Origin: a virus
IMG/VR virus record: IMGVR_UViG_3300027816_000051
Span: 186,001 to 250,000 of that record
Strand: one strand, 5' to 3'
DNA: 64,000 nucleotides
The position numbers and the translations under genes were made by a program. A model generated the notes under the pieces. It was not told the origin of the DNA and made no database searches. It saw nothing but the letters and a program-made list of their open reading frames with translations. Shown here in pieces: positions 1-64,000 of the stretch (positions within the stretch are counted from its first letter, which is position 1; each line of letters opens with the position of its first letter).

Positions 1-1
1 A

Positions 2-466
2 TTTTTAAAGACCGCAGTATATGACGCGTTTCGTTTAGCAACAAATAAGTACACTGCTGATGAACTAATCTCGAATAGGGCGGTGTTTGAAGTTGAGGTT
101 CGTAAACTATTGGAAAGTCAACTTTTAAAAGAAGGGTTTGTGATAAACCAATTCACCTCAAATTTGATTTACCCTGAGACATTTAAGAAGTCCATTGAAG
201 CCAAGAACAATGCGGTCCAAGCAGCGTTAAGGGCGGAAAATGAGGTAAAAACTGCGGAAGCTCAAGCCAAGATTAAAATTGCAACCGCCAATGGTAATGC
301 TCAAGCAATGTTGACCGCGGCTAAAGCGGAATCCGAAGCCAATCGGATGAAACAACAAACAATTACACCTTTACTCCTACAACTTGAATGGATTAATAAA
401 TGGAATGGGAAGTTACCCGAAACCATGTTAGGTGACAAAAATAATACGATGATAGGTATTAAATAA
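2..466 (+). CDS. SPFH/band-7 (prohibitin-like) protein, C-terminal part
   Basis: The frame is open from base 2 to the stop, so the N-terminus lies outside the window; a GTG at 83 lies inside the domain and is not a convincing start. Visible are the end of an SPFH domain (NRAVFEVEVRKLLESQL) and the Ala/Glu-rich helical coiled coil typical of prohibitin/flotillin relatives (KNNAVQAALRAENEVKTAEA, then AQAMLTAAKAESEANRM). Such proteins form membrane-associated ring assemblies; phage copies are known but their role is unclear. A strong terminator follows directly. Family assignment from residue pattern only. Confidence 0.75.
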   Translation, partial: FLKTAVYDAFRLATNKYTADELISNRAVFEVEVRKLLESQLLKEGFVINQFTSNLIYPETFKKSIEAKNNAVQAALRAENEVKTAEAQAKIKIATANGNAQAMLTAAKAESEANRMKQQTITPLLLQLEWINKWNGKLPETMLGDKNNTMIGIK

Positions 467-470
467 AAAG

Positions 471-495
471 AACCCCTCGAAAGAGGGGTTTTTTG
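471..495 (+). terminator. Rho-independent terminator after SPFH gene
   Basis: Stem AACCCCTC / GAGGGGTT with a GAAA loop, followed by a T run. Confidence 0.9.
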
Positions 496-505
496 TTTAC
501 ATACG

Positions 506-514
506 ATATTTATA
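506..514 (+). promoter_or_regulatory. ATATTTATA late-type promoter motif
   Basis: ATATTTATA ends 13 nt before the ATG at 528, just behind a terminator. The same motif precedes most tagged genes at 52-61 kb. No Bacteroidota TAnnTTTG box is present here, so this looks like a separate promoter class. Confidence 0.5.
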
Positions 515-527
515 GATAAAAGAAAAA

Positions 528-761
528 ATGAAAAAAGTAGTTAAATTATCAATCAAAGATTTAGAAAATATTGTAAAAAGAACAATCAACGAAGCTGAGT
601 TTGATGATTTCGATACTCAAGCACAGCCCGAGGAATTACCAGGTGCTCAGGAGTACGAAGATGAACAAGAATTAAAAAGAACTGTGGCTATTGGTAAAGG
701 TGACGATGGAAAAATATACGTAACTGATGTTGAAACCGGTGAAATAATTGCAACCAAGTAA
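528..761 (+). CDS. Small acidic protein with N-terminal tag helix (candidate packaged protein)
   Basis: 77 residues. Residues 1-22 (MKKVVKLSIKDLENIVKRTI then NE) are a member of the tag family found on about ten proteins at 50-64 kb and end in INE|A, which fits the [IL]-x-E cleavage rule of T4-type prohead proteases. The rest is acidic and low in complexity until a short C-terminal part (VAIGKGDDGKIYVTDVETGE). No known domain. Single gene between a terminator and a convergent gene, with an ATATTTATA motif upstream. Confidence 0.8.
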   Translation: MKKVVKLSIKDLENIVKRTINEAEFDDFDTQAQPEELPGAQEYEDEQELKRTVAIGKGDDGKIYVTDVETGEIIATK

Positions 762-762
762 A

Positions 763-1263
763 TTATTGGTCCTTAACTTTTTTCTTCAAGTTCCTTATCA
801 TCCCAATTAATTTCTCATCCCTTTTATTATTAATAATAGTGGTGGTGTTAGATGATTCAGGAAGCATCGCCATCACTCTTACGGAACTATCATCATTAAT
901 ATTATAGGTTTTACGAGACATTGAGTTTACTACTCTTGTCTCGTTTTTCATTTTATTGGTATAGTTTTCAATATCACTTATAATAGTTAATATCTCATTT
1001 TCCCTTTTAACCATTTCATTGGTACACTCTCTTTGATTTTCTATTACTTGGTTGTTTAACTCATCAATTCTATTGTTTAGTTGTACAATCTGATTGTTTT
1101 GGGATTCTATCCTTAATTTCAGTTCTTCGTCATTATATGTTAAAGACTCAGTGATTTTGGGTCCAACCGAGATAATTATAATTGAAAATAACAAAATTGA
1201 CAGAGCAACAATTCTTTGTCTCTGTGTGAATTTTGATAATATTTCAGATATATACTTAAACAT
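763..1263 (-). CDS. Membrane-anchored coiled-coil protein
   Basis: 166 residues. One transmembrane segment at about 19-36 (IVALSILLFSIIIISVG), then a heptad-rich coiled coil (ESQNNQIVQLNNRIDELNN onward) to about residue 110 and a basic C-terminus. One membrane anchor followed by a coiled coil is the architecture of inner-membrane spanins, but no partner o-spanin is adjacent, so that is only a possibility. Faces the 528 gene tail to tail with a 1-nt gap. Confidence 0.75.
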   Translation of the reverse strand: MFKYISEILSKFTQRQRIVALSILLFSIIIISVGPKITESLTYNDEELKLRIESQNNQIVQLNNRIDELNNQVIENQRECTNEMVKRENEILTIISDIENYTNKMKNETRVVNSMSRKTYNINDDSSVRVMAMLPESSNTTTIINNKRDEKLIGMIRNLKKKVKDQ

Positions 1264-1266
1264 ATA

Positions 1267-1281
1267 ATAATAAATATTTCA
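1267..1281. promoter_or_regulatory. Divergent AATATTT(A/C)AT motif between 1263(-) and 1290(+)
   Basis: The 26-nt space holds AAATATTT, which reads as TATTTATT toward the minus gene and as ATATTTCAT toward the plus gene. It resembles the late-type ATATTTATA motif; there is no room for a Bacteroidota -33/-7 pair. Confidence 0.35.
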
Positions 1282-1289
1282 TAATTAAA

Positions 1290-1628
1290 ATGGCAAACAA
1301 AAAAGGATTAAATACTCGAGTAATTACTGTTTTTCATCCAGACACTGACGAGGAATTTGAATTATTCGTAACCTATGAATACATAAATAAAGATGATTCA
1401 GATGAAGATGATAATTTATTTATGGATAACAATGAGGTTGATATTAAATCATATGAACCAAACAACGAAGTTGATGAATTACCAACTTGGTTAACAGAAG
1501 ATATGGTCTACGAGGCCTTGTACGCTGAATTGGAGATAGATGAATTCGAGGGGGAAGAACTCACAGAAGAAGAGGAAGACACCTACTACAATGATTTTGT
1601 TGAGGATTCTGACAATGATGATTATTAA
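1290..1628 (+). CDS. Highly acidic hypothetical protein
   Basis: 112 residues, very rich in Asp and Glu, with two acidic blocks (DDSDEDDNLFMD; EFEGEELTEEEEDTYY). N-terminus NKKGLNTRVITVFHPDTDEE. Acidity suggests a DNA mimic or a partner for a basic protein, but nothing proves it. No recognised family. Confidence 0.7.
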   Translation: MANKKGLNTRVITVFHPDTDEEFELFVTYEYINKDDSDEDDNLFMDNNEVDIKSYEPNNEVDELPTWLTEDMVYEALYAELEIDEFEGEELTEEEEDTYYNDFVEDSDNDDY

Positions 1629-1692
1629 AATTACTCTTTAAAATTTTTTATTTTAAAAATTTATTCTTATACTTGTCATAGAAGTATTTCAA

Positions 1693-2172
1693 ATGACAAA
1701 GTATACTATTTTTTGTGATTTAGATGGGGTCTTAATAGATTTCAACCAAGGTTATAAAGACCTTACTGGTATTGATTTGAACAAAGACGAACATCGTAAC
1801 GACTCACAATTTTGGGCACCAATAGAAAAGGCGGGATATGATTTTTGGGTCAATTTGAAATGGATTGAACCTGACGGTCACATTTTGTGGGAACACATTT
1901 CCAAGTATAATCCAACCCTTTTATCTGCACCATCAAGACAAGTTGAATCCCGTATTGGGAAAATGGAATGGGTAAACAGGGAGTTACCCGGTGTTGCTTT
2001 AATATTAAGAAGTGCTAAACATAAAAAAGATTTCGCGGCTCCATACACAATATTAATCGACGATAGGAAAGATACTATAGACGGTTGGAATGAAAACGGT
2101 GGTGAAGGTATTCTTCATACTTCCGCGGAAGAAACAATCAAAATATTAAAAGAAAAATATAATTTACACTAA
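1693..2172 (+). CDS. HAD-superfamily 5'(3')-deoxyribonucleotidase-like phosphatase
   Basis: 159 residues. HAD motif I DLDGVLIDF (residues 10-18, nucleophile Asp then Asp+2) and a late motif IDDRKDTIDGW with the conserved Asp pair near residue 121. The short cap and the order match cytosolic/phage NT5C-like nucleotidases (dephosphorylation of nucleoside monophosphates). First gene of a tight run: its stop overlaps the next start (TAATG). Confidence 0.75.
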   Translation: MTKYTIFCDLDGVLIDFNQGYKDLTGIDLNKDEHRNDSQFWAPIEKAGYDFWVNLKWIEPDGHILWEHISKYNPTLLSAPSRQVESRIGKMEWVNRELPGVALILRSAKHKKDFAAPYTILIDDRKDTIDGWNENGGEGILHTSAEETIKILKEKYNLH

Positions 2173-2363
2173 TGGCAGAAAATAGTTCGTCATCAGGAGG
2201 AGTGGGATTCTTCGGTCTGATGTTTTTAATTTTTATGACACTTAAACTTACTGGTGTTATTGATTGGTCGTGGTGGTGGGTGACCGCACCACTATGGGGT
2301 GGGTTTGCCCTCATCTTTATTGTCATCATGATTGTTGTAGTTGTAAAAGCACTTGACCGATGA
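2172..2363 (+). CDS. Small two-helix membrane protein
   Basis: 63 residues: Ser/Gly-rich N-terminus (MAENSSSSGGVGF), two hydrophobic segments (about 12-27 and 38-60) and a Trp cluster DWSWWWV between them. Overlaps the upstream stop by 1 nt and the next start by 4 nt, so it belongs to the same transcript. Function unknown. Confidence 0.7.
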   Translation: MAENSSSSGGVGFFGLMFLIFMTLKLTGVIDWSWWWVTAPLWGGFALIFIVIMIVVVVKALDR

Positions 2364-3028
2364 TATATGTATCAATAGACATTGAGACTTCAGGTCTCGA
2401 ACCGTTAAACAATAGTGTGTTGTCTTTTGGTGCTATCATAGAAGACACCACTAATAAATTACCATACGAGAAATTACCAAAGTTTAACGCCATCGTACTT
2501 CAAAACCAAATTACCGGTTCACCGAGAGCGATTTCCATGAACAAAGAAATCATATCATTAATTGGTGAATATAAAGAAGGTAACGAAGAGGATAGGGCAA
2601 ACTTGGAACATCATAGTGATTATGTATTTTTGGAAGAAAATGAACTGGCACAAAAATTCTATGACTTTTTATTCTTAAATGGTATCTACCCAAATTCATC
2701 ATTTCTAAATAATCATGTTAGAAATGTCAATGGAACAATGATACCGGCTTTTAACAATCACACACCATCACTTACAATTAATGTTGCCGGTAAAAATTTT
2801 GGAACCTTTGATAAATTGTTCTTGGAAGAATTACCGTGGTGGAAAAAACTCATAAAAATCAGACAAAGAATTATTGACCCTTCCGTTTTGTATTGTATAT
2901 GGGATGAGGATAACGCAATTCCAAGTCTTAAAAAATGTAAAGAACGTGCTGGAATTGACGGAGAAGTCGCTCACACCGCTCTTGAGGACGCTTGGGACGT
3001 GGTTCAAATGTTACGTAAATTTTATTAA
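2360..3028 (+). CDS. DEDD-family 3'-5' exonuclease
   Basis: 222 residues. Exo I DIETSGLEP near residue 7 and a C-terminal Exo III HTALEDAWDV (His-x4-Asp, the DEDDh form) are clear; the second acidic motif probably lies near FLNNHVRNVNG/FGTFDKLF. Resembles DnaQ/RNase T-type nucleases, which trim DNA or RNA from the 3' end. ATGA overlap with the membrane protein upstream. Confidence 0.75.
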   Translation: MIYVSIDIETSGLEPLNNSVLSFGAIIEDTTNKLPYEKLPKFNAIVLQNQITGSPRAISMNKEIISLIGEYKEGNEEDRANLEHHSDYVFLEENELAQKFYDFLFLNGIYPNSSFLNNHVRNVNGTMIPAFNNHTPSLTINVAGKNFGTFDKLFLEELPWWKKLIKIRQRIIDPSVLYCIWDEDNAIPSLKKCKERAGIDGEVAHTALEDAWDVVQMLRKFY

Positions 3029-3047
3029 TAAACTAAATTAAAACAAT

Positions 3048-4088
3048 ATGTCACGAATCAAAGAACTAAAACAAAATCCTGACAACAACATAAATATGGT
3101 TGATGTCTTTCAAATCTTTTGCCCTGAGGGTAAATCTAAGTACATCGAATTTTTAATTCGACTTTCAAAAAACACGAAACATTTAGACATGTACGTCAAT
3201 GAAGTTCGTGAGAATCTAAAAAGAGAATTTGGAATTACAGATGACCACTTTAAAGGAATGACCCCATTTCAAATTTTTAGCTCTTACAGATTTTTGGAAC
3301 AGAGTTTTAATTTTTCAGATTTAAAAACATTCCAAAAATTTTGTGATTACAATGAAAGAGGATTGATTCAAGATAATGACTTATCTAAATTTAAATCTTT
3401 TGACGATGTAATGACGGCGACTAGTCTCGCTGAGATTAAAGCTTTCGAGAAAGATTTGGAAAAACAAATTCACACATTGTTCACTTCAGATGAGTGGATT
3501 GTTTTAAGACCTTTAACGTTTTACGCCTCAAAGAAATATGGGTCATCAACAAAATGGTGTACGTCGTCTGAGAATAACCCGGATTATTTCCTAAGATACT
3601 CCAAAAGAGGTATCCTTATTTATGTGATTAATAAATTAACAGGATTAAAAGTTGGTTGCTTTAAATCACTCGACTCAGACCCTGAATTTTCTTTTTGGAA
3701 TCAAATTGATTCTCGTATCGATTCATTAGAAAGTGGTTTACCTGATTTTATATTGGGTGTCATTAAAAATGAAGTTAGTGAAAACCCAGTAACCAACAAC
3801 TCTTTGTTGACTGAAGAAGATAGAATCAAAGAGGATGTGTTACTGAAAGAGTTTACCAAAATGGAGGTACTACCAGAACCAACGGATATGGAATCCCCAA
3901 TGGGTGAAGCTGATATGGATATGAGAAATGTGGATATAAGAGAAGAGAGAGAATGGGTAGTTGAACGTGATGTTGAAGCGGTTGTGGAAGAAAGGGCGTA
4001 CGAGACAAGTGGAATGATGTCGGAAGGACCGAGAGAAATCTTACGAGGAACCTATGACAATGAAAATGCCACCTTGAGGAGAATTTAA
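3048..4088 (+). CDS. Phage protein with KWCT motif domain
   Basis: 346 residues. The middle holds LTFYASKKYGSSTKWCTSS then YFLRYSKRGILIYVINK (about 159-200), a pattern (Lys-Trp-Cys-Thr, aromatic cluster, Gly, hydrophobic strand) that I associate with phage proteins of unknown function. The C-terminal 90 residues are acidic and Met/Glu/Arg-rich, probably disordered. A loosely similar core (MGHCG) occurs in the protein at 62254-63858. Followed by a terminator. Confidence 0.7.
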   Translation: MSRIKELKQNPDNNINMVDVFQIFCPEGKSKYIEFLIRLSKNTKHLDMYVNEVRENLKREFGITDDHFKGMTPFQIFSSYRFLEQSFNFSDLKTFQKFCDYNERGLIQDNDLSKFKSFDDVMTATSLAEIKAFEKDLEKQIHTLFTSDEWIVLRPLTFYASKKYGSSTKWCTSSENNPDYFLRYSKRGILIYVINKLTGLKVGCFKSLDSDPEFSFWNQIDSRIDSLESGLPDFILGVIKNEVSENPVTNNSLLTEEDRIKEDVLLKEFTKMEVLPEPTDMESPMGEADMDMRNVDIREEREWVVERDVEAVVEERAYETSGMMSEGPREILRGTYDNENATLRRI

Positions 4089-4111
4089 TTACAATCAAAT
4101 CTAAATTTGTA

Positions 4112-4139
4112 AGGAGGGATTTCGGTCCCTCTTTTTTTT
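4112..4139 (+). terminator. Terminator after the KWCT gene
   Basis: GAGGGA / TCCCTC stem with TTTCGG loop followed by eight T. Confidence 0.85.
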
Positions 4140-4148
4140 GAAAAAAAA

Positions 4149-4180
4149 TTTGGATATCTCAAATACTAGTAATATATTTG
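4149..4180 (+). promoter_or_regulatory. Bacteroidota-type promoter for 4198
   Basis: TTTGG at 4149-4153 and TATATTTG at 4173-4180 match the Bacteroidota primary-sigma consensus with 20-nt spacing; ATG is 18 nt further on. Confidence 0.85.
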
Positions 4181-4197
4181 TATGTAAATCATAAAAA

Positions 4198-4665
4198 ATG
4201 AAAAAATTCTTAATGATATTTTGTATGCTGTTGATGAACAACACATGGGCACAAGGGTTAAGAGTACCCCAAAGAATATTCAATTATGGATTATCTTATG
4301 GTCCTAGAGGTAATTCATCATATTATTCCGCGGGTTACGAATTCTCCAAAGAAAAAACAAATGCCTTTATTGGAATTGGTTATGGTAAATTGATGGCCGA
4401 ATTAAATTTATTTAACCCCAATACTTTAACAATCAATGGTAGACCTGAAGAAATTTATGTTGTTTTAAATTACGTTTACACAAATAAAGATTATAAATGG
4501 TTAATTTTAACAGGTGGGGCGGGTTTATCTGTTGATGGTGGTAATCAAATTATATTGAAGACCGCTGCAAATTTGAAATTATCATATCCCTTGTACTTAA
4601 CTTTAAGTTTTTATCAAACCGATAAACCTCAGTTTATGATTGGGGGTAGGTTGTTTATTTTTTGA
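4198..4665 (+). CDS. Exported small outer-membrane-like protein
   Basis: 155 residues. Signal peptide MKKFLMIFCMLLMNNTWAQG with likely cleavage after WAQ. The mature part alternates hydrophobic and polar residues with aromatic strand ends (SYYSAGYEFS, FIGIGYGKLMAELNLF, LYLTLSFYQT, FMIGGRLFIF) and ends in Phe, like a small beta-barrel. Inference: envelope-located, perhaps altering the cell surface during infection. Confidence 0.7.
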   Translation: MKKFLMIFCMLLMNNTWAQGLRVPQRIFNYGLSYGPRGNSSYYSAGYEFSKEKTNAFIGIGYGKLMAELNLFNPNTLTINGRPEEIYVVLNYVYTNKDYKWLILTGGAGLSVDGGNQIILKTAANLKLSYPLYLTLSFYQTDKPQFMIGGRLFIF

Positions 4666-4667
4666 TT

Positions 4668-5042
4668 ATGAAAATAGCACTCATAGCACACGACGGTAAG
4701 AAGGCGGACATGGTTGCCTTTGTAATGAAACGATTAGATTTTTTTAATCGAACCGATGTTGATATTGTTGCAACGGGTACGACAGGTAAAAGAATAATGT
4801 TTGCTGGTGTTACAAAGGTTGAACAAGTCAATTCAGGACCAATGGGTGGAGACGCGGAAATTGCTGCAATGGTCTCGAGAAAAGAAATCGATGCGGTTAT
4901 ATTTTTTAGGGACCCATTGGATAAACACCCGCACGAACCTGATGTACAAATGTTAATGAGGGTTTGTGATGTGCACGAAGTGGCATTAGCTACAAACTAC
5001 TCAAGTGCAAGAATGGTCGTGGACCATTTTACGAAAAGTTAA
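4668..5042 (+). CDS. mgsA: Methylglyoxal synthase
   Basis: 124 residues from the ATG at 4668 (a TTG 6 nt earlier overlaps the upstream stop and is not needed). The whole protein fits MgsA, which converts dihydroxyacetone phosphate to methylglyoxal and phosphate: ALIAHDGKKADM at the N-terminus, TGTTG phosphate-binding loop, SGPMGGDAEI with the catalytic Asp, FFRDPLDKHPHEPDVQMLMR with the His-Glu-Pro-Asp segment, and ATNYSSARMV at the end. Slightly short compared with bacterial enzymes (about 150). Unusual gene for a phage. Confidence 0.92.
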   Translation: MKIALIAHDGKKADMVAFVMKRLDFFNRTDVDIVATGTTGKRIMFAGVTKVEQVNSGPMGGDAEIAAMVSRKEIDAVIFFRDPLDKHPHEPDVQMLMRVCDVHEVALATNYSSARMVVDHFTKS

Positions 5043-5083
5043 ATTTTGGAACAATAATTGTCTAACACTCAAACACTAAAATT

Positions 5084-5650
5084 ATGTTTTACAAATATGA
5101 TAACTCTCTACTCCTTTGGAAAAAGGATTGGAAAAAAGTAAAAATCGCGTTGTCGGTTGTAATTGTTTTGGTAATCTCTTCATTTATTTTAGGTCGTTTT
5201 ATACGGTTTAAAAGTTTGGACAGTTACGAAAAAGAATTAATCGTAATTTCATTAGAAAAAGAAAAAAATAAATTTTCAGAGGATAAGTTTGTATCAGAAC
5301 TAAAAAGATTAAACGTTAAATTTCCACATATTGTTATGGCTCAAGCCATTGCTGAGACGGGACATTACAAAAGTCAAGTTTTCAAGGAAAATAATAATCT
5401 GTTTGGTATGAAACAGGCGACAGTTAGAATCAACACCGCCAAAGGAACTCAAAACGGTCACGCGTTTTATGATAACTGGTACCAATCTGTTTATGATTAT
5501 GCGTTTTACCAATGCCGATACCTTGGTCAGATTAATACTGAAAATGAATACTATTTGTATTTATCAAATACCTACGCCGAAGCGGGTGAAGGGTATGTTA
5601 AATTATTGAAAGACATAATTCAAACTGAAAAATTAAAAGAAAAATTTTAA
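5084..5650 (+). CDS. Membrane-anchored glucosaminidase (lysin)
   Basis: 188 residues. Transmembrane segment at about 22-41 (ALSVVIVLVISSFILG), then a glucosaminidase domain of the FlgJ/AcmA/LytG type: FPHIVMAQAIAETGHYKS with the catalytic Glu, NNNLFGMK, then FYDNWYQSVYDYAFYQ and YLSNTYAEAGEGYVKLL. It would cut the GlcNAc-MurNAc bond. The membrane anchor suggests a signal-anchor-release type endolysin. Confidence 0.85.
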   Translation: MFYKYDNSLLLWKKDWKKVKIALSVVIVLVISSFILGRFIRFKSLDSYEKELIVISLEKEKNKFSEDKFVSELKRLNVKFPHIVMAQAIAETGHYKSQVFKENNNLFGMKQATVRINTAKGTQNGHAFYDNWYQSVYDYAFYQCRYLGQINTENEYYLYLSNTYAEAGEGYVKLLKDIIQTEKLKEKF

Positions 5651-5652
5651 TC

Positions 5653-6009
5653 ATGGATATAAAACAAGTCAGGATTCTTTTGGCGTTTATAACGGTCATA
5701 ATTTTCACTGGTATTCTTCATTTTAATAAAGAAAAGATACATAACTATATTACAGATGAAAATATAGTTGAGGAAGAAATAAGTGAGGAAGTTATACCAA
5801 GGAGCGAAAAAGAGTGGTATCCTGTACCGGTAGTATCCTGTGAAGAAATATTCCAAAATCAATATCATATAACATTTGAAAATGGTGTCACAATACTAAC
5901 CAATAAACCCGCCAAAATTGGTGATACCACAAAATGTTGGATAAATGGGTGGTATAATTCCAAAATAGATGAGTCCTTAGACTCGTTGACATTTGAAAAT
6001 CCATATTAA
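5653..6009 (+). CDS. Membrane-anchored hypothetical protein
   Basis: 118 residues, 2 nt downstream of the lysin gene. Transmembrane segment at about 8-23, acidic linker EEEISEEV, then a compact domain (VSCEEIFQNQYHITFENGVT, IGDTTKCWINGWYNS). Position after the lysin suggests a lysis accessory protein, but I recognise no family. Terminator follows. Confidence 0.65.
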   Translation: MDIKQVRILLAFITVIIFTGILHFNKEKIHNYITDENIVEEEISEEVIPRSEKEWYPVPVVSCEEIFQNQYHITFENGVTILTNKPAKIGDTTKCWINGWYNSKIDESLDSLTFENPY

Positions 6010-6013
6010 TTTA

Positions 6014-6038
6014 ATCCCCGAAAGGGGATTTTTTTTTA
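6014..6038 (+). terminator. Terminator after the lysis pair
   Basis: ATCCCC GAAA GGGGAT hairpin followed by eight T. Confidence 0.9.
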
Positions 6039-6044
6039 TTAATT

Positions 6045-6077
6045 TTTGGAAATACGATTTCTTTTTATTATATTTTG
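6045..6077 (+). promoter_or_regulatory. Bacteroidota-type promoter for the aminotransferase
   Basis: TTTGG at 6045-6049 and TATATTTTG ending at 6077 (one extra T in the -7 box). Confidence 0.7.
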
Positions 6078-6109
6078 TTAGTGGTAAGTACAGACTAACT
6101 TAGAATATA

Positions 6110-7219
6110 ATGAAAGTAAATATATCGAATGCAACCTTCTCTTCGATAGTAGGGATTGGTCAGAAAGTTAAAAGGGCGGCAAAAGAATCAGGTAATTCAT
6201 ATCTCGAATTAAATAGAGGTGTAAACGCTGTTACGGAAATCGATTTGACGGGAGTTATGAAACAAATTGATTTTAACTCAAAAGAGTTTCAAGTATATGC
6301 ACCTAACTTGGGTATTGAAACATTTAGACATTCTATCGTTTCAGAATATTTTCCTTCATTTGCAAATTCACCTAATTTCATCAATAATATTGCAATCACA
6401 CCAGGTGGTATGCCTGCGTTAGATTTGGTTATCCAATTATTAAATGTAGAAAATATTTATTTCCCAAAATTTTATTGGGGTTCTTATTCTAAAATGGCAA
6501 CAATTAGACAAAAGTCTTTTTCATTTTATGAATCATTAGAATCTTTAGAAGCATCCAATTTTAGTGAATCATCTTGTATTTTTATTTGTGACCCAAATAA
6601 TCCTACAGGTGTAAAAATAGATGACAACATTCTTTTCAGAAAGATTTATGAGATATCGATGACAGGTGCGATTATAATATTTGATTCACCATACCGTAAG
6701 TTATTTTATGAAGATGATTTCTTTGATAAAGTTGCCCATCTTGATAATGTTATTATCACCGAATCTTTTTCAAAATGGGTAGGTTTATCGGGTTTAAGAA
6801 TGGGTTTCATTTTTTGTAAGGACAAGGATTTTAATTCAGAATTAAACATTCGTTTACTTTATGAATTCAATGCCGTATGTTCCCCATCTCAAATGATTAT
6901 TGAGAAAGTTTTAACCACACCCGAAGGAAGAAGTTCATTAGAACAATTTAAAAATATAACAACTAATAATATCTTTAAGAATGTAAATTACCTAAAAGAG
7001 AAAAACCTACTGGTTGAAGAAATTTACCAAGGTGGTCAACCATTAGGTATCTTCGCGGTTATAAATAAATCGGAAGATTACTTATTTCAACATAGAATCG
7101 GTGCTGTTGGTCTTGATAAGTTTGTTTATCACGATAAGGACTTATGGTCATCATATTCTAGAATCTGCGTGTCAGTTGAGCACGAATTATTTAAAAAATA
7201 TTTACTAAACATAAAATAA
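6110..7219 (+). CDS. PLP-dependent aminotransferase, class I/II (fold type I)
   Basis: 369 residues. ITPGGMPALDLVIQ (cofactor phosphate contact), CDPNNPTGVKID (Asn-Pro-Thr-Gly substrate loop), IIFDSPYRKLFY (Asp-x2-Tyr cofactor pair) and ITESFSKWVGLSGLRMGF with the Schiff-base lysine of SFSK and the phosphate-binding Arg. All catalytic elements are present and length is near normal, so it is likely active. Substrate cannot be predicted. The N-terminus is shorter than in AspC. Possible auxiliary metabolic gene. Confidence 0.88.
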   Translation: MKVNISNATFSSIVGIGQKVKRAAKESGNSYLELNRGVNAVTEIDLTGVMKQIDFNSKEFQVYAPNLGIETFRHSIVSEYFPSFANSPNFINNIAITPGGMPALDLVIQLLNVENIYFPKFYWGSYSKMATIRQKSFSFYESLESLEASNFSESSCIFICDPNNPTGVKIDDNILFRKIYEISMTGAIIIFDSPYRKLFYEDDFFDKVAHLDNVIITESFSKWVGLSGLRMGFIFCKDKDFNSELNIRLLYEFNAVCSPSQMIIEKVLTTPEGRSSLEQFKNITTNNIFKNVNYLKEKNLLVEEIYQGGQPLGIFAVINKSEDYLFQHRIGAVGLDKFVYHDKDLWSSYSRICVSVEHELFKKYLLNIK

Positions 7220-7225
7220 ATAAAA

Positions 7226-7444
7226 ATGCAAACATTAATTTTTAACACAACAACAAAAGAAGTTAAGCTTTACGAAGGTCCAAAAGAATCTTCAAAATTA
7301 TTAGAAATGATTACAGATGCACCAACTGTTAGAATAAGTGACAGTGGTTACTATGAAGTCATGAAGAAATTGGATGGAGATGAAAAAAATATTCCTGTTT
7401 TAAGAGTACCAATTTCAAATACAAACATGTTTATCGAAAAGTAA
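7226..7444 (+). CDS. Small hypothetical protein
   Basis: 72 residues, soluble, N-terminus MQTLIFNTTTKEVKLYEG. Sits 6 nt after the aminotransferase stop and 1 nt before the helicase start, so cotranscribed with both. No motif recognised. Confidence 0.7.
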   Translation: MQTLIFNTTTKEVKLYEGPKESSKLLEMITDAPTVRISDSGYYEVMKKLDGDEKNIPVLRVPISNTNMFIEK

Positions 7445-7445
7445 T

Positions 7446-9359
7446 ATGTCTAAATTTACACCCAGCAAATATCAAAAAGATATTTTCAATTTTATTTTAA
7501 AAGATACTCGAAACGCAGTAGTTTCTGCTGTTGCTGGTAGTGGTAAAACGACGACACTATTAAAAGCTTTGGACTTAATACCTGATGATAAATCAGTATT
7601 GTTTTTGGCATTCAATGTTAGTATACGAGATGAATTAAAAAGAAGGATTCCCGAAAATAAGAACATTGATGTCAAAACGGTCCATGGTTTCGGTTACACA
7701 ATCATGAGGAATAACTATGATTGTGGTGTTGACGAAAAAAGTTTAAAGTATCGAAATCTTTTTTGGGACATCATTAATTTTTACAGTGGTGAAAAACCCG
7801 ATAGTTTAGACAAATACGGATTCAACGAAGAACAAAACAAGTACATTCAAGGCATCCATGATTCTGTTCAAGGTGAGAATATTGACAGGTATAAATTTGT
7901 TACCGATGTTGTAACTCTGTGTAATTTATCGAGACAACATTTAGTAAATTTTGATATCAAACCAATTGGTGTTGGTGAGATAAATAAAATTGCAGAGTTT
8001 CATTCTGTGAACAATCAAGATGGTGAATCCACTGCCGCATGGTATCTGTCTAAATTGGGTATGTCTTATCTAAAGGTTCTCGATTATACCGACATGATTT
8101 CTTTACCAATCATTTTGAACCATTCGGGAGATAATTACGATTTTGTTTTTATAGACGAATGTCAAGATTTGAATTCTTGTCACCGTTTATTGATGCAAAA
8201 AGCAATGAAACCTGATGGTGGTAGATTCATTGCTGTAGGTGACCCTAAACAAGCGATATATGGTTTTGCAGGTGCTGACCATGAGTCATATCAAAAATTG
8301 AAAGAACTACCAAACACGGTTGAATTACCATTGTCTTTTACATATAGAGTCTCGCCTGAGATTTTAAATTTGGTTCGACACATAAATCCAGCAATCATTG
8401 CTCATTCTAAAAATAGGTCAGGTAGAGTAATTGAAAACTTCTCCTATAAAGATATTATGGATGGGGACATGGTTTTGTGTAGAAATACATTTCCGGTTGT
8501 CTCATTGTGTATCAAATTATTAAGTGAAGGTAAAAAATCTTATATAATTGGTTCTGATATTGGTAAGTCTTTGAAAACCATGATACTTTCTTGCAACAAG
8601 AAGAATGAAGAATATAACATGACAAACGTAATATGTTGTCTTCTTAAGGACAAAGAAAAGTTGATTGAAAAAACAATGACAAATCACACAATGAAAAGAA
8701 GTGAAGCGTTAGAGGATAACCAAGTAATTCTATTTGGTGAAAAGATACAAGTAATAGAAGCGTTATCCCACGGGATAGATGACCCCGCAATTGTTGTAAA
8801 GAAAATCGATGATATCTTTTCAGATGATAAAAAAAGTGGAATATGCTTGAGTAACGTACATAAATCTAAAGGTCTTGAATCAGAAAGGGTTTTTATTATC
8901 CACCCAGAATTATTTCCATCGAAATTTGCAACCTTACCATGGCAAATTGAACAAGAAAAAAATTTAGAATACGTTGCTTACACAAGAGCCAAAACCACTT
9001 TAGGATTTGTAACCGACTTTGATGCATTTGTTAACCACAAATCAAGGGACATTGACGAATCCAAATTAAAGGTGAGTAAATTTGTCGGTAGTCCTGGTAT
9101 GAAAATTTATTTTGAACTAACTGTTACCGATATTAGAACCGTGAATGGTCTTTATGGGCCAACAACTGTCTATGATTTGGTTGACAAAAATGGTAACATA
9201 TTTTCTAAATTTGGTGAAATTAATACTGAATACCTAACAACTAATTTACATAAGAGCGTTTCAATTAATTCAAAGGTGTCTTTTTACGGCATAATAAAGG
9301 AACACTCAGAATTTAGGGGAAACAAGGTTACTAAATTGGGTAAGATATCTCAGTACTAA
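7446..9359 (+). CDS. SF1 (UvrD/Rep-like) DNA helicase
   Basis: 637 residues. Walker A VSAVAGSGKTTTLLKA (about 27-42), Ia FLAFNVSIRDELKRR, Walker B FVFIDECQDLNSC, motif III VGDPKQAIYGFAGAD, motif IV region SFTYRVSPEIL, motif V SNVHKSKGLESERV and motif VI LEYVAYTRAK. Full helicase core; the last ~100 residues form an extra domain (VTDIRTVNGLYGPTTVYDLV) resembling an OB-like fold. Expected role: unwinding in phage replication or recombination. Confidence 0.92.
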   Translation: MSKFTPSKYQKDIFNFILKDTRNAVVSAVAGSGKTTTLLKALDLIPDDKSVLFLAFNVSIRDELKRRIPENKNIDVKTVHGFGYTIMRNNYDCGVDEKSLKYRNLFWDIINFYSGEKPDSLDKYGFNEEQNKYIQGIHDSVQGENIDRYKFVTDVVTLCNLSRQHLVNFDIKPIGVGEINKIAEFHSVNNQDGESTAAWYLSKLGMSYLKVLDYTDMISLPIILNHSGDNYDFVFIDECQDLNSCHRLLMQKAMKPDGGRFIAVGDPKQAIYGFAGADHESYQKLKELPNTVELPLSFTYRVSPEILNLVRHINPAIIAHSKNRSGRVIENFSYKDIMDGDMVLCRNTFPVVSLCIKLLSEGKKSYIIGSDIGKSLKTMILSCNKKNEEYNMTNVICCLLKDKEKLIEKTMTNHTMKRSEALEDNQVILFGEKIQVIEALSHGIDDPAIVVKKIDDIFSDDKKSGICLSNVHKSKGLESERVFIIHPELFPSKFATLPWQIEQEKNLEYVAYTRAKTTLGFVTDFDAFVNHKSRDIDESKLKVSKFVGSPGMKIYFELTVTDIRTVNGLYGPTTVYDLVDKNGNIFSKFGEINTEYLTTNLHKSVSINSKVSFYGIIKEHSEFRGNKVTKLGKISQY

Positions 9360-9360
9360 A

Positions 9361-9391
9361 TTGACATTTTAAAAATTATTAATTATATTTG
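9361..9391 (+). promoter_or_regulatory. Bacteroidota-type promoter for 9396
   Basis: TTG at 9361-9363 and TATATTTG at 9384-9391; the ATG is only 4 nt downstream, so the transcript is nearly leaderless. Confidence 0.75.
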
Positions 9392-9395
9392 AATC

Positions 9396-9881
9396 ATGGG
9401 ATGTGATATTCATGTGTATTTGGAAAAATACACTTCAGTAAATGGTGAAAATAAATGGGTCAATGTTGACCATTGGCAAATAAATCCACATTTTGGAATG
9501 AACGATTCCGAAAGGGAGTACGACCACGTTGCTTTTTATTGGGGAAGAAATTATGATTTATTCTCAATTCTTGCGGAGGTCAGAGGTTCAATGGACCCGA
9601 TTGCGGACCCAAGGGGTTTACCTGAGGATGTGACTGAGACAACAAGAAAGGAATATGAAAGAGGTGATATGGTCCATACAGCTTCTTACTACACCTTAAA
9701 AGAACTCAAAGATTATCTGTACAATAATTCAGATAATGAAGAAATCGTTGAGAACTTAAAATATTTTGTTGACTCTATGGACAATAGGTTTAAAGAAGAA
9801 TTTTGGATAACAAATGATGACCAAAAGAGGTATACGATTAAAGAGAATGGTTTTAGAGTTGTCTTTTGGTTTGACAACTAA
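9396..9881 (+). CDS. MGCDIH-family phage protein
   Basis: 161 residues starting MGCDIHVYLEKY, followed by FYWGRNYDLFSILAEVRG and DPRGLPEDV. This N-terminus is a common signature of small proteins of unknown function in phages. The conserved Cys-Asp-x-His and the later Arg/Asp residues suggest an active or metal site at the very N-terminus. Function unknown. Confidence 0.8.
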   Translation: MGCDIHVYLEKYTSVNGENKWVNVDHWQINPHFGMNDSEREYDHVAFYWGRNYDLFSILAEVRGSMDPIADPRGLPEDVTETTRKEYERGDMVHTASYYTLKELKDYLYNNSDNEEIVENLKYFVDSMDNRFKEEFWITNDDQKRYTIKENGFRVVFWFDN

Positions 9882-9889
9882 TTCTAATA

Positions 9890-10114
9890 ATGATAACAAC
9901 AACCACAAAAGATTATTATGAATGTGTGAGATGTGGTATTAACACCTCATTCGAATATAGAATTTGTCCATGTAACAGAAAACCATGTGATGCGATAAAA
10001 AAAGGAATTATTACAATCACAAAAAATATTACACTGGATGATGATAATTTTAAAGCCGACGGTAGGGACAGGAATGATGATATAGGACAAATGTTGGCAT
10101 CATGGAATGTTTAA
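9890..10114 (+). CDS. Small protein with Cys-rich N-terminus
   Basis: 74 residues. CVRCGINTSFEYRICPCNRKPC contains five Cys in a C-x2-C...C-x-C-x4-C spacing that could bind one zinc ion, followed by an acidic tail. Eight nt after the preceding gene. No family recognised. Confidence 0.65.
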   Translation: MITTTTKDYYECVRCGINTSFEYRICPCNRKPCDAIKKGIITITKNITLDDDNFKADGRDRNDDIGQMLASWNV

Positions 10115-10117
10115 AAT

Positions 10118-10372
10118 ATGGAAGAAAAATTATATAGTGCAGCAAAAGACTTCGTAAAGAGGTATGGACAAGATGATGTTAGTGAACACATCATCAACAT
10201 CATTGTATCGGTAATGAGAACAAGAGATGGGGTTGGACCCATTGGGGGTAGTTTCGTTCAATCTGTTGTGAATAACGATTTGTGTGGTGCGGTAGTTAGG
10301 GCCGACAATGAATGTTTAAAACACATCAAGTTAATCGCTCTTTCAAGAAACAATTGTTTCTGTGAAGATTAA
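10118..10372 (+). CDS. Small hypothetical protein
   Basis: 84 residues, mostly helical (MEEKLYSAAKDFVKRYGQD, IINIIVSVMRTRDGVGPIGG). No motif recognised. Three-nt gap to the gene upstream. Confidence 0.7.
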   Translation: MEEKLYSAAKDFVKRYGQDDVSEHIINIIVSVMRTRDGVGPIGGSFVQSVVNNDLCGAVVRADNECLKHIKLIALSRNNCFCED

Positions 10373-10373
10373 T

Positions 10374-10404
10374 TTTGTTTTATCAAAAAAATCATTTATA
10401 TTTA
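10374..10404 (+). promoter_or_regulatory. Probable promoter for 10409
   Basis: TTTG at 10374-10377 and TATATTTA at 10397-10404; the -7 box ends 4 nt before the ATG. Confidence 0.55.
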
Positions 10405-10408
10405 GAAT

Positions 10409-10663
10409 ATGAAAAATCTAACATTTGTAATTTTTTTGGGTCTAATATTAATGTCTTGCAAGTACAAGACACAATATACTGACACTAAAATCCCATGTAT
10501 TGTTGATTCTGTTGAATATCATGGAATTGGTTGTGACAATACTTTACAAACAACTCCATATTGGAAATTGTATCTAAAAAACCCCGAAATGAAAATAACA
10601 TCGTACAGGTCATATGAAAAAGGTGATACTGTGTATGTAATCGAAAGAAAAATAAAAAAATAA
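10409..10663 (+). CDS. Lipoprotein
   Basis: 84 residues. Signal peptide MKNLTFVIFLGLILMSC with a lipobox (LILMSC) and the lipidated Cys at 17. The mature part holds a second Cys and a strand-rich region (PYWKLYLKNPEMKITSY, KGDTVYVIERK). Function unknown. Confidence 0.75.
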   Translation: MKNLTFVIFLGLILMSCKYKTQYTDTKIPCIVDSVEYHGIGCDNTLQTTPYWKLYLKNPEMKITSYRSYEKGDTVYVIERKIKK

Positions 10664-10666
10664 AAT

Positions 10667-11539
10667 ATGATTAATAGAATTTTTACTCCTGAATGGAAAC
10701 TATGGATTTGGTCTAATATTGTGAATGGATATGATAGAGAGTCCATTTTTAATGTTTTACTTAATAATGGATTTGATTACAATTTAATTAAAAGAGAACT
10801 TGAAATTGAACCAACTAACGCGTTAATTTGGCAAAGACAATATTCACAGGAAAACCTTAATCAACCTTACGAAGTTGAACTTTATCCGTTCAATAAATCT
10901 CTATGTGATAACCCAAGAGCTTATAGAGTTGAAAATAATTTAGTTGAAATTTATCATTACCCTGAATTATTAACATTAATTGAATGTGATGATTTGATAT
11001 CGATTACAGACAAAAAATTAAACTCACAGAAAAAATCTAAGGACTTGCAATCACCCATGATTCATAAGTTAGATAAAAAGTCTGAGATTTATAAAACAGT
11101 AAATGAGAGAATCAATTCTGTTATTGGTATTCGAGATTCATTTGGTGAAGATGTTTTTATTCAAAAAATAACACCCGAATTCAATTATGAGGAAAAATAC
11201 GATTTTCTACTACCTAATCAAATATCGGAGGACAAATTGTTTACAAACATGGGTAATAGATTGTGGAGTGTCCAAATATCATTGAATAACATTACTGAGG
11301 GTGGACATCTAACTTTTAATTCAATTGAAAGAAGTGTAAAACCTGTAAAAGGAGATGGAGTAATTTGGAAAAATTTATACCATGATTTTCAACTAAACCC
11401 TTACACCAAACATACACATTTTAAAACAACCGAAGGCGATAAATACGTTTTGTTTAAGTATTATAGAATGGCTGACGGTAGTCAAGTCGTAAAAGAAGGA
11501 CAACAAGAAATTGAAATTCAATTAGATGAGATTAAGTAG
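10667..11539 (+). CDS. Prolyl-4-hydroxylase-like (2OG-Fe(II)) protein, degenerate proximal motif
   Basis: 290 residues. The C-terminal half resembles the double-stranded beta-helix of P4H-type dioxygenases: QISLNNITEGGHLTFNSIER, a PVKGDGVIWKN strand and HTHFKTTEGDKYVLFKYYR, matching the usual distal His and 2OG-binding Lys. The expected proximal H-x-D after Y-x-x-G is not seen (FNYEEKYDFLLPN instead), so it may be inactive or use another ligand. The N-terminal ~100 residues are unassigned. Confidence 0.55.
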   Translation: MINRIFTPEWKLWIWSNIVNGYDRESIFNVLLNNGFDYNLIKRELEIEPTNALIWQRQYSQENLNQPYEVELYPFNKSLCDNPRAYRVENNLVEIYHYPELLTLIECDDLISITDKKLNSQKKSKDLQSPMIHKLDKKSEIYKTVNERINSVIGIRDSFGEDVFIQKITPEFNYEEKYDFLLPNQISEDKLFTNMGNRLWSVQISLNNITEGGHLTFNSIERSVKPVKGDGVIWKNLYHDFQLNPYTKHTHFKTTEGDKYVLFKYYRMADGSQVVKEGQQEIEIQLDEIK

Positions 11540-11753
11540 TATTATTTTATTTGTTTTACTCGTCACATCATGTTCTGAACCAAACACAAAACAAGTTGTA
11601 AACGATAGGAATAACCCCCAAACTATTAAACTTAGTAATCAATCCGAATACAGAGTTTTTGAATGGGAACATAAGGGACATACTTATCTCATAATCGATA
11701 GAAGTCATGGTTCAGGAATCACACACGCAGGACATTGTCCCTGTGGAAAATAA
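11526..11753 (+). CDS. Small lipoprotein
   Basis: 75 residues. MRLSSIILFVLLVTSC is a lipoprotein signal with the lipidated Cys at 16; the mature part is short and ends in GITHAGHCPCGK, a possible metal-binding tail (His, Cys-Pro-Cys). Overlaps the preceding stop by 14 nt. Confidence 0.7.
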   Translation: MRLSSIILFVLLVTSCSEPNTKQVVNDRNNPQTIKLSNQSEYRVFEWEHKGHTYLIIDRSHGSGITHAGHCPCGK

Positions 11754-11844
11754 ACTTACTTCTGAACAAGAAGAGATTTTATGGTGGGAACACTATGAGA
11801 AAATGTATTTAACCAGCGAAGATGGGGAATCTGAATTTTCATGA
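11707..11844 (+). CDS. Short ORF overlapping its neighbours
   Basis: 45 residues in another frame, overlapping the lipoprotein gene by 47 nt and the next gene by 23 nt. It fills the otherwise empty 11754-11821 space and reads like a real helix (LTSEQEEILWWEHYEKMYL). Real status uncertain. Confidence 0.45.
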   Translation: MVQESHTQDIVPVENKLTSEQEEILWWEHYEKMYLTSEDGESEFS

Positions 11845-12361
11845 AGATATAAAAATCGGTCAAACTAATGAACAAGTAGTCATTGATGTATTTGAAAGAG
11901 AATACAATGCTATTTGTGTTGGGAAGAGTGAAAAAGAAAATGGTAATTTAAAAGAGTTCGATTTAATATTCAATTTCCCAACTAAAACCCATGTGGTTGC
12001 AGAAGTCAAGACAGAAGACAAATGGGTACAACCCGGTAGAACATTACCAAACGGTGCCTATTTTCCCGGTATAGATACTGGTAACCTATGTATTGAATTT
12101 AGGATGCACGGTAAGGACAGTGGAATAATGGTAACCAAATCAGATTTGTGGGTAATAGTTTTTATGAACATCAAAGAGATTTGGGTGATTAAAACTAATA
12201 AATTAAGAAAATTAATTTCAGAAAATAATTTCAAAGTAAAGATAGGTGGTGACGAGGTTTATGCTGGAACTAACGTATTGATTCCTGAAGAGAAAAGGTC
12301 ACATATGTATTTGATTCCAAGAAAAAACTTTGAGTCTCATTTTACAGTTTTAAAATACTAA
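11822..12361 (+). CDS. Putative PD-(D/E)xK nuclease-fold protein
   Basis: 179 residues. GQTNEQVVIDVFEREY helix, then KEFDLIFNFPTKTHVVAEVK gives the Asp ... Glu-x-Lys arrangement (Asp about 43, EVK about 60-62) of restriction-nuclease folds. A large central loop follows (NGAYFPGIDTGNLC). Nuclease activity is inferred from this spacing only. Converges with the Nudix gene, overlapping by 4 nt. Confidence 0.5.
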   Translation: MGNLNFHEDIKIGQTNEQVVIDVFEREYNAICVGKSEKENGNLKEFDLIFNFPTKTHVVAEVKTEDKWVQPGRTLPNGAYFPGIDTGNLCIEFRMHGKDSGIMVTKSDLWVIVFMNIKEIWVIKTNKLRKLISENNFKVKIGGDEVYAGTNVLIPEEKRSHMYLIPRKNFESHFTVLKY

Positions 12362-12774
12362 CCAAATCTTTCTCTCACGAAATCTTGCATTATCTTACCC
12401 ATAATGTTTGCAAAATTTAATTCAGATAACTCACTTTGAGTTACAAATCTAAGATACTGACCCTCATTTAGTGGAATTTCTTCAATAGGTTTGTCAATCA
12501 CACCGTGAAATATATATTTAATATTTGGGGACACATCACCCTCAATACAGACATACTTCTTCCAAAAAGAAAATCTAACTAAACTGCTCGAGTCAGTTTC
12601 AATTTCTTCTATCATTTCTCTTTTCAACGCTTCTAATGGTGTTTCTCTTTTTTCAACGTGACCACCTATAAGGTCCCAATGATTTGGAAAGGGGATATCT
12701 GGGTTGTTGTCTCTTAAATACACCAAGTATTTACCTTCAGGGTTTTGAAGAATGATTTGAGATATTTGTATCAT
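12358..12774 (-). CDS. Nudix hydrolase
   Basis: 138 residues. The Nudix box is complete: GGHVEKRETPLEALKREMIE then EIE (G-x5-E-x7-R-E-U-x-E-E). Upstream strand KYLVYLRDNNPDIPFPNHWD is also typical. Would hydrolyse a nucleoside diphosphate derivative; substrate not predictable. The only minus gene between 1.3 and 24 kb. Confidence 0.9.
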   Translation of the reverse strand: MIQISQIILQNPEGKYLVYLRDNNPDIPFPNHWDLIGGHVEKRETPLEALKREMIEEIETDSSSLVRFSFWKKYVCIEGDVSPNIKYIFHGVIDKPIEEIPLNEGQYLRFVTQSELSELNFANIMGKIMQDFVRERFG

Positions 12775-12795
12775 AATTTTGATTTATAAAGATAA

Positions 12796-12804
12796 ATATT
12801 TATA
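12796..12804. promoter_or_regulatory. Divergent ATATTTATA motif
   Basis: ATATTTATA reads toward 12813(+), and the overlapping AATATTTATC reads toward the Nudix gene (ATG at 12774). The motif is thus shared by a divergent pair, as at 1.27 kb. Confidence 0.45.
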
Positions 12805-12812
12805 CTTTACGT

Positions 12813-12992
12813 ATGAAAATAGTTTTATTAACATTTGGTATATTGTTTCTAATTGTAACCTGGTTGTTTGCAACTGCAACAACCATAAACGGAGAGCACA
12901 ATCGAACAGCATTTAAAATTAAATCATTATTTTATTGGGTTGCTGTGACCTCATCATTTTGTTTGGGGTATATGATTGCCTCAAAATTTTAA
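12813..12992 (+). CDS. Small two-helix membrane protein
   Basis: 59 residues starting MKIVLLTFGILFLIVTWLFA; second hydrophobic segment SLFYWVAVTSSFCLGYMIA. Eleven nt before the next ATG. Function unknown. Confidence 0.65.
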   Translation: MKIVLLTFGILFLIVTWLFATATTINGEHNRTAFKIKSLFYWVAVTSSFCLGYMIASKF

Positions 12993-13003
12993 ATCGACAA
13001 TAA

Positions 13004-13207
13004 ATGAACAACGCAGAAACTCACGAATTTTATGGATGGATGGCTTTTAATGAAGGATTCTTTCACGAGTGGAGAGATGAGGTTGCGAACAGACTTTTAA
13101 AATTAAGTCCCCATGAGTGTGCTAGAGATGATTTTAGGGCGAATTTGTCAATTGAGGTTTTTAACGAAATGACTAAACGCAAAAATAATCTTGAGTTAGG
13201 GGAATAA
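13004..13207 (+). CDS. Small hypothetical protein
   Basis: 67 residues (EFYGWMAFNEGFFHEWRDEV, ECARDDFRANLSIEVFNEMT), soluble and helical. Its stop directly abuts the next ATG. No family recognised. Confidence 0.65.
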   Translation: MNNAETHEFYGWMAFNEGFFHEWRDEVANRLLKLSPHECARDDFRANLSIEVFNEMTKRKNNLELGE

Positions 13208-13672
13208 ATGGTGGATATGACTTTTTTAGAAAAAATAAAAGTAGTTGTTGATAGAAGATATAATTCCGAATTGTTAAAAAGGCACGACGGTGATTTCTTT
13301 TGTAATAAATGGTGGTGCTTTAAAGTCAAAGTAGAGACAATACCAATGTCCGAAATTAAAACAAGAGTAAAATCAATTCATTTAAAACCAATACATAAAC
13401 AAATTGAATTAGATATAATAGAAAGAGGGTTTGATTATAATAAGGGTCACATCTATCTAACAAACAAAAATTATATTTTTGATGGTTATCATAGGTACTT
13501 TATTTTAAAAAGACATTTTGACGATTCACTATTAATTACCGTTTATAGGTTGACAAATGTCAGTAGCGGATTCACATATGCATTTAAAATGTCTATTATA
13601 CATTTGTTTGTAAAAATTTATAGATTTTTGTTTAAAAGAGATAAAGGACAAATCATAGAAATAAATTTGTAA
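13208..13672 (+). CDS. ParB-like domain protein
   Basis: 154 residues. IEAxH-type ParB/Srx fold pattern: SIHLKPIHKQIELDIIERGF, HIYLTNKNYIFDGYHRYFIL with the conserved Asp-Gly-x-His-Arg. Small stand-alone ParB-like proteins in phages are often nucleases or regulators. N- and C-terminal parts are basic. Confidence 0.55.
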   Translation: MVDMTFLEKIKVVVDRRYNSELLKRHDGDFFCNKWWCFKVKVETIPMSEIKTRVKSIHLKPIHKQIELDIIERGFDYNKGHIYLTNKNYIFDGYHRYFILKRHFDDSLLITVYRLTNVSSGFTYAFKMSIIHLFVKIYRFLFKRDKGQIIEINL

Positions 13673-13697
13673 TCATTTAATTGAGATAATTATAGAT

Positions 13698-14393
13698 ATG
13701 AAAATAGATGCACTTTTTATTTCAGATGTTCACCTTGGTACTAAGGGTAGTAATTCTGAAATGGTGCTTGAAGTCCTAAAAAAATATGAACCAACTTATT
13801 TGTTTTTAGTTGGTGATATCATAGATGGTTGGATGTTACAGAGGAAGTTCAGATGGAAACAAAACGACACCAATGTGATAAGAAAAATATTATCACATTC
13901 CAAAAGAGGTACTCAAGTAATTTATGTTACTGGTAATCATGATGAATTTTTAAGACAATATACGGACTTATCTTTTGGTAACATTGAAATTTGTAATGAA
14001 TACAAATATGGTAATGTATTTATTACCCATGGAGACCTTTATGATGGTGTGGTTAAGTTAAAATGGTTAGGTATTTTAGGTTCCATTGGTTACGATATTG
14101 CGATTTCTATAGATAGGACTCTAAAAAAATTTGGACATAAGAGGTCCCTTTCTAAATTTTTAAAGGACAGTGTTAAAGAGGCTGTTAAATTTATTACGAG
14201 TTTTGAGGTAGAACTGGTTAGACAGGCAAAAAAAAGAGAGTGTGACACTGTGATATGTGGTCACATACACAATCCTGAAGATAAAATTATTGAGGGTGTG
14301 AGGTATTTAAATTGTGGGGATTGGATAGAAAACAATACTTACATAATACATCATAACGGGGATTTTAAACTTCAGAGATATGCCACTTTATAA
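13698..14393 (+). CDS. Calcineurin-like metallophosphoesterase, LpxH-type
   Basis: 231 residues. ISDVHLGTKG (D-x-H), LVGDIIDGWML (G-D-x2-D), VTGNHDEFLR (G-N-H-D), ITHGDLYDG and CGHIHNPED (G-H-x-H): all metal ligands are present. Closest in pattern to LpxH-like UDP-2,3-diacylglucosamine pyrophosphatases. Its 3' end overlaps the glycosyltransferase start by 14 nt, suggesting a paired role in surface or lipid-A-like chemistry. Confidence 0.85.
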   Translation: MKIDALFISDVHLGTKGSNSEMVLEVLKKYEPTYLFLVGDIIDGWMLQRKFRWKQNDTNVIRKILSHSKRGTQVIYVTGNHDEFLRQYTDLSFGNIEICNEYKYGNVFITHGDLYDGVVKLKWLGILGSIGYDIAISIDRTLKKFGHKRSLSKFLKDSVKEAVKFITSFEVELVRQAKKRECDTVICGHIHNPEDKIIEGVRYLNCGDWIENNTYIIHHNGDFKLQRYATL

Positions 14394-15117
14394 ACCAACA
14401 AAAATAAAAAACAAACTAACCATTGTAATTCCATGTTACAATGAAGACAAGTATATTAAGAAGACTCTCGACTCAATACACAAACAAGTTTTAATTGATG
14501 GTACAAGAGTAATCATTGCTGATAACCATTCAACAGACCGAACAAGGGCGATTATCAATAATATGTCTATGATGTACTCTGATAGACTTAAGATAGAAAT
14601 GATTGACGGTGGTAAAGTTGGTGAAGCAAGAAATTTAGGGAGTGATTTGGTTAATACTGAATATGTTTTATTTGTGGATGCTGACATCCAATTCTTCAAT
14701 TCAATTACAATTCACGACTGTATTGAGGAAATGATTTTGGAAGATTTGGATTTGATGACATGTAAAATAAAATCAACATCTAAAAATTGGAAGTCCAAAT
14801 TGGTATTCGTTTGTTTTAATTCCGTTAATAATATTATTAGTAAATTCAGTCCATTCGCTGTTGGTACCTTTTTCTTGACAAAAACTGATAAATTTAGAGA
14901 ATTAGGTAAATTTAATGAGGAATACCAACACAGTGAAGACTATGGTTTAAGTAGGAAATACAATTCAAAAAAGTTTAAAATATCCGAACATTACGTTGGT
15001 CAAGATGACCGTAGATTCAAGAAAATGGGGTATTTGGGAATGATTAAACTAATCATTAAGTCCTTTTTGAATAGGGAAAACGAAGAATATTTCAAAAAAG
15101 ATATTGGTTATTGGTGA
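14380..15117 (+). CDS. Family 2 glycosyltransferase
   Basis: 245 residues. GT-A fold: LTIVIPCYNEDKYIKKTLDS at the N-terminus, ADNHSTDRTRAI, GEARNLGSDLVNTEYVLFVD with the D-x-D of VDADIQF, then EDYGLSRKYN late in the protein (catalytic E-D). Translationally coupled to the phosphoesterase. Acceptor unknown. Confidence 0.88.
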   Translation: MPLYKPTKIKNKLTIVIPCYNEDKYIKKTLDSIHKQVLIDGTRVIIADNHSTDRTRAIINNMSMMYSDRLKIEMIDGGKVGEARNLGSDLVNTEYVLFVDADIQFFNSITIHDCIEEMILEDLDLMTCKIKSTSKNWKSKLVFVCFNSVNNIISKFSPFAVGTFFLTKTDKFRELGKFNEEYQHSEDYGLSRKYNSKKFKISEHYVGQDDRRFKKMGYLGMIKLIIKSFLNRENEEYFKKDIGYW

Positions 15118-15130
15118 TTTCAAAAAAAAT

Positions 15131-15161
15131 TTTGAAATTTAAAATATTCTTCTTAATATTG
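15131..15161 (+). promoter_or_regulatory. Bacteroidota-type promoter
   Basis: TTTG at 15131-15134 and TAATATTG at 15154-15161 with 19-nt spacing, just upstream of the 23-residue ORF at 15166. Confidence 0.55.
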
Positions 15162-15165
15162 ACTC

Positions 15166-15237
15166 ATGATTGTACTTTTATTATTTATCATTTGCATACT
15201 TTTGTATGCAATCAATGAAAACATCCGAAAAAAATAA
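15166..15237 (+). CDS. Tiny membrane peptide
   Basis: 23 residues, MIVLLLFIICILLYAINENI then RKK: one transmembrane helix with a basic tail. It has its own promoter and ends 6 nt before the next ATG, so I consider it likely real. Confidence 0.5.
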   Translation: MIVLLLFIICILLYAINENIRKK

Positions 15238-15243
15238 ATCACT

Positions 15244-15552
15244 ATGCTTCACACCAACATTGAGGTATACGAGTATTTACAACCACACTACAAGTGGAAT
15301 TTAGTATCTATTGCATTCTGTGATAGAATGTTGATGGTGTTGATTTCAAAAGGTTGTAGTGATAAGGAGATATTAGATTTAAAAAAATACCTAAACAAAA
15401 ATCAGTTCTATGAATATGAAGAAACTAATCTATACTACCGTTTAAAAAGTAGGTCGGGTGAATTTGTAGAACCTCCAATATTTGACAGGGAGAATGGTGA
15501 AGTTAGGGTTGAGATGGCGAAAAGATTTATCGGTAGAACACAACAATTTTAA
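15244..15552 (+). CDS. Hypothetical protein
   Basis: 102 residues, soluble (NIEVYEYLQPHYKWNLVSIA, CSDKEILDLKKYLNK). No motif recognised. First larger gene of the 15.2-16.6 kb run. Confidence 0.7.
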   Translation: MLHTNIEVYEYLQPHYKWNLVSIAFCDRMLMVLISKGCSDKEILDLKKYLNKNQFYEYEETNLYYRLKSRSGEFVEPPIFDRENGEVRVEMAKRFIGRTQQF

Positions 15553-15564
15553 TATTATCTTTGT

Positions 15565-15861
15565 ATGGTGGTACACAAAAAAGTCAAAGAAGCATACCAA
15601 GAATATATCAAGTGGTATGATAACTTAGGTATAAATAGGGAATACCTGAGAGAAGTAAAAATCAAGAGTCTTACTGAATTTGCACAAAGGATAATCAATG
15701 ATTATGAACTTTGGTATATGTTCGGTGAGGATTGTACCTTACCACTGTCACTTTTGGAAAGACAAGAAATATTCAAGGAAAGACATCCAAGTTCATGGGA
15801 TATTTTATCTCATAAACATTATGATGATTTTTTAATACCAACAGTAAAATTAATAAGATAA
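15565..15861 (+). CDS. Hypothetical protein
   Basis: 98 residues, helical and Tyr/Trp-rich (KEAYQEYIKWYDNLGINREY, FKERHPSSWDILSHKHYDDF). No family recognised; 2 nt before the next gene. Confidence 0.7.
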   Translation: MVVHKKVKEAYQEYIKWYDNLGINREYLREVKIKSLTEFAQRIINDYELWYMFGEDCTLPLSLLERQEIFKERHPSSWDILSHKHYDDFLIPTVKLIR

Positions 15862-15863
15862 AC

Positions 15864-16448
15864 ATGAAGTATACGCTAAAAACTTATGGATGGAGCGCCG
15901 AGTTTATCGGTAAAAAACTCACTGACGAACAGGTTGAACAAATTGAACTCTTAAAAGAAGAAAAAGAGTACGATGAACTTTGGGAAACTAGATTTGACTT
16001 GGAAAGTTTAGATATTGACATTTACGATGGTGACATCTTTCACGTAAACAAAGCATTGGATAACCAAACAATGACCTTTGAACTTGAAGATGAAAATGGT
16101 AACAACGTACTATCTTTTGGTATTGAAGATATTCAAACAATCTCTTCAGTGAATGAGGATTGGGATGATTATATTTCACACCGAGCATTCCCAATGGAAA
16201 AGGGTGAAAATATCTATGTGAGTGTTGACGAAAACAAAGGTGGTATTTGGGAATATGAAATTGAATCTGAAACGGTTCCAACCATTGAAGATTTTACCTA
16301 CTGTCACGGTTCTGTCGACTTTCCTGATGGGGACTGGGATTACATCGATAGAATATTTTTTAAGGGTGAATCCATGGAACCCTCTGATTTTTTGGACAAC
16401 TGGGGTAAATCCTCTCAGGTAGACATTTTTAAATTTGAAGAAAACTAG
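15864..16448 (+). CDS. Acidic hypothetical protein
   Basis: 194 residues, acidic, strand-rich (MKYTLKTYGWSAEFIGKKLT; DLESLDIDIYDGDIFHVNK; YCHGSVDFPDGDWDYIDRIF). No recognised domain. Overlaps the next start by 14 nt. Confidence 0.7.
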   Translation: MKYTLKTYGWSAEFIGKKLTDEQVEQIELLKEEKEYDELWETRFDLESLDIDIYDGDIFHVNKALDNQTMTFELEDENGNNVLSFGIEDIQTISSVNEDWDDYISHRAFPMEKGENIYVSVDENKGGIWEYEIESETVPTIEDFTYCHGSVDFPDGDWDYIDRIFFKGESMEPSDFLDNWGKSSQVDIFKFEEN

Positions 16449-16623
16449 TTCACCTTGTAAGGAATGTCCATGGGTTGTCAGAAATAATAATAATGACACC
16501 ATCATCCATTTTTCTAAACGAATGGGTAAATCACACGCTTGTCATATGGTTCAAAAAAACATATGGGACGTTTCCAAAGACAATATTTGTGAAGGTAGTA
16601 AAAGACACTTCAAAAAAAATTAA
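16435..16623 (+). CDS. CKECPW-family small protein (DUF6283-like)
   Basis: 62 residues. SSPCKECPWVV at the N-terminus and ACHMVQKNIWDV further on match a small Cys/His family common in phages. Cys at 8 and 11, a His-Ala-Cys-His cluster and a later Cys could hold zinc. Function unknown. Confidence 0.7.
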   Translation: MKKTSSPCKECPWVVRNNNNDTIIHFSKRMGKSHACHMVQKNIWDVSKDNICEGSKRHFKKN

Positions 16624-16628
16624 AATAT

Positions 16629-16660
16629 TTTTGCATATTAAAAAATATACATTATATTTG
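16629..16660 (+). promoter_or_regulatory. Bacteroidota-type promoter for 16675 and the RNA
   Basis: TTTTG ending at 16633 and TATATTTG at 16653-16660. Transcripts would cover the 35-residue ORF and then the structured RNA to its terminator at 16990. Confidence 0.75.
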
Positions 16661-16674
16661 TATCAAAATTAATT

Positions 16675-16782
16675 ATGACAGTTATTTTAGTATACATAGG
16701 ATTCTCTCTTTGGTTTCTCGCTGGTTACAAAGTAGGGGAATATAGAACAAGAAAAGAATATCTAAAGAAACGTTCCGATTAA
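16675..16782 (+). CDS. Small membrane protein
   Basis: 35 residues: MTVILVYIGFSLWFLAGYKV helix then a basic tail GEYRTRKEYLKKRSD. Own promoter 15 nt upstream; structured RNA starts 5 nt after the stop. Confidence 0.6.
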   Translation: MTVILVYIGFSLWFLAGYKVGEYRTRKEYLKKRSD

Positions 16783-16786
16783 TCAT

Positions 16787-16990
16787 CGGATAGTGTGCCT
16801 CACATGATGAGAAACGGTGTGATAACCGTAGAGGACTGATAATAAGACAACGTCTTATTCGGACTGACTATCCGCGGGGAATACCAAAAGGGTGATAAAG
16901 AACAACGTGCCCCTGTAAGTCTATTCCTAACCCGGCAACGGGGACAACCATAACACCTGAAAGTTGGATAAATTAGGGTGTTTTTTTTTG
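16787..16990 (+). ncRNA. Candidate structured non-coding RNA, about 200 nt
   Basis: Non-coding stretch with nested helices. Domain 1: CGGATAGT (16787-16794) pairs with ACTATCCG (16867-16874) and encloses CCTC/GAGG (16798/16831) around ACGGT/ACCGT (16814/16825), plus an 8-bp hairpin AATAAGAC/GTCTTATT (16841/16852). Domain 2: GGAATA (16878) pairs with TATTCC (16922), with GGGG/CCCC nearby as a possible alternative or pseudoknot, then a CCCG-GCAA-CGGG tetraloop hairpin (16931-16942). It ends in an intrinsic terminator. Not a tRNA, tmRNA or RNase P RNA that I recognise. Confidence 0.65.
16952..16990 (+). terminator. Terminator of the RNA transcript
   Basis: AACACC (16952-16957) pairs with GGGTGTT (16976-16982) around a 17-nt loop, then nine T. 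Confidence 0.75.
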
Positions 16991-16997
16991 TGATTTT

Positions 16998-17028
16998 TTT
17001 GGATTTCACAAAAAAATTTTTATATTTG
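16998..17028 (+). promoter_or_regulatory. Bacteroidota-type promoter for 17044
   Basis: TTTGG at 16998-17002 and TATATTTG at 17021-17028; near-consensus with 19-nt spacing. Confidence 0.85.
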
Positions 17029-17043
17029 AAGAAAAATGTGATT

Positions 17044-17130
17044 ATGGAAAGATATCCCTTTTGGTTGAACAACTTGGTGTACTTCTTAGCAGGTATAGGA
17101 TTTGGATTTTTAATCTTTATGTATCTATGA
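17044..17130 (+). CDS. Tiny membrane peptide
   Basis: 28 residues, MERYPFWLNNLVYFLAGIGF then GFLIFMYL, one transmembrane helix. Overlaps the next gene by ATGA and sits 16 nt after a strong promoter. Confidence 0.55.
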   Translation: MERYPFWLNNLVYFLAGIGFGFLIFMYL

Positions 17131-17327
17131 ACACATTTTATATAGGTCAACGGGTTTTATACAAACAAATGGACTGTGTTGTGACTAATGCATCCATTGC
17201 TCGTGGAAAAAAGTATGAAGTTTCTCCTGTTGGTCGTAATCAATACTTCATCGTGGGGTATTGGGAGATTGAAACACCTAAAACTACATACAATGGACAA
17301 CCAAGGAAAGAGGAAGGAACAAATTGA
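17127..17327 (+). CDS. Small hypothetical protein
   Basis: 66 residues from the ATG that overlaps the upstream stop (MNTFYIGQRVLYKQMDCVVT). Small strand-rich fold, resembling a KOW/SH3-like barrel in pattern only (VLYKQMDCVV, GKKYEVSPVG, YFIVGYWEI). Confidence 0.6.
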   Translation: MNTFYIGQRVLYKQMDCVVTNASIARGKKYEVSPVGRNQYFIVGYWEIETPKTTYNGQPRKEEGTN

Positions 17328-17406
17328 ATTTAGTGAAAAAATGGCTTTTTGGTCATTAATTGGTATTATCGTAATTATTGTGACTTTGATAATACTTAAT
17401 AGGTGA
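17293..17406 (+). CDS. Small membrane protein
   Basis: 37 residues from the ATG at 17293 (MDNQGKRKEQIEFSEKMAFW, then SLIGIIVIIVTLIILNR). Polar N-terminus with one C-terminal helix, a tail-anchored design. Overlaps the upstream gene by 35 nt. Confidence 0.5.
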   Translation: MDNQGKRKEQIEFSEKMAFWSLIGIIVIIVTLIILNR

Positions 17407-17420
17407 AGGAAAACCAAACT

Positions 17421-17681
17421 ATGAGAATATACAAATCAAACAACTTAGAGAAAGAAACTATGTGCACTGGTACAATTTACAAATTTAAAGACCGATGGTT
17501 CTTTAGATACATCTTAATGTTCGACGATGAATATACAGAAATACCTGTTAATGAGGAATCAATTCCAAAATCTAAATGGATGTCGGAATTTTACTCTTCA
17601 GGTGTAAGAGTAAACGCTCAAATTGTTACAAAACAAAGAGAGGATGGTAGTATGTTTGACGAAGCAATTCTTGCAGAATAA
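17421..17681 (+). CDS. Small hypothetical protein
   Basis: 86 residues from ATG 17421; an in-frame GTG at 17403 overlaps the previous gene and is less likely. Strand-rich (MCTGTIYKFKDRWFFRYILM, GVRVNAQIVTKQREDG). No family recognised. Confidence 0.65.
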   Translation: MRIYKSNNLEKETMCTGTIYKFKDRWFFRYILMFDDEYTEIPVNEESIPKSKWMSEFYSSGVRVNAQIVTKQREDGSMFDEAILAE

Positions 17682-17696
17682 AACTAATTTAATTAT

Positions 17697-17966
17697 ATGA
17701 AAACATTTAACGATTTAGAATTCGAACAAATCGATGAATCCCCATTTATGGTTGGTAAAAAGGTACGTACACAATTTGATAATGGATACGGGGTATCTGT
17801 CGTTTCTCACACATACTCCTACGGTGGTAAGGATGGTTTGTATGAACTTGCGGTCTTAGATAAAAATGGTGACCTCACCTACGAAACACCAATAACCAGC
17901 GATGTCCTTGGTTATTTAGAACCTGAACAAGTTACAGAGATTATGAAAAAAGTACAGTCTCTGTAA
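17697..17966 (+). CDS. Small hypothetical protein
   Basis: 89 residues (FNDLEFEQIDESPFMVGKKV, SVVSHTYSYGGKDGLYELAV). Beta-rich, soluble. Its stop overlaps the next ATG by 1 nt. Confidence 0.7.
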   Translation: MKTFNDLEFEQIDESPFMVGKKVRTQFDNGYGVSVVSHTYSYGGKDGLYELAVLDKNGDLTYETPITSDVLGYLEPEQVTEIMKKVQSL

Positions 17967-18613
17967 TGATAGATAATATAGAATTAGTTAAGTCATTACT
18001 CAACTTCGAAAACGAGGGTGACTTCTATATGCTCTACATTTTCAAACGAAAGAAAGACCAACCCGAAGGGGAGAGAGATAATCACCAATCGGTGAGAACA
18101 ATTAAGACTTACTGTATTGAAAGTATCGAACATCTTGAACGTAGGTACGATGAGATTAAACAACTGTGTGAGATGTTTAAGGCGAGGGCATACATCCACG
18201 TTCAAAAACAAAATCACTTTGATGTTTCATTGAATATGATGGTTGACCTCGCTCAACGTATTCAGAATGGACAACATAATCAGAAAGGATTATTTGATAG
18301 CGTTGTTGGTCAGTTAAAGACACAGGAGAAACGTTGGATAGTGGATGTTGATGATGTAAAAGAGATGAGTCCAATGATGGTTGCATTTATTGAATATGAA
18401 TGTAAACCATTTACTGAAGTTGAATTTGATGAAGCCGGTGTTCCAATTGGTTACAAGGTGGGACCAAAGGTTGAGGCTGTAATCCCAACAAAGAACGGAC
18501 ACCACTTAATTACCAAAAAATTTGATGTGATGAAGTTTAAGGAGAGATACCCTGAATTAGATATTCAAAAGAAAAACCCCACACTACTTTATTTACCAAA
18601 TTCATTAGATTAA
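17966..18613 (+). CDS. Hypothetical protein with possible primase-polymerase-like motifs
   Basis: 215 residues. RAYIHVQKQNHFDVSLNMM, then KRWIVDVDDVKEM (hydrophobic strand with D-x-D) and VIPTKNGHHLITKKFDVMKF (strand, basic, Gly-His-His) resemble, in order and spacing, motifs I and II of archaeo-eukaryotic primases. The protein is smaller than a full AEP and I cannot confirm the fold. Cotranscribed with the DnaJ-zinc protein. Confidence 0.5.
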   Translation: MIDNIELVKSLLNFENEGDFYMLYIFKRKKDQPEGERDNHQSVRTIKTYCIESIEHLERRYDEIKQLCEMFKARAYIHVQKQNHFDVSLNMMVDLAQRIQNGQHNQKGLFDSVVGQLKTQEKRWIVDVDDVKEMSPMMVAFIEYECKPFTEVEFDEAGVPIGYKVGPKVEAVIPTKNGHHLITKKFDVMKFKERYPELDIQKKNPTLLYLPNSLD

Positions 18614-18614
18614 T

Positions 18615-19310
18615 ATGATAAAAGAAAATCCAAATTACGTAAGGTTCGTAGAATCTTGGTCGTCAAAAGATGATTGGAGAGACCCAATCATGAAACCTGT
18701 TTGTTATGAAAATGGGTGGGTAGTTTCAACCAACTCATACAAAGCGTTGTGGTTTCATGATGTCGACTACATTAATAATGAAAACATACATGACCACAGC
18801 AAAGGTAATGGTGTCAACGCCCAACCTGTCATGTTTGAGTTTCGTAAATTTTATGAAGGTGATTCAAAACCATTCGGGAGAATTAAAGTATCTGACCTTG
18901 AAAAAGTTTATGAAGACATCAAGATGATTCCTGAGTTTGACAAAAAATATAAGGAATGTTATCAATGTGATGGACACGGGACTGTTGAGTGTAATTGTTG
19001 TGGACACGAAACCGAATGTGATGACTGTGATGGGGAAGGTAAGGTAGAATGTGGTGAAGAAGAAAATGGTGAGTACACTTATCCCAATAAACACTTCATT
19101 GTTGTTCACGGTGTTCATTTGTCATTATATGAGATGAGAGAACTCATCGATAATGTCAAGTTTATTGGTGTGGATGAATTGGAAGTTTATCCAACCGATA
19201 GTGATATTAAATCGTTATTTGGTATTCCAAATGAAAAAATGTATATTTTGATTATGGGTAATATGACTAACGATGTCGAAAAAACCTACAAAGTAAGAGT
19301 TAATTGTTAA
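18615..19310 (+). CDS. Protein with DnaJ-type zinc-finger repeats
   Basis: 231 residues. The middle (about 116-142) has CYQCDGHGTVECNCCG then CDDCDGEGKVEC: repeated C-x2-C-x-G-x-G units as in the DnaJ cysteine-rich domain, enough for two zinc ions. No J-domain. The flanks (WSSKDDWRDPIMKPVCYENG; VVHGVHLSLYEMRELI) match nothing I know. Confidence 0.7.
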   Translation: MIKENPNYVRFVESWSSKDDWRDPIMKPVCYENGWVVSTNSYKALWFHDVDYINNENIHDHSKGNGVNAQPVMFEFRKFYEGDSKPFGRIKVSDLEKVYEDIKMIPEFDKKYKECYQCDGHGTVECNCCGHETECDDCDGEGKVECGEEENGEYTYPNKHFIVVHGVHLSLYEMRELIDNVKFIGVDELEVYPTDSDIKSLFGIPNEKMYILIMGNMTNDVEKTYKVRVNC

Positions 19311-19314
19311 TATT

Positions 19315-19422
19315 ATGGAAAATTTACATCCAGTAGCACAAGTAGTTGGAATAATCGTAATCGGTTTATGCGTTTGTATTGCGTTGTTATCACTATTCAC
19401 AACTTATTTTGATAAAGAATAA
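19315..19422 (+). CDS. Small membrane protein
   Basis: 35 residues, MENLHPVAQVVGIIVIGLCV then CIALLSLFTTYFDKE: one transmembrane helix. Four nt after the preceding stop. Confidence 0.55.
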   Translation: MENLHPVAQVVGIIVIGLCVCIALLSLFTTYFDKE

Positions 19423-19440
19423 AATAAATCTCATTTCACT

Positions 19441-20283
19441 TTGCGGTACGTTTATAAAATTATTGAAAAATATAAGAGGTCATTATTATTAATATACTTC
19501 TACATCTTTATTGCACAAATCATTTTCTTGGTTGAACCCTATGTGTTGGGTAAATCAATAGATGGTTTATTGAATAAGGAGTATTATTGGATTGGGGTTT
19601 TTCTTTTAATAGAATCTCTCTCCAATTTTTTCATTTATAAACGTATGGTATTTGACACCAAGATTTACACATCTATCTACAATGATATTGTGTTTAACTA
19701 TTTGGATAGTTCAGAGGATTCGGATGTCTCAACGAGGTTGGGTAGAACGGATTTAGCACATAGTATTGTGGATTTCTTGGAACACCACATACACTATTAT
19801 ATAATGTCAATACTTTCCATAATTGGAACATTGTTTTTTATATTCATGTCCCACGTGGTTACTGGTTTTATTGTATTGTTATGTGCTCCGTTCATTTGTT
19901 TTATTGTATGGAAGTTCTACGGTAAGATTGCTCAGTCCACAAAAATTAGTCACAACCAACACGAAAAGAAAATGGATGTGCTCAACACAAACGATAGAGG
20001 TTTGATTGATTCATTCTTTAAAAGGAGAAGAAGGATTTGGATTTCAGCATCCACCCTACAAGGAAAGAATTGGACTTCACTCAATATGGTAAAGACCATC
20101 TTCTTGGTTTTATCATTAATCATTTTCACTCACGAAAATGTGAAACTAACACAAGGTGAAGCCATTGCAATGTATTCTTATATAAATCAATTTTTGGTTT
20201 CCCTCTTATCCATCCCTGTGGGTATGGAAATGTTTACAAGAATGACCGATATAATAAAAAGATTAAAAAATACAAATGAGTAA
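19441..20283 (+). CDS. ABC-transporter-like transmembrane half, no ATPase domain
   Basis: 280 residues from a TTG start (no in-frame ATG upstream; the frame opens at 19423). Pattern of a type-I ABC exporter membrane domain: about six hydrophobic segments, LVEPYVLGKSIDGLLN after helix 1, SEDSDVSTRLGRTDLAHSIV coupling region and a long cytoplasmic helix SKHNQHEKKMDVLN-like stretch. The protein stops before any Walker motif and no ABC ATPase gene follows, so it would need a host partner or act alone. Confidence 0.6.
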   Translation: MRYVYKIIEKYKRSLLLIYFYIFIAQIIFLVEPYVLGKSIDGLLNKEYYWIGVFLLIESLSNFFIYKRMVFDTKIYTSIYNDIVFNYLDSSEDSDVSTRLGRTDLAHSIVDFLEHHIHYYIMSILSIIGTLFFIFMSHVVTGFIVLLCAPFICFIVWKFYGKIAQSTKISHNQHEKKMDVLNTNDRGLIDSFFKRRRRIWISASTLQGKNWTSLNMVKTIFLVLSLIIFTHENVKLTQGEAIAMYSYINQFLVSLLSIPVGMEMFTRMTDIIKRLKNTNE

Positions 20284-20464
20284 CGAAAAACTAACACCGG
20301 TAAATTGGTTAATCACCAAACTTCAATTGGATACGAGGTATAGTGGAATTTATGACGATATACTAAACGAAGCAAGAAAAATGGAAGATGACCATTATGA
20401 AAAACTGAAAGATTTTGATAATTGGAAAGATTGGAAAAACGGTATAGAAACTAAATCAGAGTAA
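20276..20464 (+). CDS. Small hypothetical protein
   Basis: 62 residues (NEKLTPVNWLITKLQLDTRY, ILNEARKMEDDHYEKLKDFD). Helical and charged; overlaps the membrane-protein gene by 8 nt. Resembles small phage proteins of unknown function. Confidence 0.65.
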   Translation: MSNEKLTPVNWLITKLQLDTRYSGIYDDILNEARKMEDDHYEKLKDFDNWKDWKNGIETKSE

Positions 20465-20465
20465 T

Positions 20466-20645
20466 ATGTTTCATGATTTGATGGATGAACTTATGGCGGG
20501 GGAATTGGGTGTTGATGTAGAAACATACATTGATGTCATTGAAGATAAGTGCACAATGGAAGAAGCCAAGTTTATTATTGATAACATCTTTCAAGAAAAA
20601 GATAAAGAGAAGGCCATAGAATTGTTTAACAGTAAATTAGAATAA
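20466..20645 (+). CDS. Small acidic hypothetical protein
   Basis: 59 residues, MFHDLMDELMAGELGVDVET then YIDVIEDKCTMEEAKFIIDN; helical. 1-nt gaps on both sides make it a likely real operon member. Confidence 0.6.
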   Translation: MFHDLMDELMAGELGVDVETYIDVIEDKCTMEEAKFIIDNIFQEKDKEKAIELFNSKLE

Positions 20646-20646
20646 T

Positions 20647-20868
20647 ATGTATAAATCATTCAAACTAACAAAGAGATATAGTATTGCGTTTAATACTTTT
20701 CCTAAGTCGGCTAAAAGTATCGAGACCAAAATACCGGCATATCACACGGGGATTTGTAAATCAACCGATGAGATAAATGAATTTGATACATACTTTTTTG
20801 TTTTGGGTACTTTTAGAATAATGTGGTATGTTGAACACAAACACAAGTGTGGTGTAACCAATGGATAA
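20647..20868 (+). CDS. Small hypothetical protein
   Basis: 73 residues (MYKSFKLTKRYSIAFNTFPK, TYFFVLGTFRIMWYVEHKHK). No motif recognised. Confidence 0.6.
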   Translation: MYKSFKLTKRYSIAFNTFPKSAKSIETKIPAYHTGICKSTDEINEFDTYFFVLGTFRIMWYVEHKHKCGVTNG

Positions 20869-20876
20869 AAATCAAT

Positions 20877-21065
20877 ATGGAAAAGATTATTACATTCGGT
20901 TGTCAGAAAAATGTTTTTGTATATAAGGAAGGTTGTGGGTTATTACCAAATCCTCCTTACAGAAAACACGAAACGGTGGAAATGGCAATCCAACATTTAA
21001 AAGAAAAAGGAATACAGGAACCAAAAGTAATAGAACATGACACAAAAAGAACAAGCATTAAATGA
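20877..21065 (+). CDS. Small hypothetical protein
   Basis: 62 residues from ATG 20877 (MEKIITFGCQKNVFVYKEGC); an in-frame GTG at 20847 overlaps the previous gene and is less likely. HETVEMAIQHLKEKGIQEPK gives a helix-strand element. No family recognised. Confidence 0.6.
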   Translation: MEKIITFGCQKNVFVYKEGCGLLPNPPYRKHETVEMAIQHLKEKGIQEPKVIEHDTKRTSIK

Positions 21066-21258
21066 CACCAAAAACCGATTCACAAATCTGTTGGATGGTT
21101 GTGTAAGGTCTGGTGTAAGTGTATCAGAAATCATTCGTTACTACGAATCAAGATTGAACAACCAACCAGTACCTGAAACCAAAAGGTCGTCGGGAATTGT
21201 AGATAATTTTATCGAGGACTATCTCAAACATATGGAGAACGAAGATGGAGGATTTTAA
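21037..21258 (+). CDS. Small hypothetical protein
   Basis: 73 residues (LDGCVRSGVSVSEIIRYYES, NFIEDYLKHMENEDGGF), helical. Overlaps both neighbours in other frames (29 and 14 nt). Confidence 0.6.
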   Translation: MTQKEQALNDTKNRFTNLLDGCVRSGVSVSEIIRYYESRLNNQPVPETKRSSGIVDNFIEDYLKHMENEDGGF

Positions 21259-21406
21259 ATTATTAAGGGGATATGCCGACCCGTTGGTAAGTTTAAGAAT
21301 GACCATAGAAAGTTTAGCCAGAGTCATGGAGAATTACAATTACAGTTTGATTCAATTGAACAACTCTTTAGAACAATTAAACAATACCTTACGAGAAAAT
21401 AATTAA
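21245..21406 (+). CDS. Small coiled-coil protein
   Basis: 53 residues: MEDFKLLRGYADPLVSLRMT, then IESLARVMENYNYSLIQLNN and SLEQLNNTLRENN, a Leu/Asn heptad helix. Overlaps the upstream gene by 14 nt. Confidence 0.6.
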   Translation: MEDFKLLRGYADPLVSLRMTIESLARVMENYNYSLIQLNNSLEQLNNTLRENN

Positions 21407-21411
21407 GATTT

Positions 21412-21443
21412 TTTGGAATATTCAAATTAATTGGTTATTTTTG
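21412..21443 (+). promoter_or_regulatory. Bacteroidota-type promoter for 21460
   Basis: TTTGG at 21412-21416 and TATTTTTG at 21436-21443. Confidence 0.8.
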
Positions 21444-21459
21444 TTAAAAACAAAAGGAC

Positions 21460-21675
21460 ATGGCTATCATCACCATCTTAATATCAATAATGTACGGATT
21501 CTATATCTTAGTATCCCTATTGCGTAGAAGATGGAATGATTTTCTTTATGGGATATGTCTTGGTTTACTTATCATTTCAAATATTCCAACCATTTCTTTC
21601 GTTATCAGTTTACTCGGTCTTATCATTTTACACAGGTACATAGAAGTAAGGGAAAAAAATACAAACGAATCATAA
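21460..21675 (+). CDS. Membrane protein
   Basis: 71 residues with two to three hydrophobic segments (ITILISIMYGFYILVSLL; DFLYGICLGLLIISNI; SFVISLLGLIILHRYI) and a charged tail EVREKNTNES. One nt before the next ATG. Function unknown. Confidence 0.65.
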   Translation: MAIITILISIMYGFYILVSLLRRRWNDFLYGICLGLLIISNIPTISFVISLLGLIILHRYIEVREKNTNES

Positions 21676-21676
21676 T

Positions 21677-21868
21677 ATGCTTAAACACTATAACATAAAA
21701 GTTTTATTACAATCGGCAACCACACAGTATTGGGCTGAGTACACAATATACGATGTGGTTAAATTCGAGGTAGGTAGAAACCATTATTTTTTACAGACCG
21801 AGGATGGTGATGAGAACTATTTCCCCATAAACTTTTCAATCATCAAACAAATAGAAGACCACCGATAG
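21677..21868 (+). CDS. Small hypothetical protein
   Basis: 63 residues (YNIKVLLQSATTQYWAEYTI, HYFLQTEDGDENYFPINFSI), beta-rich. No family recognised. Confidence 0.6.
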   Translation: MLKHYNIKVLLQSATTQYWAEYTIYDVVKFEVGRNHYFLQTEDGDENYFPINFSIIKQIEDHR

Positions 21869-21904
21869 TGGAAAATATTTTCAAAAAACGTCGTTATAGT
21901 GGAA

Positions 21905-21935
21905 AAAATTCCCGGTTCCGGTGCCCGAGGTTCAT
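21905..21935 (+). repeat. 31-bp GC-rich element, inverted copy at 52.24 kb
   Basis: Core ATTCCCGGTTCCGG and right part CGAGGTTCAT. The reverse complement of 52236-52266 matches 28 of 31 positions. It lies 4 nt upstream of the preferred ATG at 21940. GC content stands out from the surroundings. Confidence 0.65.
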
Positions 21936-21939
21936 TTTA

Positions 21940-22350
21940 ATGGAAAAAATAAATAATATGGAACCACAAGATAAATGGGTATTCTTCAAAGACATTGATT
22001 GGGATTGTCCAAAGAACAATAAGTTTAATGTGGATACAAGGGATTTCCATGTGGGATATCATTGGAATGATGAAGGACATCCTGATATTTCTACCATAAA
22101 CAAATACCCACATTTCTTTTGGACCAAGGATGAACTAACCACATTACTGGAAAGATACTACGAAGAATCTGGTGGTGAGGGTGAATGGAGGTATTTCTCA
22201 TTGGAAACCTATCGCGATGGTTGGTATCTAAAGTACTTAAGAATATTCAGAACGGATATGGGATTCATCATATGTGATTCTGAGAATAAAGCGTTGAAGA
22301 AAGATATATTAAACGGAAAGGTTTACCAAGAATTATTGCATCATCATTAA
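21940..22350 (+). CDS. Hypothetical protein
   Basis: 136 residues from ATG 21940 (MEKINNMEPQDKWVFFKDID). An in-frame GTG at 21868 would translate the conserved 31-bp element, so I prefer the ATG. Aromatic-rich (FHVGYHWNDEGHPDIS, GEWRYFSLETYRDGWYLKYL). No family recognised. Confidence 0.65.
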   Translation: MEKINNMEPQDKWVFFKDIDWDCPKNNKFNVDTRDFHVGYHWNDEGHPDISTINKYPHFFWTKDELTTLLERYYEESGGEGEWRYFSLETYRDGWYLKYLRIFRTDMGFIICDSENKALKKDILNGKVYQELLHHH

Positions 22351-22703
22351 TGGATACAATTAACTTTACATTGTTAAGGGGAATAACCTATAAAAATCAC
22401 CGTGAAATTCTTCGCCGTGGTGATATGACTATTATATTAAGATTCTTTGAAGAGTCCCCTGATTTTCGATTTGATACCCACGTGGAAATATGTCATAATA
22501 ACGGAACCCGTGTAATTGAGGAAGGTGAGACTTTTAAAAGAAACGGAAACAGGGAAGACTATGTTAATTTTGCTAAAAGGATATTGGATACATATGAATA
22601 CGTGGAAGGTAACATAGAAAACATGTACGATTATATTCGTTTGTTTTTGGGTACACTTTTAGTGATTAACGAATCGCTGGGGGAAATTAATGAAAATAAC
22701 TAA
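22350..22703 (+). CDS. Hypothetical protein
   Basis: 117 residues (ILRRGDMTIILRFFEESPDF, YVNFAKRILDTYEYVEGNIE). Mixed fold, no motif recognised; shares 1 nt with the upstream stop (TAATG). Confidence 0.65.
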   Translation: MDTINFTLLRGITYKNHREILRRGDMTIILRFFEESPDFRFDTHVEICHNNGTRVIEEGETFKRNGNREDYVNFAKRILDTYEYVEGNIENMYDYIRLFLGTLLVINESLGEINENN

Positions 22704-22733
22704 AAAACAATAACTGGGGTTCCAACTAATAAT

Positions 22734-22988
22734 ATGAATAACGAAATTACATATAGAGTAATAATAGATACAACCATAAAAGATGGAAGATGTATATATA
22801 ATCTCTCAACTCCTACAGACCAACCTCAAATAACTTTAAATCAAATTACCAGTATACTATCAGGAGCACTATCTCTAAGTATAAGAGGTTCAGAAAATGA
22901 AGCACAAACAATGAGGGATGTAATAAATTACCTTAATGAAGAATTTGTTAGTATAGATTCATTTAAAGATATACATGTAAAGAAATGA
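22734..22988 (+). CDS. Small hypothetical protein
   Basis: 84 residues (ITYRVIIDTTIKDGRCIYNL, LSGALSLSIRGSENEAQTMR). ATGA overlap with the next gene. No family recognised. Confidence 0.65.
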   Translation: MNNEITYRVIIDTTIKDGRCIYNLSTPTDQPQITLNQITSILSGALSLSIRGSENEAQTMRDVINYLNEEFVSIDSFKDIHVKK

Positions 22989-23353
22989 AAGGAATACTGT
23001 ATAAAGAAAATAATAATTGGATGGTAAGATGGTATGATGAAATAAACTCATCCACCGATTCAACCCAAATTGGAATAATCCCATTACACCCTGGTGATGT
23101 AAAGAATCATGGTCATATACTAAAGGAATATACTATGGTTGATTTTGATATCATTCCTGTATTTGTGGAAAAGGAAGGTGAAGAATGTGTAAACGGGGAA
23201 GATGTTCCACACGCGAGGATTAAGAACACAGAGAACATTCTATATGGTTCTATAGAAGAATTGATTATTCGTTGGAATATTGATGGAACAAAAACCGCTG
23301 GTAGTCTCACAAGAGAAATAATGGATATAATAAAAAAACATATTACGTTATGA
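22985..23353 (+). CDS. Hypothetical protein
   Basis: 122 residues (MKGILYKENNNWMVRWYDEI, QIGIIPLHPGDVKNHGHILK). The N-terminal strand pattern and PLHPGDV resemble small beta-barrel phage proteins; nothing firm. ATGA overlaps on both sides. Confidence 0.65.
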   Translation: MKGILYKENNNWMVRWYDEINSSTDSTQIGIIPLHPGDVKNHGHILKEYTMVDFDIIPVFVEKEGEECVNGEDVPHARIKNTENILYGSIEELIIRWNIDGTKTAGSLTREIMDIIKKHITL

Positions 23354-23601
23354 TTACAGAACAGAATTTAATTGATTTGGGTTTTGAAAAGGTTGAAGGG
23401 AATCTTGAAGGACAAACAGAACCATGGTACTATTATAATTTGGATATAGATAATGTTAATCTAACTTCAGATGATAGTGACATGGTTAAAGATGAACACT
23501 GGAATGTTCATGTATGGGAATTGGATTTGGTTATTAATAATATGTCTAACCTAAATGGTTTCATAAACATCATCACAAGAATAATAAGGGATAACAAATG
23601 A
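23350..23601 (+). CDS. Small hypothetical protein
   Basis: 83 residues (NLIDLGFEKVEGNLEGQTEP, WYYYNLDIDNVNLTSDDSDM). Acidic, no family recognised. Confidence 0.65.
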   Translation: MITEQNLIDLGFEKVEGNLEGQTEPWYYYNLDIDNVNLTSDDSDMVKDEHWNVHVWELDLVINNMSNLNGFINIITRIIRDNK

Positions 23602-23693
23602 AGTATATTAAAAAGTTAATGAACCACCTTTGGTGGTTAAAAAAACAGAAGGTAGAAAGTATGGTTTACTGCGGTAGACCCACATCGGTTTAA
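23598..23693 (+). CDS. Tiny basic peptide
   Basis: 31 residues, MKYIKKLMNHLWWLKKQKVE then SMVYCGRPTSV, starting in an ATGA overlap with the previous stop. Amphipathic, basic. Coupling supports translation; role unknown. Confidence 0.45.
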   Translation: MKYIKKLMNHLWWLKKQKVESMVYCGRPTSV

Positions 23694-23723
23694 ACAATTT
23701 GAAACCATAGTTGTTACATCTAT

Positions 23724-23933
23724 ATGAAAAAATTTATACTGTACAGACCACTCTCGGATATGGAATCTGATGGGGTTTATTTTGACGAATCGGTTAAGAA
23801 GAAACTGGTTGAAGAGAGAGAAAAACAGGTATGTCATTATAGTGGTTTACCCTCTGTTTGGATGTACAGTAGTGATAGGATTTTGACCCACGATACCCCT
23901 AATGTAATACAGAAAGAGTTAAAAAACCCTTGA
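23724..23933 (+). CDS. Small hypothetical protein
   Basis: 69 residues (MKKFILYRPLSDMESDGVYF, VKKKLVEEREKQVCHYSGLP). No motif recognised. Confidence 0.6.
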   Translation: MKKFILYRPLSDMESDGVYFDESVKKKLVEEREKQVCHYSGLPSVWMYSSDRILTHDTPNVIQKELKNP

Positions 23934-23996
23934 TTTTAACCCTGTAATCCAGACATTTTTTGTCGTAAGGAATTTTTCTCAGATATATACGAATGT

Positions 23997-24131
23997 ATGA
24001 CAAGAAATCCCGCTGGTCGTATTACAATCCATAAAAGTGGATTAAAGTGGGAAATTGTGGGACATAGTAGGGGATTGACCCTTGTTCGAAATAAGAGTTA
24101 TATTTTTATATTTTCAGAAAAACAGATGTAA
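23997..24131 (+). CDS. Short ORF at the end of the plus module
   Basis: 44 residues (MTRNPAGRITIHKSGLKWEI, VGHSRGLTLVRNKSYIFIFS), strand-rich and basic. Last plus gene before the bidirectional terminator. Confidence 0.5.
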   Translation: MTRNPAGRITIHKSGLKWEIVGHSRGLTLVRNKSYIFIFSEKQM

Positions 24132-24134
24132 ATA

Positions 24135-24168
24135 AAAAACCCCCAAGTGTCATACAAGGGGGTTAATG
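24135..24168. terminator. Bidirectional terminator at the module border
   Basis: AACCCCC / GGGGGTT stem around a 14-nt loop; A run on the left serves the minus module. Confidence 0.75.
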
Positions 24169-24184
24169 TATATACGTATATATG

Positions 24185-24976
24185 TCATACACGTCTCGTG
24201 TCGTCAATAAAAATTCTTACGTTGTGTTTCTCCCTGAACTTTTTTTCTAACTTATCAATAATATTATCTTGTAAGTTATAGGGGAAATCGGGACTACCTT
24301 TTTCGATACCATCTATGGTTTTAAATTTTGAATCAATGAACGGAATTAAATCTTTTTCATTTTTTATATCTTTTTTCCCGCGTACCACAACTCTAATAAC
24401 TGGGTTGTCTACGAGTTCATACTCATGGTCATCTATCTTTCCTTTTTTATATACGGTGTAATACACCGTCGCTCTCTTTATTAAAATTTTTATCCACTCA
24501 TCCATTTGGTCAAAAAACTTAGGTAATACATCTTGAGGTAATACAAGGGAATATTGGCCAGACAAAATGTACTGTATTGTTGGATTATCATACCTGAGGT
24601 GATTGGTATAATTTCTGTCAAACGATTCTTCTAATAAATCAATAATTAAAGGTCCGTTAATAAGGTGAAGTGACCTTATACTTAACTTGAACGGAAATTC
24701 ACCGAACCCAATCTCTTGAATTTTTCTGCCAACCAAAATGTAGATGTCATTAATCATCTCAGGATAAACCCTGTTAACATCAACAAATAGTTTCAATAGA
24801 CATTCACTTATAAAAGGGACACCATCTATTGTTCCTTGGGTTGGGTCTTCAGCTACAACATATTTTATTGTAATGGTCCCATCGGTCAGTCCTTTAAGTG
24901 AGTCACCTATTTGTGGTAAAGCGTCGTGAAACTTTTGGACATCATCACCTTCTAAAGTTTCTGTTAGTTTAATCAT
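24185..24976 (-). CDS. Hypothetical protein
   Basis: 263 residues from ATG 24976 (MIKLTETLEGDDVQKFHDAL); a further ATG at 25003 lies across the TATTTATA motif and is less likely. No recognised domain; C-terminus basic (KLEKKFREKHNVRIFIDDTR). Its start resembles the tag family (IKLTE) but lacks the rest of the helix. Unlike the other minus genes it has no TAnnTTTG promoter. Confidence 0.65.
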   Translation of the reverse strand: MIKLTETLEGDDVQKFHDALPQIGDSLKGLTDGTITIKYVVAEDPTQGTIDGVPFISECLLKLFVDVNRVYPEMINDIYILVGRKIQEIGFGEFPFKLSIRSLHLINGPLIIDLLEESFDRNYTNHLRYDNPTIQYILSGQYSLVLPQDVLPKFFDQMDEWIKILIKRATVYYTVYKKGKIDDHEYELVDNPVIRVVVRGKKDIKNEKDLIPFIDSKFKTIDGIEKGSPDFPYNLQDNIIDKLEKKFREKHNVRIFIDDTRRV

Positions 24977-24991
24977 CTCATTTACTTTACA

Positions 24992-25000
24992 TATAAATAC
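24992..25000 (-). promoter_or_regulatory. ATATTTATA-like motif for 24976(-)
   Basis: GTATTTATA on the minus strand, 15 nt before the ATG. Suggests late-type expression of this gene within the otherwise Bacteroidota-promoter module. Confidence 0.4.
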
Positions 25001-25009
25001 CATTCCCCC

Positions 25010-25183
25010 GCCAAACTAAATCGACCTCCTCAGGTCCCTGAACTAACAAGTGTTAGTTAGTTTGTGCCAAACAAAATCGGTACCGTCGGACGATTCTGAG
25101 GATTCTGATTCCGCCAAACTAAATCGGTGGATTTATTGTTACAACATCAATTGTCTAAACAACCTTTCCGCCAAACTAAATTG
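25010..25183. repeat. Four GCC boxes in direct orientation
   Basis: GCCAAAC[TA]AAAT copies at 25010, 25066, 25113 and 25170, spaced 43-57 nt apart. Between them are a 7-bp palindrome AACTAAC/GTTAGTT (25041-25058) and CTCAGGTCC/GTCAGGATT-type stretches. No gene in 25004-25274. Confidence 0.75.
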
Positions 25184-25215
25184 ACCATCTCAGGTCCCGT
25201 CGTCAGGATTCTCAT

Positions 25216-25252
25216 TAAAAAAAAAATCCCGTGACGTTAATCACAGGATTTG
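25216..25252 (-). terminator. Terminator of the AP2-like gene
   Basis: AATCC-GTGA / TCAC-GGATT stem with one mismatch; ten-base T run on the minus strand. Confidence 0.75.
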
Positions 25253-25274
25253 GTTAAGAGACTTGAGTCGTCTA

Positions 25275-25544
25275 TTACATATTACTCAAGATACTCTTAC
25301 GGAACTCGAAAGCTTTCTTCTTGGAGGAGAAGTTCTGAGAGTAACGGGTTCCGTTAACGCTAGCACGTACACGGTAAGAGAAACCATCATAGTAGATGTG
25401 GTGTGAAACAGGTACGTAAGTACTTACGGTTGTTTTCATAGCCGGAGCTGCTACTGCTTTCTTCCCACCCTTTTTGGGGGCTGGAGCTGGTTTCGCCGCT
25501 GGTTTGCTGGCGGGTTTTTTAGTTGTGGACTTCTTTGTTGCCAT
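25275..25544 (-). CDS. Basic Lys/Ala/Pro-rich DNA-binding protein with AP2-like C-terminus
   Basis: 89 residues. Residues 1-35 are histone-H1-like (TKKSTTKKPASKPAAKPAP, APKKGGKKAVAAPA). Residues 48-86 (HIYYDGFSYRVRASVNGTRY then SQNFSSKKKAFEFRKSI) have the three strands and helix of AP2/integrase arm-binding domains. Expected to bind DNA with a disordered basic tail. Located beside the four-box cluster, it is a candidate reader of the box repeats (inference). Confidence 0.7.
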   Translation of the reverse strand: MATKKSTTKKPASKPAAKPAPAPKKGGKKAVAAPAMKTTVSTYVPVSHHIYYDGFSYRVRASVNGTRYSQNFSSKKKAFEFRKSILSNM

Positions 25545-25633
25545 AATATATTGATTTTGATATATAAAATATACACAAGAAAATCCTAAAAACCAAATCC
25601 TATAAAAAAATCTTTCAAAGAACTAATGCCAAA

Positions 25634-25954
25634 CTAAATCCACAGTATGATTCCCTCCTCAGGGTTATCAGGGTACCGTGACTCTTCTAAACATACACCA
25701 CATGTGGATGGTAATAATTGCTGCTTACCTTTTATTCCATCTACCTGAAATTGCGATAGAGGTGCTGGTATACTGAATCCACATATGTGACACTCTAACC
25801 TATATACGTTTAACTCACCCTTCCAATATAAATCAGTCAAGTTGAATTTCTTTCCCATCACTACGTTGTCATTAACGTCGGTAATGGTGTCTTCTATTAT
25901 TTCACCTGTGGTAGGGTCCGTGAAGTATACCTTGTCCCTGATGAAGAGTTTCAT
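25634..25954 (-). CDS. Small zinc-ribbon-like protein
   Basis: 106 residues. N-terminal beta part (KLFIRDKVYFTDPTTGEIIE), then CHICGFSIPAP and CGVCLE: C-x2-C...C-x2-C with about 32 residues between. Ends in Ile-stop where the TAG stop codon is part of the box ATTTAGTTTGGC at 25629-25639. ATGA overlap with the gene upstream. Confidence 0.65.
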   Translation of the reverse strand: MKLFIRDKVYFTDPTTGEIIEDTITDVNDNVVMGKKFNLTDLYWKGELNVYRLECHICGFSIPAPLSQFQVDGIKGKQQLLPSTCGVCLEESRYPDNPEEGIILWI

Positions 25955-26109
25955 TTACTCTTCCCCCTTTCTTCCAAACGTTGCAAATATTGTGAAAACA
26001 TCTTGGCCGCCATTGCTAACCTTTGAGGTTTAAAACAATATTTCTTATTAAGTCTAGCCATTGCTATCCTCATGAACTGTTCCTGAATCCGTGGTTCTAC
26101 TACTATCAT
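25951..26109 (-). CDS. Small basic helical protein
   Basis: 52 residues: MIVVEPRIQEQFMRIAMARL, NKKYCFKPQRLAMAAKMFSQ, YLQRLEERGKSK. Starts 14 nt after the PH-like gene and overlaps the zinc-ribbon gene by ATGA. No family recognised. Confidence 0.6.
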   Translation of the reverse strand: MIVVEPRIQEQFMRIAMARLNKKYCFKPQRLAMAAKMFSQYLQRLEERGKSK

Positions 26110-26123
26110 GACTTTAAATATTG

Positions 26124-26585
26124 CTACAGGTGAGTATTGAATACATCAAAATCCCTAATTCCCATATTTTGTCTCTCCACTCTTGCGTTGTGCTGTAAAA
26201 ACGCTTGAATACCTTCACCGTGTGGTACGGCTTGAAATATTAGTTGCTGTTTAAATTGCTCTGAAGTAATAACTCGAACAACAGACAGTCCAAGTAATCT
26301 CATCCAAAATGGTTCGTCGACCATTACAGATTTAATCCTGAAATAGTTCACAGATTCTCGAGTCACACTGAAGACCCCTTTTCGTTCAATTACACAGTCA
26401 TCATAGAATTCATACCTCCAACAATCTACTTCGAAATATTTGTAGATATAGATGACTACCGCCAATGCACATGCATATGGGTGTACGAAGTAAGTTGCTG
26501 GTACCATGGCCAGCCAACCAATATTCAACCACTGAGATGGGGTGAATATGTGAATCGGTTCTTGAGGTTTCTGTGTATTGAACAT
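26124..26585 (-). CDS. Bacterial PH-domain membrane protein (YdbS/DUF304-like)
   Basis: 153 residues. N-terminal amphipathic/hydrophobic stretch (PSQWLNIGWLAMVPATYFV, ACALAVVIYIYKYF) then a bPH2 pattern: WRYEFYDDCVIERKGVFSVT, ESVNYFRIKSVMVDEPFWMR, LLGLSVVRVIT. Two helices at the membrane followed by a PH-like barrel is the usual YdbS arrangement. Confidence 0.65.
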   Translation of the reverse strand: MFNTQKPQEPIHIFTPSQWLNIGWLAMVPATYFVHPYACALAVVIYIYKYFEVDCWRYEFYDDCVIERKGVFSVTRESVNYFRIKSVMVDEPFWMRLLGLSVVRVITSEQFKQQLIFQAVPHGEGIQAFLQHNARVERQNMGIRDFDVFNTHL

Positions 26586-26589
26586 AATA

Positions 26590-26880
26590 CTAAGTTTTTG
26601 TTACAGTTTTATTTGCGGTTGTTCCTGCTGGTGAACATCCACATGGTGATGCTTTTCTACACATATTCATAAATGTCAGTGTATCCACTAAGTATACCTT
26701 CATGGTATCACCATATGAACCTTTATCCCATTGGGGTTTAATTACTTCTCGGGTTATGTTGCAATCGATAAAGTAAACTTTGTGTCCACTTACTAATGCC
26801 TTGTCCCCGTGTTGGATATATGTTCGATTGGTTCCACAACCAACTAATCCAAGTGCTGATATAAATAATATTTTTTTCAT
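26590..26880 (-). CDS. Small lipoprotein
   Basis: 96 residues. MKKILFISALGLVGC lipoprotein signal with Cys at 15. Mature region has several Cys (FIDCNIT; NMCRKASPCGCSPAG), possibly a disulfide or metal knot. Cotranscribed with the PH-like gene. Confidence 0.7.
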   Translation of the reverse strand: MKKILFISALGLVGCGTNRTYIQHGDKALVSGHKVYFIDCNITREVIKPQWDKGSYGDTMKVYLVDTLTFMNMCRKASPCGCSPAGTTANKTVTKT

Positions 26881-26904
26881 AACTCCAAATCTAAATAAAA
26901 TTTA

Positions 26905-27507
26905 TTACTTCTCAATATGGATATCACGAAAAAATTCAAAATCAATTACTTCGTCTTCCTCCACCGCGAAGTCAACACACATTGCAATAATCTTTCCTCT
27001 TTTCTTTGCAACATATAATGTGTAAGAACCATCACCAAAACCAGATGAAGAAACTACTCCCTCGTCATACACACCGTATCGACTATCACCCAAGGTACGA
27101 GAACACATACTGATGTACCATTTTTCACCTTGTTCTTCCTCACGGGCCTCGGTCATTTCTTTCCAAGGTGTTACACCAAAGAATGAAATGTCACCATCTC
27201 CCAAACCGATTCGTTCTGTAATAGAGTCGTCACGGTAAGATTCTTTGGAGAAGATTCCACACTGACCTGAGTCGACACCGATGGTTGCAGGATAATCTTT
27301 CCAAACCAGTTTGTCGTCTTTATGGTCCTCGTGTATGACAAGTATCATTGAACTTCGGATACCCCAATCACCACAGTCGTGACGCTTAACATAGGTGTCA
27401 TACATACCGGGTTTAACACCACTAACAATTCCCTGACACCAGGTTGGGATTGTGTAACAAGGGTCGGATACTACGACCTCAGTTCCTAATTTGATTTTGT
27501 TTGTCAT
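26905..27507 (-). CDS. Phage protein with DPCY and DSGQ motifs
   Basis: 200 residues from ATG 27507 (MTNKIKLGTEVVVSDPCYTI). VVVSDPCY near the start and VDSGQCGIF in the middle are recurring motifs of a phage protein family of unknown function; the end SGFGDGSYTLYVAKKRGKII is a beta-hairpin. An ATG further upstream would overlap the promoter and is rejected. Confidence 0.65.
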   Translation of the reverse strand: MTNKIKLGTEVVVSDPCYTIPTWCQGIVSGVKPGMYDTYVKRHDCGDWGIRSSMILVIHEDHKDDKLVWKDYPATIGVDSGQCGIFSKESYRDDSITERIGLGDGDISFFGVTPWKEMTEAREEEQGEKWYISMCSRTLGDSRYGVYDEGVVSSSGFGDGSYTLYVAKKRGKIIAMCVDFAVEEDEVIDFEFFRDIHIEK

Positions 27508-27536
27508 ACACCTATTGATTTTTAATGTTCTATATT

Positions 27537-27568
27537 CAAAATTAATACATTTACTAGAATATTCCAAA
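27537..27568 (-). promoter_or_regulatory. Bacteroidota-type promoter for the 27507-25634 operon
   Basis: On the minus strand: TTTGG at 27568-27564 and TAATTTTG at 27544-27537. Box GCCAATCTAAAT at 27589 lies just upstream. Confidence 0.75.
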
Positions 27569-27598
27569 TTTTTCTAGAATATTTTTGCCAATCTAAAT

Positions 27599-27898
27599 TC
27601 AGTACATCTCCTCCTTCAGTTGCTTTGCTTTCTCAAAGTGTTTCTTGATTTGGTTTGCAAAACTCACCAAACGAGCTTTGGTCTTTGCGTATGCGTAGAA
27701 CTGACAATACTCACTGTCAAAATCGATTCCACTACAATTGATGTTTCTCTTGACACAGTCCTCGAAGTCATAGGCAGAGTCGTAGTCGTGACCAATTGCT
27801 TCTTTTTTAGGGAAACCAGTAAGTGTCCACTGTGCTCCATCCCAATCACCTTTGTAAATTGAGAGTCCAATACCTGTTGAAATTGTTTCTGTTTTCAT
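27599..27898 (-). CDS. Hypothetical protein
   Basis: 99 residues from ATG 27898 (MKTETISTGIGLSIYKGDWD). Residues DGAQWTLTGFPKKEAIGHDY and DFEDCVKRNINCSGIDFDSE. Its stop lies 3 nt before a box ATTTAGATTGGC whose TAG is in the same frame. No family recognised. Confidence 0.65.
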   Translation of the reverse strand: MKTETISTGIGLSIYKGDWDGAQWTLTGFPKKEAIGHDYDSAYDFEDCVKRNINCSGIDFDSEYCQFYAYAKTKARLVSFANQIKKHFEKAKQLKEEMY

Positions 27899-27902
27899 AC
27901 CT

Positions 27903-28382
27903 CTACTTTTTAAATGTTGATTTGAATACTCGGATGTTTTCCTCAATCTCGAGGTCCATAGCCTGAGCTAACTTCATCTTGGCTTTGGTCATGAACTCCT
28001 TGTCGCCAGACAAAATCTCCAAATCCTCCTCAGGGTGAAACTCAATCTTGTCGACAATAACACGGACATCTTTTGACTTCTTATCCTTACGGTAGAAAGG
28101 AGTCCTTGCGTAGATGTACTCACGAACTTGAGTCAACTTGATATCACTGAGGTCCTCACGAATTCTCATTTGGATTATAATCTCCTCGAGTGATGCTAGT
28201 TTTTCGAATGTTAATTTACTCTCAGTGATTAAGTTCTTATATAAACCAGTGAGCTCTTTAAGCTCCTTAGAATATTTCTTACCATCACCGTGGTTGATGA
28301 ATTGGTCATATGAACTCAGTTCACTCTTTGACCCTACGATGTCAATGAAGACACCCTCGATTGTTTTATTTACTCGTCCCAT
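27903..28382 (-). CDS. Hypothetical protein
   Basis: 159 residues, helical and charged (GLYKNLITESKLTFEKLASL, EEIIIQMRIREDLSDIKLTQ). No domain recognised. Confidence 0.65.
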   Translation of the reverse strand: MGRVNKTIEGVFIDIVGSKSELSSYDQFINHGDGKKYSKELKELTGLYKNLITESKLTFEKLASLEEIIIQMRIREDLSDIKLTQVREYIYARTPFYRKDKKSKDVRVIVDKIEFHPEEDLEILSGDKEFMTKAKMKLAQAMDLEIEENIRVFKSTFKK

Positions 28383-28387
28383 AATCT

Positions 28388-28648
28388 TTAAAAGAAGTTT
28401 AATACAGATTTTAACATGCCAAACAAAATTCGGGGTTCGGCTGTCCCGTCGGAAAATTTTACTTCAGAGTTTTCCATTTCTCTTTTCATTTGAATTGCTT
28501 CATCAACTTTAATCCGTTGCTCGATGGTTCTTGCGTGGTATTTGGATGAAACAATGACATTCTCTTGAGTTCTCAATGCGTCTACCCATTCTTGGTAGGT
28601 TAATTCTTCTTGAGGTTCTGCTGTCGATAATATTTTCAAATCTTCCAT
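28388..28648 (-). CDS. Small protein whose C-terminus is encoded by a read-through box
   Basis: 86 residues (YQEWVDALRTQENVIVSSKY then HARTIEQRIKVDEAIQMKRE). The end RILFGMLKSVLNFF is encoded across a GCC box at 28418-28430: where sister genes have ATT-TAG (Ile-stop), this one has ATT-TTG-TTT-GGC (Ile-Leu-Phe-Gly), so translation continues 8 codons further. Suggests stop-codon loss by one base change. Confidence 0.65.
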   Translation of the reverse strand: MEDLKILSTAEPQEELTYQEWVDALRTQENVIVSSKYHARTIEQRIKVDEAIQMKREMENSEVKFSDGTAEPRILFGMLKSVLNFF

Positions 28649-28654
28649 ATGAAT

Positions 28655-29269
28655 TTATTTTACTTTTTCCTTTAGTTCTTCTTCGTATATTCTACGGATT
28701 TCTTTTGCGTCTTCCGTATCCACATAAGGGAATTGTGCAACGAAGTCATCAACACTAGTTTCGTTATCGATTGCATATTCCATCTCATTTTGGAAAAGGG
28801 ATTCCCAAAAGTATTCTTCGTCAAAACGATAGTTACCTTCGAGATAACCATAATCATCCTCAACCACTCCGTTTTGATTAATGGTTGTTTTGCCACAGAA
28901 ATCACTTCCACCCTCCGAGTAGAACAACTCCACATCCACACCATACATCTTGTGTAATACAACACCAAAGTTTATTGGTGGTGACCACGCCGTATCAGGT
29001 GACATATAGATAACATCCTTCTCAAAAGTGAAGTTGCAGTCGGCGTATGACACATCCCATTTGGTACCATACCAACTGGTGTTTGCATTATACCATCCAC
29101 CTTGTTCGTATTCTTCTTTACTAATTTCAGGTTCACGACCGATTAAGGACTCAAACACGATACACTTTTCAGGTTCGGACTTTGGAACATCATTAAGGAT
29201 ACGAGTGAGCAAACCAATCTGCTCTTCAGTACCTGTTATTGTTATTGAGTTTTGACACCAGTTCGGCAT
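28655..29269 (-). CDS. Api92-like protein (MPNWC family)
   Basis: 204 residues beginning MPNWCQNSITITGTEEQIG, the hallmark of the DUF1281/Api92-like family with a ferredoxin-like fold found in phages, plasmids and YubB-type proteins. Also NTSWYGTKWDVSYADCNF and DTAWSPPINF, both typical. Function unknown. Head gene of a four-gene operon. Confidence 0.85.
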   Translation of the reverse strand: MPNWCQNSITITGTEEQIGLLTRILNDVPKSEPEKCIVFESLIGREPEISKEEYEQGGWYNANTSWYGTKWDVSYADCNFTFEKDVIYMSPDTAWSPPINFGVVLHKMYGVDVELFYSEGGSDFCGKTTINQNGVVEDDYGYLEGNYRFDEEYFWESLFQNEMEYAIDNETSVDDFVAQFPYVDTEDAKEIRRIYEEELKEKVK

Positions 29270-29299
29270 AATCTATCTATTTTAAGCTGTTCATTAATA

Positions 29300-29331
29300 C
29301 AAAGGTATAAAGAGGATACCATTTTACCAAA
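29300..29331 (-). promoter_or_regulatory. Promoter for the 29269-27599 operon
   Basis: Minus strand TTTGG at 29331-29327 and TACCTTTG at 29307-29300. Confidence 0.75.
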
Positions 29332-29352
29332 CGATATCCTCTTTTTATTTTT

Positions 29353-29898
29353 TTACCAGGATGATTGGTAGTAGAAATCTCCTTCCTTTTCCTCTAATAA
29401 GGGAGTGATTTGTTTGATGGTATCTTCTAAACCTTTTAGATACCACTCATCATATTCAGTTCCCCCGAAAAAGAAACCTGCTTGGGTTGGTAGTAGTTCT
29501 TCCGCAAGTTCGGTGTCGGTGTAGACATCGATGTCCTCATACAATTCCTTACCACCTTGCCAACCAACTTTCACCTGAACCTTCTTCGTCGGAGAATTTT
29601 TCAGGGTTGCTCTAACTTTCCCACAGGTATCCACCAACTCTTTGAGTTTTTCGCGGTCTACATAATACTCACCACAATCGTCCTCACCGTCCTGTACATT
29701 GTTTACAAACCATGCGTGGATGTGGTTGTCCTTTCTCCAATACGCCACCTGTTCCTCGATGGATGAAATTCTGTCGGGTTGAATTTCCTTAACTACTTTC
29801 CCACCCTTCTTAACTGTCACCTTGTGAAGTTGTTCGGGTTCCATATGTGACCAATTTTTCACATAGGTTTTCTTCTTGAGATACATGTCTAATCCCAT
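29353..29898 (-). CDS. MGLDMY-family phage protein
   Basis: 181 residues starting MGLDMYLKKKTYVKNW; QVAYWRKDNHIHAWFVNNVQ and GEYYVDREKLKELVDTC follow. This N-terminus recurs in phage proteins of unknown function; conserved His/Trp/Tyr residues suggest a binding site. Cotranscribed with 29903-30205. Confidence 0.8.
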   Translation of the reverse strand: MGLDMYLKKKTYVKNWSHMEPEQLHKVTVKKGGKVVKEIQPDRISSIEEQVAYWRKDNHIHAWFVNNVQDGEDDCGEYYVDREKLKELVDTCGKVRATLKNSPTKKVQVKVGWQGGKELYEDIDVYTDTELAEELLPTQAGFFFGGTEYDEWYLKGLEDTIKQITPLLEEKEGDFYYQSSW

Positions 29899-29902
29899 TG
29901 TA

Positions 29903-30205
29903 TTATTGATTTAAGATGTTAAACAATTTTGTACCAAGACCAAATAACTTTTCGGCCTTATCTTCTCTTTTTCCTTCACTACACACGTAGATTGACTTAT
30001 CAGGTAGAACACCCAAATCCAACATTCCAAATGTGTGTTCCCATTTACCATTGATGAATTGTTCACCTGTAAACCTTTCTTGTGCGTTGTACGCTTCGTA
30101 GGTCATTTTCAATTTGACATTATTCTCATTTTGAATAATTCTCATCTCATATGACTTATCTCTCAAGTGAGATGATACCGAGTGGATTACTTTTTCTTTT
30201 TTCAT
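29903..30205 (-). CDS. Hypothetical protein
   Basis: 100 residues from ATG 30205 (MKKEKVIHSVSSHLRDKSYE). Beta-rich (NNVKLKMTYEAYNAQERFTG, WEHTFGMLDLGVLPDKSIYV). Starts 5 nt after the -7 box. Confidence 0.65.
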   Translation of the reverse strand: MKKEKVIHSVSSHLRDKSYEMRIIQNENNVKLKMTYEAYNAQERFTGEQFINGKWEHTFGMLDLGVLPDKSIYVCSEGKREDKAEKLFGLGTKLFNILNQ

Positions 30206-30209
30206 AATA

Positions 30210-30241
30210 CAAAGATATAACAATTTTTCTTTTATACCAAA
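30210..30241 (-). promoter_or_regulatory. Promoter for 30205(-), copy 1 of a promoter cassette
   Basis: Minus strand TTTGG at 30241-30237 and TATCTTTG at 30217-30210; box GCCAAACTAAAT at 30260-30271 directly upstream. About 60 bp nearly identical to the promoters at 30598 and 31365. Confidence 0.85.
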
Positions 30242-30265
30242 TTTATTTTCAACTTTGTTGCCAAA

Positions 30266-30577
30266 CTAAATGTCCTCGACGGTAAAGTCATCCGACTCAA
30301 GGATGTCTATGATGTGTGCGAGTTCATATATGTCCAATTCAACTAACGAGAGTTCTATACTATCACCAAAACTTTCCGACATCACAGTACCATCAGGTAA
30401 TATTCCATACGCCGCGTATTGAACTCTACCATCATCTTCGTACATACCTTCGGTAACCCAAACTCCAAACACATTTCTAAATGTGATTTGTTGGTTCTCA
30501 CCAATAATGGTCGAACATTTGTTTTTAATTTTTTTGATTATTTCCTCTTGTAGGTCTTGAATTTTTTTCTTGTACAT
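30266..30577 (-). CDS. Acidic hypothetical protein
   Basis: 103 residues (MYKKKIQDLQEEIIKKIKNK, VFGVWVTEGMYEDDGRVQYA). Ends ...VEDI-stop with the TAG stop inside the box ATTTAGTTTGGC, so the gene abuts the next unit's promoter with no terminator. Confidence 0.65.
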   Translation of the reverse strand: MYKKKIQDLQEEIIKKIKNKCSTIIGENQQITFRNVFGVWVTEGMYEDDGRVQYAAYGILPDGTVMSESFGDSIELSLVELDIYELAHIIDILESDDFTVEDI

Positions 30578-30597
30578 AATAAAATGTTTTAGTAATA

Positions 30598-30629
30598 CAA
30601 AGATATAACAATTTTTCTTTTATACCAAA
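30598..30629 (-). promoter_or_regulatory. Promoter for 30577(-), copy 2 of the promoter cassette
   Basis: Minus strand TTTGG at 30629-30625 and TATCTTTG at 30605-30598; box GCCAACCTAAAT at 30648-30659. Confidence 0.85.
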
Positions 30630-30699
30630 TTTATTTTCAACTTTGTTGCCAACCTAAATCAATGTCCATCCCATAATATATGTGTACGAGGTTTTTAAT

Positions 30700-30727
30700 A
30701 AAAAACCCCACATTTCTGTGGGGTTCT
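30700..30727 (-). terminator. Terminator after 30741(-)
   Basis: AACCCCACA / TGTGGGGTT hairpin; T run on the minus strand. Confidence 0.9.
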
Positions 30728-30740
30728 CTCCTTAAACCAA

Positions 30741-31331
30741 TCAATCATAAGTAATCCTCGCGTATTTTACTGTGACCCAGTTGTCCTTTACAACAATCTT
30801 ACCCATGTCCTCACCATCCTCGCCTTTCCAATAAACCTCACCATTTAATTTCACACCCCACTTCTCAAAGAAATGATTGATGATATATTTCAACCACTCA
30901 ACGTAGTTGTAAAACTTCTCACCACCATCCCATATTAGATGAGTTCCATTTTCATCCGTAGTCCACTGACACCATAAACCAGGTTGACATTTACCCTCTC
31001 GTGTTCTCAAATCATTTTGTGTCCACCTTTCGTTGTAGTTAGTTGTTAGAAAATCTAGTTGACCTGGAGGTGTATTGTAATCGACAATACTATCATCCTT
31101 GTCTTGACCTGCGAACCCATTACCACCAACAAAGTATTCACCATCGTTTCCGTAGGTTTCTTCTTTTGGTAGAAAAGGGTTTCCGTGTTCACCCTTAAAT
31201 AACTCATAGAGTTTCTCAACATTTCGTTTCATTCTACGAGTGTTGTTGAACTTGGTGATGTAATTCTTTTCATCACTAGTAAGTGGACGACTGAATTCAA
31301 ATCCACCTTCGAAATCGGTTGTGTATCCCAT
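30741..31331 (-). CDS. Hypothetical phage protein
   Basis: 196 residues starting MGYTTDFEGGFEFSRPLTSD. GQLDFLTTNYNERWTQND, QPGLWCQWTTDENGTHLIWD and YNYVEWLKYIINHFFEKWG follow. The WCQW / HLIWDGGEKFYNY elements recur in phage proteins of unknown role. Own promoter and terminator. Confidence 0.75.
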   Translation of the reverse strand: MGYTTDFEGGFEFSRPLTSDEKNYITKFNNTRRMKRNVEKLYELFKGEHGNPFLPKEETYGNDGEYFVGGNGFAGQDKDDSIVDYNTPPGQLDFLTTNYNERWTQNDLRTREGKCQPGLWCQWTTDENGTHLIWDGGEKFYNYVEWLKYIINHFFEKWGVKLNGEVYWKGEDGEDMGKIVVKDNWVTVKYARITYD

Positions 31332-31364
31332 ACTTTTTTAATTTAATTGTATTACAAAGATATA

Positions 31365-31386
31365 ACAATTTTTCTTTTATACCAAA
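31365..31386 (-). promoter_or_regulatory. Promoter for 31331(-), copy 3 of the promoter cassette
   Basis: Minus strand TTTGG at 31386-31382 and TATCTTTG at 31372-31365; here the spacer is compressed by position of the copy read from the sequence, with box GCCAAACTAAAT at 31405-31416. Confidence 0.7.
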
Positions 31387-31410
31387 TTTTTTTTCAACTT
31401 TGTCGCCAAA

Positions 31411-31887
31411 CTAAATCCCCCCTGTGAATATGGGGTTTGGTCTGAACTCCAATTTGTACTTTGGGTTGTAACTACCACCCGAACAATTGCTACATGAATA
31501 AGACCTACTTCTTAAACGATGGGCTTTGGATACCTTACCACAACCAACACATGTTGCAATATATTTTGCTTCGGGTGTTTCAACTACTTTACTACTATAA
31601 CAACGATGTCCATCACAACCTATTTCAATCGCTTTCGACCTCCATACATGGTTATGTTTTTGACCAGGACAAAGTGCGTGTGCAATCTCATGTAGAATAG
31701 TATTCTTTACATGACTTTCATCATTAAGTAATGTCAATACTTTGGATAGTGTAATTTGTTTAGGTCTGTATTTACAACACCCAAACCTACTTTTTGCATT
31801 GTCATACGCAAATGTCCACCCCTTAACATCTAACTTGTGTTTGTGAATTAACTTCTCTGCTAACCGTTGTGCTTTAATTAAGTCCAT
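31411..31887 (-). CDS. SprT-like zinc metallopeptidase
   Basis: 158 residues. SprT pattern: LIHKHKLDVKGWTFAYDNAK, then ILHEIAHALCPGQKHNHVWR with H-E-x2-H plus a downstream His, and a C-terminal zinc ribbon (CVGCGKVSKAHR ... YSCSNCSGG). SprT/Spartan-type proteins act on DNA-protein crosslinks or processing. Ends Gly-Gly-Ile-stop with the TAG in a GCC box. Confidence 0.88.
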   Translation of the reverse strand: MDLIKAQRLAEKLIHKHKLDVKGWTFAYDNAKSRFGCCKYRPKQITLSKVLTLLNDESHVKNTILHEIAHALCPGQKHNHVWRSKAIEIGCDGHRCYSSKVVETPEAKYIATCVGCGKVSKAHRLRSRSYSCSNCSGGSYNPKYKLEFRPNPIFTGGI

Positions 31888-31908
31888 GTTGTTTTATTTT
31901 AGGCCAAA

Positions 31909-32298
31909 CTAAATTTCACCTTCACCTGTCGTGATGTACACTCCGTAATCGATGGTGTGCAATTGTGGTACTCCATCATTGTCCATGATGTGACCATCGA
32001 ATAACCAGTTGGGTTGAACTCGTGGATTGTATCGAACCCTACGACTTTCATCCTTGTATGGTTGACCTGTGTAAATCTTGATGTCCTTACAAAGTATCCA
32101 CGCACATACTGTTTTATTACCACCATCGAAAATCTTCTGTGCTGTTTTCCTGTGGTTCTTAAATGTGCAACCTGTCATGACCAACTGATTATCTGTTGGA
32201 CTGTAATACAATACACTACCATCAGGGTGTTGTACTTTCCACTTCATGTAGTTCTTACCTCTACCGAGATTGAACCTTACTTTAATACTTTTACTCAT
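31909..32298 (-). CDS. Hypothetical protein
   Basis: 129 residues from ATG 32298 (MSKSIKVRFNLGRGKNYMKW). KWKVQHPDGSVLYYSPTDNQ and KTAQKIFDGGNKTVCAWILC; strand-rich. Similar small phage proteins exist but have no known role. Ends Gly-Glu-Ile-stop inside a GCC box (31903-31914); SprT gene follows 21 nt later on the same transcript. Confidence 0.7.
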   Translation of the reverse strand: MSKSIKVRFNLGRGKNYMKWKVQHPDGSVLYYSPTDNQLVMTGCTFKNHRKTAQKIFDGGNKTVCAWILCKDIKIYTGQPYKDESRRVRYNPRVQPNWLFDGHIMDNDGVPQLHTIDYGVYITTGEGEI

Positions 32299-32316
32299 CT
32301 TGATTGGTTTATAATA

Positions 32317-32348
32317 CAAATATAATACTAATTCTTTTATATTCCAAA
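32317..32348 (-). promoter_or_regulatory. Promoter for 32298(-)
   Basis: Minus strand TTTGG at 32348-32344 and TATATTTG at 32324-32317; box GCCAAACAAAAA at 32358. Confidence 0.85.
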
Positions 32349-32365
32349 TGTTTTTTTGCCAAACA

Positions 32366-32394
32366 AAAATCCCCCTGTGACGGGGGACCTTTTT
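32366..32394. terminator. Terminator after 32393(-)
   Basis: TCCCCC / GGGGGA stem with T/A runs on both sides; overlaps the end of the gene and directly follows a box. Confidence 0.8.
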
Positions 32395-32995
32395 ATTCTT
32401 TCAAATCAAAAATCAATTCGGTGTAATTCATCATCCCATTGGTTACGAGTGGACTATCTTTTTCTACCGAGATAACATCTCTTGCCCACGAACCAACAAT
32501 CTCATTTTCATCATCACCTCTAAAATCTCCCCCACCCATTCCGTTACCTTCACTAGTTAATAGTGGTAAAGGGTGAATTTTTACACCATCCCATCCTTGA
32601 ATTTCGGGAACTTTGTTTTTATCCACGAACATTTTTTTGGTGTGGTTTACAATGTAGGGGTATTCATCCGTTGATGACACTTTGGGTTTGATTTGGTTTT
32701 CATCATTACAAAGTGAATACAAATTTGCATCGTACTCCTTCCCTTCCGAAATGACTTTTACACCTGGTTCTTCTCCTGCGTAATCACCCGCCCACACTAC
32801 ACGACTTTTGTAATGTTCACCTCTACGGGTTAATTGTTTTTCAAAAGTTGAAACGAAGTTGTTCCCTTGATAGGAATGCTCCATCAGTTTGAGTCCGTTG
32901 TCGTACTCGTGTGAATACATCCACGCTTTAACTGTTTCGTGTTCACCCTCTTTTGGGGTGTTACCTAAAATGATTGGTTTATAATATTGTCCCAT
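32393..32995 (-). CDS. MGQYYK-family phage protein
   Basis: 200 residues starting MGQYYKPIILGNTPKEGEHE, then VKAWMYSHEYDNGLKLMEHS and RVVWAGDYAGEEPG. This N-terminus (MGQYY-x) marks a family widespread in phages and plasmids, of unknown role. The VVWAGDYA segment is typical. Confidence 0.8.
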   Translation of the reverse strand: MGQYYKPIILGNTPKEGEHETVKAWMYSHEYDNGLKLMEHSYQGNNFVSTFEKQLTRRGEHYKSRVVWAGDYAGEEPGVKVISEGKEYDANLYSLCNDENQIKPKVSSTDEYPYIVNHTKKMFVDKNKVPEIQGWDGVKIHPLPLLTSEGNGMGGGDFRGDDENEIVGSWARDVISVEKDSPLVTNGMMNYTELIFDLKE

Positions 32996-33015
32996 TGTTA
33001 TGTTGTTTTATGATA

Positions 33016-33047
33016 CAAATATAATACTGTTATTATTATATTCCAAA
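33016..33047 (-). promoter_or_regulatory. Promoter for 32995(-)
   Basis: Minus strand TTTGG at 33047-33043 and TATATTTG at 33023-33016; box GCCAACCAAGTTT at 33077. Confidence 0.85.
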
Positions 33048-33158
33048 TAATTTTTTATCTTTTTTATTGTTTTCTTGCCAACCAAGTTTTTGGATTAACC
33101 AGGGTCACCAGCAAAATGACCAGTAAAACTGGCTGTTGCAACCAGTCTGAAGCCAGGT

Positions 33159-33220
33159 GATTTTGGTTGGCACAACTTAAAGTGTTGATTTTATTAGGAT
33201 TACAGAATGCCAAACAAAAT
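33159..33220. repeat. Inverted box pair (hairpin), family 1
   Basis: GATTTTGGTTGGC (33159-33171) and GCCAAACAAAAT (33209-33220). The spacer shares TTGATTTTATT...GATTACAGAAT with the pairs at 37.83 and 40.62 kb. Upstream, 33100-33158 is rich in ACCAG/CCAGT and holds the hairpin CCAGTAAAACTGG. Confidence 0.75.
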
Positions 33221-33260
33221 TCCGATGACCAGCATCATGCGCGCAACATCTTCAAGCAAT

Positions 33261-33285
33261 AAAAAACCCCTCATTGTGAGGGGTC
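33261..33285 (-). terminator. Terminator after 33271(-)
   Basis: ACCCCTCA / TGAGGGGT hairpin, six-base T run on the minus strand. Confidence 0.9.
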
Positions 33286-34041
33286 TACTATAAACTTACT
33301 ATCTTTTTGAGGTCGTTTTCGTGTGACTTTATATTTTAATCCCACAATAATGTCGTTCTCATCTCGATATCTCATATCATATAAGTCACCATCGATAACT
33401 TTTCTACCCCAAAACTTTTTGGGTATTTCTTTTTTGAAAACAACGGCAACTCGTATACCATTGTTCAACATACTAATACAATCTGAAAAGTTTGTACCAC
33501 TAAATGAAAATGTTAAGTCGTAGTTCTTATACTTCTTAACTAACTCCATTCGTTTACCCACTTTGCTGTAGTCGTAAAACATAACATTAGGAAACAATTG
33601 CAAAATGTTTTTTCTTTTACCATCTATCTCCATATGAAAAGATTCGGGTGAAATGTCTGAAGTGTTATTTAAACGAACACTAAAGTGATAACCTTGTTTT
33701 TCTGCCTTCTTTTTTGCCGCCTCAATTTCTGCAACCATCCATTGCATGAAATACTGGCGATGTTCGAAAAACAATTTTGTTTTTTTAATTCTACTCTCAG
33801 TAATCATGTCATCTCTCATGTTCATTCGATTCATACCAGATTCGTTTAAACATAGTGCAGTACACTCCGCGTTTCTCATTGGGCAAACTTCGTAACCACT
33901 TAAGTCCGCGGGTGCGAGGTAAAGACTGTAGGTTAATTCATCATACTTGTACGCCTTAGCGTGTTTTGATGTCAGGTTAACTGAACCTAAATAATTGATT
34001 CCAGTTTCCTTTCTGGCTTGGGTTTTATTTCTGTACTCCAT
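33271..34041 (-). CDS. Gp88-like phage protein
   Basis: 256 residues from ATG 34041 (MEYRNKTQARKETGINYLGS). APADLSGYEVCPMRNAECTA then LCLNESGM and RIKKTKLFFEHRQYFMQWM, later SVRLNNTSDISPESF. The Cys cluster, Lys-Thr and Arg-x-N-x-TSDI motifs match a phage family related to 'gene product 88' of mycobacteriophages. Function unknown; the Cys set suggests a metal site. Confidence 0.75.
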   Translation of the reverse strand: MEYRNKTQARKETGINYLGSVNLTSKHAKAYKYDELTYSLYLAPADLSGYEVCPMRNAECTALCLNESGMNRMNMRDDMITESRIKKTKLFFEHRQYFMQWMVAEIEAAKKKAEKQGYHFSVRLNNTSDISPESFHMEIDGKRKNILQLFPNVMFYDYSKVGKRMELVKKYKNYDLTFSFSGTNFSDCISMLNNGIRVAVVFKKEIPKKFWGRKVIDGDLYDMRYRDENDIIVGLKYKVTRKRPQKDSKFIVDPSQ

Positions 34042-34061
34042 ATAATATTGGTTTAACAATA

Positions 34062-34093
34062 CAAATATAAAACGAATTCTTTTATATTCCAAA
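34062..34093 (-). promoter_or_regulatory. Promoter for 34041(-)
   Basis: Minus strand TTTGG at 34093-34089 and TATATTTG at 34069-34062. Confidence 0.85.
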
Positions 34094-34143
34094 TTTATTT
34101 TTATTTTTTTTCTTCAGGAGGGACCTGTTCTTCCCAGGGCGAT

Positions 34144-34168
34144 ATTGTTTGGCGGGCGCCAAACTAAT
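34144..34168. repeat. Compact inverted box pair
   Basis: ATTGTTTGGC and GCCAAACTAAT meet with only GGC between them, a near-perfect palindrome. Confidence 0.75.
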
Positions 34169-34212
34169 TTAATAGACGAACTGTGCAGCTCCTCCGCACA
34201 CATTCGAGCAAT

Positions 34213-34243
34213 AAAAAACCCCCACATTTCTGTGAGGGTTTTT
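34213..34243 (-). terminator. Terminator after 34273(-)
   Basis: AACCC(C)CACA / TGTGAGGGTT hairpin with T run on the minus strand. Confidence 0.9.
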
Positions 34244-34272
34244 CGAACCGAACATTAAATCAATATACTAAA

Positions 34273-34644
34273 CTAAAGAACCCCTTCTATTGAATGTCCC
34301 TTTTTGGTGAGGTTTTTACCTTTACGTTCATAGTTGTTGTAGCCAACCAAAAACAAATCGTCTTTGGTCCCTAACACCATCGAACCTTCAAGTTTCATTC
34401 CACCATAAGTTACTTTCAGCTTACGCATAAAATCATTGAAAGAACGCTCAAGCTGTACACCAATCTTATCGGTAGGAGGAACTGGTGCATTTTCAATGTG
34501 ATAACGAGTACCAACACGAGAAAATTTAATTCCCACCATTTCCTTTTTCTCAAAGTTTGGTAAACTCTCATTAAGGCATTCACGAATTTCGTGCAAAGAC
34601 TTCTTCAGAGAATTAGCCGTAGTCTTTCTTGGTTTTTTTATCAT
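34273..34644 (-). CDS. Hypothetical protein
   Basis: 123 residues from ATG 34644 (MIKKPRKTTANSLKKSLHEI). Basic N-terminus; KLEGSMVLGTKDDLFLVGYN near the end. No family recognised. No clear TAnnTTTG promoter upstream; 34645-34850 holds AT-rich sequence and a box at 34793. Confidence 0.65.
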   Translation of the reverse strand: MIKKPRKTTANSLKKSLHEIRECLNESLPNFEKKEMVGIKFSRVGTRYHIENAPVPPTDKIGVQLERSFNDFMRKLKVTYGGMKLEGSMVLGTKDDLFLVGYNNYERKGKNLTKKGHSIEGVL

Positions 34645-34847
34645 ATTCAAGTTTTTGAATTACAGTACAAAAGTAATAAGAATATTTTCGATAAACAACA
34701 AATATTTTCACTTTGTTCAACTTTTTTGTCAAAACCTTATACAAAAAGTGTCTTTTTTATTGGATTACAAACATTTGTGTGTTGAAAACTCCGCCAAACA
34801 AAATCTGGAGTCGTCTTCAGGATGTTACATCTTGTGAAATTTTGAGC

Positions 34848-34877
34848 AAAAAAAAGGGGTAACCTTTCGGTCACCCC
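34848..34877 (-). terminator. Terminator after 34900(-)
   Basis: GGGGT / ACCCC stem with an inner AACC/GGT pairing and eight T on the minus strand. Confidence 0.8.
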
Positions 34878-34899
34878 AATCACTAACCCTAATCCAAAG

Positions 34900-35655
34900 T
34901 TAGAAACGAAGGTTCAACTTGTCCTCATTACGACGCTTGTAGTTGTAAATGTCTTCAATCATTTCCGCGTATGATTTTTTATCACCACACATATAGATTG
35001 AACTTGGACGAAGTTTTACTTTATGTAAAAATTCTTCAAACTTAAAATCGGGTTTCTTTTCCATAATGGTAAGAATAGTACGAACAAATACCGATTTGTT
35101 GTAACCCTTTTCAAAGTAAGGTTTCAGTTGGAGTAGGTTATTCGCCCATTCTTTGGCGGTTTCCATATTACCAACAACAAACTTACCATCCGCAAAATCT
35201 TGTTTGTCACAATGACGAGTACCAGAATTTTGTAGTAACATAATTCTTTCGGTCAAAGAAAACATCGGAAACTCTTTTGAAAAATCTTCCAAAGTTTTGT
35301 AAGATTTGTTTCCTTGTTCGGAAAAACCATGAATGTAATCTTTCTTACCCCACTCTTTCATGTTCTGGTTGAACTTACGTGCGGCTTCAAAGATACCTTT
35401 CGTGGTGTTGGGGATTGAGTTGTCTACAATAAAGTAGATACCTTTACCCGCTTCTTTTGCTGCGGTTAGTCGGTGTTGTCCGTCTACAACCACATACTGG
35501 GAGTTTACAATGATTGGAACGAGTTTTAATCCGTCCTTCTTCATCGAGTCTGTAATACGCTTAACGCGTGGAGAGTCTACCTCACGATTTACATTGTGAA
35601 GTTTGAACATACCCAAATTTTGGGTGAACTTTACTTGAACATTTTTTGTACTCAT
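34900..35655 (-). CDS. ParB/Sulfiredoxin-fold protein
   Basis: 251 residues. SPRVKRITDSMKKDGLKLVP then VVDGQHRLTAAKEAGKGIYF is the ParB-like signature (Asp-Gly-Gln-His-Arg). The rest (MKEWGKKDYIHGFSEQGNKS, RPSSIYMCGDKKSYAEMIED) resembles phage ParB-like proteins with a C-terminal helical part; some have nuclease or CTPase activity. Own promoter and terminator. Confidence 0.8.
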   Translation of the reverse strand: MSTKNVQVKFTQNLGMFKLHNVNREVDSPRVKRITDSMKKDGLKLVPIIVNSQYVVVDGQHRLTAAKEAGKGIYFIVDNSIPNTTKGIFEAARKFNQNMKEWGKKDYIHGFSEQGNKSYKTLEDFSKEFPMFSLTERIMLLQNSGTRHCDKQDFADGKFVVGNMETAKEWANNLLQLKPYFEKGYNKSVFVRTILTIMEKKPDFKFEEFLHKVKLRPSSIYMCGDKKSYAEMIEDIYNYKRRNEDKLNLRF

Positions 35656-35694
35656 TTTCGTTTCTAATTTTAGATTAAAGATTTAATGTGGGTA

Positions 35695-35726
35695 CAAAGA
35701 TATAATAGTTTTTCTTTTTTTCCAAA
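35695..35726 (-). promoter_or_regulatory. Promoter for the ParB-like gene
   Basis: Minus strand TTTGG at 35726-35722 and TATCTTTG at 35702-35695. Box GCCAAACAAAATC at 35837. The 35656-36028 space otherwise holds AT-rich sequence and the terminator of the next unit. Confidence 0.85.
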
Positions 35727-35916
35727 TTTTTTTTAAAGTTTTTTCAAAAAAGTTTTTCCACATACATCTTTGACTTTGTGTATGACAAACATACTAAAAC
35801 TTTTAAGGATATTCACCAAGAATACTAGTATTTCTTGCCAAACAAAATCGTCCAGCCGTCGTCCAGTTTTCCCCCTGGCGTATGTTAAAACGAAGATTTT
35901 CAGTATTTTAGAAACA

Positions 35917-35943
35917 AAAAAAGGGATTCCGAAGAACCCCTTT
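35917..35943 (-). terminator. Terminator downstream of 36029(-)
   Basis: AAAGGG(A)TT / AACCCCTTT imperfect stem with T run on the minus strand, about 85 nt after the gene. Confidence 0.6.
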
Positions 35944-36028
35944 AGTGTGTCAAACCAAACACAAATTACAACTATGAAATGTAATCCAATAAAAAGTTAC
36001 ACATCATATTTTACATTGTCAAGTGTTT

Positions 36029-36280
36029 TTAGATTACAGGTAATACATCAAGTTCTTTACCTTTTTCTTGGTAGAACAAACTTCCACCATCATTTCCCTC
36101 ATCATCCATAGAAGGAATACATAGTGTTCCGTTGTCCAACTCAATACAAATTGGTCTCTTGTACCAACCCATAAGTTCCATTTCCTCATCGGTAAGATAA
36201 CGAACTGATTTGATAACTCGTCCCTTTAGGACTTTCTCACTTTGATTTACCCAATGGGTAGTTATTTCTTGATTTGTCAT
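36029..36280 (-). CDS. Small hypothetical protein
   Basis: 83 residues (QEITTHWVNQSEKVLKGRVI, KSVRYLTDEEMELMGWYKRP, ICIELDNGTLCIPSMDDEGN). The end resembles small phage proteins with a DDEGNDGG loop. No function known. Confidence 0.7.
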   Translation of the reverse strand: MTNQEITTHWVNQSEKVLKGRVIKSVRYLTDEEMELMGWYKRPICIELDNGTLCIPSMDDEGNDGGSLFYQEKGKELDVLPVI

Positions 36281-36295
36281 ACGAATGGTTTTTTA

Positions 36296-36326
36296 CAAAG
36301 GTATAAAGATTATTTCTTTTTACAAG
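36296..36326 (-). promoter_or_regulatory. Promoter for 36280(-)
   Basis: Minus strand -7 TACCTTTG at 36303-36296 and weak -33 ACTTGT near 36326; box GCCAATCAATAT at 36335. Confidence 0.6.
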
Positions 36327-36353
36327 TTATTTTTGCCAATCAATATTCACTGT

Positions 36354-36674
36354 TCACCATGTCTTCGGGTATCTTTCCAAAATATCTTGGGGATAGAGAA
36401 CACCATTACCATTAAGTAATACATCCTCCCACCAACGAATACCAATTTGTAAACGGGGTACTGCGAATTTTGGAATGTCATCTTGATGGACTCTAAAGAA
36501 CACATCGTTTCTTCCACCCGTTTCAGGTTCGCCTGGTGTAGGTAGTGTTTCTACTTCCTCACAATATTTTGCACGAACACCGAATTCTTGTTTTAACCAC
36601 TTTTCGAATTCCTTAATGTTGGACTTACCGATAAGAGTTGCGGGCCAAACACAAACTTGACTGAAATTTTTCAT
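36354..36674 (-). CDS. Hypothetical protein
   Basis: 106 residues (VCVWPATLIGKSNIKEFEKW, LKQEFGVRAKYCEEVETLPT, GRNDVFFRVHQDDIPKFAVP). Three-gene operon with 36676 and 36884. No family recognised. Confidence 0.7.
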   Translation of the reverse strand: MKNFSQVCVWPATLIGKSNIKEFEKWLKQEFGVRAKYCEEVETLPTPGEPETGGRNDVFFRVHQDDIPKFAVPRLQIGIRWWEDVLLNGNGVLYPQDILERYPKTW

Positions 36675-36675
36675 G

Positions 36676-36879
36676 TTACAAATAATTTAATTGACAATAA
36701 TCCTCAAGGTCAACTAATGGTATGCGACCATATTTTACGGAAGAATAATACCCTTGAGTTTCGTACCCTTTCTTCCATTGTTCGAACGCCTTACACGCCG
36801 CTCTGTGCGACTTGTAGTAAGGTACATCCCTTTCGAGTGTGAACCCATCAGGGGATAAAATTTGAATTTTCTGTGCCAT
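36676..36879 (-). CDS. Small hypothetical protein
   Basis: 67 residues (MAQKIQILSPDGFTLERDVP then YYKSHRAACKAFEQWKKGYE). Pattern 'I-x-x-DGF-x-[I/L]-x2-D-x-P-Y-x-S-x2-A-x2-A-F-x2-W' is typical of a small phage family. 1-nt gap to the downstream gene. Confidence 0.7.
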   Translation of the reverse strand: MAQKIQILSPDGFTLERDVPYYKSHRAACKAFEQWKKGYETQGYYSSVKYGRIPLVDLEDYCQLNYL

Positions 36880-36883
36880 ATGA

Positions 36884-37102
36884 TTAACGATAAAGAGTTA
36901 CATAGTCACCGAAATACTTTTCAATCACGCCAATCAAATTCTCATAATCCCCACTCATCATCTCCTCTTGAATTTTCTTGGAGTCCAAACCGAGTTGTTT
37001 CGCCCATTTTGAGGCGAGACCAATAAGAACGAACGCGTTCCCATCAGGTCCTGTGAGGTCAATCTCAATACCTCCTTGTTTTTCATCAATAGATTTTATC
37101 AT
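36884..37102 (-). CDS. Small hypothetical protein
   Basis: 72 residues (IEIDLTGPDGNAFVLIGLAS, KWAKQLGLDSKKIQEEMMSG). The DLTGPDGNAF segment recurs in phage proteins of unknown function. First gene of the operon. Confidence 0.7.
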   Translation of the reverse strand: MIKSIDEKQGGIEIDLTGPDGNAFVLIGLASKWAKQLGLDSKKIQEEMMSGDYENLIGVIEKYFGDYVTLYR

Positions 37103-37122
37103 TGTCTTGTCGTTTTATAATA

Positions 37123-37154
37123 CAAATATAAATCAGTAATTAATATAATCCAAA
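37123..37154 (-). promoter_or_regulatory. Promoter for the 37102-36354 operon
   Basis: Minus strand TTTGG at 37154-37150 and TATATTTG at 37130-37123; box GCCAATCTAATTT at 37173. Confidence 0.85.
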
Positions 37155-37218
37155 TATTTTTTTATTTTTCTTGCCAATCTAATTTCCGTCCTGAACCGTG
37201 ACTCAGAGTCCTGAGAAA

Positions 37219-37242
37219 TAAAAAAACCCCTTTCGGGGTTTC
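37219..37242 (-). terminator. Terminator after 37245(-)
   Basis: AACCCC TTTC GGGGTT hairpin, seven-base T run on the minus strand. Confidence 0.9.
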
Positions 37243-37244
37243 TC

Positions 37245-37652
37245 TTACGAGGTGTACTTGTTATAGAACACTTCCATTCGTTCCATTACCACATCTAAAC
37301 TCCAACCACTTGTGTCTTGGTCGTTCCAATGAAAGTAACCCATTTGAAATTTCTCAACACAATTAGGTATTGATTTATCGTGTACGAACTCGGGGCAACC
37401 ACCATCAACAAAATCATCTTGGTAGTTACCACGATACTCAATTACGATATCCTTACCATTGAACTTTTTGGTGTAAGTTACTTTTTGAGTATACTTTTTG
37501 GTTTGAACTTTACCCTTTCGTGTCCAACCATGTTCGGACATAAAAACATCCATTTGTTGGTTAACACTTTCTTTTATCTTAGAAAGTTCATTCTCTTTTT
37601 CCTCTTTTTGTTTTTTCAAGAAGGAATAATAATCTTTAATTGTCGTGTACAT
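37245..37652 (-). CDS. Hypothetical protein
   Basis: 135 residues: N-terminal coiled coil (IKDYYSFLKKQKEEKENELS), then TRKGKVQTKKYTQKVTYTKK and VMERMEVFYNKYTS. No domain recognised. Confidence 0.65.
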   Translation of the reverse strand: MYTTIKDYYSFLKKQKEEKENELSKIKESVNQQMDVFMSEHGWTRKGKVQTKKYTQKVTYTKKFNGKDIVIEYRGNYQDDFVDGGCPEFVHDKSIPNCVEKFQMGYFHWNDQDTSGWSLDVVMERMEVFYNKYTS

Positions 37653-37673
37653 ATGTTTATTAATTTAACACCA

Positions 37674-37705
37674 CAAATATAAAAGTATATAGAATATAAT
37701 CCAAT
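37674..37705 (-). promoter_or_regulatory. Promoter for 37652(-)
   Basis: Minus strand ATTGG at 37705-37701 and TATATTTG at 37681-37674; box GCCAAACAATTTG at 37724. Confidence 0.8.
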
Positions 37706-37826
37706 AATTTTTTTATTTTTTTTGCCAAACAATTTGGTGGATTCCAGGTCCCCGCAGCAGGAAACCAGTAAAACCAGAAGCAATGACTAGAAAAAACCAG
37801 TTGTGCAACAGCAGCAACCAGCCCTT

Positions 37827-37887
37827 GATTTTGGTTGGCGAACCCAAACCATTGATTTTATTGGGTTTACAGAATGCCAAACAAAAT
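37827..37887. repeat. Inverted box pair (hairpin), family 1
   Basis: GATTTTGGTTGGC (37827-37839) and GCCAAACAAAAT (37876-37887); inside, AACCCAA pairs with TTGGGTT around CCATTGATTTTA. The preceding 37740-37826 is ACCAG/AGCAG-rich. No gene in 37653-37977. Confidence 0.8.
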
Positions 37888-37924
37888 CACGAACAGCAGC
37901 GCAACCAGCAGCAACTTCGGAGCA

Positions 37925-37957
37925 ATAAAAAACCCCCACCTTTTGAGTGAGGGTTTT
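37925..37957 (-). terminator. Terminator after 37978(-)
   Basis: AACCCCCAC(C) / GTGAGGGTT hairpin with T run on the minus strand. Confidence 0.9.
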
Positions 37958-37977
37958 AACCAATAAAAATGAAACAA

Positions 37978-38667
37978 CTAACTCTCTGCGACCAATAGTT
38001 TTCGGTATTCTTTTTCGGTCAAGTGTCTAACCGAACCACTTTCACACTTCTTTTTCTTCTTAATAAGAACACAATCACCTTGCCGAACAATTTTCTCAAT
38101 TCCACCTTCTTTAATGTCTGTTTGAATTGTCCACGCGATTGCTTGAATAGGGGTAATCTTTTCACCAAAGTTCTCACTACTACTCAACCATTTGTCTTTG
38201 TTGTTAGTACGATAAACACTTTGTGCGTCCACCCAAATAAAATACTCCCTATCAGTTGAGGTGTCCTTACACTTTACAAAGTGAACATTATCTGGTCTAC
38301 GCCAACCAAATTCTGCACCTTCACCCCAAACATTTCCTTTTACTTCATAAAGTTCGTAGGTGTCCTCAAAGTTTTTCTTAATGAGTTCACCATTCTCACC
38401 AACCCAAAATGTTTCTTTTGAAATCGTTTCGGACTTAATAAGTGTGGGGTTCACTTCTTTGTAAATGTTTTCCAAACCCAAACAACCTACGGCGATACGC
38501 CTCTGTTCAATGTTTTGAATTTCGGTTGTAATTTCTTTGAAAGTAATAGGAACAATATCTTCCCAAATATCTTCCAAACCATTAAAGGGTGTATTACGAT
38601 ATTTTGTTTTTAATAAACGACAACCAATGTTGTAGTCAAAACGAGTGTTTTCAATTATGATTTTCAT
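37978..38667 (-). CDS. Hypothetical protein
   Basis: 229 residues (MKIIIENTRFDYNIGCRLLK; NVWGEGAEFGWRRPDNVHFV; YFIWVDAQSVYRTNNKDKWL). No family recognised. Last gene of a four-gene operon 40016-37978. Confidence 0.7.
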   Translation of the reverse strand: MKIIIENTRFDYNIGCRLLKTKYRNTPFNGLEDIWEDIVPITFKEITTEIQNIEQRRIAVGCLGLENIYKEVNPTLIKSETISKETFWVGENGELIKKNFEDTYELYEVKGNVWGEGAEFGWRRPDNVHFVKCKDTSTDREYFIWVDAQSVYRTNNKDKWLSSSENFGEKITPIQAIAWTIQTDIKEGGIEKIVRQGDCVLIKKKKKCESGSVRHLTEKEYRKLLVAES

Positions 38668-38687
38668 TTCTTTTACTTTTTAATTGT

Positions 38688-39341
38688 TTACATATCACTT
38701 TCAGTCAATACCAAAAATTGTCTTGTTAGTGAAACGAATAATGTGTTATCTACAATTTTAGGTAATACATCACTATCCACTTCTTCTGTGTTGAATTGAA
38801 ACCAATCCTCTTGTTCGCCGTCTGCGTTTTCAAATTCGTGGTTCTCAACAACATCAGTAATCTTTTCCAATAATGTATCAGAAATCTGTTCTTCCTCATC
38901 ATTGAGAATACAATCACCTTTGTAGTTAATTGAACTTCCGTCTTGACTGCCAACCAAATTAAGGACTTTGGTTCTAATAAACTCAACCTCTTTTTCTGTG
39001 AGTTCAACAACAACTTCTTCTGTAAAACTCTCTGACCATTCCGCCTGTGCAGATTTGTAATACGAGAAAGTGGGGTTTTCCTCATCATCTTCATCAAGTG
39101 TAATCTCAACACTTCCAAATTCACCAATGTAGTGTCCGTCAGAGTTCACATAAAATTCTACTCTACGGAAAACATCATCATCAAAGAAACTATCAAGTTC
39201 ACCACTCTCAACATCTTTGTTTTCTGAATTGTAAAAATTAAAGTGATAATCATTCATACTATCACCACCACAACTAAATTCCATAGTTGCGCTTGTAATA
39301 CCTAACTCTTTCCAGAGTGCGATTGCTTCATTAGTTTGCAT
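38688..39341 (-). CDS. Very acidic phage protein
   Basis: 217 residues, strongly acidic, starting MQTNEAIALWKELGITSATM then EFSCGGDSMNDYHFNFYNSE. The EFSCGGDSMN motif and the repeated acidic blocks (LDEDDEENPTFSYYK) occur in phage proteins of unknown role. Overlaps the gene upstream by 11 nt. Confidence 0.7.
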   Translation of the reverse strand: MQTNEAIALWKELGITSATMEFSCGGDSMNDYHFNFYNSENKDVESGELDSFFDDDVFRRVEFYVNSDGHYIGEFGSVEITLDEDDEENPTFSYYKSAQAEWSESFTEEVVVELTEKEVEFIRTKVLNLVGSQDGSSINYKGDCILNDEEEQISDTLLEKITDVVENHEFENADGEQEDWFQFNTEEVDSDVLPKIVDNTLFVSLTRQFLVLTESDM

Positions 39342-39735
39342 ATTCGTGGATTTTTTGGTTTAATTGTTTAACTACTTCGTACGCTTCGGGGTTGTCTAAA
39401 TCTTTTACCCCATTACACATCCAGGGTTGAACCTCTAAATGTTTAAGGTAATCTTGTGGGGTTGGAACGAACTTCATTCTAAAATCTTCTGCGATATGTA
39501 ACATCGCAATATCAACAACATCAACTGACTTACCATCACTATTAGTAATGTTGTAACCGAAGATTTTTGGAATGATAGTGTATGCGAACCAAGTGTTGTG
39601 GGTGAGTAACCGAGAACTATTATTGTTCATTGTCGCTTTCGGACTATCAATAAGTTCGTGGATAGGTAAATAATCTTCTACCTTACCACCCCAACGCTTG
39701 ACGCTGCTCTTTGAGTGAATTAGTGGGTTCGCCAT
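39331..39735 (-). CDS. Hypothetical phage protein
   Basis: 134 residues from ATG 39735 (MANPLIHSKSSVKRWGGKVE). HELIDSPKATMNNNSSRLLT then HNTWFAYTIIPKIFGYNITN; C-terminal KHLEVQPWMCNGVKDLDNPE. The HSKSSV-x-R-(W/F)-GG...H-x2-(L/I)-DS-K motif with conserved His residues is a recognisable phage family of unknown activity. Confidence 0.75.
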   Translation of the reverse strand: MANPLIHSKSSVKRWGGKVEDYLPIHELIDSPKATMNNNSSRLLTHNTWFAYTIIPKIFGYNITNSDGKSVDVVDIAMLHIAEDFRMKFVPTPQDYLKHLEVQPWMCNGVKDLDNPEAYEVVKQLNQKIHEYAN

Positions 39736-39737
39736 AG

Positions 39738-40016
39738 TTAATCCCAAATTTGAGTGATAGTACCTTCAAACGGATTGTACTCAACTTGTTTTCCCATAAC
39801 CCAATCACCTTGCTCAACTTTGAGTGGTTTGTGTTCGTTTGAGAAACTTCCATCGGGTTGTTCGTGTCTTAATACACTATCCTTTCTAACTTCAACTTCT
39901 GCGAAATCTGTTTGTGTTTCATCAACAATGAAATCACCATACAGAGTGTGCTGGTTAACACCCTCACCCTTTAAGAGTGTGTGTTTTTTCTTCGGAGTTA
40001 CTTTCTTGTTTTTCAT
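39738..40016 (-). CDS. Small hypothetical protein
   Basis: 92 residues: MKNKKVTPKKKHTLLKGEGV, NQHTLYGDFIVDETQTDFAE, HEQPDGSFSNEHKPLKVEQG. First gene of the operon, with the promoter 20 nt upstream. No domain recognised. Confidence 0.7.
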   Translation of the reverse strand: MKNKKVTPKKKHTLLKGEGVNQHTLYGDFIVDETQTDFAEVEVRKDSVLRHEQPDGSFSNEHKPLKVEQGDWVMGKQVEYNPFEGTITQIWD

Positions 40017-40036
40017 TTTTAGATTGTTTTATGGTA

Positions 40037-40070
40037 CAAATATAAATCTATTTTTTGTATAAGTGAATTT
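40037..40070 (-). promoter_or_regulatory. Promoter for the 40016-37978 operon
   Basis: Minus strand -7 TATATTTG at 40044-40037; -33 weak in the A/T tract near 40070; box GCCAAACAAAAA at 40087. Confidence 0.7.
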
Positions 40071-40097
40071 TTTTTTTATTTTTTTCGCCAAACAAAA

Positions 40098-40116
40098 ATC
40101 ACCCGTGAAGGTGATT
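40098..40116 (-). terminator. Terminator after 40120(-)
   Basis: AATCACC CGTGA AGGTGATT hairpin immediately next to the box, with T run on the minus strand. Confidence 0.65.
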
Positions 40117-40119
40117 TCG

Positions 40120-40341
40120 TCATTCGTTTCGTACAATATCTAATAGGTCATTCACAATTTCTTTTTTGGTTAATGAAAGAAGTTGATTACCTCTGAACGA
40201 CAACAACTTAAAGGTATTCATTCCTTTAATACCTTTTTCACCCTCTACATAGTAATCCATTTTCCACTTACCCAAATACTTAACATTCCCTATGTGTTTT
40301 ACATAGTAGACATTACCGATAGTTAGTTTTTCTAAAACCAT
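40120..40341 (-). CDS. Small hypothetical protein
   Basis: 73 residues from ATG 40341 (MVLEKLTIGNVYYVKHIGNV). Beta-barrel-like (VKYLGKWKMDYYVEGEKGIK). No family recognised. Confidence 0.65.
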   Translation of the reverse strand: MVLEKLTIGNVYYVKHIGNVKYLGKWKMDYYVEGEKGIKGMNTFKLLSFRGNQLLSLTKKEIVNDLLDIVRNE

Positions 40342-40359
40342 ATAAATTAATTTAGAACA

Positions 40360-40391
40360 CAAATATAAATCTATATTTTGTATAATCCAAA
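40360..40391 (-). promoter_or_regulatory. Promoter for 40341(-)
   Basis: Minus strand TTTGG at 40391-40387 and TATATTTG at 40367-40360; box GCCAAACAAAAGT at 40410. Confidence 0.85.
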
Positions 40392-40463
40392 TTTATTTTT
40401 ATATTTCTTGCCAAACAAAAGTTATCCTGTGCTGCATCATCACCATCTTGGATACTTATTATT

Positions 40464-40595
40464 ATGATAGAAGGGATACTTTATACATTAGGAGTTGAGT
40501 TCGTATTAGTCATTATATTGTTTTGTTATGAGTTAAGAAGACAACTAAAAGAAGATTATCAAGAGAAACCATTTAGATTCTGGGAAGATACATGA
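40464..40595 (+). CDS. Small membrane protein on the plus strand inside the minus module
   Basis: 43 residues: MIEGILYTLGVEFVLVIILF then CYELRRQLKEDYQEKPFRFW. One transmembrane helix and a basic tail, similar in design to the tiny membrane proteins at 15-17 kb. It is the only plus ORF I trust between 24.2 and 49.9 kb, placed between a promoter box and an inverted box pair. No promoter identified. Confidence 0.5.
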   Translation: MIEGILYTLGVEFVLVIILFCYELRRQLKEDYQEKPFRFWEDT

Positions 40596-40621
40596 ACATC
40601 TCCTGGTTGCGCGCAGCCCTC

Positions 40622-40685
40622 GATTTTGGTTGGCTCGAACCCAAAGTATTGATTTTATTGGGTTTAGAGTTTGCCAAACAATTTT
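40622..40685. repeat. Inverted box pair (hairpin), family 1
   Basis: GATTTTGGTTGGC (40622-40634) and GCCAAACAATTTT (40673-40685) with inner AACCCAA / TTGGGTT. Confidence 0.8.
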
Positions 40686-40723
40686 CACTGTTTGCGCGTA
40701 GCTCACCATCAACTTTGGAGCAA

Positions 40724-40751
40724 TAAAAAACCCCACATTTCTGTGGGGTTC
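40724..40751 (-). terminator. Terminator after 40777(-)
   Basis: AACCCCACA / TGTGGGGTT hairpin; same stem as at 30.70 kb. Confidence 0.9.
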
Positions 40752-40776
40752 TTATTAATTGAGTACCTAACCAATC

Positions 40777-41631
40777 TTAAACCAACTCAACCAATTCTTT
40801 GAAAATTTGACGTTCCCTTTGTCCATAGGTTCCAAACATCTTGTTTTCAGAGTTATCACCTTTACTTAAGGAATGTGTGGTGTACTTAGTAACCCCACTG
40901 AACAATCCCCAAAGGTTATCACCTTTCTCTTTTACTTCACCATTAAGGTCTACGTAGAAACGAGAAAGACGATTACGAGTCACGGTCGACACATCTTTGT
41001 CACTATTCAAATCAACATCTTTCATGATATTGAACAATGTACGTGTAACCCAATCCTCTTGTTTCTTGGTCATCTTCGTTTCAGAAAGTTTCTTAATGTC
41101 TTCGAACATTTCTTTTTCTTCCACGAGTACCCCCTCCAAACCACGACAGATATCATCGATTCTCATCTCCATGTTTTTGGTGTGACGAATTTTCGCATTC
41201 AAGTTACGGAACGCTGCGAAGAATGAATTCTGACAACTGATTGTAATATTACTTGGACCGAATGCCAAACTAGTTGACCCATCGAAGGAATTCACACCAG
41301 TGATGAAACCCTCAACTCTGTCATTGCCCAATTTCAAATCATTTGATTTCAATTGAAGGTATACTTTCTCACCCCCACCAAAGTAACCACCTTTGTGAAT
41401 TGGTAAACCAACCTGTTGAGATACCTTGTCTAGTAAATCAACCATCTGATGATTTTGATAAGGAAAGTAACCATCACCATGTACAGACAAAACAGTGTTT
41501 GTGTCCTCACGGATGATTGCTTTACTCTTAGGAACAATGATACCACTTTCTGTAGTGATACTTTCTTCTCTTACGGTCCAATTTAGGCCGACTTTGTTGA
41601 GAACTTGCTGTGTGCGATTTTCTTGTGACAT
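40777..41631 (-). CDS. DUF932 / TIGR03299-type phage-plasmid protein
   Basis: 284 residues from ATG 41631 (MSQENRTQQVLNKVGLNWTV). SVHGDGYFPYQNHQMVDLLD, GGGEKVYLQLKSND and ISCQNSFFAAFRNLNAKIRH then WGLFSGVTKYTTH match the DUF932 family, common in phages and plasmids and of unknown biochemical role. Complete in length. Confidence 0.85.
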   Translation of the reverse strand: MSQENRTQQVLNKVGLNWTVREESITTESGIIVPKSKAIIREDTNTVLSVHGDGYFPYQNHQMVDLLDKVSQQVGLPIHKGGYFGGGEKVYLQLKSNDLKLGNDRVEGFITGVNSFDGSTSLAFGPSNITISCQNSFFAAFRNLNAKIRHTKNMEMRIDDICRGLEGVLVEEKEMFEDIKKLSETKMTKKQEDWVTRTLFNIMKDVDLNSDKDVSTVTRNRLSRFYVDLNGEVKEKGDNLWGLFSGVTKYTTHSLSKGDNSENKMFGTYGQRERQIFKELVELV

Positions 41632-41653
41632 ATGGATGTTTTTTAATTTGATA

Positions 41654-41685
41654 CAAATGTAATACACTTTTCATTATAATCCAAA
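41654..41685 (-). promoter_or_regulatory. Promoter for the DUF932 gene
   Basis: Minus strand TTTGG at 41685-41681 and TACATTTG at 41661-41654. The box next to the promoter is missing here; an inverted pair follows at 41.74 kb. Confidence 0.85.
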
Positions 41686-41735
41686 TAAATCTTTATTTTT
41701 TTTTTCTGACCCCAGAATTCACCGTACCATCTCAG

Positions 41736-41775
41736 AAATTGGTTGGCATCTGTCATACACCCGCCAAACTAAATT
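41736..41775. repeat. Inverted box pair, short spacer
   Basis: AAATTGGTTGGC and GCCAAACTAAATT (41763-41775) with a 15-nt spacer containing TGTCATAC. Confidence 0.8.
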
Positions 41776-41813
41776 GAACACGGGATTTGCCGGCGACGAA
41801 TTTTTTTAGCAAA

Positions 41814-41843
41814 CAAAAAACCCCCACATTTCTGTGAGGGTTC
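41814..41843 (-). terminator. Terminator after 41894(-)
   Basis: AACCC(C)CACA / TGTGAGGGTT hairpin; T run on the minus strand. Confidence 0.85.
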
Positions 41844-41893
41844 CTTAACCAAATAAAACTAATCTATGAACGACAAATCAAGTGTATTACACT

Positions 41894-42034
41894 TTAACCA
41901 AATATAGGAATTAAAACAAACATTGTCAATAGGAAAAACATAAGTATTACAATGCCACCCAAAATTCCATCCCAAAATTCCTTTCGGTCTTCTTGGTAAA
42001 CTTCTTTGAAAGTTGAAAACATTTCCTTTAACAT
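41894..42034 (-). CDS. Small membrane protein
   Basis: 46 residues from the ATG that follows the upstream stop (TGATATG): MLKEMFSTFKEVYQEDRKEF then one hydrophobic helix ILGGIVILMFFLLTMFVLIP. A longer in-frame start at 42133 would overlap the upstream gene by 98 nt and is rejected. Confidence 0.6.
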   Translation of the reverse strand: MLKEMFSTFKEVYQEDRKEFWDGILGGIVILMFFLLTMFVLIPIFG

Positions 42035-42035
42035 A

Positions 42036-42395
42036 TCAATAATTGTTTTGATTATCGTAGTTGTCTCGGTAAACTCTTTTACGAGGTTGGTTGGTTCGTT
42101 GACCATTCCAATGGCGGTCTCCATTACCACCATTTTCGTAGTATGAGTTATTAATCATTTCATCAACCGATGGAACTTCAAAGTCCATATCACAACTTCC
42201 ATTCATCATCTTCCACTGAATTTCATAAATGGTTTTAATGTCTTCTTCAACATTGACATATGTACCATCTATGTATTCAATCTTCGTTGCTATCTTGTCG
42301 TTTCTTTTATCCAAGATACTAAAAATGTTTTTGACATTTTGTAGATTGACAAGTGTTGGGGTTCCTTTACCTTGATAAGTGAGTTTAATTAACAT
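42036..42395 (-). CDS. Hypothetical protein with Asn/Gln-rich tail
   Basis: 119 residues (MLIKLTYQGKGTPTLVNLQN; KIATKIEYIDGTYVNVEEDI). N-terminal small beta domain; C-terminal 30 residues low complexity (NGGNGDRHWNGQRTNQPRKR). Function unknown. Confidence 0.7.
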   Translation of the reverse strand: MLIKLTYQGKGTPTLVNLQNVKNIFSILDKRNDKIATKIEYIDGTYVNVEEDIKTIYEIQWKMMNGSCDMDFEVPSVDEMINNSYYENGGNGDRHWNGQRTNQPRKRVYRDNYDNQNNY

Positions 42396-42418
42396 TTTTT
42401 GTTTTTTTAATTATTGGA

Positions 42419-42450
42419 CAAATATACAAATGAATTTTTGGAATATACAA
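42419..42450 (-). promoter_or_regulatory. Promoter for 42395(-)
   Basis: Minus strand TATATTTG at 42426-42419 and a -33 TTTGTATATTCC near 42450; box GCCAATCAAAATC at 42459. Confidence 0.65.
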
Positions 42451-42488
42451 ACGATTGTGCCAATCAAAATCGGCGGTTCACCATCTCC

Positions 42489-42734
42489 TCAGATATTTCC
42501 CGAAAAGACAAGAAAATTGTTGGGTGGTAAATAAGTGTCGGGAGTGTCAATGATTTCATATTCATCTTCACCCTCAACTACACCAAGAGTCCTACCACTA
42601 TCCCAACGGACATTGATAACACCATGACCAACATGATAAATTGTTCCCATTGAACCTTCCTCAACGGGGTTAGGGTCGTTCTCCATTGAAACGAGACGAA
42701 TTCTTTTTCCGATTAATTTTTCGTTTATTTTCAT
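42489..42734 (-). CDS. Small hypothetical protein
   Basis: 81 residues: KLIGKRIRLVSMENDPNPVE then GSMGTIYHVGHGVINVRWDS GRTLGVVEGEDEYEII. An SH3-like barrel family (GKRIRLV-x2-M-x2-DP-x-P-(I/V)-x2-G-x-G-T) common in Bacteroidota and their phages; role unknown. Confidence 0.75.
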   Translation of the reverse strand: MKINEKLIGKRIRLVSMENDPNPVEEGSMGTIYHVGHGVINVRWDSGRTLGVVEGEDEYEIIDTPDTYLPPNNFLVFSGNI

Positions 42735-42755
42735 ATCTGTATTAGTTTATTAATA

Positions 42756-42786
42756 CAAATATACAACTTATTTTATGATATCCAAA
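42756..42786 (-). promoter_or_regulatory. Promoter for 42734(-)
   Basis: Minus strand TTTGG at 42786-42782 and TATATTTG at 42763-42756; box GCCAATCAAATTG at 42805. Confidence 0.85.
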
Positions 42787-42809
42787 TTTTTTTTAGGATA
42801 TTTTGCCAA

Positions 42810-43115
42810 TCAAATTGATGTCAATCTGAATATTCGTTTGAACTCTTTTTCAATTCTTCTGAATCTTATTTCGTCTTTTTCTCTAACATAACGCGATATT
42901 GTTTTGTTAAATTGAAAGTTAGAACGAGTAAGAAGATAGATAAATTTTCTCCTCTCCACTTTGTGACCTTCAAAGTTGTATGCCCATTCAACATCAACCG
43001 AAATATAATTTTCAGTTTCAATGATGTCACACACTTTACCTTCTTTTTCCGATTTTTTTAGGTAGTTCATTACTTCCTCATCGGTATTCAATGATATGTC
43101 GTTATAGTTTTTCAT
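42810..43115 (-). CDS. Hypothetical protein
   Basis: 101 residues from ATG 43115 (MKNYNDISLNTDEEVMNYLK). YISVDVEWAYNFEGHKVERR; basic C-terminus. Ends Ser-Ile-stop with the TGA stop inside a variant box (ATTTGATTGGC). Confidence 0.65.
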   Translation of the reverse strand: MKNYNDISLNTDEEVMNYLKKSEKEGKVCDIIETENYISVDVEWAYNFEGHKVERRKFIYLLTRSNFQFNKTISRYVREKDEIRFRRIEKEFKRIFRLTSI

Positions 43116-43119
43116 AATA

Positions 43120-43150
43120 CAAATATACAATTCATTTTATGATATCCAAA
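43120..43150 (-). promoter_or_regulatory. Promoter for 43115(-)
   Basis: Minus strand TTTGG at 43150-43146 and TATATTTG at 43127-43120; nearly leaderless. Confidence 0.85.
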
Positions 43151-43202
43151 TTTATTTTAAAATATCCAATAACACCATCTACTGTTTCACCCGGCGTCGT
43201 AA

Positions 43203-43265
43203 AAATTTTGGTTGGCTGACCACATAAAACACTTAAATATAATAGGTTATCCGCCAAACAAAATC
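43203..43265. repeat. Inverted box pair
   Basis: AATTTTGGTTGGC (to 43216) and GCCAAACAAAATC (43253-43265), spacer 36 nt. Confidence 0.8.
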
Positions 43266-43298
43266 CCCACCAGGCGTGGGCTGGGCGAATTCTGGTAT

Positions 43299-43333
43299 AA
43301 AAAAAAATCCCCGACTTTCGCCGAGGACTTTTC
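43299..43333 (-). terminator. Terminator after 43351(-)
   Basis: GTCCTCGGCGAAAGTCGGGG imperfect hairpin read on the minus strand, followed by a long T run. Same sequence recurs at 46.10 kb. Confidence 0.8.
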
Positions 43334-43350
43334 ACCTAACCAAACAAAAT

Positions 43351-43758
43351 CTATTCGTATTCTTCTGCGTACAATTCACCCGTGAGGTACATGTCGTAAG
43401 TTTTTACTTCACCCTCCAACACTTCGGTTACTTTGTCAATAAGACTTTGGGTAATTTTCTTTACTCCATATTCTTCACGGACTTTCTTCTTTGAAACAAA
43501 GTACCAACCAACTTGTCCACTATCCCAACGACAACTGAACGGACTTGTGTTCATTGTAATTCCCGAGTGGTCGTACAAGTAAAGAGGTAAGATAACACAA
43601 ACATCTTCTTCTTTGATGATTGCGTTTTTCATTTCTTCCCAACCATTGTAGTTATTGTGGTTGTAGTCGTGTTTGTCTCCAAGGTCGTAACGTCCGTGAA
43701 AACACACCATTTTTCCGAGGTTGTCCCAACTCCGTGGGTTGTCAAAATCTTGATACAT
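43351..43758 (-). CDS. Hypothetical phage protein
   Basis: 135 residues (MVCFHGRYDLGDKHDYNHNN within; VILPLYLYDHSGITMNTSPF; SCRWDSGQVGWYFVSKKKVR). The LPLYLYDHSGIT-x-NT-x-PF-SC-x-WDSGQVG-x-(I/Y) segment is a well-conserved phage motif; function unknown. Confidence 0.8.
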   Translation of the reverse strand: MYQDFDNPRSWDNLGKMVCFHGRYDLGDKHDYNHNNYNGWEEMKNAIIKEEDVCVILPLYLYDHSGITMNTSPFSCRWDSGQVGWYFVSKKKVREEYGVKKITQSLIDKVTEVLEGEVKTYDMYLTGELYAEEYE

Positions 43759-43783
43759 AGTCGTTATTATTTATTGGTTTATA

Positions 43784-43815
43784 CAAATATATAACAATTT
43801 TATTCGTTTACCAAA
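43784..43815 (-). promoter_or_regulatory. Promoter for 43758(-)
   Basis: Minus strand TTTGG at 43815-43811 (read as GATTTGG) and TATATTTG at 43791-43784; degenerate box GCCAAACTTTATT at 43824. Confidence 0.8.
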
Positions 43816-43940
43816 TCTTTTTTGCCAAACTTTATTCGTCTGTACGCCTTCGCCGAAGGTTTCGACTTCTGTAACATTTTCCTACGGACTATTTGTGCGA
43901 CGTGTCTCACACTTAATCCATTAAGGGTTTCATTCTTCAT
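43800..43940 (-). CDS. Possible basic small protein overlapping a promoter
   Basis: 46 residues: MKNETLNGLSVRHVAQIVRR then KMLQKSKPSAKAYRRIKFGK. Starts in the 3' end of 43930-44091 and runs through a degenerate box and into the promoter of 43758(-). Protein-like composition, and there is no terminator in this gap, but the overlap with the promoter makes it doubtful. Confidence 0.35.
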   Translation of the reverse strand: MKNETLNGLSVRHVAQIVRRKMLQKSKPSAKAYRRIKFGKKDLVNE

Positions 43941-44091
43941 AGTTAAATTCGGTTTCATCTTCTATTTCTTTAAGTTTTTGTTCAAACTCATTTCTCATTT
44001 CATCGGTATCAAAGATTGGTTGTTTAGTTTCATCATCAATGTAATAGTAAACACCGACTTTGATTTCCGTTGGGATTGATTTCTTACTCAT
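43930..44091 (-). CDS. Small acidic hypothetical protein
   Basis: 53 residues: MSKKSIPTEIKVGVYYYIDD, ETKQPIFDTDEMRNEFEQKL, KEIEDETEFNYEE. Clear promoter 20 nt upstream. No family recognised. Confidence 0.65.
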   Translation of the reverse strand: MSKKSIPTEIKVGVYYYIDDETKQPIFDTDEMRNEFEQKLKEIEDETEFNYEE

Positions 44092-44111
44092 AGTAATTAT
44101 GTATTACGATA

Positions 44112-44143
44112 CAAATATAAAACTATATTCAGTATAATCCAAA
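44112..44143 (-). promoter_or_regulatory. Promoter for 44091(-)
   Basis: Minus strand TTTGG at 44143-44139 and TATATTTG at 44119-44112. Confidence 0.85.
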
Positions 44144-44173
44144 TTTTTTTTCATACCTGTCGTCTCCATCCCA

Positions 44174-44274
44174 CAAATTGTTTGGCGTGTTGTTTAATGT
44201 TTTGACCGAAAGATTAAACAAAACATATAGTGTAATACGCCTTTATTGAGTGTCATACAGTGCCAACCAAATTT
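44174..44274. repeat. Inverted box pair, long spacer, family 2
   Basis: CAAATTGTTTGGC (44174-44186) and GCCAACCAAATTT (44262-44274). The spacer contains TGTAATACG and TGTCATAC, shared with pairs at 46.0, 46.9 and 47.6 kb, and an inner repeat TTGTTTAATGTTTTG / GATTAAACAAAAC. Confidence 0.75.
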
Positions 44275-44313
44275 AGGATACAGCACGTGCTGTGAGGTGA
44301 AACTAAAACGCAA

Positions 44314-44344
44314 CAAAAAAGGGTAACATTTCTGCTACCCTTTT
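44314..44344 (-). terminator. Terminator after 44368(-)
   Basis: AAGGGTA(A) / TACCCTT stem, T run on the minus strand. Confidence 0.8.
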
Positions 44345-44367
44345 CCACCGCAACCGAGTTAAACCAA

Positions 44368-44916
44368 TTAAATCGACAAGTACAGGCGGTTGTGGTTGTA
44401 TAGTGCGACTGGGTTTTCTTCCGCAATCTTACCATATTCCTTTTTAATGATTTCGTACATTCTATCTTGTGGTTCGTTAATACACTCCGATAAAAGTTCA
44501 CAAAAACCATAGTTACTTTCATCAACTACTTCTTGTTCGGTACCAGGTAAACCACAATAGTACGCTTCCCCTACTTCGGAAATAAACATTCCCGAATAAA
44601 AACCTTTCAACTTAAAGTGATTAACGAATTTGTCCGCGTTACACCAAATAAAAATTGAATTGTCTTTTTCTTTTAATAGGTACACCATACTTTCATCAAT
44701 GATGAAACCATTTGAACCAGGAAATTGTCCAACCGAGAACAATCCCATAGGTGCTCCGTGTCCACACATTATTACTCTGTCGTGGGCGTCGATAAGTTTT
44801 CTAACTTCTTCTTTTGTTACCCCACCCGTGATAATTGTCTTATTCGGTATAGGTTCGTACACAATATCTAAAAATTGTGTCGATTTGTCTTTTGGATGAA
44901 TTACAAGTGTTTTCAT
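44368..44916 (-). CDS. Conserved Bacteroidota protein with GHG motif
   Basis: 182 residues from ATG 44916 (MKTLVIHPKDKSTQFLDIVY). IITGGVTKEEVRKLIDAHDR, VIMCGHGAPMGLFSVGQFPG and FIWCNADKFVNHFKLKGFYS with GMFISEVGEAYYC. The fold order (strand, ITGG, H-x-G-H-G, W-C-N-A-D) resembles a caspase/flavodoxin-like alpha-beta fold; similar proteins occur in Bacteroidota genomes. Activity unknown. Confidence 0.75.
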   Translation of the reverse strand: MKTLVIHPKDKSTQFLDIVYEPIPNKTIITGGVTKEEVRKLIDAHDRVIMCGHGAPMGLFSVGQFPGSNGFIIDESMVYLLKEKDNSIFIWCNADKFVNHFKLKGFYSGMFISEVGEAYYCGLPGTEQEVVDESNYGFCELLSECINEPQDRMYEIIKKEYGKIAEENPVALYNHNRLYLSI

Positions 44917-44937
44917 TATTTTGTCGATTTTATGATA

Positions 44938-44969
44938 CAAAGATATAACGAGTTTTTTATTCTACCAAA
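44938..44969 (-). promoter_or_regulatory. Promoter for 44916(-)
   Basis: Minus strand TTTGG at 44969-44965 and TATCTTTG at 44945-44938; box GCCAACTAACC at 44988. Confidence 0.85.
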
Positions 44970-45045
44970 TTTATTTTTATTTTTCTTGCCAACTAACCAA
45001 ATAGTAACTTACCATTCGGTAACATCTCAGAACCGCTGCGTCGGG

Positions 45046-45120
45046 AAAATTTTGGTTGGCGTTCTTACAATCTGTAAAGTAAAAACCTACTAATCTGTAA
45101 AGTGGATGCCAAACAATTTT
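45046..45120. repeat. Inverted box pair with internal direct repeat
   Basis: AAAATTTTGGTTGGC (45046-45060) and GCCAAACAATTTT (45108-45120). AATCTGTAAAGT occurs twice in the spacer (near 45069 and 45092). Confidence 0.8.
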
Positions 45121-45152
45121 CACCCTGAACCGTGACTCAGGACTTCAGGTCA

Positions 45153-45182
45153 TAAAAAAACCCCAACTTTCGTTGAGGTCTT
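45153..45182 (-). terminator. Terminator after 45187(-)
   Basis: ACCCCAAC / GTTGAGGT hairpin; T run on the minus strand. Preceded by CCTGAACCGTGACTCAGG. Confidence 0.85.
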
Positions 45183-45186
45183 GTCT

Positions 45187-45399
45187 TTACTCTTCTTCAC
45201 TATCCCGAAAAATTTGAATCGCTTCGTTGAACAATTCATTCTGTAATTGAAATAGTGTATATCCACTCTTAATACATTCATCTACCCAATCATTATCACC
45301 TTCAAAAATTCCTTCCCAACTTCTATTCGGTGGTAAACCCATTTCGTTTTCGGTTTGAATATGTTGGTAAATTAAACCAACAACTTCTTGTCTTGTCAT
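45187..45399 (-). CDS. Small hypothetical phage protein
   Basis: 70 residues from ATG 45399 (MTRQEVVGLIYQHIQTENEM). GLPPNRSWEGIFEGDNDWVD then ECIKSGYTLFQLQNELFNEA. Helical, acidic; no known function. Confidence 0.7.
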   Translation of the reverse strand: MTRQEVVGLIYQHIQTENEMGLPPNRSWEGIFEGDNDWVDECIKSGYTLFQLQNELFNEAIQIFRDSEEE

Positions 45400-45421
45400 T
45401 TTAATTAGTTTTGGTGAAACA

Positions 45422-45453
45422 CAAAGATAAAACATTTTTTCGTATAATCCAAA
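45422..45453 (-). promoter_or_regulatory. Promoter for 45399(-)
   Basis: Minus strand TTTGG at 45453-45449 and TATCTTTG at 45429-45422; box GCCAACCAATTTT at 45472. Confidence 0.85.
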
Positions 45454-45519
45454 TTTTTTTATATCTTTCTTGCCAACCAATTTTCACCCTGAACCGTGAC
45501 TCAAGTTCTTCAGGTCATA

Positions 45520-45549
45520 AAAAAACCCCCACCTTTCGGTGAGGGTTCG
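45520..45549 (-). terminator. Terminator after 45553(-)
   Basis: AACCC(C)CACC / GGTGAGGGTT hairpin; T run on the minus strand. Confidence 0.9.
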
Positions 45550-45552
45550 TTG

Positions 45553-45855
45553 TTAAAAAACTTCGGGTTCAAACTCAATTTGTGGGATACCCAATAGTTC
45601 GTAATCATCAAATTCCCCCCAATCGGGTTCATTGAAATAACGAAAACGGACATCCATAGTTCCATCTTCGTTCCACCAAATACGGACTTGGGTTCGGTGG
45701 TCGGAAATAAAAAACCCTTCAAGTTGTTCCAACTTCTCAATTAGAGGTTGAACATCCGAATCGTCAATAGTTACTTCTTCGTTATTAACGAGGAAATCAT
45801 CAACACATTCACAATTACCATCGTAGTCGATAGAGAAATCAATGTACTTTTCCAT
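45553..45855 (-). CDS. Acidic hypothetical protein
   Basis: 100 residues (KYIDFSIDYDGNCECVDDFL, TQVRIWWNEDGTMDVRFRYF). C-terminus DWGEFDDYELLGIPQIEFEP. No family recognised. Confidence 0.7.
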   Translation of the reverse strand: MEKYIDFSIDYDGNCECVDDFLVNNEEVTIDDSDVQPLIEKLEQLEGFFISDHRTQVRIWWNEDGTMDVRFRYFNEPDWGEFDDYELLGIPQIEFEPEVF

Positions 45856-45887
45856 TTTGTTTTTTTTGTTTTATTGGTTTAACAATA

Positions 45888-45920
45888 CAAATATAAATCA
45901 AATTTTAATATACACAACAT
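45888..45920 (-). promoter_or_regulatory. Promoter for 45855(-)
   Basis: Minus strand TATATTTG at 45895-45888 with AAATGTTGTG upstream as a weak -33; box GCCAAACTACC at 45948. Confidence 0.7.
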
Positions 45921-45990
45921 TTGAGTATATTTTTTTTTATCTATTTTGCCAAACTACCACGAAACAGATGACCACCTGTCGTCAAATCCG

Positions 45991-46053
45991 AAAAATTGTT
46001 TGGCGTAGGTGTAATACAATGTATGATAGTGTCATACAACGCCAACCAAAATT
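45991..46053. repeat. Inverted box pair, family 2
   Basis: AAAAATTGTTTGGC (45991-46004) and GCCAACCAAAATT (46041-46053); spacer with GTAGGTGTAATAC and GTGTCATAC. Confidence 0.8.
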
Positions 46054-46093
46054 CCGAGCTGCAACTGTGCAGCTCCACTGCACACATCCGAGC

Positions 46094-46125
46094 AAAAAAA
46101 ATCCCCGACTTTCGCCGAGGACTTT
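46094..46125 (-). terminator. Terminator after 46145(-)
   Basis: Same imperfect hairpin as at 43.30 kb (TCCCCGACTTTCGCCGAGGA), T run on the minus strand. Confidence 0.8.
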
Positions 46126-46144
46126 CCACCTAACTAAACCAAAC

Positions 46145-46519
46145 CTAATATGAACCAAACCTTTCTTTTAACGCCACGTCAAACGCGGACATAAATGTTA
46201 CTTGTTCTTTGACTTCTTCAAGTGAAAGTTTGGTATCACCATTTTCACCCGTTTCATCATCGTAACCCATTATCAACCCATTACCCGATAGAGGTTGTCG
46301 GTAATTTTTCAACTTGAAAAACTTTGTGTTTTCATCAACACTCATTATACCTTCTTCATCAACATACACATCGTTTTCGTTGTTGTAACTAACAATCTCA
46401 AAAATAGAACACTTTAAGTGTCCATAGATACTTGGTAACTGACTACCAGTTTCATCACGAACAACTTCAACTTCGGAAATTGTTTTGTTTTCTACGTCGA
46501 TTAAAATTCCTCTTGACAT
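46145..46519 (-). CDS. Hypothetical phage protein
   Basis: 124 residues: MSRGILIDVENKTISEVEVV, YGHLKCSIFEIVSYNNENDV, then YVDEEGIMSVDENTKFFKLK. N-terminus ILIDVENKTI-x-EVE and the DEEGIMS element occur in phage proteins of unknown function. Confidence 0.75.
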   Translation of the reverse strand: MSRGILIDVENKTISEVEVVRDETGSQLPSIYGHLKCSIFEIVSYNNENDVYVDEEGIMSVDENTKFFKLKNYRQPLSGNGLIMGYDDETGENGDTKLSLEEVKEQVTFMSAFDVALKERFGSY

Positions 46520-46548
46520 TTCTTTTTTGTTTTATTGGTTTAACGATA

Positions 46549-46580
46549 CAAATATAATACTATTTCTTTTATATTCCAAA
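46549..46580 (-). promoter_or_regulatory. Promoter for 46519(-)
   Basis: Minus strand TTTGG at 46580-46576 and TATATTTG at 46556-46549; box GCCAATCAAATTC at 46590. Confidence 0.85.
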
Positions 46581-46614
46581 TCTTTTTTTGCCAATCAAAT
46601 TCCAACATCTCCCG

Positions 46615-46830
46615 TCAGGAGGTCAGGTATTTCTTGTCTTTGACAAATTTGAGGTGTCTACATTCCTCAATAGTCAATCCCACAAATTCGTTGGGAGTGA
46701 AACTGATTTCATCGGGATAGTAGTCGAACAAAAATTCTTCTTGTCCATTTTCCATTGTAACCCACACTTGGGGCATCGGGTCGAACAAACTCTTTGGTTG
46801 TTCCGTAATACGAGATGAGATAACTTTCAT
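46615..46830 (-). CDS. Small hypothetical phage protein
   Basis: 71 residues (MKVISSRITEQPKSLFDPMP, QVWVTMENGQEEFLFDYYPD, EISFTPNEFVGLTIEECRHL). DPMPQVWVT...LF-x-YYPDEISF-x-x-EF-x-GLT is a recurrent phage pattern. No terminator found; 25 nt to the next box. Confidence 0.75.
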   Translation of the reverse strand: MKVISSRITEQPKSLFDPMPQVWVTMENGQEEFLFDYYPDEISFTPNEFVGLTIEECRHLKFVKDKKYLTS

Positions 46831-46855
46831 GATTTTGTCTATTGGTTTAACTATA

Positions 46856-46887
46856 CAAATATAAAACTATTTTTCTTATATACCAAA
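46856..46887 (-). promoter_or_regulatory. Promoter for 46830(-)
   Basis: Minus strand TTTGG at 46887-46883 and TATATTTG at 46863-46856. Confidence 0.85.
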
Positions 46888-46924
46888 TTTATTTTTATTT
46901 TTCTCAGAACCGTCGTCCGTATCC

Positions 46925-46988
46925 AAAAATTGGTTGGCGTAGGTGTAATACGATACTCACTATTTGTCATACGGCGCCAAACAATTTT
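46925..46988. repeat. Inverted box pair, family 2
   Basis: AAAAATTGGTTGGC (46925-46938) and GCCAAACAATTTT (46976-46988); spacer with GTAGGTGTAATACG and TTGTCATACG. Confidence 0.8.
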
Positions 46989-47046
46989 CCTTCAGGGCCC
47001 TGACTCAAGTCCTGAAATGTTCACCTTATCAATAAGGGAAACAAAT

Positions 47047-47077
47047 AAAAAACCCCCACCATTACTGATGAGGGTTA
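47047..47077 (-). terminator. Terminator after 47099(-)
   Basis: AACCC(C)CACCA / TGATGAGGGTT hairpin; T run on the minus strand. Confidence 0.85.
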
Positions 47078-47098
47078 GTCTGAACCAACAAACTAAAT

Positions 47099-47503
47099 TC
47101 AATTTAAACAAAGATTTTTCATAAGGTCGGAAACTTGGTAAGGTTTATAAAAATCAAAAACCTCTTGATGTTTTTCATCGGTTACAAAATTGTGGAACTC
47201 AACATTCAAAACGCCCTTGTCAAAGGTTGTTTCAACACTACACAAAATTTCGTGTCCATCCCTTTCAATGATTTGTGGAACAACTCGGTCGTACACCATT
47301 CTACCGATTGGGTCGTTTGGTACTGGTCCACCACCAACACCATACTCGGTTTCCCCTTCTTCGTTTACTTTTTTCAAAAGGTACATTTTTACATTGGGTA
47401 CACTATCGTTTGTTCCCAACATTTCTTCGGTACTCACTTTTGCGGAGTGTGTCATTCCTTGAATAAAATCTCTGATTTCTTCAATGTCTTTGTAATTGTT
47501 CAT
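47099..47503 (-). CDS. Hypothetical protein
   Basis: 134 residues from ATG 47503 (MNNYKDIEEIRDFIQGMTHS). VKMYLLKKVNEEGETEYGVG then GGPVPNDPIGRMVYDRVVPQ. No domain recognised. Confidence 0.7.
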   Translation of the reverse strand: MNNYKDIEEIRDFIQGMTHSAKVSTEEMLGTNDSVPNVKMYLLKKVNEEGETEYGVGGGPVPNDPIGRMVYDRVVPQIIERDGHEILCSVETTFDKGVLNVEFHNFVTDEKHQEVFDFYKPYQVSDLMKNLCLN

Positions 47504-47532
47504 ACTTGTTCTTTTTATTTGGTTTAACAATA

Positions 47533-47564
47533 CGAATATAATATGATTAAACGGATATTCCAAA
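47533..47564 (-). promoter_or_regulatory. Promoter for 47503(-)
   Basis: Minus strand TTTGG at 47564-47560 and TATATTCG at 47540-47533; box GCCAACTTACG at 47583. Confidence 0.75.
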
Positions 47565-47626
47565 TAAATTTATATTTTTTTTGCCAACTTACGATACAAG
47601 ATGTCGAGGGACAGAAGACGGATTTT

Positions 47627-47688
47627 GATTTTTGGTTGGCGAGCGTAATACGATAATACCAATGTGTAATACCCCGCCAAACAATTTT
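47627..47688. repeat. Inverted box pair, family 2
   Basis: GATTTTTGGTTGGC (47627-47640) and GCCAAACAATTTT (47676-47688); spacer with GTAATACG and TGTAATACC. Confidence 0.8.
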
Positions 47689-47726
47689 CTACGCTGCTCA
47701 AATCCACCACAGAACCTCGTGTAAAT

Positions 47727-47755
47727 AAAAAACCCCCAACTTTCGTTGAGGGTTA
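47727..47755 (-). terminator. Terminator after 47774(-)
   Basis: AACCC(C)CAAC / GTTGAGGGTT hairpin; T run on the minus strand. Confidence 0.9.
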
Positions 47756-47773
47756 ATTACCATTTTGGAATTT

Positions 47774-47980
47774 TTAGAACCTTTGAGGTTGTGGTTTCTT
47801 TTTACTCTTGATGTAATTTTTGATGTCCTCAAACAAAATGATAAAGAACATACCAATACCCATACAAGAAAATAAGAACATACCCATTTGATTGTCTACG
47901 GGAATATCCCAAGTTAATGATACCCACATTGAGTAAACAATGAACCCGATGATTGCGATGTAAGGAAATAACTTTTTCAT
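47774..47980 (-). CDS. Two-helix membrane protein
   Basis: 68 residues: MKKLFPYIAIIGFIVYSMWV, a Trp-Asp-Ile-Pro loop, MFLFSCMGIGMFFIILFEDI and a basic tail (KNYIKSKKKPQPQRF). Function unknown. Confidence 0.7.
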   Translation of the reverse strand: MKKLFPYIAIIGFIVYSMWVSLTWDIPVDNQMGMFLFSCMGIGMFFIILFEDIKNYIKSKKKPQPQRF

Positions 47981-48009
47981 AATTGTTTCTTTTGTTTGGT
48001 TTAACGATA

Positions 48010-48042
48010 CAAATATAATATAAGTTTCAATATAAACAACAT
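48010..48042 (-). promoter_or_regulatory. Promoter for 47980(-)
   Basis: Minus strand TATATTTG at 48017-48010 with a -33 ATGTTG near 48042; box GCCAACTTGAT at 48060. Confidence 0.7.
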
Positions 48043-48081
48043 TTTTTTATATCTATTTTGCCAACTTGATAACACCAACAA

Positions 48082-48276
48082 CTTCTCCTTCGAGCAACAG
48101 CGCATGGTTGGAAATTAGATTGGCGGTTTTAGCAACACCTAAAGCATTTAGCAACTTCTCCTTCGAGCAATTGCGCATGAGGGAAATTAGATTGGCGGTT
48201 TTAGCAACACCTAAAGCATTTAGCAACTTCTCCTTCGAGCAATTGCGCATGAGGGAAATTAGATTGGCGGTTTTAG
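48082..48276. repeat. Three tandem ~72-bp repeats, each with one inverted box
   Basis: Units start at 48082 (73 bp), 48155 (72 bp) and 48227 (about 50 bp matching, then diverging). Each contains TTCGAGCAATTGCGCATGAG, AAATTAGATTGGCGGTTTTA and CACCTAAAGCATTTAGC. Both strands are open through the array but without a good start codon, so I do not call a gene. The 47981-48479 gap holds this array plus boxes at 48302 and 48381. Confidence 0.85.
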
Positions 48277-48429
48277 TCCGTGTCGGCGCATTTGCAACAA
48301 ACTCGCCAAACAATATCTAACAGCGCAGCCCGGGTGAAATTCTGTTCCCAAATTTTTTCTTACTTTTTTTATTCGTTCCCGCCAAACAACATTCCCGATG
48401 GTTCACGGGGTTCGGAAAATTTCACACAC

Positions 48430-48459
48430 AAAAAAAGGGGATACTTTCGTACCCCCTTC
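48430..48459 (-). terminator. Terminator after 48480(-)
   Basis: AGGGG(A)TAC / GTACCCCCT stem with T run on the minus strand. Confidence 0.85.
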
Positions 48460-48479
48460 GGTTTTTCTTTCGGTGTGTG

Positions 48480-49043
48480 TTACTCCTTTACAATTTCGTA
48501 CCTATCTCCGTTTACCGAAATTTCAAGTACATTGTCAAGGTCGGGTGTTATCGGTTTAACCTCTCTATCCAAACCTTGTTTTTCGTTACTACTCTTTCTA
48601 TCACTTATCCACTTTTCAAACAATGTTTTGTCTATTGAGTTACCACGAAATTCGTACTCCGTTGTTCCTTTGATTTCGGGAAACCACTCTACCATAAGGT
48701 AGGTTTTTGTTTCGGTGTCGGTGTCAGTCAGTAATGATTTACTGATATGTTTTTTACCCGTTGGACTTTCAACCTTAAAGGTGTTCGGGTCTTTACCCTC
48801 TTTCATAAGGTTGTTGTGTACCCTCTTTTCGTAGTCAGTTACCAAACGATAAGTTTTAGATGATACCTTAAAGATTTCCTTATAGTAAGGGTTTAATTCT
48901 TTGGTGTCCTTTGTCTTTTGTAAAACTTCTTTGTAAAGGGTTTTCATTTTTACCCCTACAAAAGTGTTAGGACTTTTTTCCTCAATCTCTTTGATGATAC
49001 TGATGATTTCGGACTTCGTTACTTTTTTGATTTCTTTGTTCAT
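48480..49043 (-). CDS. Hypothetical protein
   Basis: 187 residues from ATG 49043 (MNKEIKKVTKSEIISIIKEI). Helical N-terminus, YKEIFKVSSKTYRLVTDYEK, then KTYLMVEWFPEIKGTTEYEF. No family recognised. Confidence 0.7.
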   Translation of the reverse strand: MNKEIKKVTKSEIISIIKEIEEKSPNTFVGVKMKTLYKEVLQKTKDTKELNPYYKEIFKVSSKTYRLVTDYEKRVHNNLMKEGKDPNTFKVESPTGKKHISKSLLTDTDTETKTYLMVEWFPEIKGTTEYEFRGNSIDKTLFEKWISDRKSSNEKQGLDREVKPITPDLDNVLEISVNGDRYEIVKE

Positions 49044-49073
49044 ACTTTTATTTTTTAGTTTGTTAGGAATACA

Positions 49074-49105
49074 CAAATATAAAACACTATTTCATATAAA
49101 CAAAA
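49074..49105 (-). promoter_or_regulatory. Promoter for 49043(-)
   Basis: Minus strand TATATTTG at 49081-49074 with TTTTGTTTA upstream; box GCCAGACTACC at 49124. Confidence 0.7.
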
Positions 49106-49167
49106 CTTTTTTTTATTTATTTCGCCAGACTACCACGAACCCGATGACCACCTGTCGTCCGTATCCG

Positions 49168-49218
49168 AAAATTGGTTGGCGAGTCGGTGCAATTATGGTC
49201 TATTCGCCAATCAAATTT
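49168..49218. repeat. Inverted box pair
   Basis: AAAATTGGTTGGC (49168-49180) and GCCAATCAAATTT (49206-49218), 25-nt spacer. Confidence 0.8.
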
Positions 49219-49261
49219 CCACCTGAACCATCTCCTCAAGTTCACACAAATCTTCTTGGAC

Positions 49262-49293
49262 AAAAAAAATCCCCACCTTTCGGTGAGGACTTT
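49262..49293 (-). terminator. Terminator after 49305(-)
   Basis: TCCCCACC / GGTGAGGA hairpin; eight-base T run on the minus strand. Confidence 0.85.
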
Positions 49294-49304
49294 CGGTGTG
49301 GTGT

Positions 49305-49562
49305 TTAATCTTCTTCACCCTCTTCAATTCCCGACATTACAACTTCGGTCAAGTGATTAACAAAGGTTTCGTACAACTTGTAATCCAACATAACCTTTTG
49401 TCTTGTGTGTACAAGGGTTACGTTCTTTTCGTTTTTTTCATCGTACAACTCATTTGTTAGGTCATTCGTGAAATCAGTACCATTCCACTCGTAGTCAATT
49501 TGGTTTGACAATAACTGGTCAATTTTACTTTTAACCAAGTTTTTAACTTTTTGTGTGTCCAT
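49305..49562 (-). CDS. Small hypothetical protein
   Basis: 85 residues from ATG 49562 (MDTQKVKNLVKSKIDQLLSN). DYEWNGTDFTNDLTNELYDE then acidic tail. Last minus gene of the box module. Confidence 0.65.
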   Translation of the reverse strand: MDTQKVKNLVKSKIDQLLSNQIDYEWNGTDFTNDLTNELYDEKNEKNVTLVHTRQKVMLDYKLYETFVNHLTEVVMSGIEEGEED

Positions 49563-49587
49563 ATTTTTATTAATTGGTTTGTGGGTA

Positions 49588-49620
49588 CAAAGATATAACA
49601 ATTTTAAAATAATACAAGTG
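49588..49620 (-). promoter_or_regulatory. Promoter for 49562(-)
   Basis: Minus strand TATCTTTG at 49595-49588; -33 CTTGTATTA near 49618. Confidence 0.7.
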
Positions 49621-49935
49621 AAAGTTATTCACATCCTGAATGTGGATTTTGACCACCCTGAACCTGACGACCCCCATCCCACAAATTGTTTGGCATACCC
49701 CCTATACCTACCCCCTCCCCTCAAACCATACCCCCCTCCCTCCCGTATCCCCCCTTAATATAGGGTATTTTGGGTGTCTGTAGAGGGGGGACAATACCTT
49801 AACAGAAATTTTTCCGGAAAAAATCTGAAAAATCGGAAAGTACCCCCTTTTCTGAAAAAAAAATTTTGGGAAAAAATCTAAAAATCTGAAAAAAGGTCAA
49901 AAACCGTTTCTGGAATTTCCGGAAAATTTTTCAAA
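49621..49935. other. Divergent control region: lone box, C-rich and CTGAAAAA-rich tracts
   Basis: No gene. Lone inverted box CAAATTGTTTGGC at 49682; C tracts of 3-6 bases, about seven within 49698-49755 (G-quadruplex potential on the minus strand); then 49805-49935 with repeated CTGAAAAA / GGAAAA(A)T(C/T)T blocks and TTCCGGAAAA-type palindromes. Separates the minus box module from the plus/mixed right module. Confidence 0.6.
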
Positions 49936-49938
49936 AAA

Positions 49939-49970
49939 TTTGGAATATTCAAAAAGATATCATAACTTCG
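49939..49970 (+). promoter_or_regulatory. Promoter for the archaemetzincin gene
   Basis: TTTGG at 49939-49943 and TAACTTCG at 49963-49970. Confidence 0.7.
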
Positions 49971-49992
49971 TATCAACATAAGAAAAGAAGTC

Positions 49993-50610
49993 ATGAAAAA
50001 AGTTTTTTATTTATTACCACTCGTGGTATTCGTCACAATCGGAGCGGTCCTTTCATTTACCACCGAGGGTCAAACAATCGTTCAACAGATAAAACCAAAT
50101 AAGGTTATCTACATACAACCAATGGGTGATGTGAAACAAGAGTATTTGGAATTGGTAGAAAAGACCGTGGAATCTTTTTATGGTTTTGAATGTATTGTAA
50201 ATCCTAAGGACCCTTTAACCAATAATCTTTTGGCCGAAAGTAAAACAAGGTATTCTGCCAATAAGATACTAAGACAATATAGAGGGAAAGATAACTATCT
50301 AATTTTAACCGAGAAGGATATTGCAACACCAAGTCGTGGATATCCTGAATGGGGTGTGTTAGGATTGGGTTACAGACCTGGTAGTGTATGTGTGGTATCA
50401 ACGTTCAGAATGAAACGTAATGTTAGTGTGGATGTAATTAAGGAGAGAATAAAAAAAGTGTCCATACATGAAGTTGGACACAATTTAGGTTTGGACCACT
50501 GTACAAATCATCCTGAATGTTTAATGAATGATGCCAATGGTACAATCAAACAAGTTGATAGAGAAAAGATGTGGTTGTGTGATAGATGTAAACAGATTAT
50601 TGGTATGTAA
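49993..50610 (+). CDS. Archaemetzincin-type zinc metalloprotease, exported
   Basis: 205 residues. N-terminal signal/anchor KKVFYLLPLVVFVTIGAVLS. Catalytic region HEVGHNLGLDHCTNHPECLM ... CDRC: H-E-x2-H-x2-G, G-x3-C, a second Cys followed by x-Met, 17 residues, C-x2-C. This is the archaemetzincin (AmzA/AMZ) signature, with 5 instead of 4 residues between the first two Cys. Binds a catalytic and a structural zinc. Exported form suggests action in the periplasm. Faces the L,D-transpeptidase-like gene tail to tail (2-nt gap). Confidence 0.88.
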   Translation: MKKVFYLLPLVVFVTIGAVLSFTTEGQTIVQQIKPNKVIYIQPMGDVKQEYLELVEKTVESFYGFECIVNPKDPLTNNLLAESKTRYSANKILRQYRGKDNYLILTEKDIATPSRGYPEWGVLGLGYRPGSVCVVSTFRMKRNVSVDVIKERIKKVSIHEVGHNLGLDHCTNHPECLMNDANGTIKQVDREKMWLCDRCKQIIGM

Positions 50611-50612
50611 CC

Positions 50613-52196
50613 TTAGGTTGATACCATCTGAATTTTATATGTCCTTGCAATCTGTTCGTAATTGTTCTTATTGATATTTTTAAAGACCGACCTCTTATAT
50701 ACAACTTTGTTGGTTTGACTATCTCGGATTGGTCCTTGGAAATTCCAAACAATTAAATCTTTTTTAGTGGTTGGGTCTTCTATGGTCATACCAACTTCTC
50801 CGTCTATATAACTAAGACCTTTAACACGGAATTGCATTACCATATCATCCTCAACATTTGCTTCGGCTTTAAAGTTTGATAGTACATTGGATAATACCTT
50901 TTTGATAGATTCACTAATAATACTTTCAGCCATGGTTGAAGTTTCATCATTTCCACTCAATTGTTGGGCTAACATCATAGGACTTTTACAAACTTCACCA
51001 TCACCACCCAATTGTTCGAAATATGTTGGTGCGTTTTGAACGAGATAACTTGTTCCTTTATCACCCATTGCAAATACTCTTGCACCTTTGGCTAATTTTT
51101 GAACCCTTGGGTCTTCAATGAATTTAGCGGGAACCCCAACACATCCATAACTTTGATTCGCATTTGCGATTAATTTAATTGAGTTCAAATATTCTTTTGG
51201 TACCTTACCCGCAGATAAGTCGGCTTTTAATACGTTTCTTAAATCTTCACTGGCTGTTAGTCTCCCTTCAATATTGGGAATACCGTGAATCGCGGCAGCC
51301 ATTTGTTTACCCCCTTGGTCTTTCAAATTGAATACATTTTTACCTTTACCAGTATATCCCGTATTACTACCTAAACTTGATATGTTATAAATGCCCTTTG
51401 CTAAAAAACGTTCTTTGTAGTGGTCAACAACAAAATAAGCAGCATCGGCTATACATATTTTTGATGACTCATCCCATCTTCTTCTTGAGTCTTTTACACA
51501 GGATTCTTTTGTTGTAAAATTACTTGCGGTACAAAGACGAGGAGACGCTTCTAATTTTTGACCTTTTGCGTCATCACCGGGTACCGGACTATTTTTACAC
51601 CAATCCGCGTGAGTATAACTTTTACTATCTGATATTGATTTTTGTTCATTAGCACCATCAACAACTTGGGTGTGAAGTACGTATTTACTACCTGTATCAA
51701 AAAGATATATCAAATTGTACTTTGGGTCGTAAACGAAAAACGGTTTGTCGTTTAATTTTCTTTTTTCAATGTATGTTAATTCAGCATCGATTCTTGGGGT
51801 ATAGTTATATTTTGTACCTACAGTTTCGGATTTCTTTTCCAATTCTGATTTTTGTTTAGCAACTGGATTTACAACAATTGGTTTGGTTTGTAGATTGTCT
51901 TGATATCCAGCATAACCTCCTTGTTGACCAAGTCTACCCGTATTTAAACCCGTAAATTTCTTCACAGGTTCCACCGGTTTTGTTGAACCGAATACTTTTG
52001 TTTTGATTGCTTCTTTTCCCGTACCGGTGGCTAATCTATATGTTTTTTGGTTTTTTAATTTATAATAGTAGTTGTCACCATCTTTCATGTAATCGTACTT
52101 ACCATCATAATTGGTGACATAGGTTTTCTGTTCGTTGATAACTGATTCGACAATATTAACTAAATCCGACTCAGTGAGTCTTATTACTTTTCCCAT
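50613..52196 (-). CDS. Tagged L,D-transpeptidase (YkuD-like) domain protein
   Basis: 527 residues. Residues 1-22 (MGKVIRLTESDLVNIVESVI then NE) are the tag helix, ending INE|Q. The middle has an L,D-transpeptidase-type active-site pattern: AAIHGIPNIEGRL and later NQSYGCVGVPAKFIEDP (H-G ... S-x-G-C-V), the Cys being the expected nucleophile. Flanks hold QTKPIVVNPVAKQKSELEK linkers and a C-terminal beta region (MQFRVKGLSYIDGEVGMTI). A packaged murein-modifying enzyme is the inference. Confidence 0.75.
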   Translation of the reverse strand: MGKVIRLTESDLVNIVESVINEQKTYVTNYDGKYDYMKDGDNYYYKLKNQKTYRLATGTGKEAIKTKVFGSTKPVEPVKKFTGLNTGRLGQQGGYAGYQDNLQTKPIVVNPVAKQKSELEKKSETVGTKYNYTPRIDAELTYIEKRKLNDKPFFVYDPKYNLIYLFDTGSKYVLHTQVVDGANEQKSISDSKSYTHADWCKNSPVPGDDAKGQKLEASPRLCTASNFTTKESCVKDSRRRWDESSKICIADAAYFVVDHYKERFLAKGIYNISSLGSNTGYTGKGKNVFNLKDQGGKQMAAAIHGIPNIEGRLTASEDLRNVLKADLSAGKVPKEYLNSIKLIANANQSYGCVGVPAKFIEDPRVQKLAKGARVFAMGDKGTSYLVQNAPTYFEQLGGDGEVCKSPMMLAQQLSGNDETSTMAESIISESIKKVLSNVLSNFKAEANVEDDMVMQFRVKGLSYIDGEVGMTIEDPTTKKDLIVWNFQGPIRDSQTNKVVYKRSVFKNINKNNYEQIARTYKIQMVST

Positions 52197-52208
52197 GTTT
52201 TTTTTCTA

Positions 52209-52217
52209 TATAAATAT
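52209..52217 (-). promoter_or_regulatory. ATATTTATA late-type motif for 52196(-)
   Basis: ATATTTATA on the minus strand, 12 nt before the ATG. Confidence 0.55.
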
Positions 52218-52235
52218 CATAATCAGTCAGAAATT

Positions 52236-52266
52236 ATGAACCTCGTACGCCGGAACCGGGAATTTT
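52236..52266 (-). repeat. 31-bp GC-rich element, inverted copy of 21905-21935
   Basis: On the minus strand ATTCCCGGTTCCGG ... CGAGGTTCAT; 28 of 31 positions equal. Lies 39 nt upstream of the transpeptidase-like gene and between two divergent tagged genes. Confidence 0.65.
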
Positions 52267-52277
52267 CTTAAAACGTA

Positions 52278-52286
52278 ATATTTATT
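52278..52286 (+). promoter_or_regulatory. Late-type motif for 52303
   Basis: ATATTTATT, 16 nt before the ATG. Confidence 0.45.
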
Positions 52287-52302
52287 GGAAATAAAGATTA
52301 AT

Positions 52303-52581
52303 ATGAAAAAAAGTATAAAATTAACCGAAGCCGAATTGATAAAGGTGATAAAAAAGGTTATTAAAGAATCGAATCTTTCTGAATCCATGTTACCAGGAAC
52401 TTACGCCATGATGGCAGCAGAAGAAGCCGCATCTAAAGTTTCACAAATGTTAATGAACGAATATTCAAGATTTGCCGGACCTGAACAAAAAGGGTCTATT
52501 AAGAATATGTTTTTGAAAATGTTTTGTGAACGTCTTGAAAGTATCATCTTGAATAAAGATGAAGAAATGGGTCAAGATTAA
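52303..52581 (+). CDS. Small tagged protein
   Basis: 92 residues from ATG 52303. Tag MKKSIKLTEAELIKVIKKVI then KE|S (residues 1-22). The rest is a helical domain (AMMAAEEAASKVSQMLMNEY, KGSIKNMFLKMFCERLESII). No known domain. An ORF extending 18 nt upstream is less likely because the tag should be N-terminal. Confidence 0.75.
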   Translation: MKKSIKLTEAELIKVIKKVIKESNLSESMLPGTYAMMAAEEAASKVSQMLMNEYSRFAGPEQKGSIKNMFLKMFCERLESIILNKDEEMGQD

Positions 52582-52593
52582 AAAGAAATAATC

Positions 52594-52716
52594 ATGGCAA
52601 AGGCAAGAAAAGAACACCCCAAACCCAAAAGTAGAAAATCAGTAAAAAAGACATCTCGTAGAATCGAAAAGAACAATGAGATGTTGAGAAAGATTTGGGA
52701 AGAAATGCGTAAATAA
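52594..52716 (+). CDS. Tiny basic protein
   Basis: 40 residues: MAKARKEHPKPKSRKSVKKT then SRRIEKNNEMLRKIWEEMRK. Very basic N-terminus, helical C-terminus. A DNA- or RNA-binding peptide is plausible. Twelve nt after the preceding gene. Confidence 0.6.
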   Translation: MAKARKEHPKPKSRKSVKKTSRRIEKNNEMLRKIWEEMRK

Positions 52717-52731
52717 AAACTATTTGTAAAC

Positions 52732-53208
52732 ATGGGACAAAGAATTATCATATCAGAAGAAGATAAAAACCGTATAAAAGGTTTATACGAACAAACCAGT
52801 AGTAAACCATTTAATTTCTTCACATATAAGGACACCGTACACAATATGATTGAATCCATGACATCTTTAATGGAAAACATTGAGAGGTCAAAACTGTGTC
52901 AATCATTGGACAATCAACTCCAACCGACTTTTGGTTTGGTGGACGATTTGGTTGCAAGAATGGCGGCAGATAATGGTATGAGTGAAGGTGAGTCTATTAA
53001 GTATGTTTACGATACTTGGAAACAACAAAAAACAGGTGGTATGCCACTTTTAATGAAACTAATTGGTGGTAACGTAAGTGTCTCAAAAGAAATGGTGGAC
53101 AAATTATATGCCCACATTAGAACCAAACAAAACGGAGCGTTATTAACCTCCATCATATCGGACATATTTGGAAGTGCCGGTATTAAACAAATACCAATGT
53201 GTTCTTAA
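52732..53208 (+). CDS. Tagged protein, twin of 53222
   Basis: 158 residues. Tag MGQRIIISEEDKNRIKGLYE|Q (LYE cleavage signature). Remainder helical (MIESMTSLMENIERSKLCQS, LDNQLQPTFGLVDDLVARMA). Shares the first 20 residues with the next gene but not the rest, so the tag was duplicated or swapped separately from the body. Confidence 0.75.
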   Translation: MGQRIIISEEDKNRIKGLYEQTSSKPFNFFTYKDTVHNMIESMTSLMENIERSKLCQSLDNQLQPTFGLVDDLVARMAADNGMSEGESIKYVYDTWKQQKTGGMPLLMKLIGGNVSVSKEMVDKLYAHIRTKQNGALLTSIISDIFGSAGIKQIPMCS

Positions 53209-53209
53209 A

Positions 53210-53218
53210 ATATTTATA
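53210..53218 (+). promoter_or_regulatory. Late-type motif for 53222
   Basis: ATATTTATA ending only 3 nt before the ATG; a transcript from here would be leaderless or the motif acts elsewhere. Confidence 0.4.
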
Positions 53219-53221
53219 TAC

Positions 53222-53782
53222 ATGGGACAAAGAATTATCATATCCGAAGGGGACAGAAAACACATAAGAGGTTTGTACGAACAACCAACTTCAACACCTG
53301 AAGAAAACACACCATTTTTAGAGTGGGCGGAAAACGCTGAGATTACACCATTTATTGCACCAAACCCATATAGTGGTGGTGATTTGAAATTAGGTGTACA
53401 AATTAAAAGTTCAACCGGTGAGGATTTATCTAAAATAAGTCAAACCGCAAACCAAAAGACAATCATAAACCTAATTGAAAGAATGGATATCATTACCGAA
53501 AACGGACAGGTTGTTCATACTTTCACAACCGAAGAACAAGATGGAAGTGGTAGTGGTTTATTTAATTTCTCAACGTTTAAACCCACATATGAAATAATCG
53601 ATAACTCATTTGTTGTTTACACCACCATAAGTGAAAATTCTGAGGTGATTCAAAAACTTAAACAGTTTACAAATAAAACAAATAAATTCATTGTTACTGT
53701 TACCCCTCGTCTATCAAACGATTTATTAAAGACTGGTTCCAAATTATTCAAAACCAAGTCAAACATATTAATGGTAAACTAA
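53222..53782 (+). CDS. Tagged protein, twin of 52732
   Basis: 186 residues from ATG 53222. Tag MGQRIIISEGDRKHIRGLYE|Q. Body is beta-rich (GGDLKLGVQIKSSTGEDLSK, FKPTYEIIDNSFVVYTTISE, KFIVTVTPRLSNDLLKTGSK). No known domain. A start further upstream in frame would put 18 residues before the tag and is rejected. Confidence 0.75.
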   Translation: MGQRIIISEGDRKHIRGLYEQPTSTPEENTPFLEWAENAEITPFIAPNPYSGGDLKLGVQIKSSTGEDLSKISQTANQKTIINLIERMDIITENGQVVHTFTTEEQDGSGSGLFNFSTFKPTYEIIDNSFVVYTTISENSEVIQKLKQFTNKTNKFIVTVTPRLSNDLLKTGSKLFKTKSNILMVN

Positions 53783-53790
53783 TATTTATA
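53782..53790 (+). promoter_or_regulatory. Late-type motif for 53809
   Basis: ATATTTATA, about 18 nt before the ATG, overlapping the upstream stop codon. Confidence 0.5.
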
Positions 53791-53808
53791 AAAAAACATT
53801 AAAAAATT

Positions 53809-54135
53809 ATGGCAAACAAAATTGAATTAATTGATTTATTGACAAGACTATATGATTACATGGAAAATCGTGCGGATGCAGACGGTAGTTCAGAAGGGTA
53901 TGTTGCAAACGAGGAAATGGGTTTAATGGGTGAAATTGATGATATGTTACATGCGTTGGGTCAAAAAGGTTTTGGTAGTGATGTCAGAGCGTCCCTTGAT
54001 TCAAAATACAAATTCGGTGGTTTCAGTTTAAATGAAAACTCAAAAAACAGTAGTAAGAAAAAGGTTATTAAATTAAACGAATCAGAACTGATTAAGGTGA
54101 TTAAAAAAGTTATTAAAGAAAACTCAAAAATATGA
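53809..54135 (+). CDS. Small protein with the tag helix at its C-terminus
   Basis: 108 residues. Body helical and acidic (NKIELIDLLTRLYDYMENRA, GLMGEIDDMLHALGQKGFGS). The last 25 residues KKKVIKLNESELIKVIKKVI then KE|NSKI are a clear tag copy, nearly equal to the N-terminal tag of 52303. This is the only C-terminal example seen. ATGA overlap with the next gene. Confidence 0.75.
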   Translation: MANKIELIDLLTRLYDYMENRADADGSSEGYVANEEMGLMGEIDDMLHALGQKGFGSDVRASLDSKYKFGGFSLNENSKNSSKKKVIKLNESELIKVIKKVIKENSKI

Positions 54136-54794
54136 AACCAAAAACATTAAACGAAGAGATTAACCGTATTAAAAACATCATGGGTTTCATTAATGAATCC
54201 ATGGATGAACCTACTGGTGAAACTCAAGAATTTAACGGTAAAACCTATCCAAGTCACCACGGTAGTCCCTTTGATAGAGGTAGTGCTGATAGTTGGTATA
54301 GCCGTGGAACCAACCCACATAAAAACCATCCTGAATATTCCGAAGATTTAACCCCCGAGGAAATCGATGCGTATTATGCTGGATTCTATTGGAATGAGAG
54401 ACATGGTGACCATAAAGATTATGGTGATGATGACGATAGAATGAGAGATGATGATTTGGATGAATCTAATCATGAATTAAATGAAGATGAGGTAAACTAT
54501 AATATTAATCGAGCTATCCAATGTTTCTTAAATAAGAAAGGTATTAAAGATGATGCCGGTCAACCACTAAAGATTGATGGTTCTATTGGTAGATTACCTA
54601 ATTCAAAATCAGCTCAAGCCATTGCAAAATACCAAGAAAAACTTGGTGTTTATCCTGTGGATGGTGTTTGGGGTCCTGATACCATGGAAAAAATGCCACC
54701 GAAAGATTTGGCGATGTATAAAGATTGTAAATCTGAATATGGTGACATATTCGATAAGGGTCTCCACATGTTGGGACTCGACGAAGAAAAATAA
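54132..54794 (+). CDS. Tagged peptidoglycan-binding-domain protein
   Basis: 220 residues. Tag-like helix MKPKTLNEEINRIKNIMGFI then NE|S. Acidic, His/Asp-rich middle (EFNGKTYPSHHGSPFDRGSA; DHKDYGDDDDRMRDDDLDES). C-terminal 80 residues fit PG_binding_1: CFLNKKGIKDDAGQPLKIDG-SIGRL, SAQAIAKYQEKLGVYPVDGV-WGP. Such domains bind cell-wall peptides. Terminator follows. Confidence 0.75.
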   Translation: MKPKTLNEEINRIKNIMGFINESMDEPTGETQEFNGKTYPSHHGSPFDRGSADSWYSRGTNPHKNHPEYSEDLTPEEIDAYYAGFYWNERHGDHKDYGDDDDRMRDDDLDESNHELNEDEVNYNINRAIQCFLNKKGIKDDAGQPLKIDGSIGRLPNSKSAQAIAKYQEKLGVYPVDGVWGPDTMEKMPPKDLAMYKDCKSEYGDIFDKGLHMLGLDEEK

Positions 54795-54799
54795 AATTG

Positions 54800-54824
54800 A
54801 AACCCTCCACTCGGAGGGTTTTTT
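54800..54824 (+). terminator. Terminator after 54132
   Basis: AACCCTCC AC TC GGAGGGTT hairpin followed by six T. Confidence 0.9.
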
Positions 54825-54834
54825 ATTTGTAAAA

Positions 54835-54843
54835 CTATTTATG
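54835..54843 (+). promoter_or_regulatory. Late-type motif for 54849
   Basis: CTATTTATG, 5 nt before the ATG; a weaker match placed as in 53222. Confidence 0.35.
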
Positions 54844-54848
54844 GTGAG

Positions 54849-56000
54849 ATGAAAATAATTATTTCAGAATCACAATTCATAAAACTTAATCAATCAATAT
54901 CACAAGAAAGTGAATTGAATGAGAACCTATTGAGGTATTTTATGGGTGGTTATAAATCCGCAAAAGATTTCGCGAAACTATTAAGAACAAATAAAACGAT
55001 TTCATCAGAAATTCAAAACGTATTCAAGGACCCCGTCATGTATGGGAAATTTAATTTAGTTGGTGTTAAAACAGTAGACGATTTCGCAAAATTAATTGAG
55101 TCTAATAGATATACACCAAAATTGAAAGGTCAGTTTGAACTTTTTATTTTAAAATCCCCGAAAGTTTATCCAAATCTAGTGGATATTTCCGCAAATTCTT
55201 TAGTGAAGAACAAAACGTTTTTAGAAAAATTTAGACCAGAGATGATGCAAGGTGAATCGGAATTTAGAATACAATTAAAAAAATCACGATACAACGATTA
55301 TGCTATAAATAAAATTGTTGAGAAAACTAAACATCTAATCAAAAAATCAACAAATCAATTTACATCAGCATTAGCACCAATTCAAGCCGAAATCGGGACA
55401 TTAAAACCCGATTATGTAAAACTTTTTGGTATTGAGAAGTATGATAACTTGGTATCAGCACTATTGACTAATAAAATAAATCAGACTCAATTCATCAATA
55501 CTTTAAGAAGAACAACCGGTAATACCAAAAAAGTTGGTAGTAATATGGTTAAAGTGTTTAGGGCGGGACCTAAGAAAGATAATTTTTTCTATGTTAGTCC
55601 TAGTAAAAAATATGTTACAAAAAACTATGCGTCAAATAATCCAAACGCTGTTCAACCTATGTATGTTAATTTGGGTAGAACTTTAGATTTAACTCGTTTA
55701 GACCCAAGAGCGGTGAAGATGGACTCTTTTGTAAAATATTTAAAAGATTCGGGTGTAAAATTCACAAAAGAAGAAGAAATTAAATTATTAGGTAAATTCC
55801 TCAAACCACAAAGTAAAACATCATTTGGAAAAAGTTACCATGACGTACAACTGTGGCACATAATTAACACATCACCCGAAATCGCGAGTGCAGCATCAAG
55901 AAGTGGTTTTAATTCAATTAAACAATTTGAAACATCATCATTCGCACCAGATGCGTGGAATAAAGGTGACTTTTCATATTTTATTTTGAAACAACCTTAA
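54849..56000 (+). CDS. Tagged ADP-ribosyltransferase-like protein
   Basis: 383 residues. Tag-like helix MKIIISESQFIKLNQSISQE then SELNE|N. The middle is helical (IQLKKSRYNDYAINKIVEKT). The C-terminal 160 residues have the order seen in ART-fold toxins of the PolyVal type: MVKVFRAGPKKDNFFYVSPS-KKYVTKNYA, PMYVNLGRTLDLTRLDP and RSGFNSIKQFETSSFAPDAW ... YFILKQP (R...Y-S ... G-F-x-x-I ... E). T4 packages an ART (Alt) in its head, which fits the tag. Fold is inferred from pattern only. Confidence 0.6.
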   Translation: MKIIISESQFIKLNQSISQESELNENLLRYFMGGYKSAKDFAKLLRTNKTISSEIQNVFKDPVMYGKFNLVGVKTVDDFAKLIESNRYTPKLKGQFELFILKSPKVYPNLVDISANSLVKNKTFLEKFRPEMMQGESEFRIQLKKSRYNDYAINKIVEKTKHLIKKSTNQFTSALAPIQAEIGTLKPDYVKLFGIEKYDNLVSALLTNKINQTQFINTLRRTTGNTKKVGSNMVKVFRAGPKKDNFFYVSPSKKYVTKNYASNNPNAVQPMYVNLGRTLDLTRLDPRAVKMDSFVKYLKDSGVKFTKEEEIKLLGKFLKPQSKTSFGKSYHDVQLWHIINTSPEIASAASRSGFNSIKQFETSSFAPDAWNKGDFSYFILKQP

Positions 56001-56007
56001 TCTTATT

Positions 56008-56091
56008 TTATTTGTTTTTATTGTATTGGTCAAAAAAGACCATTCCCCATCCGATAAAGACAACCCCTAAAATAATATACGGTAAAATCAT
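56008..56091 (-). CDS. Possible tiny membrane peptide
   Basis: About 20-27 residues from ATG 56091 on the minus strand: MILPYIILGVVFIGWGM then a hydrophobic stretch. The 3' end is uncertain. The 56001-56233 space otherwise holds only AT-rich sequence and the late-type motif of 56234. Confidence 0.3.
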   Translation of the reverse strand: MILPYIILGVVFIGWGMVFFDQYNKNK

Positions 56092-56208
56092 AACATTTGT
56101 TTTTACATAAGATATCAATATTATTTTAATAAACAAAACAATTCTCAATCTACGTAATTAAGAAACAATAAAAAGACCGTCTTTGAAAGATTTTTTTTGT
56201 TTTACCTA

Positions 56209-56217
56209 ATATTTATT
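56209..56217 (+). promoter_or_regulatory. Late-type motif for 56234
   Basis: ATATTTATT, 16 nt before the ATG. Confidence 0.5.
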
Positions 56218-56233
56218 AGAAAAGAAAATTATC

Positions 56234-56764
56234 ATGTATAAAAATTTTAGAGTTTCAGAAGAGGAGAAAAAACAAATTCTTGAAATGCACCAATCAAATG
56301 GATATAACGCCGCAAGTAATTTAATTAACGAACAAGGTGGACAAGACCCCGCTTGGATTAAACAATCCGACTCAAATCTTAATTTTACTTCAAAAGCAAA
56401 AATGGGAATTGAGGATGGAACTCAGGCGACTTATGTGGCTGGTGGGTCGGGAGACGACAGTTTTGTAATTATTATCCCAAAAGGAAGTAAATTTAAAGTA
56501 TCTCCAAGTGGTTCATTCCTTTTGTCAATAGGATATCTTGTGAGTAAAACCGCACTATTTCAAAATGGACTTCAACCCGCAACACTTTTCACTGATAATT
56601 TAGCAGTGTCAAAAGCACTTCATAGTGGTAAATTAAATGCAAGGGCGGTTAATATTGCAGGAACTGTTGATGGAAATATAATTTATGAGGGGGGTTCAAC
56701 AGCGTTTAGATTACCTAACACTGGTGAAGCTTTATCTCAGAGAATTCAAAAATCTTTTGCATAA
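56234..56764 (+). CDS. Tagged protein with longer leader
   Basis: 176 residues. Leader MYKNFRVSEEEKKQILEMHQ then SNGYNAASNLINE|Q (33 residues), a longer form with the same SEEE-K-x2-I core and INE|Q end. Body beta-rich (GDDSFVIIIPKGSKFKVSPS, GTVDGNIIYEGGSTAFRLPN). No domain recognised. Confidence 0.7.
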   Translation: MYKNFRVSEEEKKQILEMHQSNGYNAASNLINEQGGQDPAWIKQSDSNLNFTSKAKMGIEDGTQATYVAGGSGDDSFVIIIPKGSKFKVSPSGSFLLSIGYLVSKTALFQNGLQPATLFTDNLAVSKALHSGKLNARAVNIAGTVDGNIIYEGGSTAFRLPNTGEALSQRIQKSFA

Positions 56765-56786
56765 GTAAAAACATTTATTAAATATA

Positions 56787-56815
56787 AAAGGGGAGTTAAA
56801 CTCCCCTTTTTTTTA
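56787..56815. terminator. Bidirectional terminator
   Basis: AAAAGGGGAGTT / AACTCCCCTTTT perfect stem between converging genes 56234(+) and 56813(-). Confidence 0.95.
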
Positions 56816-57355
56816 TTTTACCAATATCATAAAATTATAGGTCTTATCACTGTAATTCTGTGAGAAAAAAACACCAACCGTTTTTGAAGACGGATTTGTT
56901 AAATCGGAAAACAAATCAGAATCTAACGACATAACATCTAATAGATAATCACAAAACTTTAATTCTTTATTTTCAAAGTGCGCAACATACCCATACTCAC
57001 TGAACAATCCGTATGTTCCCCATGTAAATCCTTGAGATAAAGGTAAACCATTTAAATTGGATACTGTGAGATAATCACTAATATCACAACTGAAGGTCAC
57101 CTCATTTACACCGTTTTCACTTCTTAAGTTATTAATTGACGTTAGAACACTTTGAATAACTAATTGTTGGTTGAGACCATATTCGGTGATTGGGGATGTC
57201 TTATCTTCTTGTAAAGGTATAATCTTAATCGACCAATCACCGTTATCCACATATGTAATAATATCTGATTTAAATCTTTTCTGAATATCAGAAGTTTGAC
57301 CAAAAGAGTTTAGTACCATTACCAAACTAACACACAAAACAACTACATTTTTCAT
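56813..57355 (-). CDS. Exported hypothetical protein
   Basis: 180 residues. Signal peptide MKNVVVLCVSLVMVLNSFGQ with likely cleavage after FGQ. Mature part KRFKSDIITYVDNGDWSIKI and SNLNGLPLSQGFTWGTYGLF; no domain known. Untagged and driven by a Bacteroidota-type promoter, unlike its neighbours. Confidence 0.75.
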   Translation of the reverse strand: MKNVVVLCVSLVMVLNSFGQTSDIQKRFKSDIITYVDNGDWSIKIIPLQEDKTSPITEYGLNQQLVIQSVLTSINNLRSENGVNEVTFSCDISDYLTVSNLNGLPLSQGFTWGTYGLFSEYGYVAHFENKELKFCDYLLDVMSLDSDLFSDLTNPSSKTVGVFFSQNYSDKTYNFMILVK

Positions 57356-57377
57356 AACTTTTGTTTTAATATTTGAA

Positions 57378-57408
57378 CAAAGTTATATATATTTTTAATA
57401 TATCCAAA
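57378..57408 (-). promoter_or_regulatory. Bacteroidota-type promoter for 57355(-)
   Basis: Minus strand TTTGG at 57408-57404 and TAACTTTG at 57385-57378. Confidence 0.85.
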
Positions 57409-57464
57409 TTTTTTTTGAAATATTTTTAAAAAAAAATAATCATGGGTGTCTAATATATTTCTTG

Positions 57465-57473
57465 ATATTTATA
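57465..57473 (+). promoter_or_regulatory. Late-type motif for 57492
   Basis: ATATTTATA, 18 nt before the ATG. Confidence 0.55.
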
Positions 57474-57491
57474 TTATAAAGAAGAAAATTC

Positions 57492-58784
57492 ATGAGAAAA
57501 GTAATACGATTAACAGAATCGGACTTAGTGGAGGTTGTTAAAAATATTTTATTAGAACAAAATTATTCAGAGATACAAGGAACCACTGACCCTACACCAA
57601 TTGCAAAACTTTCGGTTTTAACTGATGCTGGTCTACCGGCTGATAATAATAATTTTAGGGGGAGATGGGTTTTAGAACAACCAAACATAGGTAAAACTTT
57701 TAGTGAAACAAAAAATTTAAGTCTATTTAGAAATTTAACACCAAAATCACCCGCTGGTGGTGAGAATTATATTGAGATGATGGTACAAAAATTTATACCT
57801 AATGAACTAAATCCTGATAAAACAATTAAAAAGAAAGGTTATCCCGATACGAGTACCCCACCTGTTGTAGAATCTTTAACTAATAGTGGTTCAAAAACAT
57901 TTAATGTTAAATACAAAGACCCCGATGGTAAACATACTTGGAGTCTCATTAGGATAGTAGCATCAGGTAATGGTTTGTTAGCCTTATCTAGAGCGTTATT
58001 AGAAGCTCAAGGAACACCAAATAAAATTACAATTGGTATGTCACAAACTAAAAGGGCTAGCGGTAGTTATGTATATAATGCGGCAAAAATTGGTAATATC
58101 ACACCAACGTTGAATCTAATATCGAATATGGTAACCGCATCCATTATTACTAAGAGTGGGTTACTTTCTCCAACATTAAAACAATACGTCAGTGGTGATA
58201 TGGTTAGTATTGGTACATATTTTAACAGGTCTAACGAAGACATTGCAAAATTAATCGCGAATTCGTTATACTTTTTTGATACATTTTTTATTCCCGAAAA
58301 CGAAATTCAGGTTTTCAGAAAAAAAACAGATTCGTCAGGAAAGTTACTTTTACCAAACTATAATTCTCAACCTTTTTTAGATTTGATAAACACAATGCCA
58401 GTGTTTAATGACATCCAAGGGTTGGTGGATGGACAAGGTGGATACCAAAAATGGAAAAATGTTGAACCAGAGGTTATAAAATTATATGACAAATATAATG
58501 AATTAATTAAAAATGCTGTTGTTGAACAATACAAGAAAAGATTATTAGCATTTTTTACTGATGTTTATAAAGACGCAAATCAAGCAAATCAACTTGTAAG
58601 TTCGACACAATTTAGGTCTGCTAGTATAAAAATTGAGGGTGCATTTAACAACGCGGTCGAAGGTGTGAAATACACAGGTACGGTAAAAATTGATAATGCA
58701 ACATCAAAAACAACGGCTAACACCTATGAAGTCGGTAAATCAAAACCTATTACAAATACCCCAAAACAACCTAACCAAAAATAA
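57492..58784 (+). CDS. Large tagged protein
   Basis: 430 residues. Tag MRKVIRLTESDLVEVVKNIL then LE|Q, nearly identical to the tag of 52196(-). Body: RGRWVLEQPNIGKTFSETKN, HTWSLIRIVASGNGLLALSR, TPTLNLISNMVTASIITKSG, YFFDTFFIPENEIQVFRKKT. Alpha-beta, no domain recognised. A second INE/ILE-like site is not obvious, so cleavage would remove only the tag. Confidence 0.75.
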   Translation: MRKVIRLTESDLVEVVKNILLEQNYSEIQGTTDPTPIAKLSVLTDAGLPADNNNFRGRWVLEQPNIGKTFSETKNLSLFRNLTPKSPAGGENYIEMMVQKFIPNELNPDKTIKKKGYPDTSTPPVVESLTNSGSKTFNVKYKDPDGKHTWSLIRIVASGNGLLALSRALLEAQGTPNKITIGMSQTKRASGSYVYNAAKIGNITPTLNLISNMVTASIITKSGLLSPTLKQYVSGDMVSIGTYFNRSNEDIAKLIANSLYFFDTFFIPENEIQVFRKKTDSSGKLLLPNYNSQPFLDLINTMPVFNDIQGLVDGQGGYQKWKNVEPEVIKLYDKYNELIKNAVVEQYKKRLLAFFTDVYKDANQANQLVSSTQFRSASIKIEGAFNNAVEGVKYTGTVKIDNATSKTTANTYEVGKSKPITNTPKQPNQK

Positions 58785-58812
58785 AAAAAGGGAGTTTAAA
58801 CTCCCTTTTGTT
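58785..58812. terminator. Bidirectional terminator
   Basis: AAAAGGGAGTTT / AAACTCCCTTTT stem between converging genes. Confidence 0.95.
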
Positions 58813-58814
58813 TT

Positions 58815-59255
58815 TTATAAACCGGCTTCCCAAGTTATAAGATGGTCATCTTGGGGTAAAGAAACTTTCACAGAGTCCTGTCCAATAAATTTAATGTAAC
58901 CATTTAACTTATCACCGATAATTTGAATGGTTATGGTATTCATGTCGTCATTTTTGTAGTATTGTGAAACTTTATAACCACGACATTCACCTTTTAGGTT
59001 CATAACAATCACGGAATCTGGTTTGATATCCATGGGTGTTTTACGTCTCACCAAAATACGGTCGGCATAAATCAATGGGTCAGTTATTCTTTCTTCAAGA
59101 TTATCATCCTCCATTGGGGTTATCTTCAACCCATTCTTGATTTCAACCAACTTAATTGGATAAATCAAATCCACCGATGAATCGGTTTCGTTTTCTTGTC
59201 CAAACAATACCACTGAAGACAAGATGAAGACGGCGATTAATGATAATTTTTTCAT
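58815..59255 (-). CDS. Exported hypothetical protein
   Basis: 146 residues. Signal peptide MKKLSLIAVFILSSVVLFGQ. Mature: VDLIYPIKLVEIKNGLKITP, CRGYKVSQYYKNDDMNTITI. Resembles the other exported protein in promoter and layout. Function unknown. Confidence 0.75.
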   Translation of the reverse strand: MKKLSLIAVFILSSVVLFGQENETDSSVDLIYPIKLVEIKNGLKITPMEDDNLEERITDPLIYADRILVRRKTPMDIKPDSVIVMNLKGECRGYKVSQYYKNDDMNTITIQIIGDKLNGYIKFIGQDSVKVSLPQDDHLITWEAGL

Positions 59256-59277
59256 GACTTTAATTAATTTGTTGATT

Positions 59278-59309
59278 CAAAGGTATGGCGACTTTTAGAA
59301 TATTCCAAA
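59278..59309 (-). promoter_or_regulatory. Bacteroidota-type promoter for 59255(-)
   Basis: Minus strand TTTGG at 59309-59305 and TACCTTTG at 59285-59278. Confidence 0.85.
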
Positions 59310-59378
59310 TTTTTTTCAAATATTTTTAAAAAAAAATCGTAACTAATTCAAAATCAACTTATTAAATTTGAAAATATT

Positions 59379-59717
59379 TTACCAAAATAGTTGTATACAT
59401 ATCATTGCCACTGCTAAAATCAAGGTAATTACGGTCTTTAAAGTCATAACCTCGGAAAATAACCACATAGACATAAAGGTGAAAACAATCATTCCTGACG
59501 CAAAACCTATAAGTCTCGCTGGCCATAACTGAAACCCAAAATATGTTACAATAAGTCGAACTGATTCTAAGGTCAGTAACATTGCGGGTACCCCAAAAAT
59601 AAAAAGACTAATTATTTTGTTATCGTTCATCCATTTATATTTCAAAGGTCCCTGATATTGTATAAATGTTAAAATGTGAGCACAAATAGCATAGACTAGT
59701 CCTAAAATTAAATTCAT
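59379..59717 (-). CDS. Four-helix membrane protein
   Basis: 112 residues with four hydrophobic segments (LILGLVYAICAHILTFIQY; IISLFIFGVPAMLLTLESV; LIGFASGMIVFTFMSMWLF; TVITLILAVAMICIQLFW). Size and topology like a small multidrug-resistance or EamA-half protein, but key residues are not visible. Role unknown. Confidence 0.65.
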   Translation of the reverse strand: MNLILGLVYAICAHILTFIQYQGPLKYKWMNDNKIISLFIFGVPAMLLTLESVRLIVTYFGFQLWPARLIGFASGMIVFTFMSMWLFSEVMTLKTVITLILAVAMICIQLFW

Positions 59718-59776
59718 GTATTAAAGATACGAATTATTTCTATCAAATCAAAATATAAAAAATATTTTAAAATTTT

Positions 59777-59808
59777 TTTGGATATTCCAAAAATATGTTT
59801 TATGTTTG
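59777..59808 (+). promoter_or_regulatory. Bacteroidota-type promoter for 59813
   Basis: TTTGG from 59777 and TATGTTTG at 59801-59808; the ATG follows after 4 nt. Confidence 0.85.
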
Positions 59809-59812
59809 TGGT

Positions 59813-60484
59813 ATGAAAAGATTGATTCTGATATTATTATTGGTGAAGTCACAAATTGTTGTCTCTCAAACAAATCGTATCTCACAAGACTCTATTAATA
59901 TCTATTTTCAAAATATTGTCAACGAGTATAGGGTTAACAATAACCTAAGTAGTTTATCTATTGATACCACATTAAGTCCTTTTACAAAAAATTGGTCGGA
60001 GTACATGTTTAAACAAAATTATTGTGGACATGGTGTTGGCGACGAATCATTTGAAAATCGAGCAATTAATTTTGTATCTATAAGAGAACTTTATTGTGTT
60101 GAAAACGTGGCGGGTCCGTGGGATTTTACCAAAGACTTACCATATGATGTTGAAGACCCAAGTTACACATATTATACTAAAATTGGATTGGATGGTCTCG
60201 ATTACAAATACAAATTAACCAGCACCGAAATACACACTTTATTGGATGTTGAAAATAAAATAGGTGAAGGTGTAAACACCAACAAAAATATTGCAGTTTT
60301 CGTTTTTTATCTATGGAAAAACTCACCATCTCACAACGAAGCGTTATTAGATTATCAAACAACTAAATTCTATGTTTCCATAACATATGTTGGTACAAAA
60401 ATAACAGCGTCGTATTTAGCCACAAGTTCCCCGAAACCAATAAGTAAAAAAAGACAGGGATGGTTAAGTAAATTATGTCGTTAG
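59813..60484 (+). CDS. CAP (SCP/PR-1) domain protein, exported
   Basis: 223 residues from ATG 59813. Signal peptide MKRLILILLLVKSQIVVSQ. CAP elements in order: NIYFQNIVNEYRVNNNLSSL, the first His in NYCGHGVGDESFENRA, YCVENVAGP (G/E-N) and FYLWKNSPSHNEALLDYQTT with the second His, then KFYVSITYVG. CAP proteins are secreted; bacterial ones are poorly understood. Basic C-terminus. Confidence 0.8.
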   Translation: MKRLILILLLVKSQIVVSQTNRISQDSINIYFQNIVNEYRVNNNLSSLSIDTTLSPFTKNWSEYMFKQNYCGHGVGDESFENRAINFVSIRELYCVENVAGPWDFTKDLPYDVEDPSYTYYTKIGLDGLDYKYKLTSTEIHTLLDVENKIGEGVNTNKNIAVFVFYLWKNSPSHNEALLDYQTTKFYVSITYVGTKITASYLATSSPKPISKKRQGWLSKLCR

Positions 60485-60504
60485 ATTTATAACAATTAAA
60501 TGAG

Positions 60505-60513
60505 ATATTTATA
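60505..60513 (+). promoter_or_regulatory. Late-type motif for 60526
   Basis: ATATTTATA, 12 nt before the ATG. Confidence 0.5.
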
Positions 60514-60525
60514 AATAAAAAAGTC

Positions 60526-60987
60526 ATGACCCAAATTATAGTAACAGAAACGCAGTTAAAGAACCTCACAAGAAGATTAAACGAAGATTCTATGGATAGT
60601 AAGTATAGAATGGAATGTAAAGCCGACGTTGATTATTATAAAGTAATGTACAACGGTATGGAAATTGAATATGTATATCCATTAAATATTAACGTAAATT
60701 TTGACATCGATTTAGAGGGAAGAAGTTATGGTATTAAAAGTGTATCCGTATATAATATCGTTGGTCCATCTGAAGTAGAAATGGAGATAGAATACTACCC
60801 TGAAAATAGTGATGATTCAGTAGATGAAACCGTTGTTGTGCCACTAAATTGGGATAATGTTGTAATAGATAAGGATGAGAATTTGGGTTATATTGGTATT
60901 GGTGATATTATACAAATTTCATTGAAAAATGATGAGAGTGGTAAAATCGTTTGTGATACCATTACAGTAAGTAGTTTCTCTATATAA
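60526..60987 (+). CDS. Tagged beta-rich protein
   Basis: 153 residues. Tag-like MTQIIVTETQLKNLTRRLNE|D (LNE). Body beta-rich and acidic (MEIEYVYPLNINVNFDIDLE, GPSEVEMEIEYYPENSDDSV). No domain recognised. Confidence 0.7.
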   Translation: MTQIIVTETQLKNLTRRLNEDSMDSKYRMECKADVDYYKVMYNGMEIEYVYPLNINVNFDIDLEGRSYGIKSVSVYNIVGPSEVEMEIEYYPENSDDSVDETVVVPLNWDNVVIDKDENLGYIGIGDIIQISLKNDESGKIVCDTITVSSFSI

Positions 60988-61118
60988 TCTTTACATTTTT
61001 TTAAAGTAATCGTATACTTATAATAGACCTTGTGGTTGAAGTCGAAGTGTCCTCGTGATATTTGAGTTGGAATTGATACCAACGAATTCGGGTTCAAATA
61101 CAAAAAAATATAAGGAAT

Positions 61119-61913
61119 ATGAATTACACAACCTCAAACAGGTATGCTGTACCTCAATCTTTTATTACAAGAAGTAAACAAAGATTAAAACAGCACGTAG
61201 ACACCGTATACATGAATAACGGTGATGAGTTCGAAATCGAACTTTACAATCCCACACAAAATAAAGTTTTAGCTAAGATTGAACTGAATGGTAAATCCAT
61301 CGGTAATGGTATCATAGTTCGTCCTGGTGAAAGAGTTTTCCTCGAAAGGTACTTAGACGAAGCGAGAAAGTTTTTGTTTGAAACTTATGTTGTAAATGGG
61401 AATAATGAAGAAGTCCAAAAATCCATAGAGAATAATGGTGACGTTGTTGTCAGATTTTACGATGAAGTATCAACATACCCGTATTATGGTAGTATTCCCA
61501 CTTGGAATAGTAATTGGAATAATAGTGGAACCCTTAGTTATCCACCGGGTGTAAGAACCTTTACAACAAATAATATGAATTCTATTAGTTCTTCATCATC
61601 TAATTATTCATATGTGAATGATACCATCACCAGTAGTATTGATGTGAACCTTAACATTCCAAAATTAAAAAAGAGTAAAGAAAGACACATTGAAACTGGT
61701 AGAGTTGAGAAAGGTTCTGAGTCAAACCAAACTTTTGTTTATGACAACAGTAATTTTAACTCTTTTCCATGTAAAACAAATTGGTGGAAAATAAAACCAA
61801 ATTCAACCAAAGTGATGGTTCGGGAAGATTTAACTGTTTACTGTACTGAATGTGGCTCAAAAAGAAAAAAAGATTCTCATAAATTTTGTCCCCATTGCGG
61901 AACAAAATATTAA
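61119..61913 (+). CDS. Protein with C-terminal zinc ribbon
   Basis: 264 residues. N-terminal beta domain (GDEFEIELYNPTQNKVLAKI, ELNGKSIGNGIIVRPGERVF, LERYLDEARKFLFETY), Ser/Asn-rich linker, then VYCTECGSKRKKDSHKFCPH-CGTKY: C-x2-C...C-x2-C zinc ribbon. Pattern suggests a virion or capsid-decorating protein with a metal knob, but no family is certain. Not tagged. Confidence 0.7.
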   Translation: MNYTTSNRYAVPQSFITRSKQRLKQHVDTVYMNNGDEFEIELYNPTQNKVLAKIELNGKSIGNGIIVRPGERVFLERYLDEARKFLFETYVVNGNNEEVQKSIENNGDVVVRFYDEVSTYPYYGSIPTWNSNWNNSGTLSYPPGVRTFTTNNMNSISSSSSNYSYVNDTITSSIDVNLNIPKLKKSKERHIETGRVEKGSESNQTFVYDNSNFNSFPCKTNWWKIKPNSTKVMVREDLTVYCTECGSKRKKDSHKFCPHCGTKY

Positions 61914-61937
61914 AATAAACTAATCACAAGGTCTATG

Positions 61938-61965
61938 AAGGGGTTACAGGTTGTAACCCTTTCTT
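61938..61965. terminator. Terminator between converging genes
   Basis: AGGGGTTACA / TGTAACCCT stem with GGT loop. Confidence 0.8.
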
Positions 61966-62257
61966 ATTTAAAATCAACAGGTATTGATTTTATATCACTA
62001 ATCGTGATATTTTTTAAACCCAACGTACCGTGTGAAATTGGTGCGAATACACCTTGGGTATGTAGGAATTGAAAATAATAATATAGGTACGTTGGGTCAA
62101 TTTTGTTAAGGTATTCTTCTTTTACTTTAACACCAATGTTCTCTTCATAAAACTCCTTTGAGGGTTTACCGACACTTTGTTCGGAACCTTTTCTTTGTAA
62201 CCAAAAATCGGCTTCGGGAAAATTGGTTTTAAATATACATACATCTCCTATTCTCAT
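61964..62257 (-). CDS. HsdS-like target-recognition fragment
   Basis: 97 residues: MRIGDVCIFKTNFPEADFWL then DPTYLYYYFQFLHTQGVFAP, ISHGTLGLKNITISDIKSIP. This is the pattern of the C-terminal half of a type I restriction specificity subunit target-recognition domain (YLYYYL ... G-T/S ... L-x2-I-x2-IP-V). A full HsdS has two such domains and spacer helices; here only about half of one. ATGA overlap with the gene upstream. Confidence 0.55.
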   Translation of the reverse strand: MRIGDVCIFKTNFPEADFWLQRKGSEQSVGKPSKEFYEENIGVKVKEEYLNKIDPTYLYYYFQFLHTQGVFAPISHGTLGLKNITISDIKSIPVDFK

Positions 62258-63858
62258 AATTCTGAAAGTCTATCGTTTAAATAACTGTTGAAATCGTTAT
62301 CATCAATATCTGGTGACCATCTGTCGTCAATATAGAATCTTGGTTTTTCATAGTACTCACCTAGTAATTCATGAAAAACACATTGGGCATCATCGTCACA
62401 TTTTTCAAAAAACTCATCCATTTCATCTTCACCATAACCCATGTTATCTATTATGTTTTTTAAATTAATTCGTATGGTTGCACCTCTATCATTTAGACTT
62501 AAAACATCTCCGTAATCACTAAGTGCGTTTCGTAGTTGCTTCATTGCATAATCATAGTAAGATGAATTTGCGGAATCGGAAAACGCCGAACCTAATGCAC
62601 CTCGAACTTCATAGTTATCGTCATACTCTTCTATTAATTCATCTATAGACATGTTTGGTTCAAATTCTTCACCTGCTCTATCTCTAAGATAATCAATGAT
62701 TGTTCTTTTATTATCTTCGTCTGCATGGTATTCTAACGCAGATTTCCAATCATCATAATACCCATCAGTTAATTCCCATATATCACCTGATAATAAAGTC
62801 TCGATAAAACCTATTTTTTTTGTACGACCACTGGCATCTCTCGATTGTCTAATGGTCCAATCCCCCTCAACGTAATATGGAACAGAATCCGGTTCAATAT
62901 CCCAATCAAAAACCGTATCGGGTTCTTGAAAATCTTGGGTTATACCCATCTTCTGTAGTTTTCTTTTTAGTTTACGAGTGTTGAATATTTCAGGTTTAGA
63001 TTGATATATCTGTGTAATTTGTTCATCAGATAAATCGGCAATACTGAAATCATCACCACTATTGTATTCACTACCAAAACCTTTTACGATGTCTGTATTT
63101 AAAATTAAATCAACAACATAGGGATAAAATTCTGGTTTTGGTTTACTATTTTTAGGACCTTTTAATTGATAAACAATCCCATCCTCATCACCAATCGCGG
63201 CGGTTAAATGACTTTTGTTGACTGTGTAATTATCTTTAAGTTTTTTTGTTTCTCTTAACGAGAATATCGTGTTACTTGAATTTGTTCTACCACAGTGACC
63301 CATGCGGTTACATTCTTCTCTTGAATCATTCGTATTTAAATCCACCCAATAGAAACCAACACCGTCTTTATTTCTGTAGTCTTTTACGATGTCGTTTTTT
63401 TCAACATAATTAATATCTCCTTCTCCTGAAGTTAACTCTTGGTGCCACTTTCTTGATTCATTGTAAAGTTGACCAAAATTTAAGTTTTTATTATCACCCA
63501 AATTTCCGTTTAAACCAATGCGTATCCAGTCCATTATTGATACGATATTACTTCTCATACCTCTAACACCAGCACTTTTATTTATTGCGTCGATACCCAT
63601 TTTTCTTCTATACTCAGGGTCTTTTCTAAAAGTTTCTCTGGCTTGTTTTTCTTCATCTTCAGGTACCGCACTCATCATATGTTCTAATCTTTGTTGTGCG
63701 AATACATCGATTAATTTATTGGCTAATATGATTGATAACGGACCCCCCAATTCTTCTATTTGGTCAGCATTATCTTGACTCAAACCAAGTTTGTTTACCA
63801 ATATATCTTTCCTATTGGCTTCAAGAATTAATTGCTCAATTAAATTTATTGTCTTCAT
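62254..63858 (-). CDS. Large protein with MGHCG core and short tag
   Basis: 534 residues. N-terminus MKTINLIEQLILE|A: short tag-like helix with an ILE|A site. Central core DSREECNRMGHCGRTNSSNT, FSLRETKKLKDNYTVNKSHL and IVYQLKGPKNSKP: the M-G-H-C, S-L-R and Q-x-K-G-x-x-N elements recall the core of PcfJ-like phage/plasmid proteins. C-terminal half is acidic (ELIEEYDDNYEVRGALGSAF). Function unknown. Confidence 0.7.
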   Translation of the reverse strand: MKTINLIEQLILEANRKDILVNKLGLSQDNADQIEELGGPLSIILANKLIDVFAQQRLEHMMSAVPEDEEKQARETFRKDPEYRRKMGIDAINKSAGVRGMRSNIVSIMDWIRIGLNGNLGDNKNLNFGQLYNESRKWHQELTSGEGDINYVEKNDIVKDYRNKDGVGFYWVDLNTNDSREECNRMGHCGRTNSSNTIFSLRETKKLKDNYTVNKSHLTAAIGDEDGIVYQLKGPKNSKPKPEFYPYVVDLILNTDIVKGFGSEYNSGDDFSIADLSDEQITQIYQSKPEIFNTRKLKRKLQKMGITQDFQEPDTVFDWDIEPDSVPYYVEGDWTIRQSRDASGRTKKIGFIETLLSGDIWELTDGYYDDWKSALEYHADEDNKRTIIDYLRDRAGEEFEPNMSIDELIEEYDDNYEVRGALGSAFSDSANSSYYDYAMKQLRNALSDYGDVLSLNDRGATIRINLKNIIDNMGYGEDEMDEFFEKCDDDAQCVFHELLGEYYEKPRFYIDDRWSPDIDDNDFNSYLNDRLSEL

Positions 63859-64000
63859 CTAAATCTCTTAAAAGAAAGAATACTTTCAAATAGTTTATAA
63901 TTAGTTCCGTAAGATGCTAAATTTTCCACCTTTACCGGCCCATCAAACCTTTCTCCCGTATTTTTATTATAGTAAGTTATATTAATACTTTCTTTTTCAC
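63855..64000 (-). CDS. Partial gene entering from the right edge
   Basis: The last 47 codons of a minus-strand gene: KESINITYYNKNTGERFDGP then VKVENLASYGTNYKLFESIL. Its TGA overlaps the ATG of the next gene (ATGA). No family can be told from this piece. Confidence 0.6.
   Translation of the reverse strand, partial: EKESINITYYNKNTGERFDGPVKVENLASYGTNYKLFESILSFKRFR

Follow-up and report, generated by a model that had tools for sequence, protein, structure and literature searches.

In bacteriophage T4, a capsid-targeting sequence (CTS) directs cargo proteins to the head, and the prohead protease gp21 cleaves after L/I-x-E (PMC9026906). The leaders described here resemble those of the T4 proteins IPI-IPIII and Alt in being short and N-terminal, in heading unrelated and variable proteins, and in ending at a predicted S77 protease cut after [IL]-x-E; moreover, the head genes of the phage concerned stand in the same order as those of T4. 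The differences are several. The T4 CTS is 10 residues long, whereas the present leaders measure 20-50 residues and are without demonstrated homology to it; T4 has a handful of cargo proteins, whereas the lake phages have 184 cargo families under several interchangeable leader families; and, unlike in T4, the recognisable cargo here is largely wall-active. T4 Alt is also processed at its C terminus (PMC9026906), with which the C-terminal copy of one leader reported below may be compared. In the giant phages phiKZ and SPN3US, too, a gp21-like protease cleaves many head proteins after x-E (PMC5694885), but it does so at A-x-E or S/A-x-E, and several of the propeptides there exceed 100 residues, in contrast to the [ILV]-x-E and short leaders considered here. 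Finally, the polyvalent proteins of phages and conjugative elements (PMC5512222) are a varied repertoire presumed to be delivered along with the DNA; these carry many domains per polypeptide, whereas the proteins described here mostly have one or two domains, each protein with its own leader. Seen against these systems, the leader system is most likely a much enlarged version of the T4 trick, extended to hundreds of unrelated proteins among uncultured giant phages of Bacteroidota. It would offer a sequence rule for predicting virion-borne proteins among the unknowns of giant Bacteroidota phages, each with a predicted mature N terminus, and the leaders could act as loading tags for the Bacteroidota phage head much as the CTS does for T4.

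The window analysed here is a stretch of 64,000 nucleotides, positions 186001-250000 of the 288,260-base virus record IMGVR_UViG_3300027816_000051 (hereafter G000); beyond the window, chosen stretches of the record were inspected. The first-pass annotation, made from the window alone, had ascribed it to a Bacteroidota phage, and this assignment gains support from a bS21 gene that lies on the reverse strand of G000 amid the head genes (28129-28287, minus strand). A bS21 gene is present in 26 of 31 tag-bearing genomes, G000 counted, vs 0 of 10 S77-positive controls, and it adjoins head genes in G000 and in most of the other positive tag-bearing genomes. The main-text description of bS21-encoding lake phages gives Bacteroidota as their predicted hosts (PMC9723584). 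Since G000 is like those phages in its giant genome, its reverse-strand bS21 among head genes and its origin in lake records, its sequence supports grouping it with them and, with that, a Bacteroidota host. Leaders and cargo are absent from that main-text description.

Leader families in the window and beyond

About eleven genes of the window had been said to begin with a leader ending in [IL]-x-E, and 11 of 11 do so when read from their starts; the bodies behind these leaders are unrelated, as had also been claimed. What did not hold is the idea of one shared helix, for the leaders belong to several families. Class A heads four genes (528, 52196(-), 52303 and 57492), class B or its short form three (52732, 53222 and 56234), class C one (54132) and class D two (54849 and 60526), and the remaining gene, 63858(-), has a T4-like 13-mer, the only window leader in which a likeness to the T4 CTS can be seen, by eye. 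The features are listed below; the vertical bar marks the predicted cut, cargo denotes a predicted role, and TATTTATA is a putative promoter element considered in the next section.

507..514, plus strand: TATTTATA, late-type promoter element, before 528 and 21 nt upstream of it
528..761, plus strand: small tagged gene; class A leader 528-593, MKKVVKLSIKDLENIVKRTINE|A (INE|A), with a class A profile match
50613..52196, minus strand: L,D-transpeptidase-like tagged cargo; class A leader 52131-52196 (INE|Q)
52209..52216, minus strand: TATTTATA element before 52196(-)
52303..52581, plus strand: small tagged cargo; class A leader 52303-52368 (IKE|S); upstream TAATATTTATT, one mismatch to TATTTATA
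52732..53208, plus strand: tagged cargo; short class B leader 52732-52791 (LYE|Q)
53222..53782, plus strand: tagged cargo; short class B leader 53222-53281 (LYE|Q); TATTTATA 11 nt upstream
53809..54135, plus strand: 108-residue protein; class A copy at its C terminus, 54055-54132 (E 4.3e-12); TATTTATA 26 nt upstream
54132..54794, plus strand: peptidoglycan-binding tagged cargo; class C leader 54132-54197 (INE|S)
54849..56000, plus strand: tagged cargo without assigned function; class D leader 54849-54923 (LNE|N)
56234..56764, plus strand: tagged cargo; class B leader 56234-56332 (INE|Q; E 7.6e-6)
57492..58784, plus strand: tagged cargo; class A leader 57492-57557 (LLE|Q; E 1.1e-16); TATTTATA 26 nt upstream
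60526..60987, plus strand: tagged cargo; class D leader 60526-60585 (LNE|D); TATTTATA 20 nt upstream
62254..63858, minus strand: cargo candidate; T4-like 13-residue leader 63820-63858, MKTINLIEQLILE|A (ILE|A), typed by resemblance only

Two further leader-bearing proteins were not in the first-pass list: ORF 53809-54135, whose class A copy is the sole convincing C-terminal one in the lake set, and a multi-leader protein elsewhere in the genome, at G000:146760-148085.

Class A, the main leader family, reads MKKVIRLTESDLTRIVKRVINE|Q. Class B reads MKNLYIINEEEKNRILNLHESATKRQYLSE|Q (also written RILNLHESATKRQYLSE|Q) or takes a short form ending GLYE|Q, and both class B and its longer relative, class B', end in the [ILV]-x-E of class A. 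A scan of IMG/VR with four window copies as the query returned 251 relatives, and class A heads 148 IMG/VR proteins once similar bodies are collapsed. In these 148, E occupies position 22 in 141 and I, L or V occupies position 20 in 142; E22 carries 3.84 bits of information, Q23 1.75 and the next two positions 0.71 and 0.29, and class A conservation ends at E|Q. When unique class A leaders are counted instead, 154 of 162 carry E22, and I/L/V/M stands two residues earlier in 152 of those 154, compared with 20% of body glutamates. An alignment of 115 cargo proteins, mostly unrelated, retains only M1 and E22 as near-invariant positions. In class B, the distance between the helix core and the first [ILV]-x-E varies (mostly 3-18 residues), and [ILVM]xEQ occurs in 57 of 91 downstream segments, against 3.5 on average, and never more than 12, in 1000 shuffles. 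The class A consensus found no match by tblastn among 50,697 phage records, unlike a T4-like CTS probe, which matches internal head proteins; classes A and B were likewise not found in the cultured phages immuto, RM378 and Mel-JY01.

Giant phages in apparent rumen records, searched with probe peptides, carry a version of their own, a 26-residue leader of the form MKKxIRLTESDLHRIVKESVNRILNE|, in which the E stands four residues later than in class A. This E is present in 92 of 102 rumen leaders, and L, I, M or V stands two residues before the site in 99 of 102. In these leaders, as in class B, the spacer changes and the E keeps its motif; the E tracks the end of the leader rather than a fixed distance from the start. 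An S77 match was not found in two large tagged rumen records (G089 and G092), which are perhaps fragments or diverged, and the rumen-phage stretches examined yielded no capsid protein.

Prohead protease, capsid site and promoters

A gp21-like prohead protease had been proposed as something to look for elsewhere in the genome, and G000 does encode one: an S77 (gp21-type) protease that matches PF03420 with E 2.9e-23, above the cut-off, and a PHROG head maturation protease with 1.8e-40. It lies in a head module that runs, in T4 order, TerL, portal, S77 protease, acidic scaffold-like protein and capsid genes. The capsid propeptide of G000 ends in LINE|S, and INE or LNE precedes A/S at the capsid propeptide in 30 of 30 tag-bearing records, some of which are near-duplicates. 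S77 was detected in 19 of 26 tag-bearing records in one count and in 19 of 32 in a second, and in all 13 of those of at least 250 kb, G000 included. Since S77 is also present in 13 of 21 random large contigs (class A occurs in one of the 21, which is S77-positive), co-occurrence of tag and protease is expected under the idea but is weak evidence for it, and we rejected it as proof.

On these data, the leaders probably act as propeptides that target proteins to the capsid, as in T4, and that the prohead protease then cuts off. Short, mostly N-terminal and probably helical, they would bind the assembling prohead core; the S77 protease would cut after [ILV]-x-E and free the cargo body within the head, from which the cargo would presumably be ejected together with the DNA to act as effectors in the infected bacterium. 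The first-pass annotation had spoken of a modular capsid-loading propeptide. The protease, the INE site of the capsid, the leader swaps described below and a promoter common with head genes all speak for that description; the modularity stands, and the loading is what we would predict from them.

The promoter in question is TATTTATA. Of the 12 leader genes (the eleven listed at first pass and 53809), six have an exact copy no more than 100 nt upstream, vs 0 of 82 other window genes, with p = 1.1e-6 in a test that is cleaner than the wider counts and still not fully independent, the motif having been discovered in the same data partly used for testing. The other six of the 12 have no exact copy. 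The same motif stands before TerL, portal, scaffold and two further head-region genes; it lies ahead of the scaffold gene in 16 of 30 records, ahead of 28 of 91 tagged genes from rumen phages, and in no record ahead of the capsid gene (0 of 30). The T4 late promoter is TATAAATA, and the resemblance of TATTTATA to it points to a late-type promoter and to late expression alongside the head genes, from which many cargo genes would be transcribed. The Bacteroidota-type promoter, TTG-N17-21-TAnnTTTG, was found before 26 of 82 other window genes and 0 of 12 leader genes. Several observations point against a T4-kind reading: the one C-terminal leader copy, the capsid gene and six window leader genes without an exact TATTTATA, and G089 and G092 without an S77 match.

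A late-type promoter common to tagged and head-region genes would also suit leaders that target another part of the virion (tail, baseplate or portal vertex) or an assembly site, with E|Q serving as a boundary or linker, and several cargo matches in PHROGs do resemble tail-associated lysins or tape-measure domains. However, the motif at the leader's end is that of the capsid propeptide site, and it follows the spacer changes, which a plain docking helix would not predict; we regard targeting of this sort as unlikely.

Leader exchange and cargo

Grouped by body, the lake set of 319 tagged ORFs comprises 184 families, and more than one leader class occurs in eight of them. Exchange can be followed for several window genes. 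The class B-tagged body of 56234 is homologous to that of L070:1245-1805, whose leader is class A (E 7.7e-67 between the bodies); that of 50613-52196, tagged with class A, shares 44-48% identity over 316-378 residues with class B-tagged proteins of L254 and L257; homologues of the class C-tagged, peptidoglycan-binding body of 54132 bear class A and class B' leaders; and the body of 52732 has a homologue in L073 under a different leader. Homologues of 57492 and 60526 lie at L070:2529-3800 and L070:5502-5993, respectively. Several non-homologous leaders are exchanged among cargo genes and probably share one job. Cassette-like genes with swapped leaders would also arise if the leader were a recombination cassette, a 5' sequence kept by gene exchange whose peptide is functionless, and an AT-rich upstream motif is likewise common to tagged genes. 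Yet the invariant residues are written in several synonymous codons (Leu7 as TTA, CTA, CTT, CTC and TTG; Ser10 in five codons), which argues that selection acts on the peptide and makes a functionless one highly improbable.

Pfam searches of 115 lake representatives recovered PG_binding_1 (5), PG_binding_3, M23, YkuD, Tlde1, TseH, DUF6861 and Annexin; L387:2001-3596, for example, combines M23 with peptidoglycan binding, and the tagged L268:3001-3867 is of YkuD/Tlde1 type. By these profile matches, recognisable lake cargo is predicted to be mostly peptidoglycan-active, which suggests that phage heads may carry wall-active proteins resembling those of type VI secretion. Most cargo is without a known domain, so wall activity describes the recognisable minority. 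An anti-defence function drew no strong PADLOC match. Among 60 rumen representatives, the recognised domains are a Nudix hydrolase and zinc ribbons only; a "portal protein" match of one tagged rumen protein was discarded, as it is really due to its Nudix domain. That single rumen Nudix is also the only enzyme of nucleotide or DNA metabolism, by name, among the 115 lake and 60 rumen representatives. Early enzymes had been expected to lack the tag, which holds for the window, where none was seen with it, and is qualified by the tagged Nudix hydrolase of the rumen phage.

The peptidoglycan-active cast of many recognisable cargo domains makes it plausible that such proteins be kept inactive until lysis, and leaders might then be regulatory or localisation tags within the infected cell (degron, inhibitor or membrane anchor), any cut being made by a host protease. 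Most cargo has no wall-related domain, however, and the leaders contain no hydrophobic stretch; the window neighbours with apparent Sec signal peptides lie under host-type promoters instead, and the leader site matches the phage protease. A role of this kind is, in our view, distinctly unlikely. As for the capsid-targeting propeptide, its widest form would be a delivery code common to giant lake and rumen Bacteroidota phages, in which families of leaders, recognised by the core and removed by the protease, would bring hundreds of exchangeable cargo proteins, among them cell-wall enzymes that resemble type VI secretion effectors, into the head, to be delivered at infection; the chances for and against so broad a claim seem to us evenly balanced.

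Three functions had been suggested for cargo of the window. The ART-like assignment, examined for 54849-56000, found no support, with Pfam ART-PolyVal at E 0.09, below the cut-off, and no PDB match; a single-sequence model (pLDDT 43) was unusable for an ART fold search. Peptidoglycan binding by 54132..54794 is supported by PG_binding_1 at E 1.2e-4, just below the cut-off, and by a PHROG endolysin match at 1.5e-5. The transpeptidase-like character of 50613-52196 finds support in an H-G and S-x-G-C signature, in which His304, Cys352 and their neighbours are invariant in five homologues; the protein matches no Pfam family of its own. For this family, a PDB search gave repeat artefacts only, and a structure model (pLDDT 51) was unusable for a fold search. 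The same protein contains an internal IISE|S, followed by a C-terminal part that matches separately tagged proteins of L237 and L240.

Arrangement of the leader and a second module behind it

Behind the leader, the short and mostly N-terminal segment that ends in [IL]-x-E, several distinct cargo families have in common a module of approximately 45 residues, in which Y-x-Y-x-K is followed by AIKTKIF. This module is present in the L,D-transpeptidase-like protein of the window (50613-52196) and in stretches L254 and L257, which hold homologues of that protein, as well as in L268, L236 and L327.

The leader can also recur within one protein. In the whole record, a single 441-residue protein (G000:146760-148085, equivalent to L090:760-2085) carries leader-like stretches that are N-terminal, internal and C-terminal, and rumen phage ORFs in L610, L598, L640 and L639 each have two copies, one N-terminal and one internal. 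Short ORFs in L333, L336, L344, L352 and others, lying near an A3 match, consist of a class B' leader (the longer relative of class B) plus a few extra residues; these may represent a small core protein that was the source of the leader.

The leader in cellular genomes

A search of 84,980 bacterial and archaeal genomes returned a sole match, an internal leader copy (L091:4617-5330). It lies in a Wolfebacteria MAG, on a contig of 11 kb that may be of phage origin and have been binned with that MAG.

Promoters and other features of the window

A Bacteroidota-type promoter, TTG-N17-21-TAnnTTTG, precedes 26 window genes (4198-59255) at a distance of no more than 100 nt. Most of these genes are located on the minus strand at 26-50 kb, and genes under this promoter are probably early genes.

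Between the cargo genes are further genes whose products have Sec-signal-like N termini; one of them encodes a metalloprotease-like protein with HExxHxxGxxH, and another a CAP/SCP-like protein:

Window genes with Sec-signal-like N termini
49993-50610, Sec-signal-like N terminus
56813-57355 (-), Sec-signal-like N terminus
58815-59255 (-), Sec-signal-like N terminus
59795-60484, Sec-signal-like N terminus

Direct repeats stand in tandem at 48053-48320, with one strand encoding KTANLISLMRNCSKEKLLNALGVA and the other EIRLAVLATPKAFSNFSFEQLRMR.
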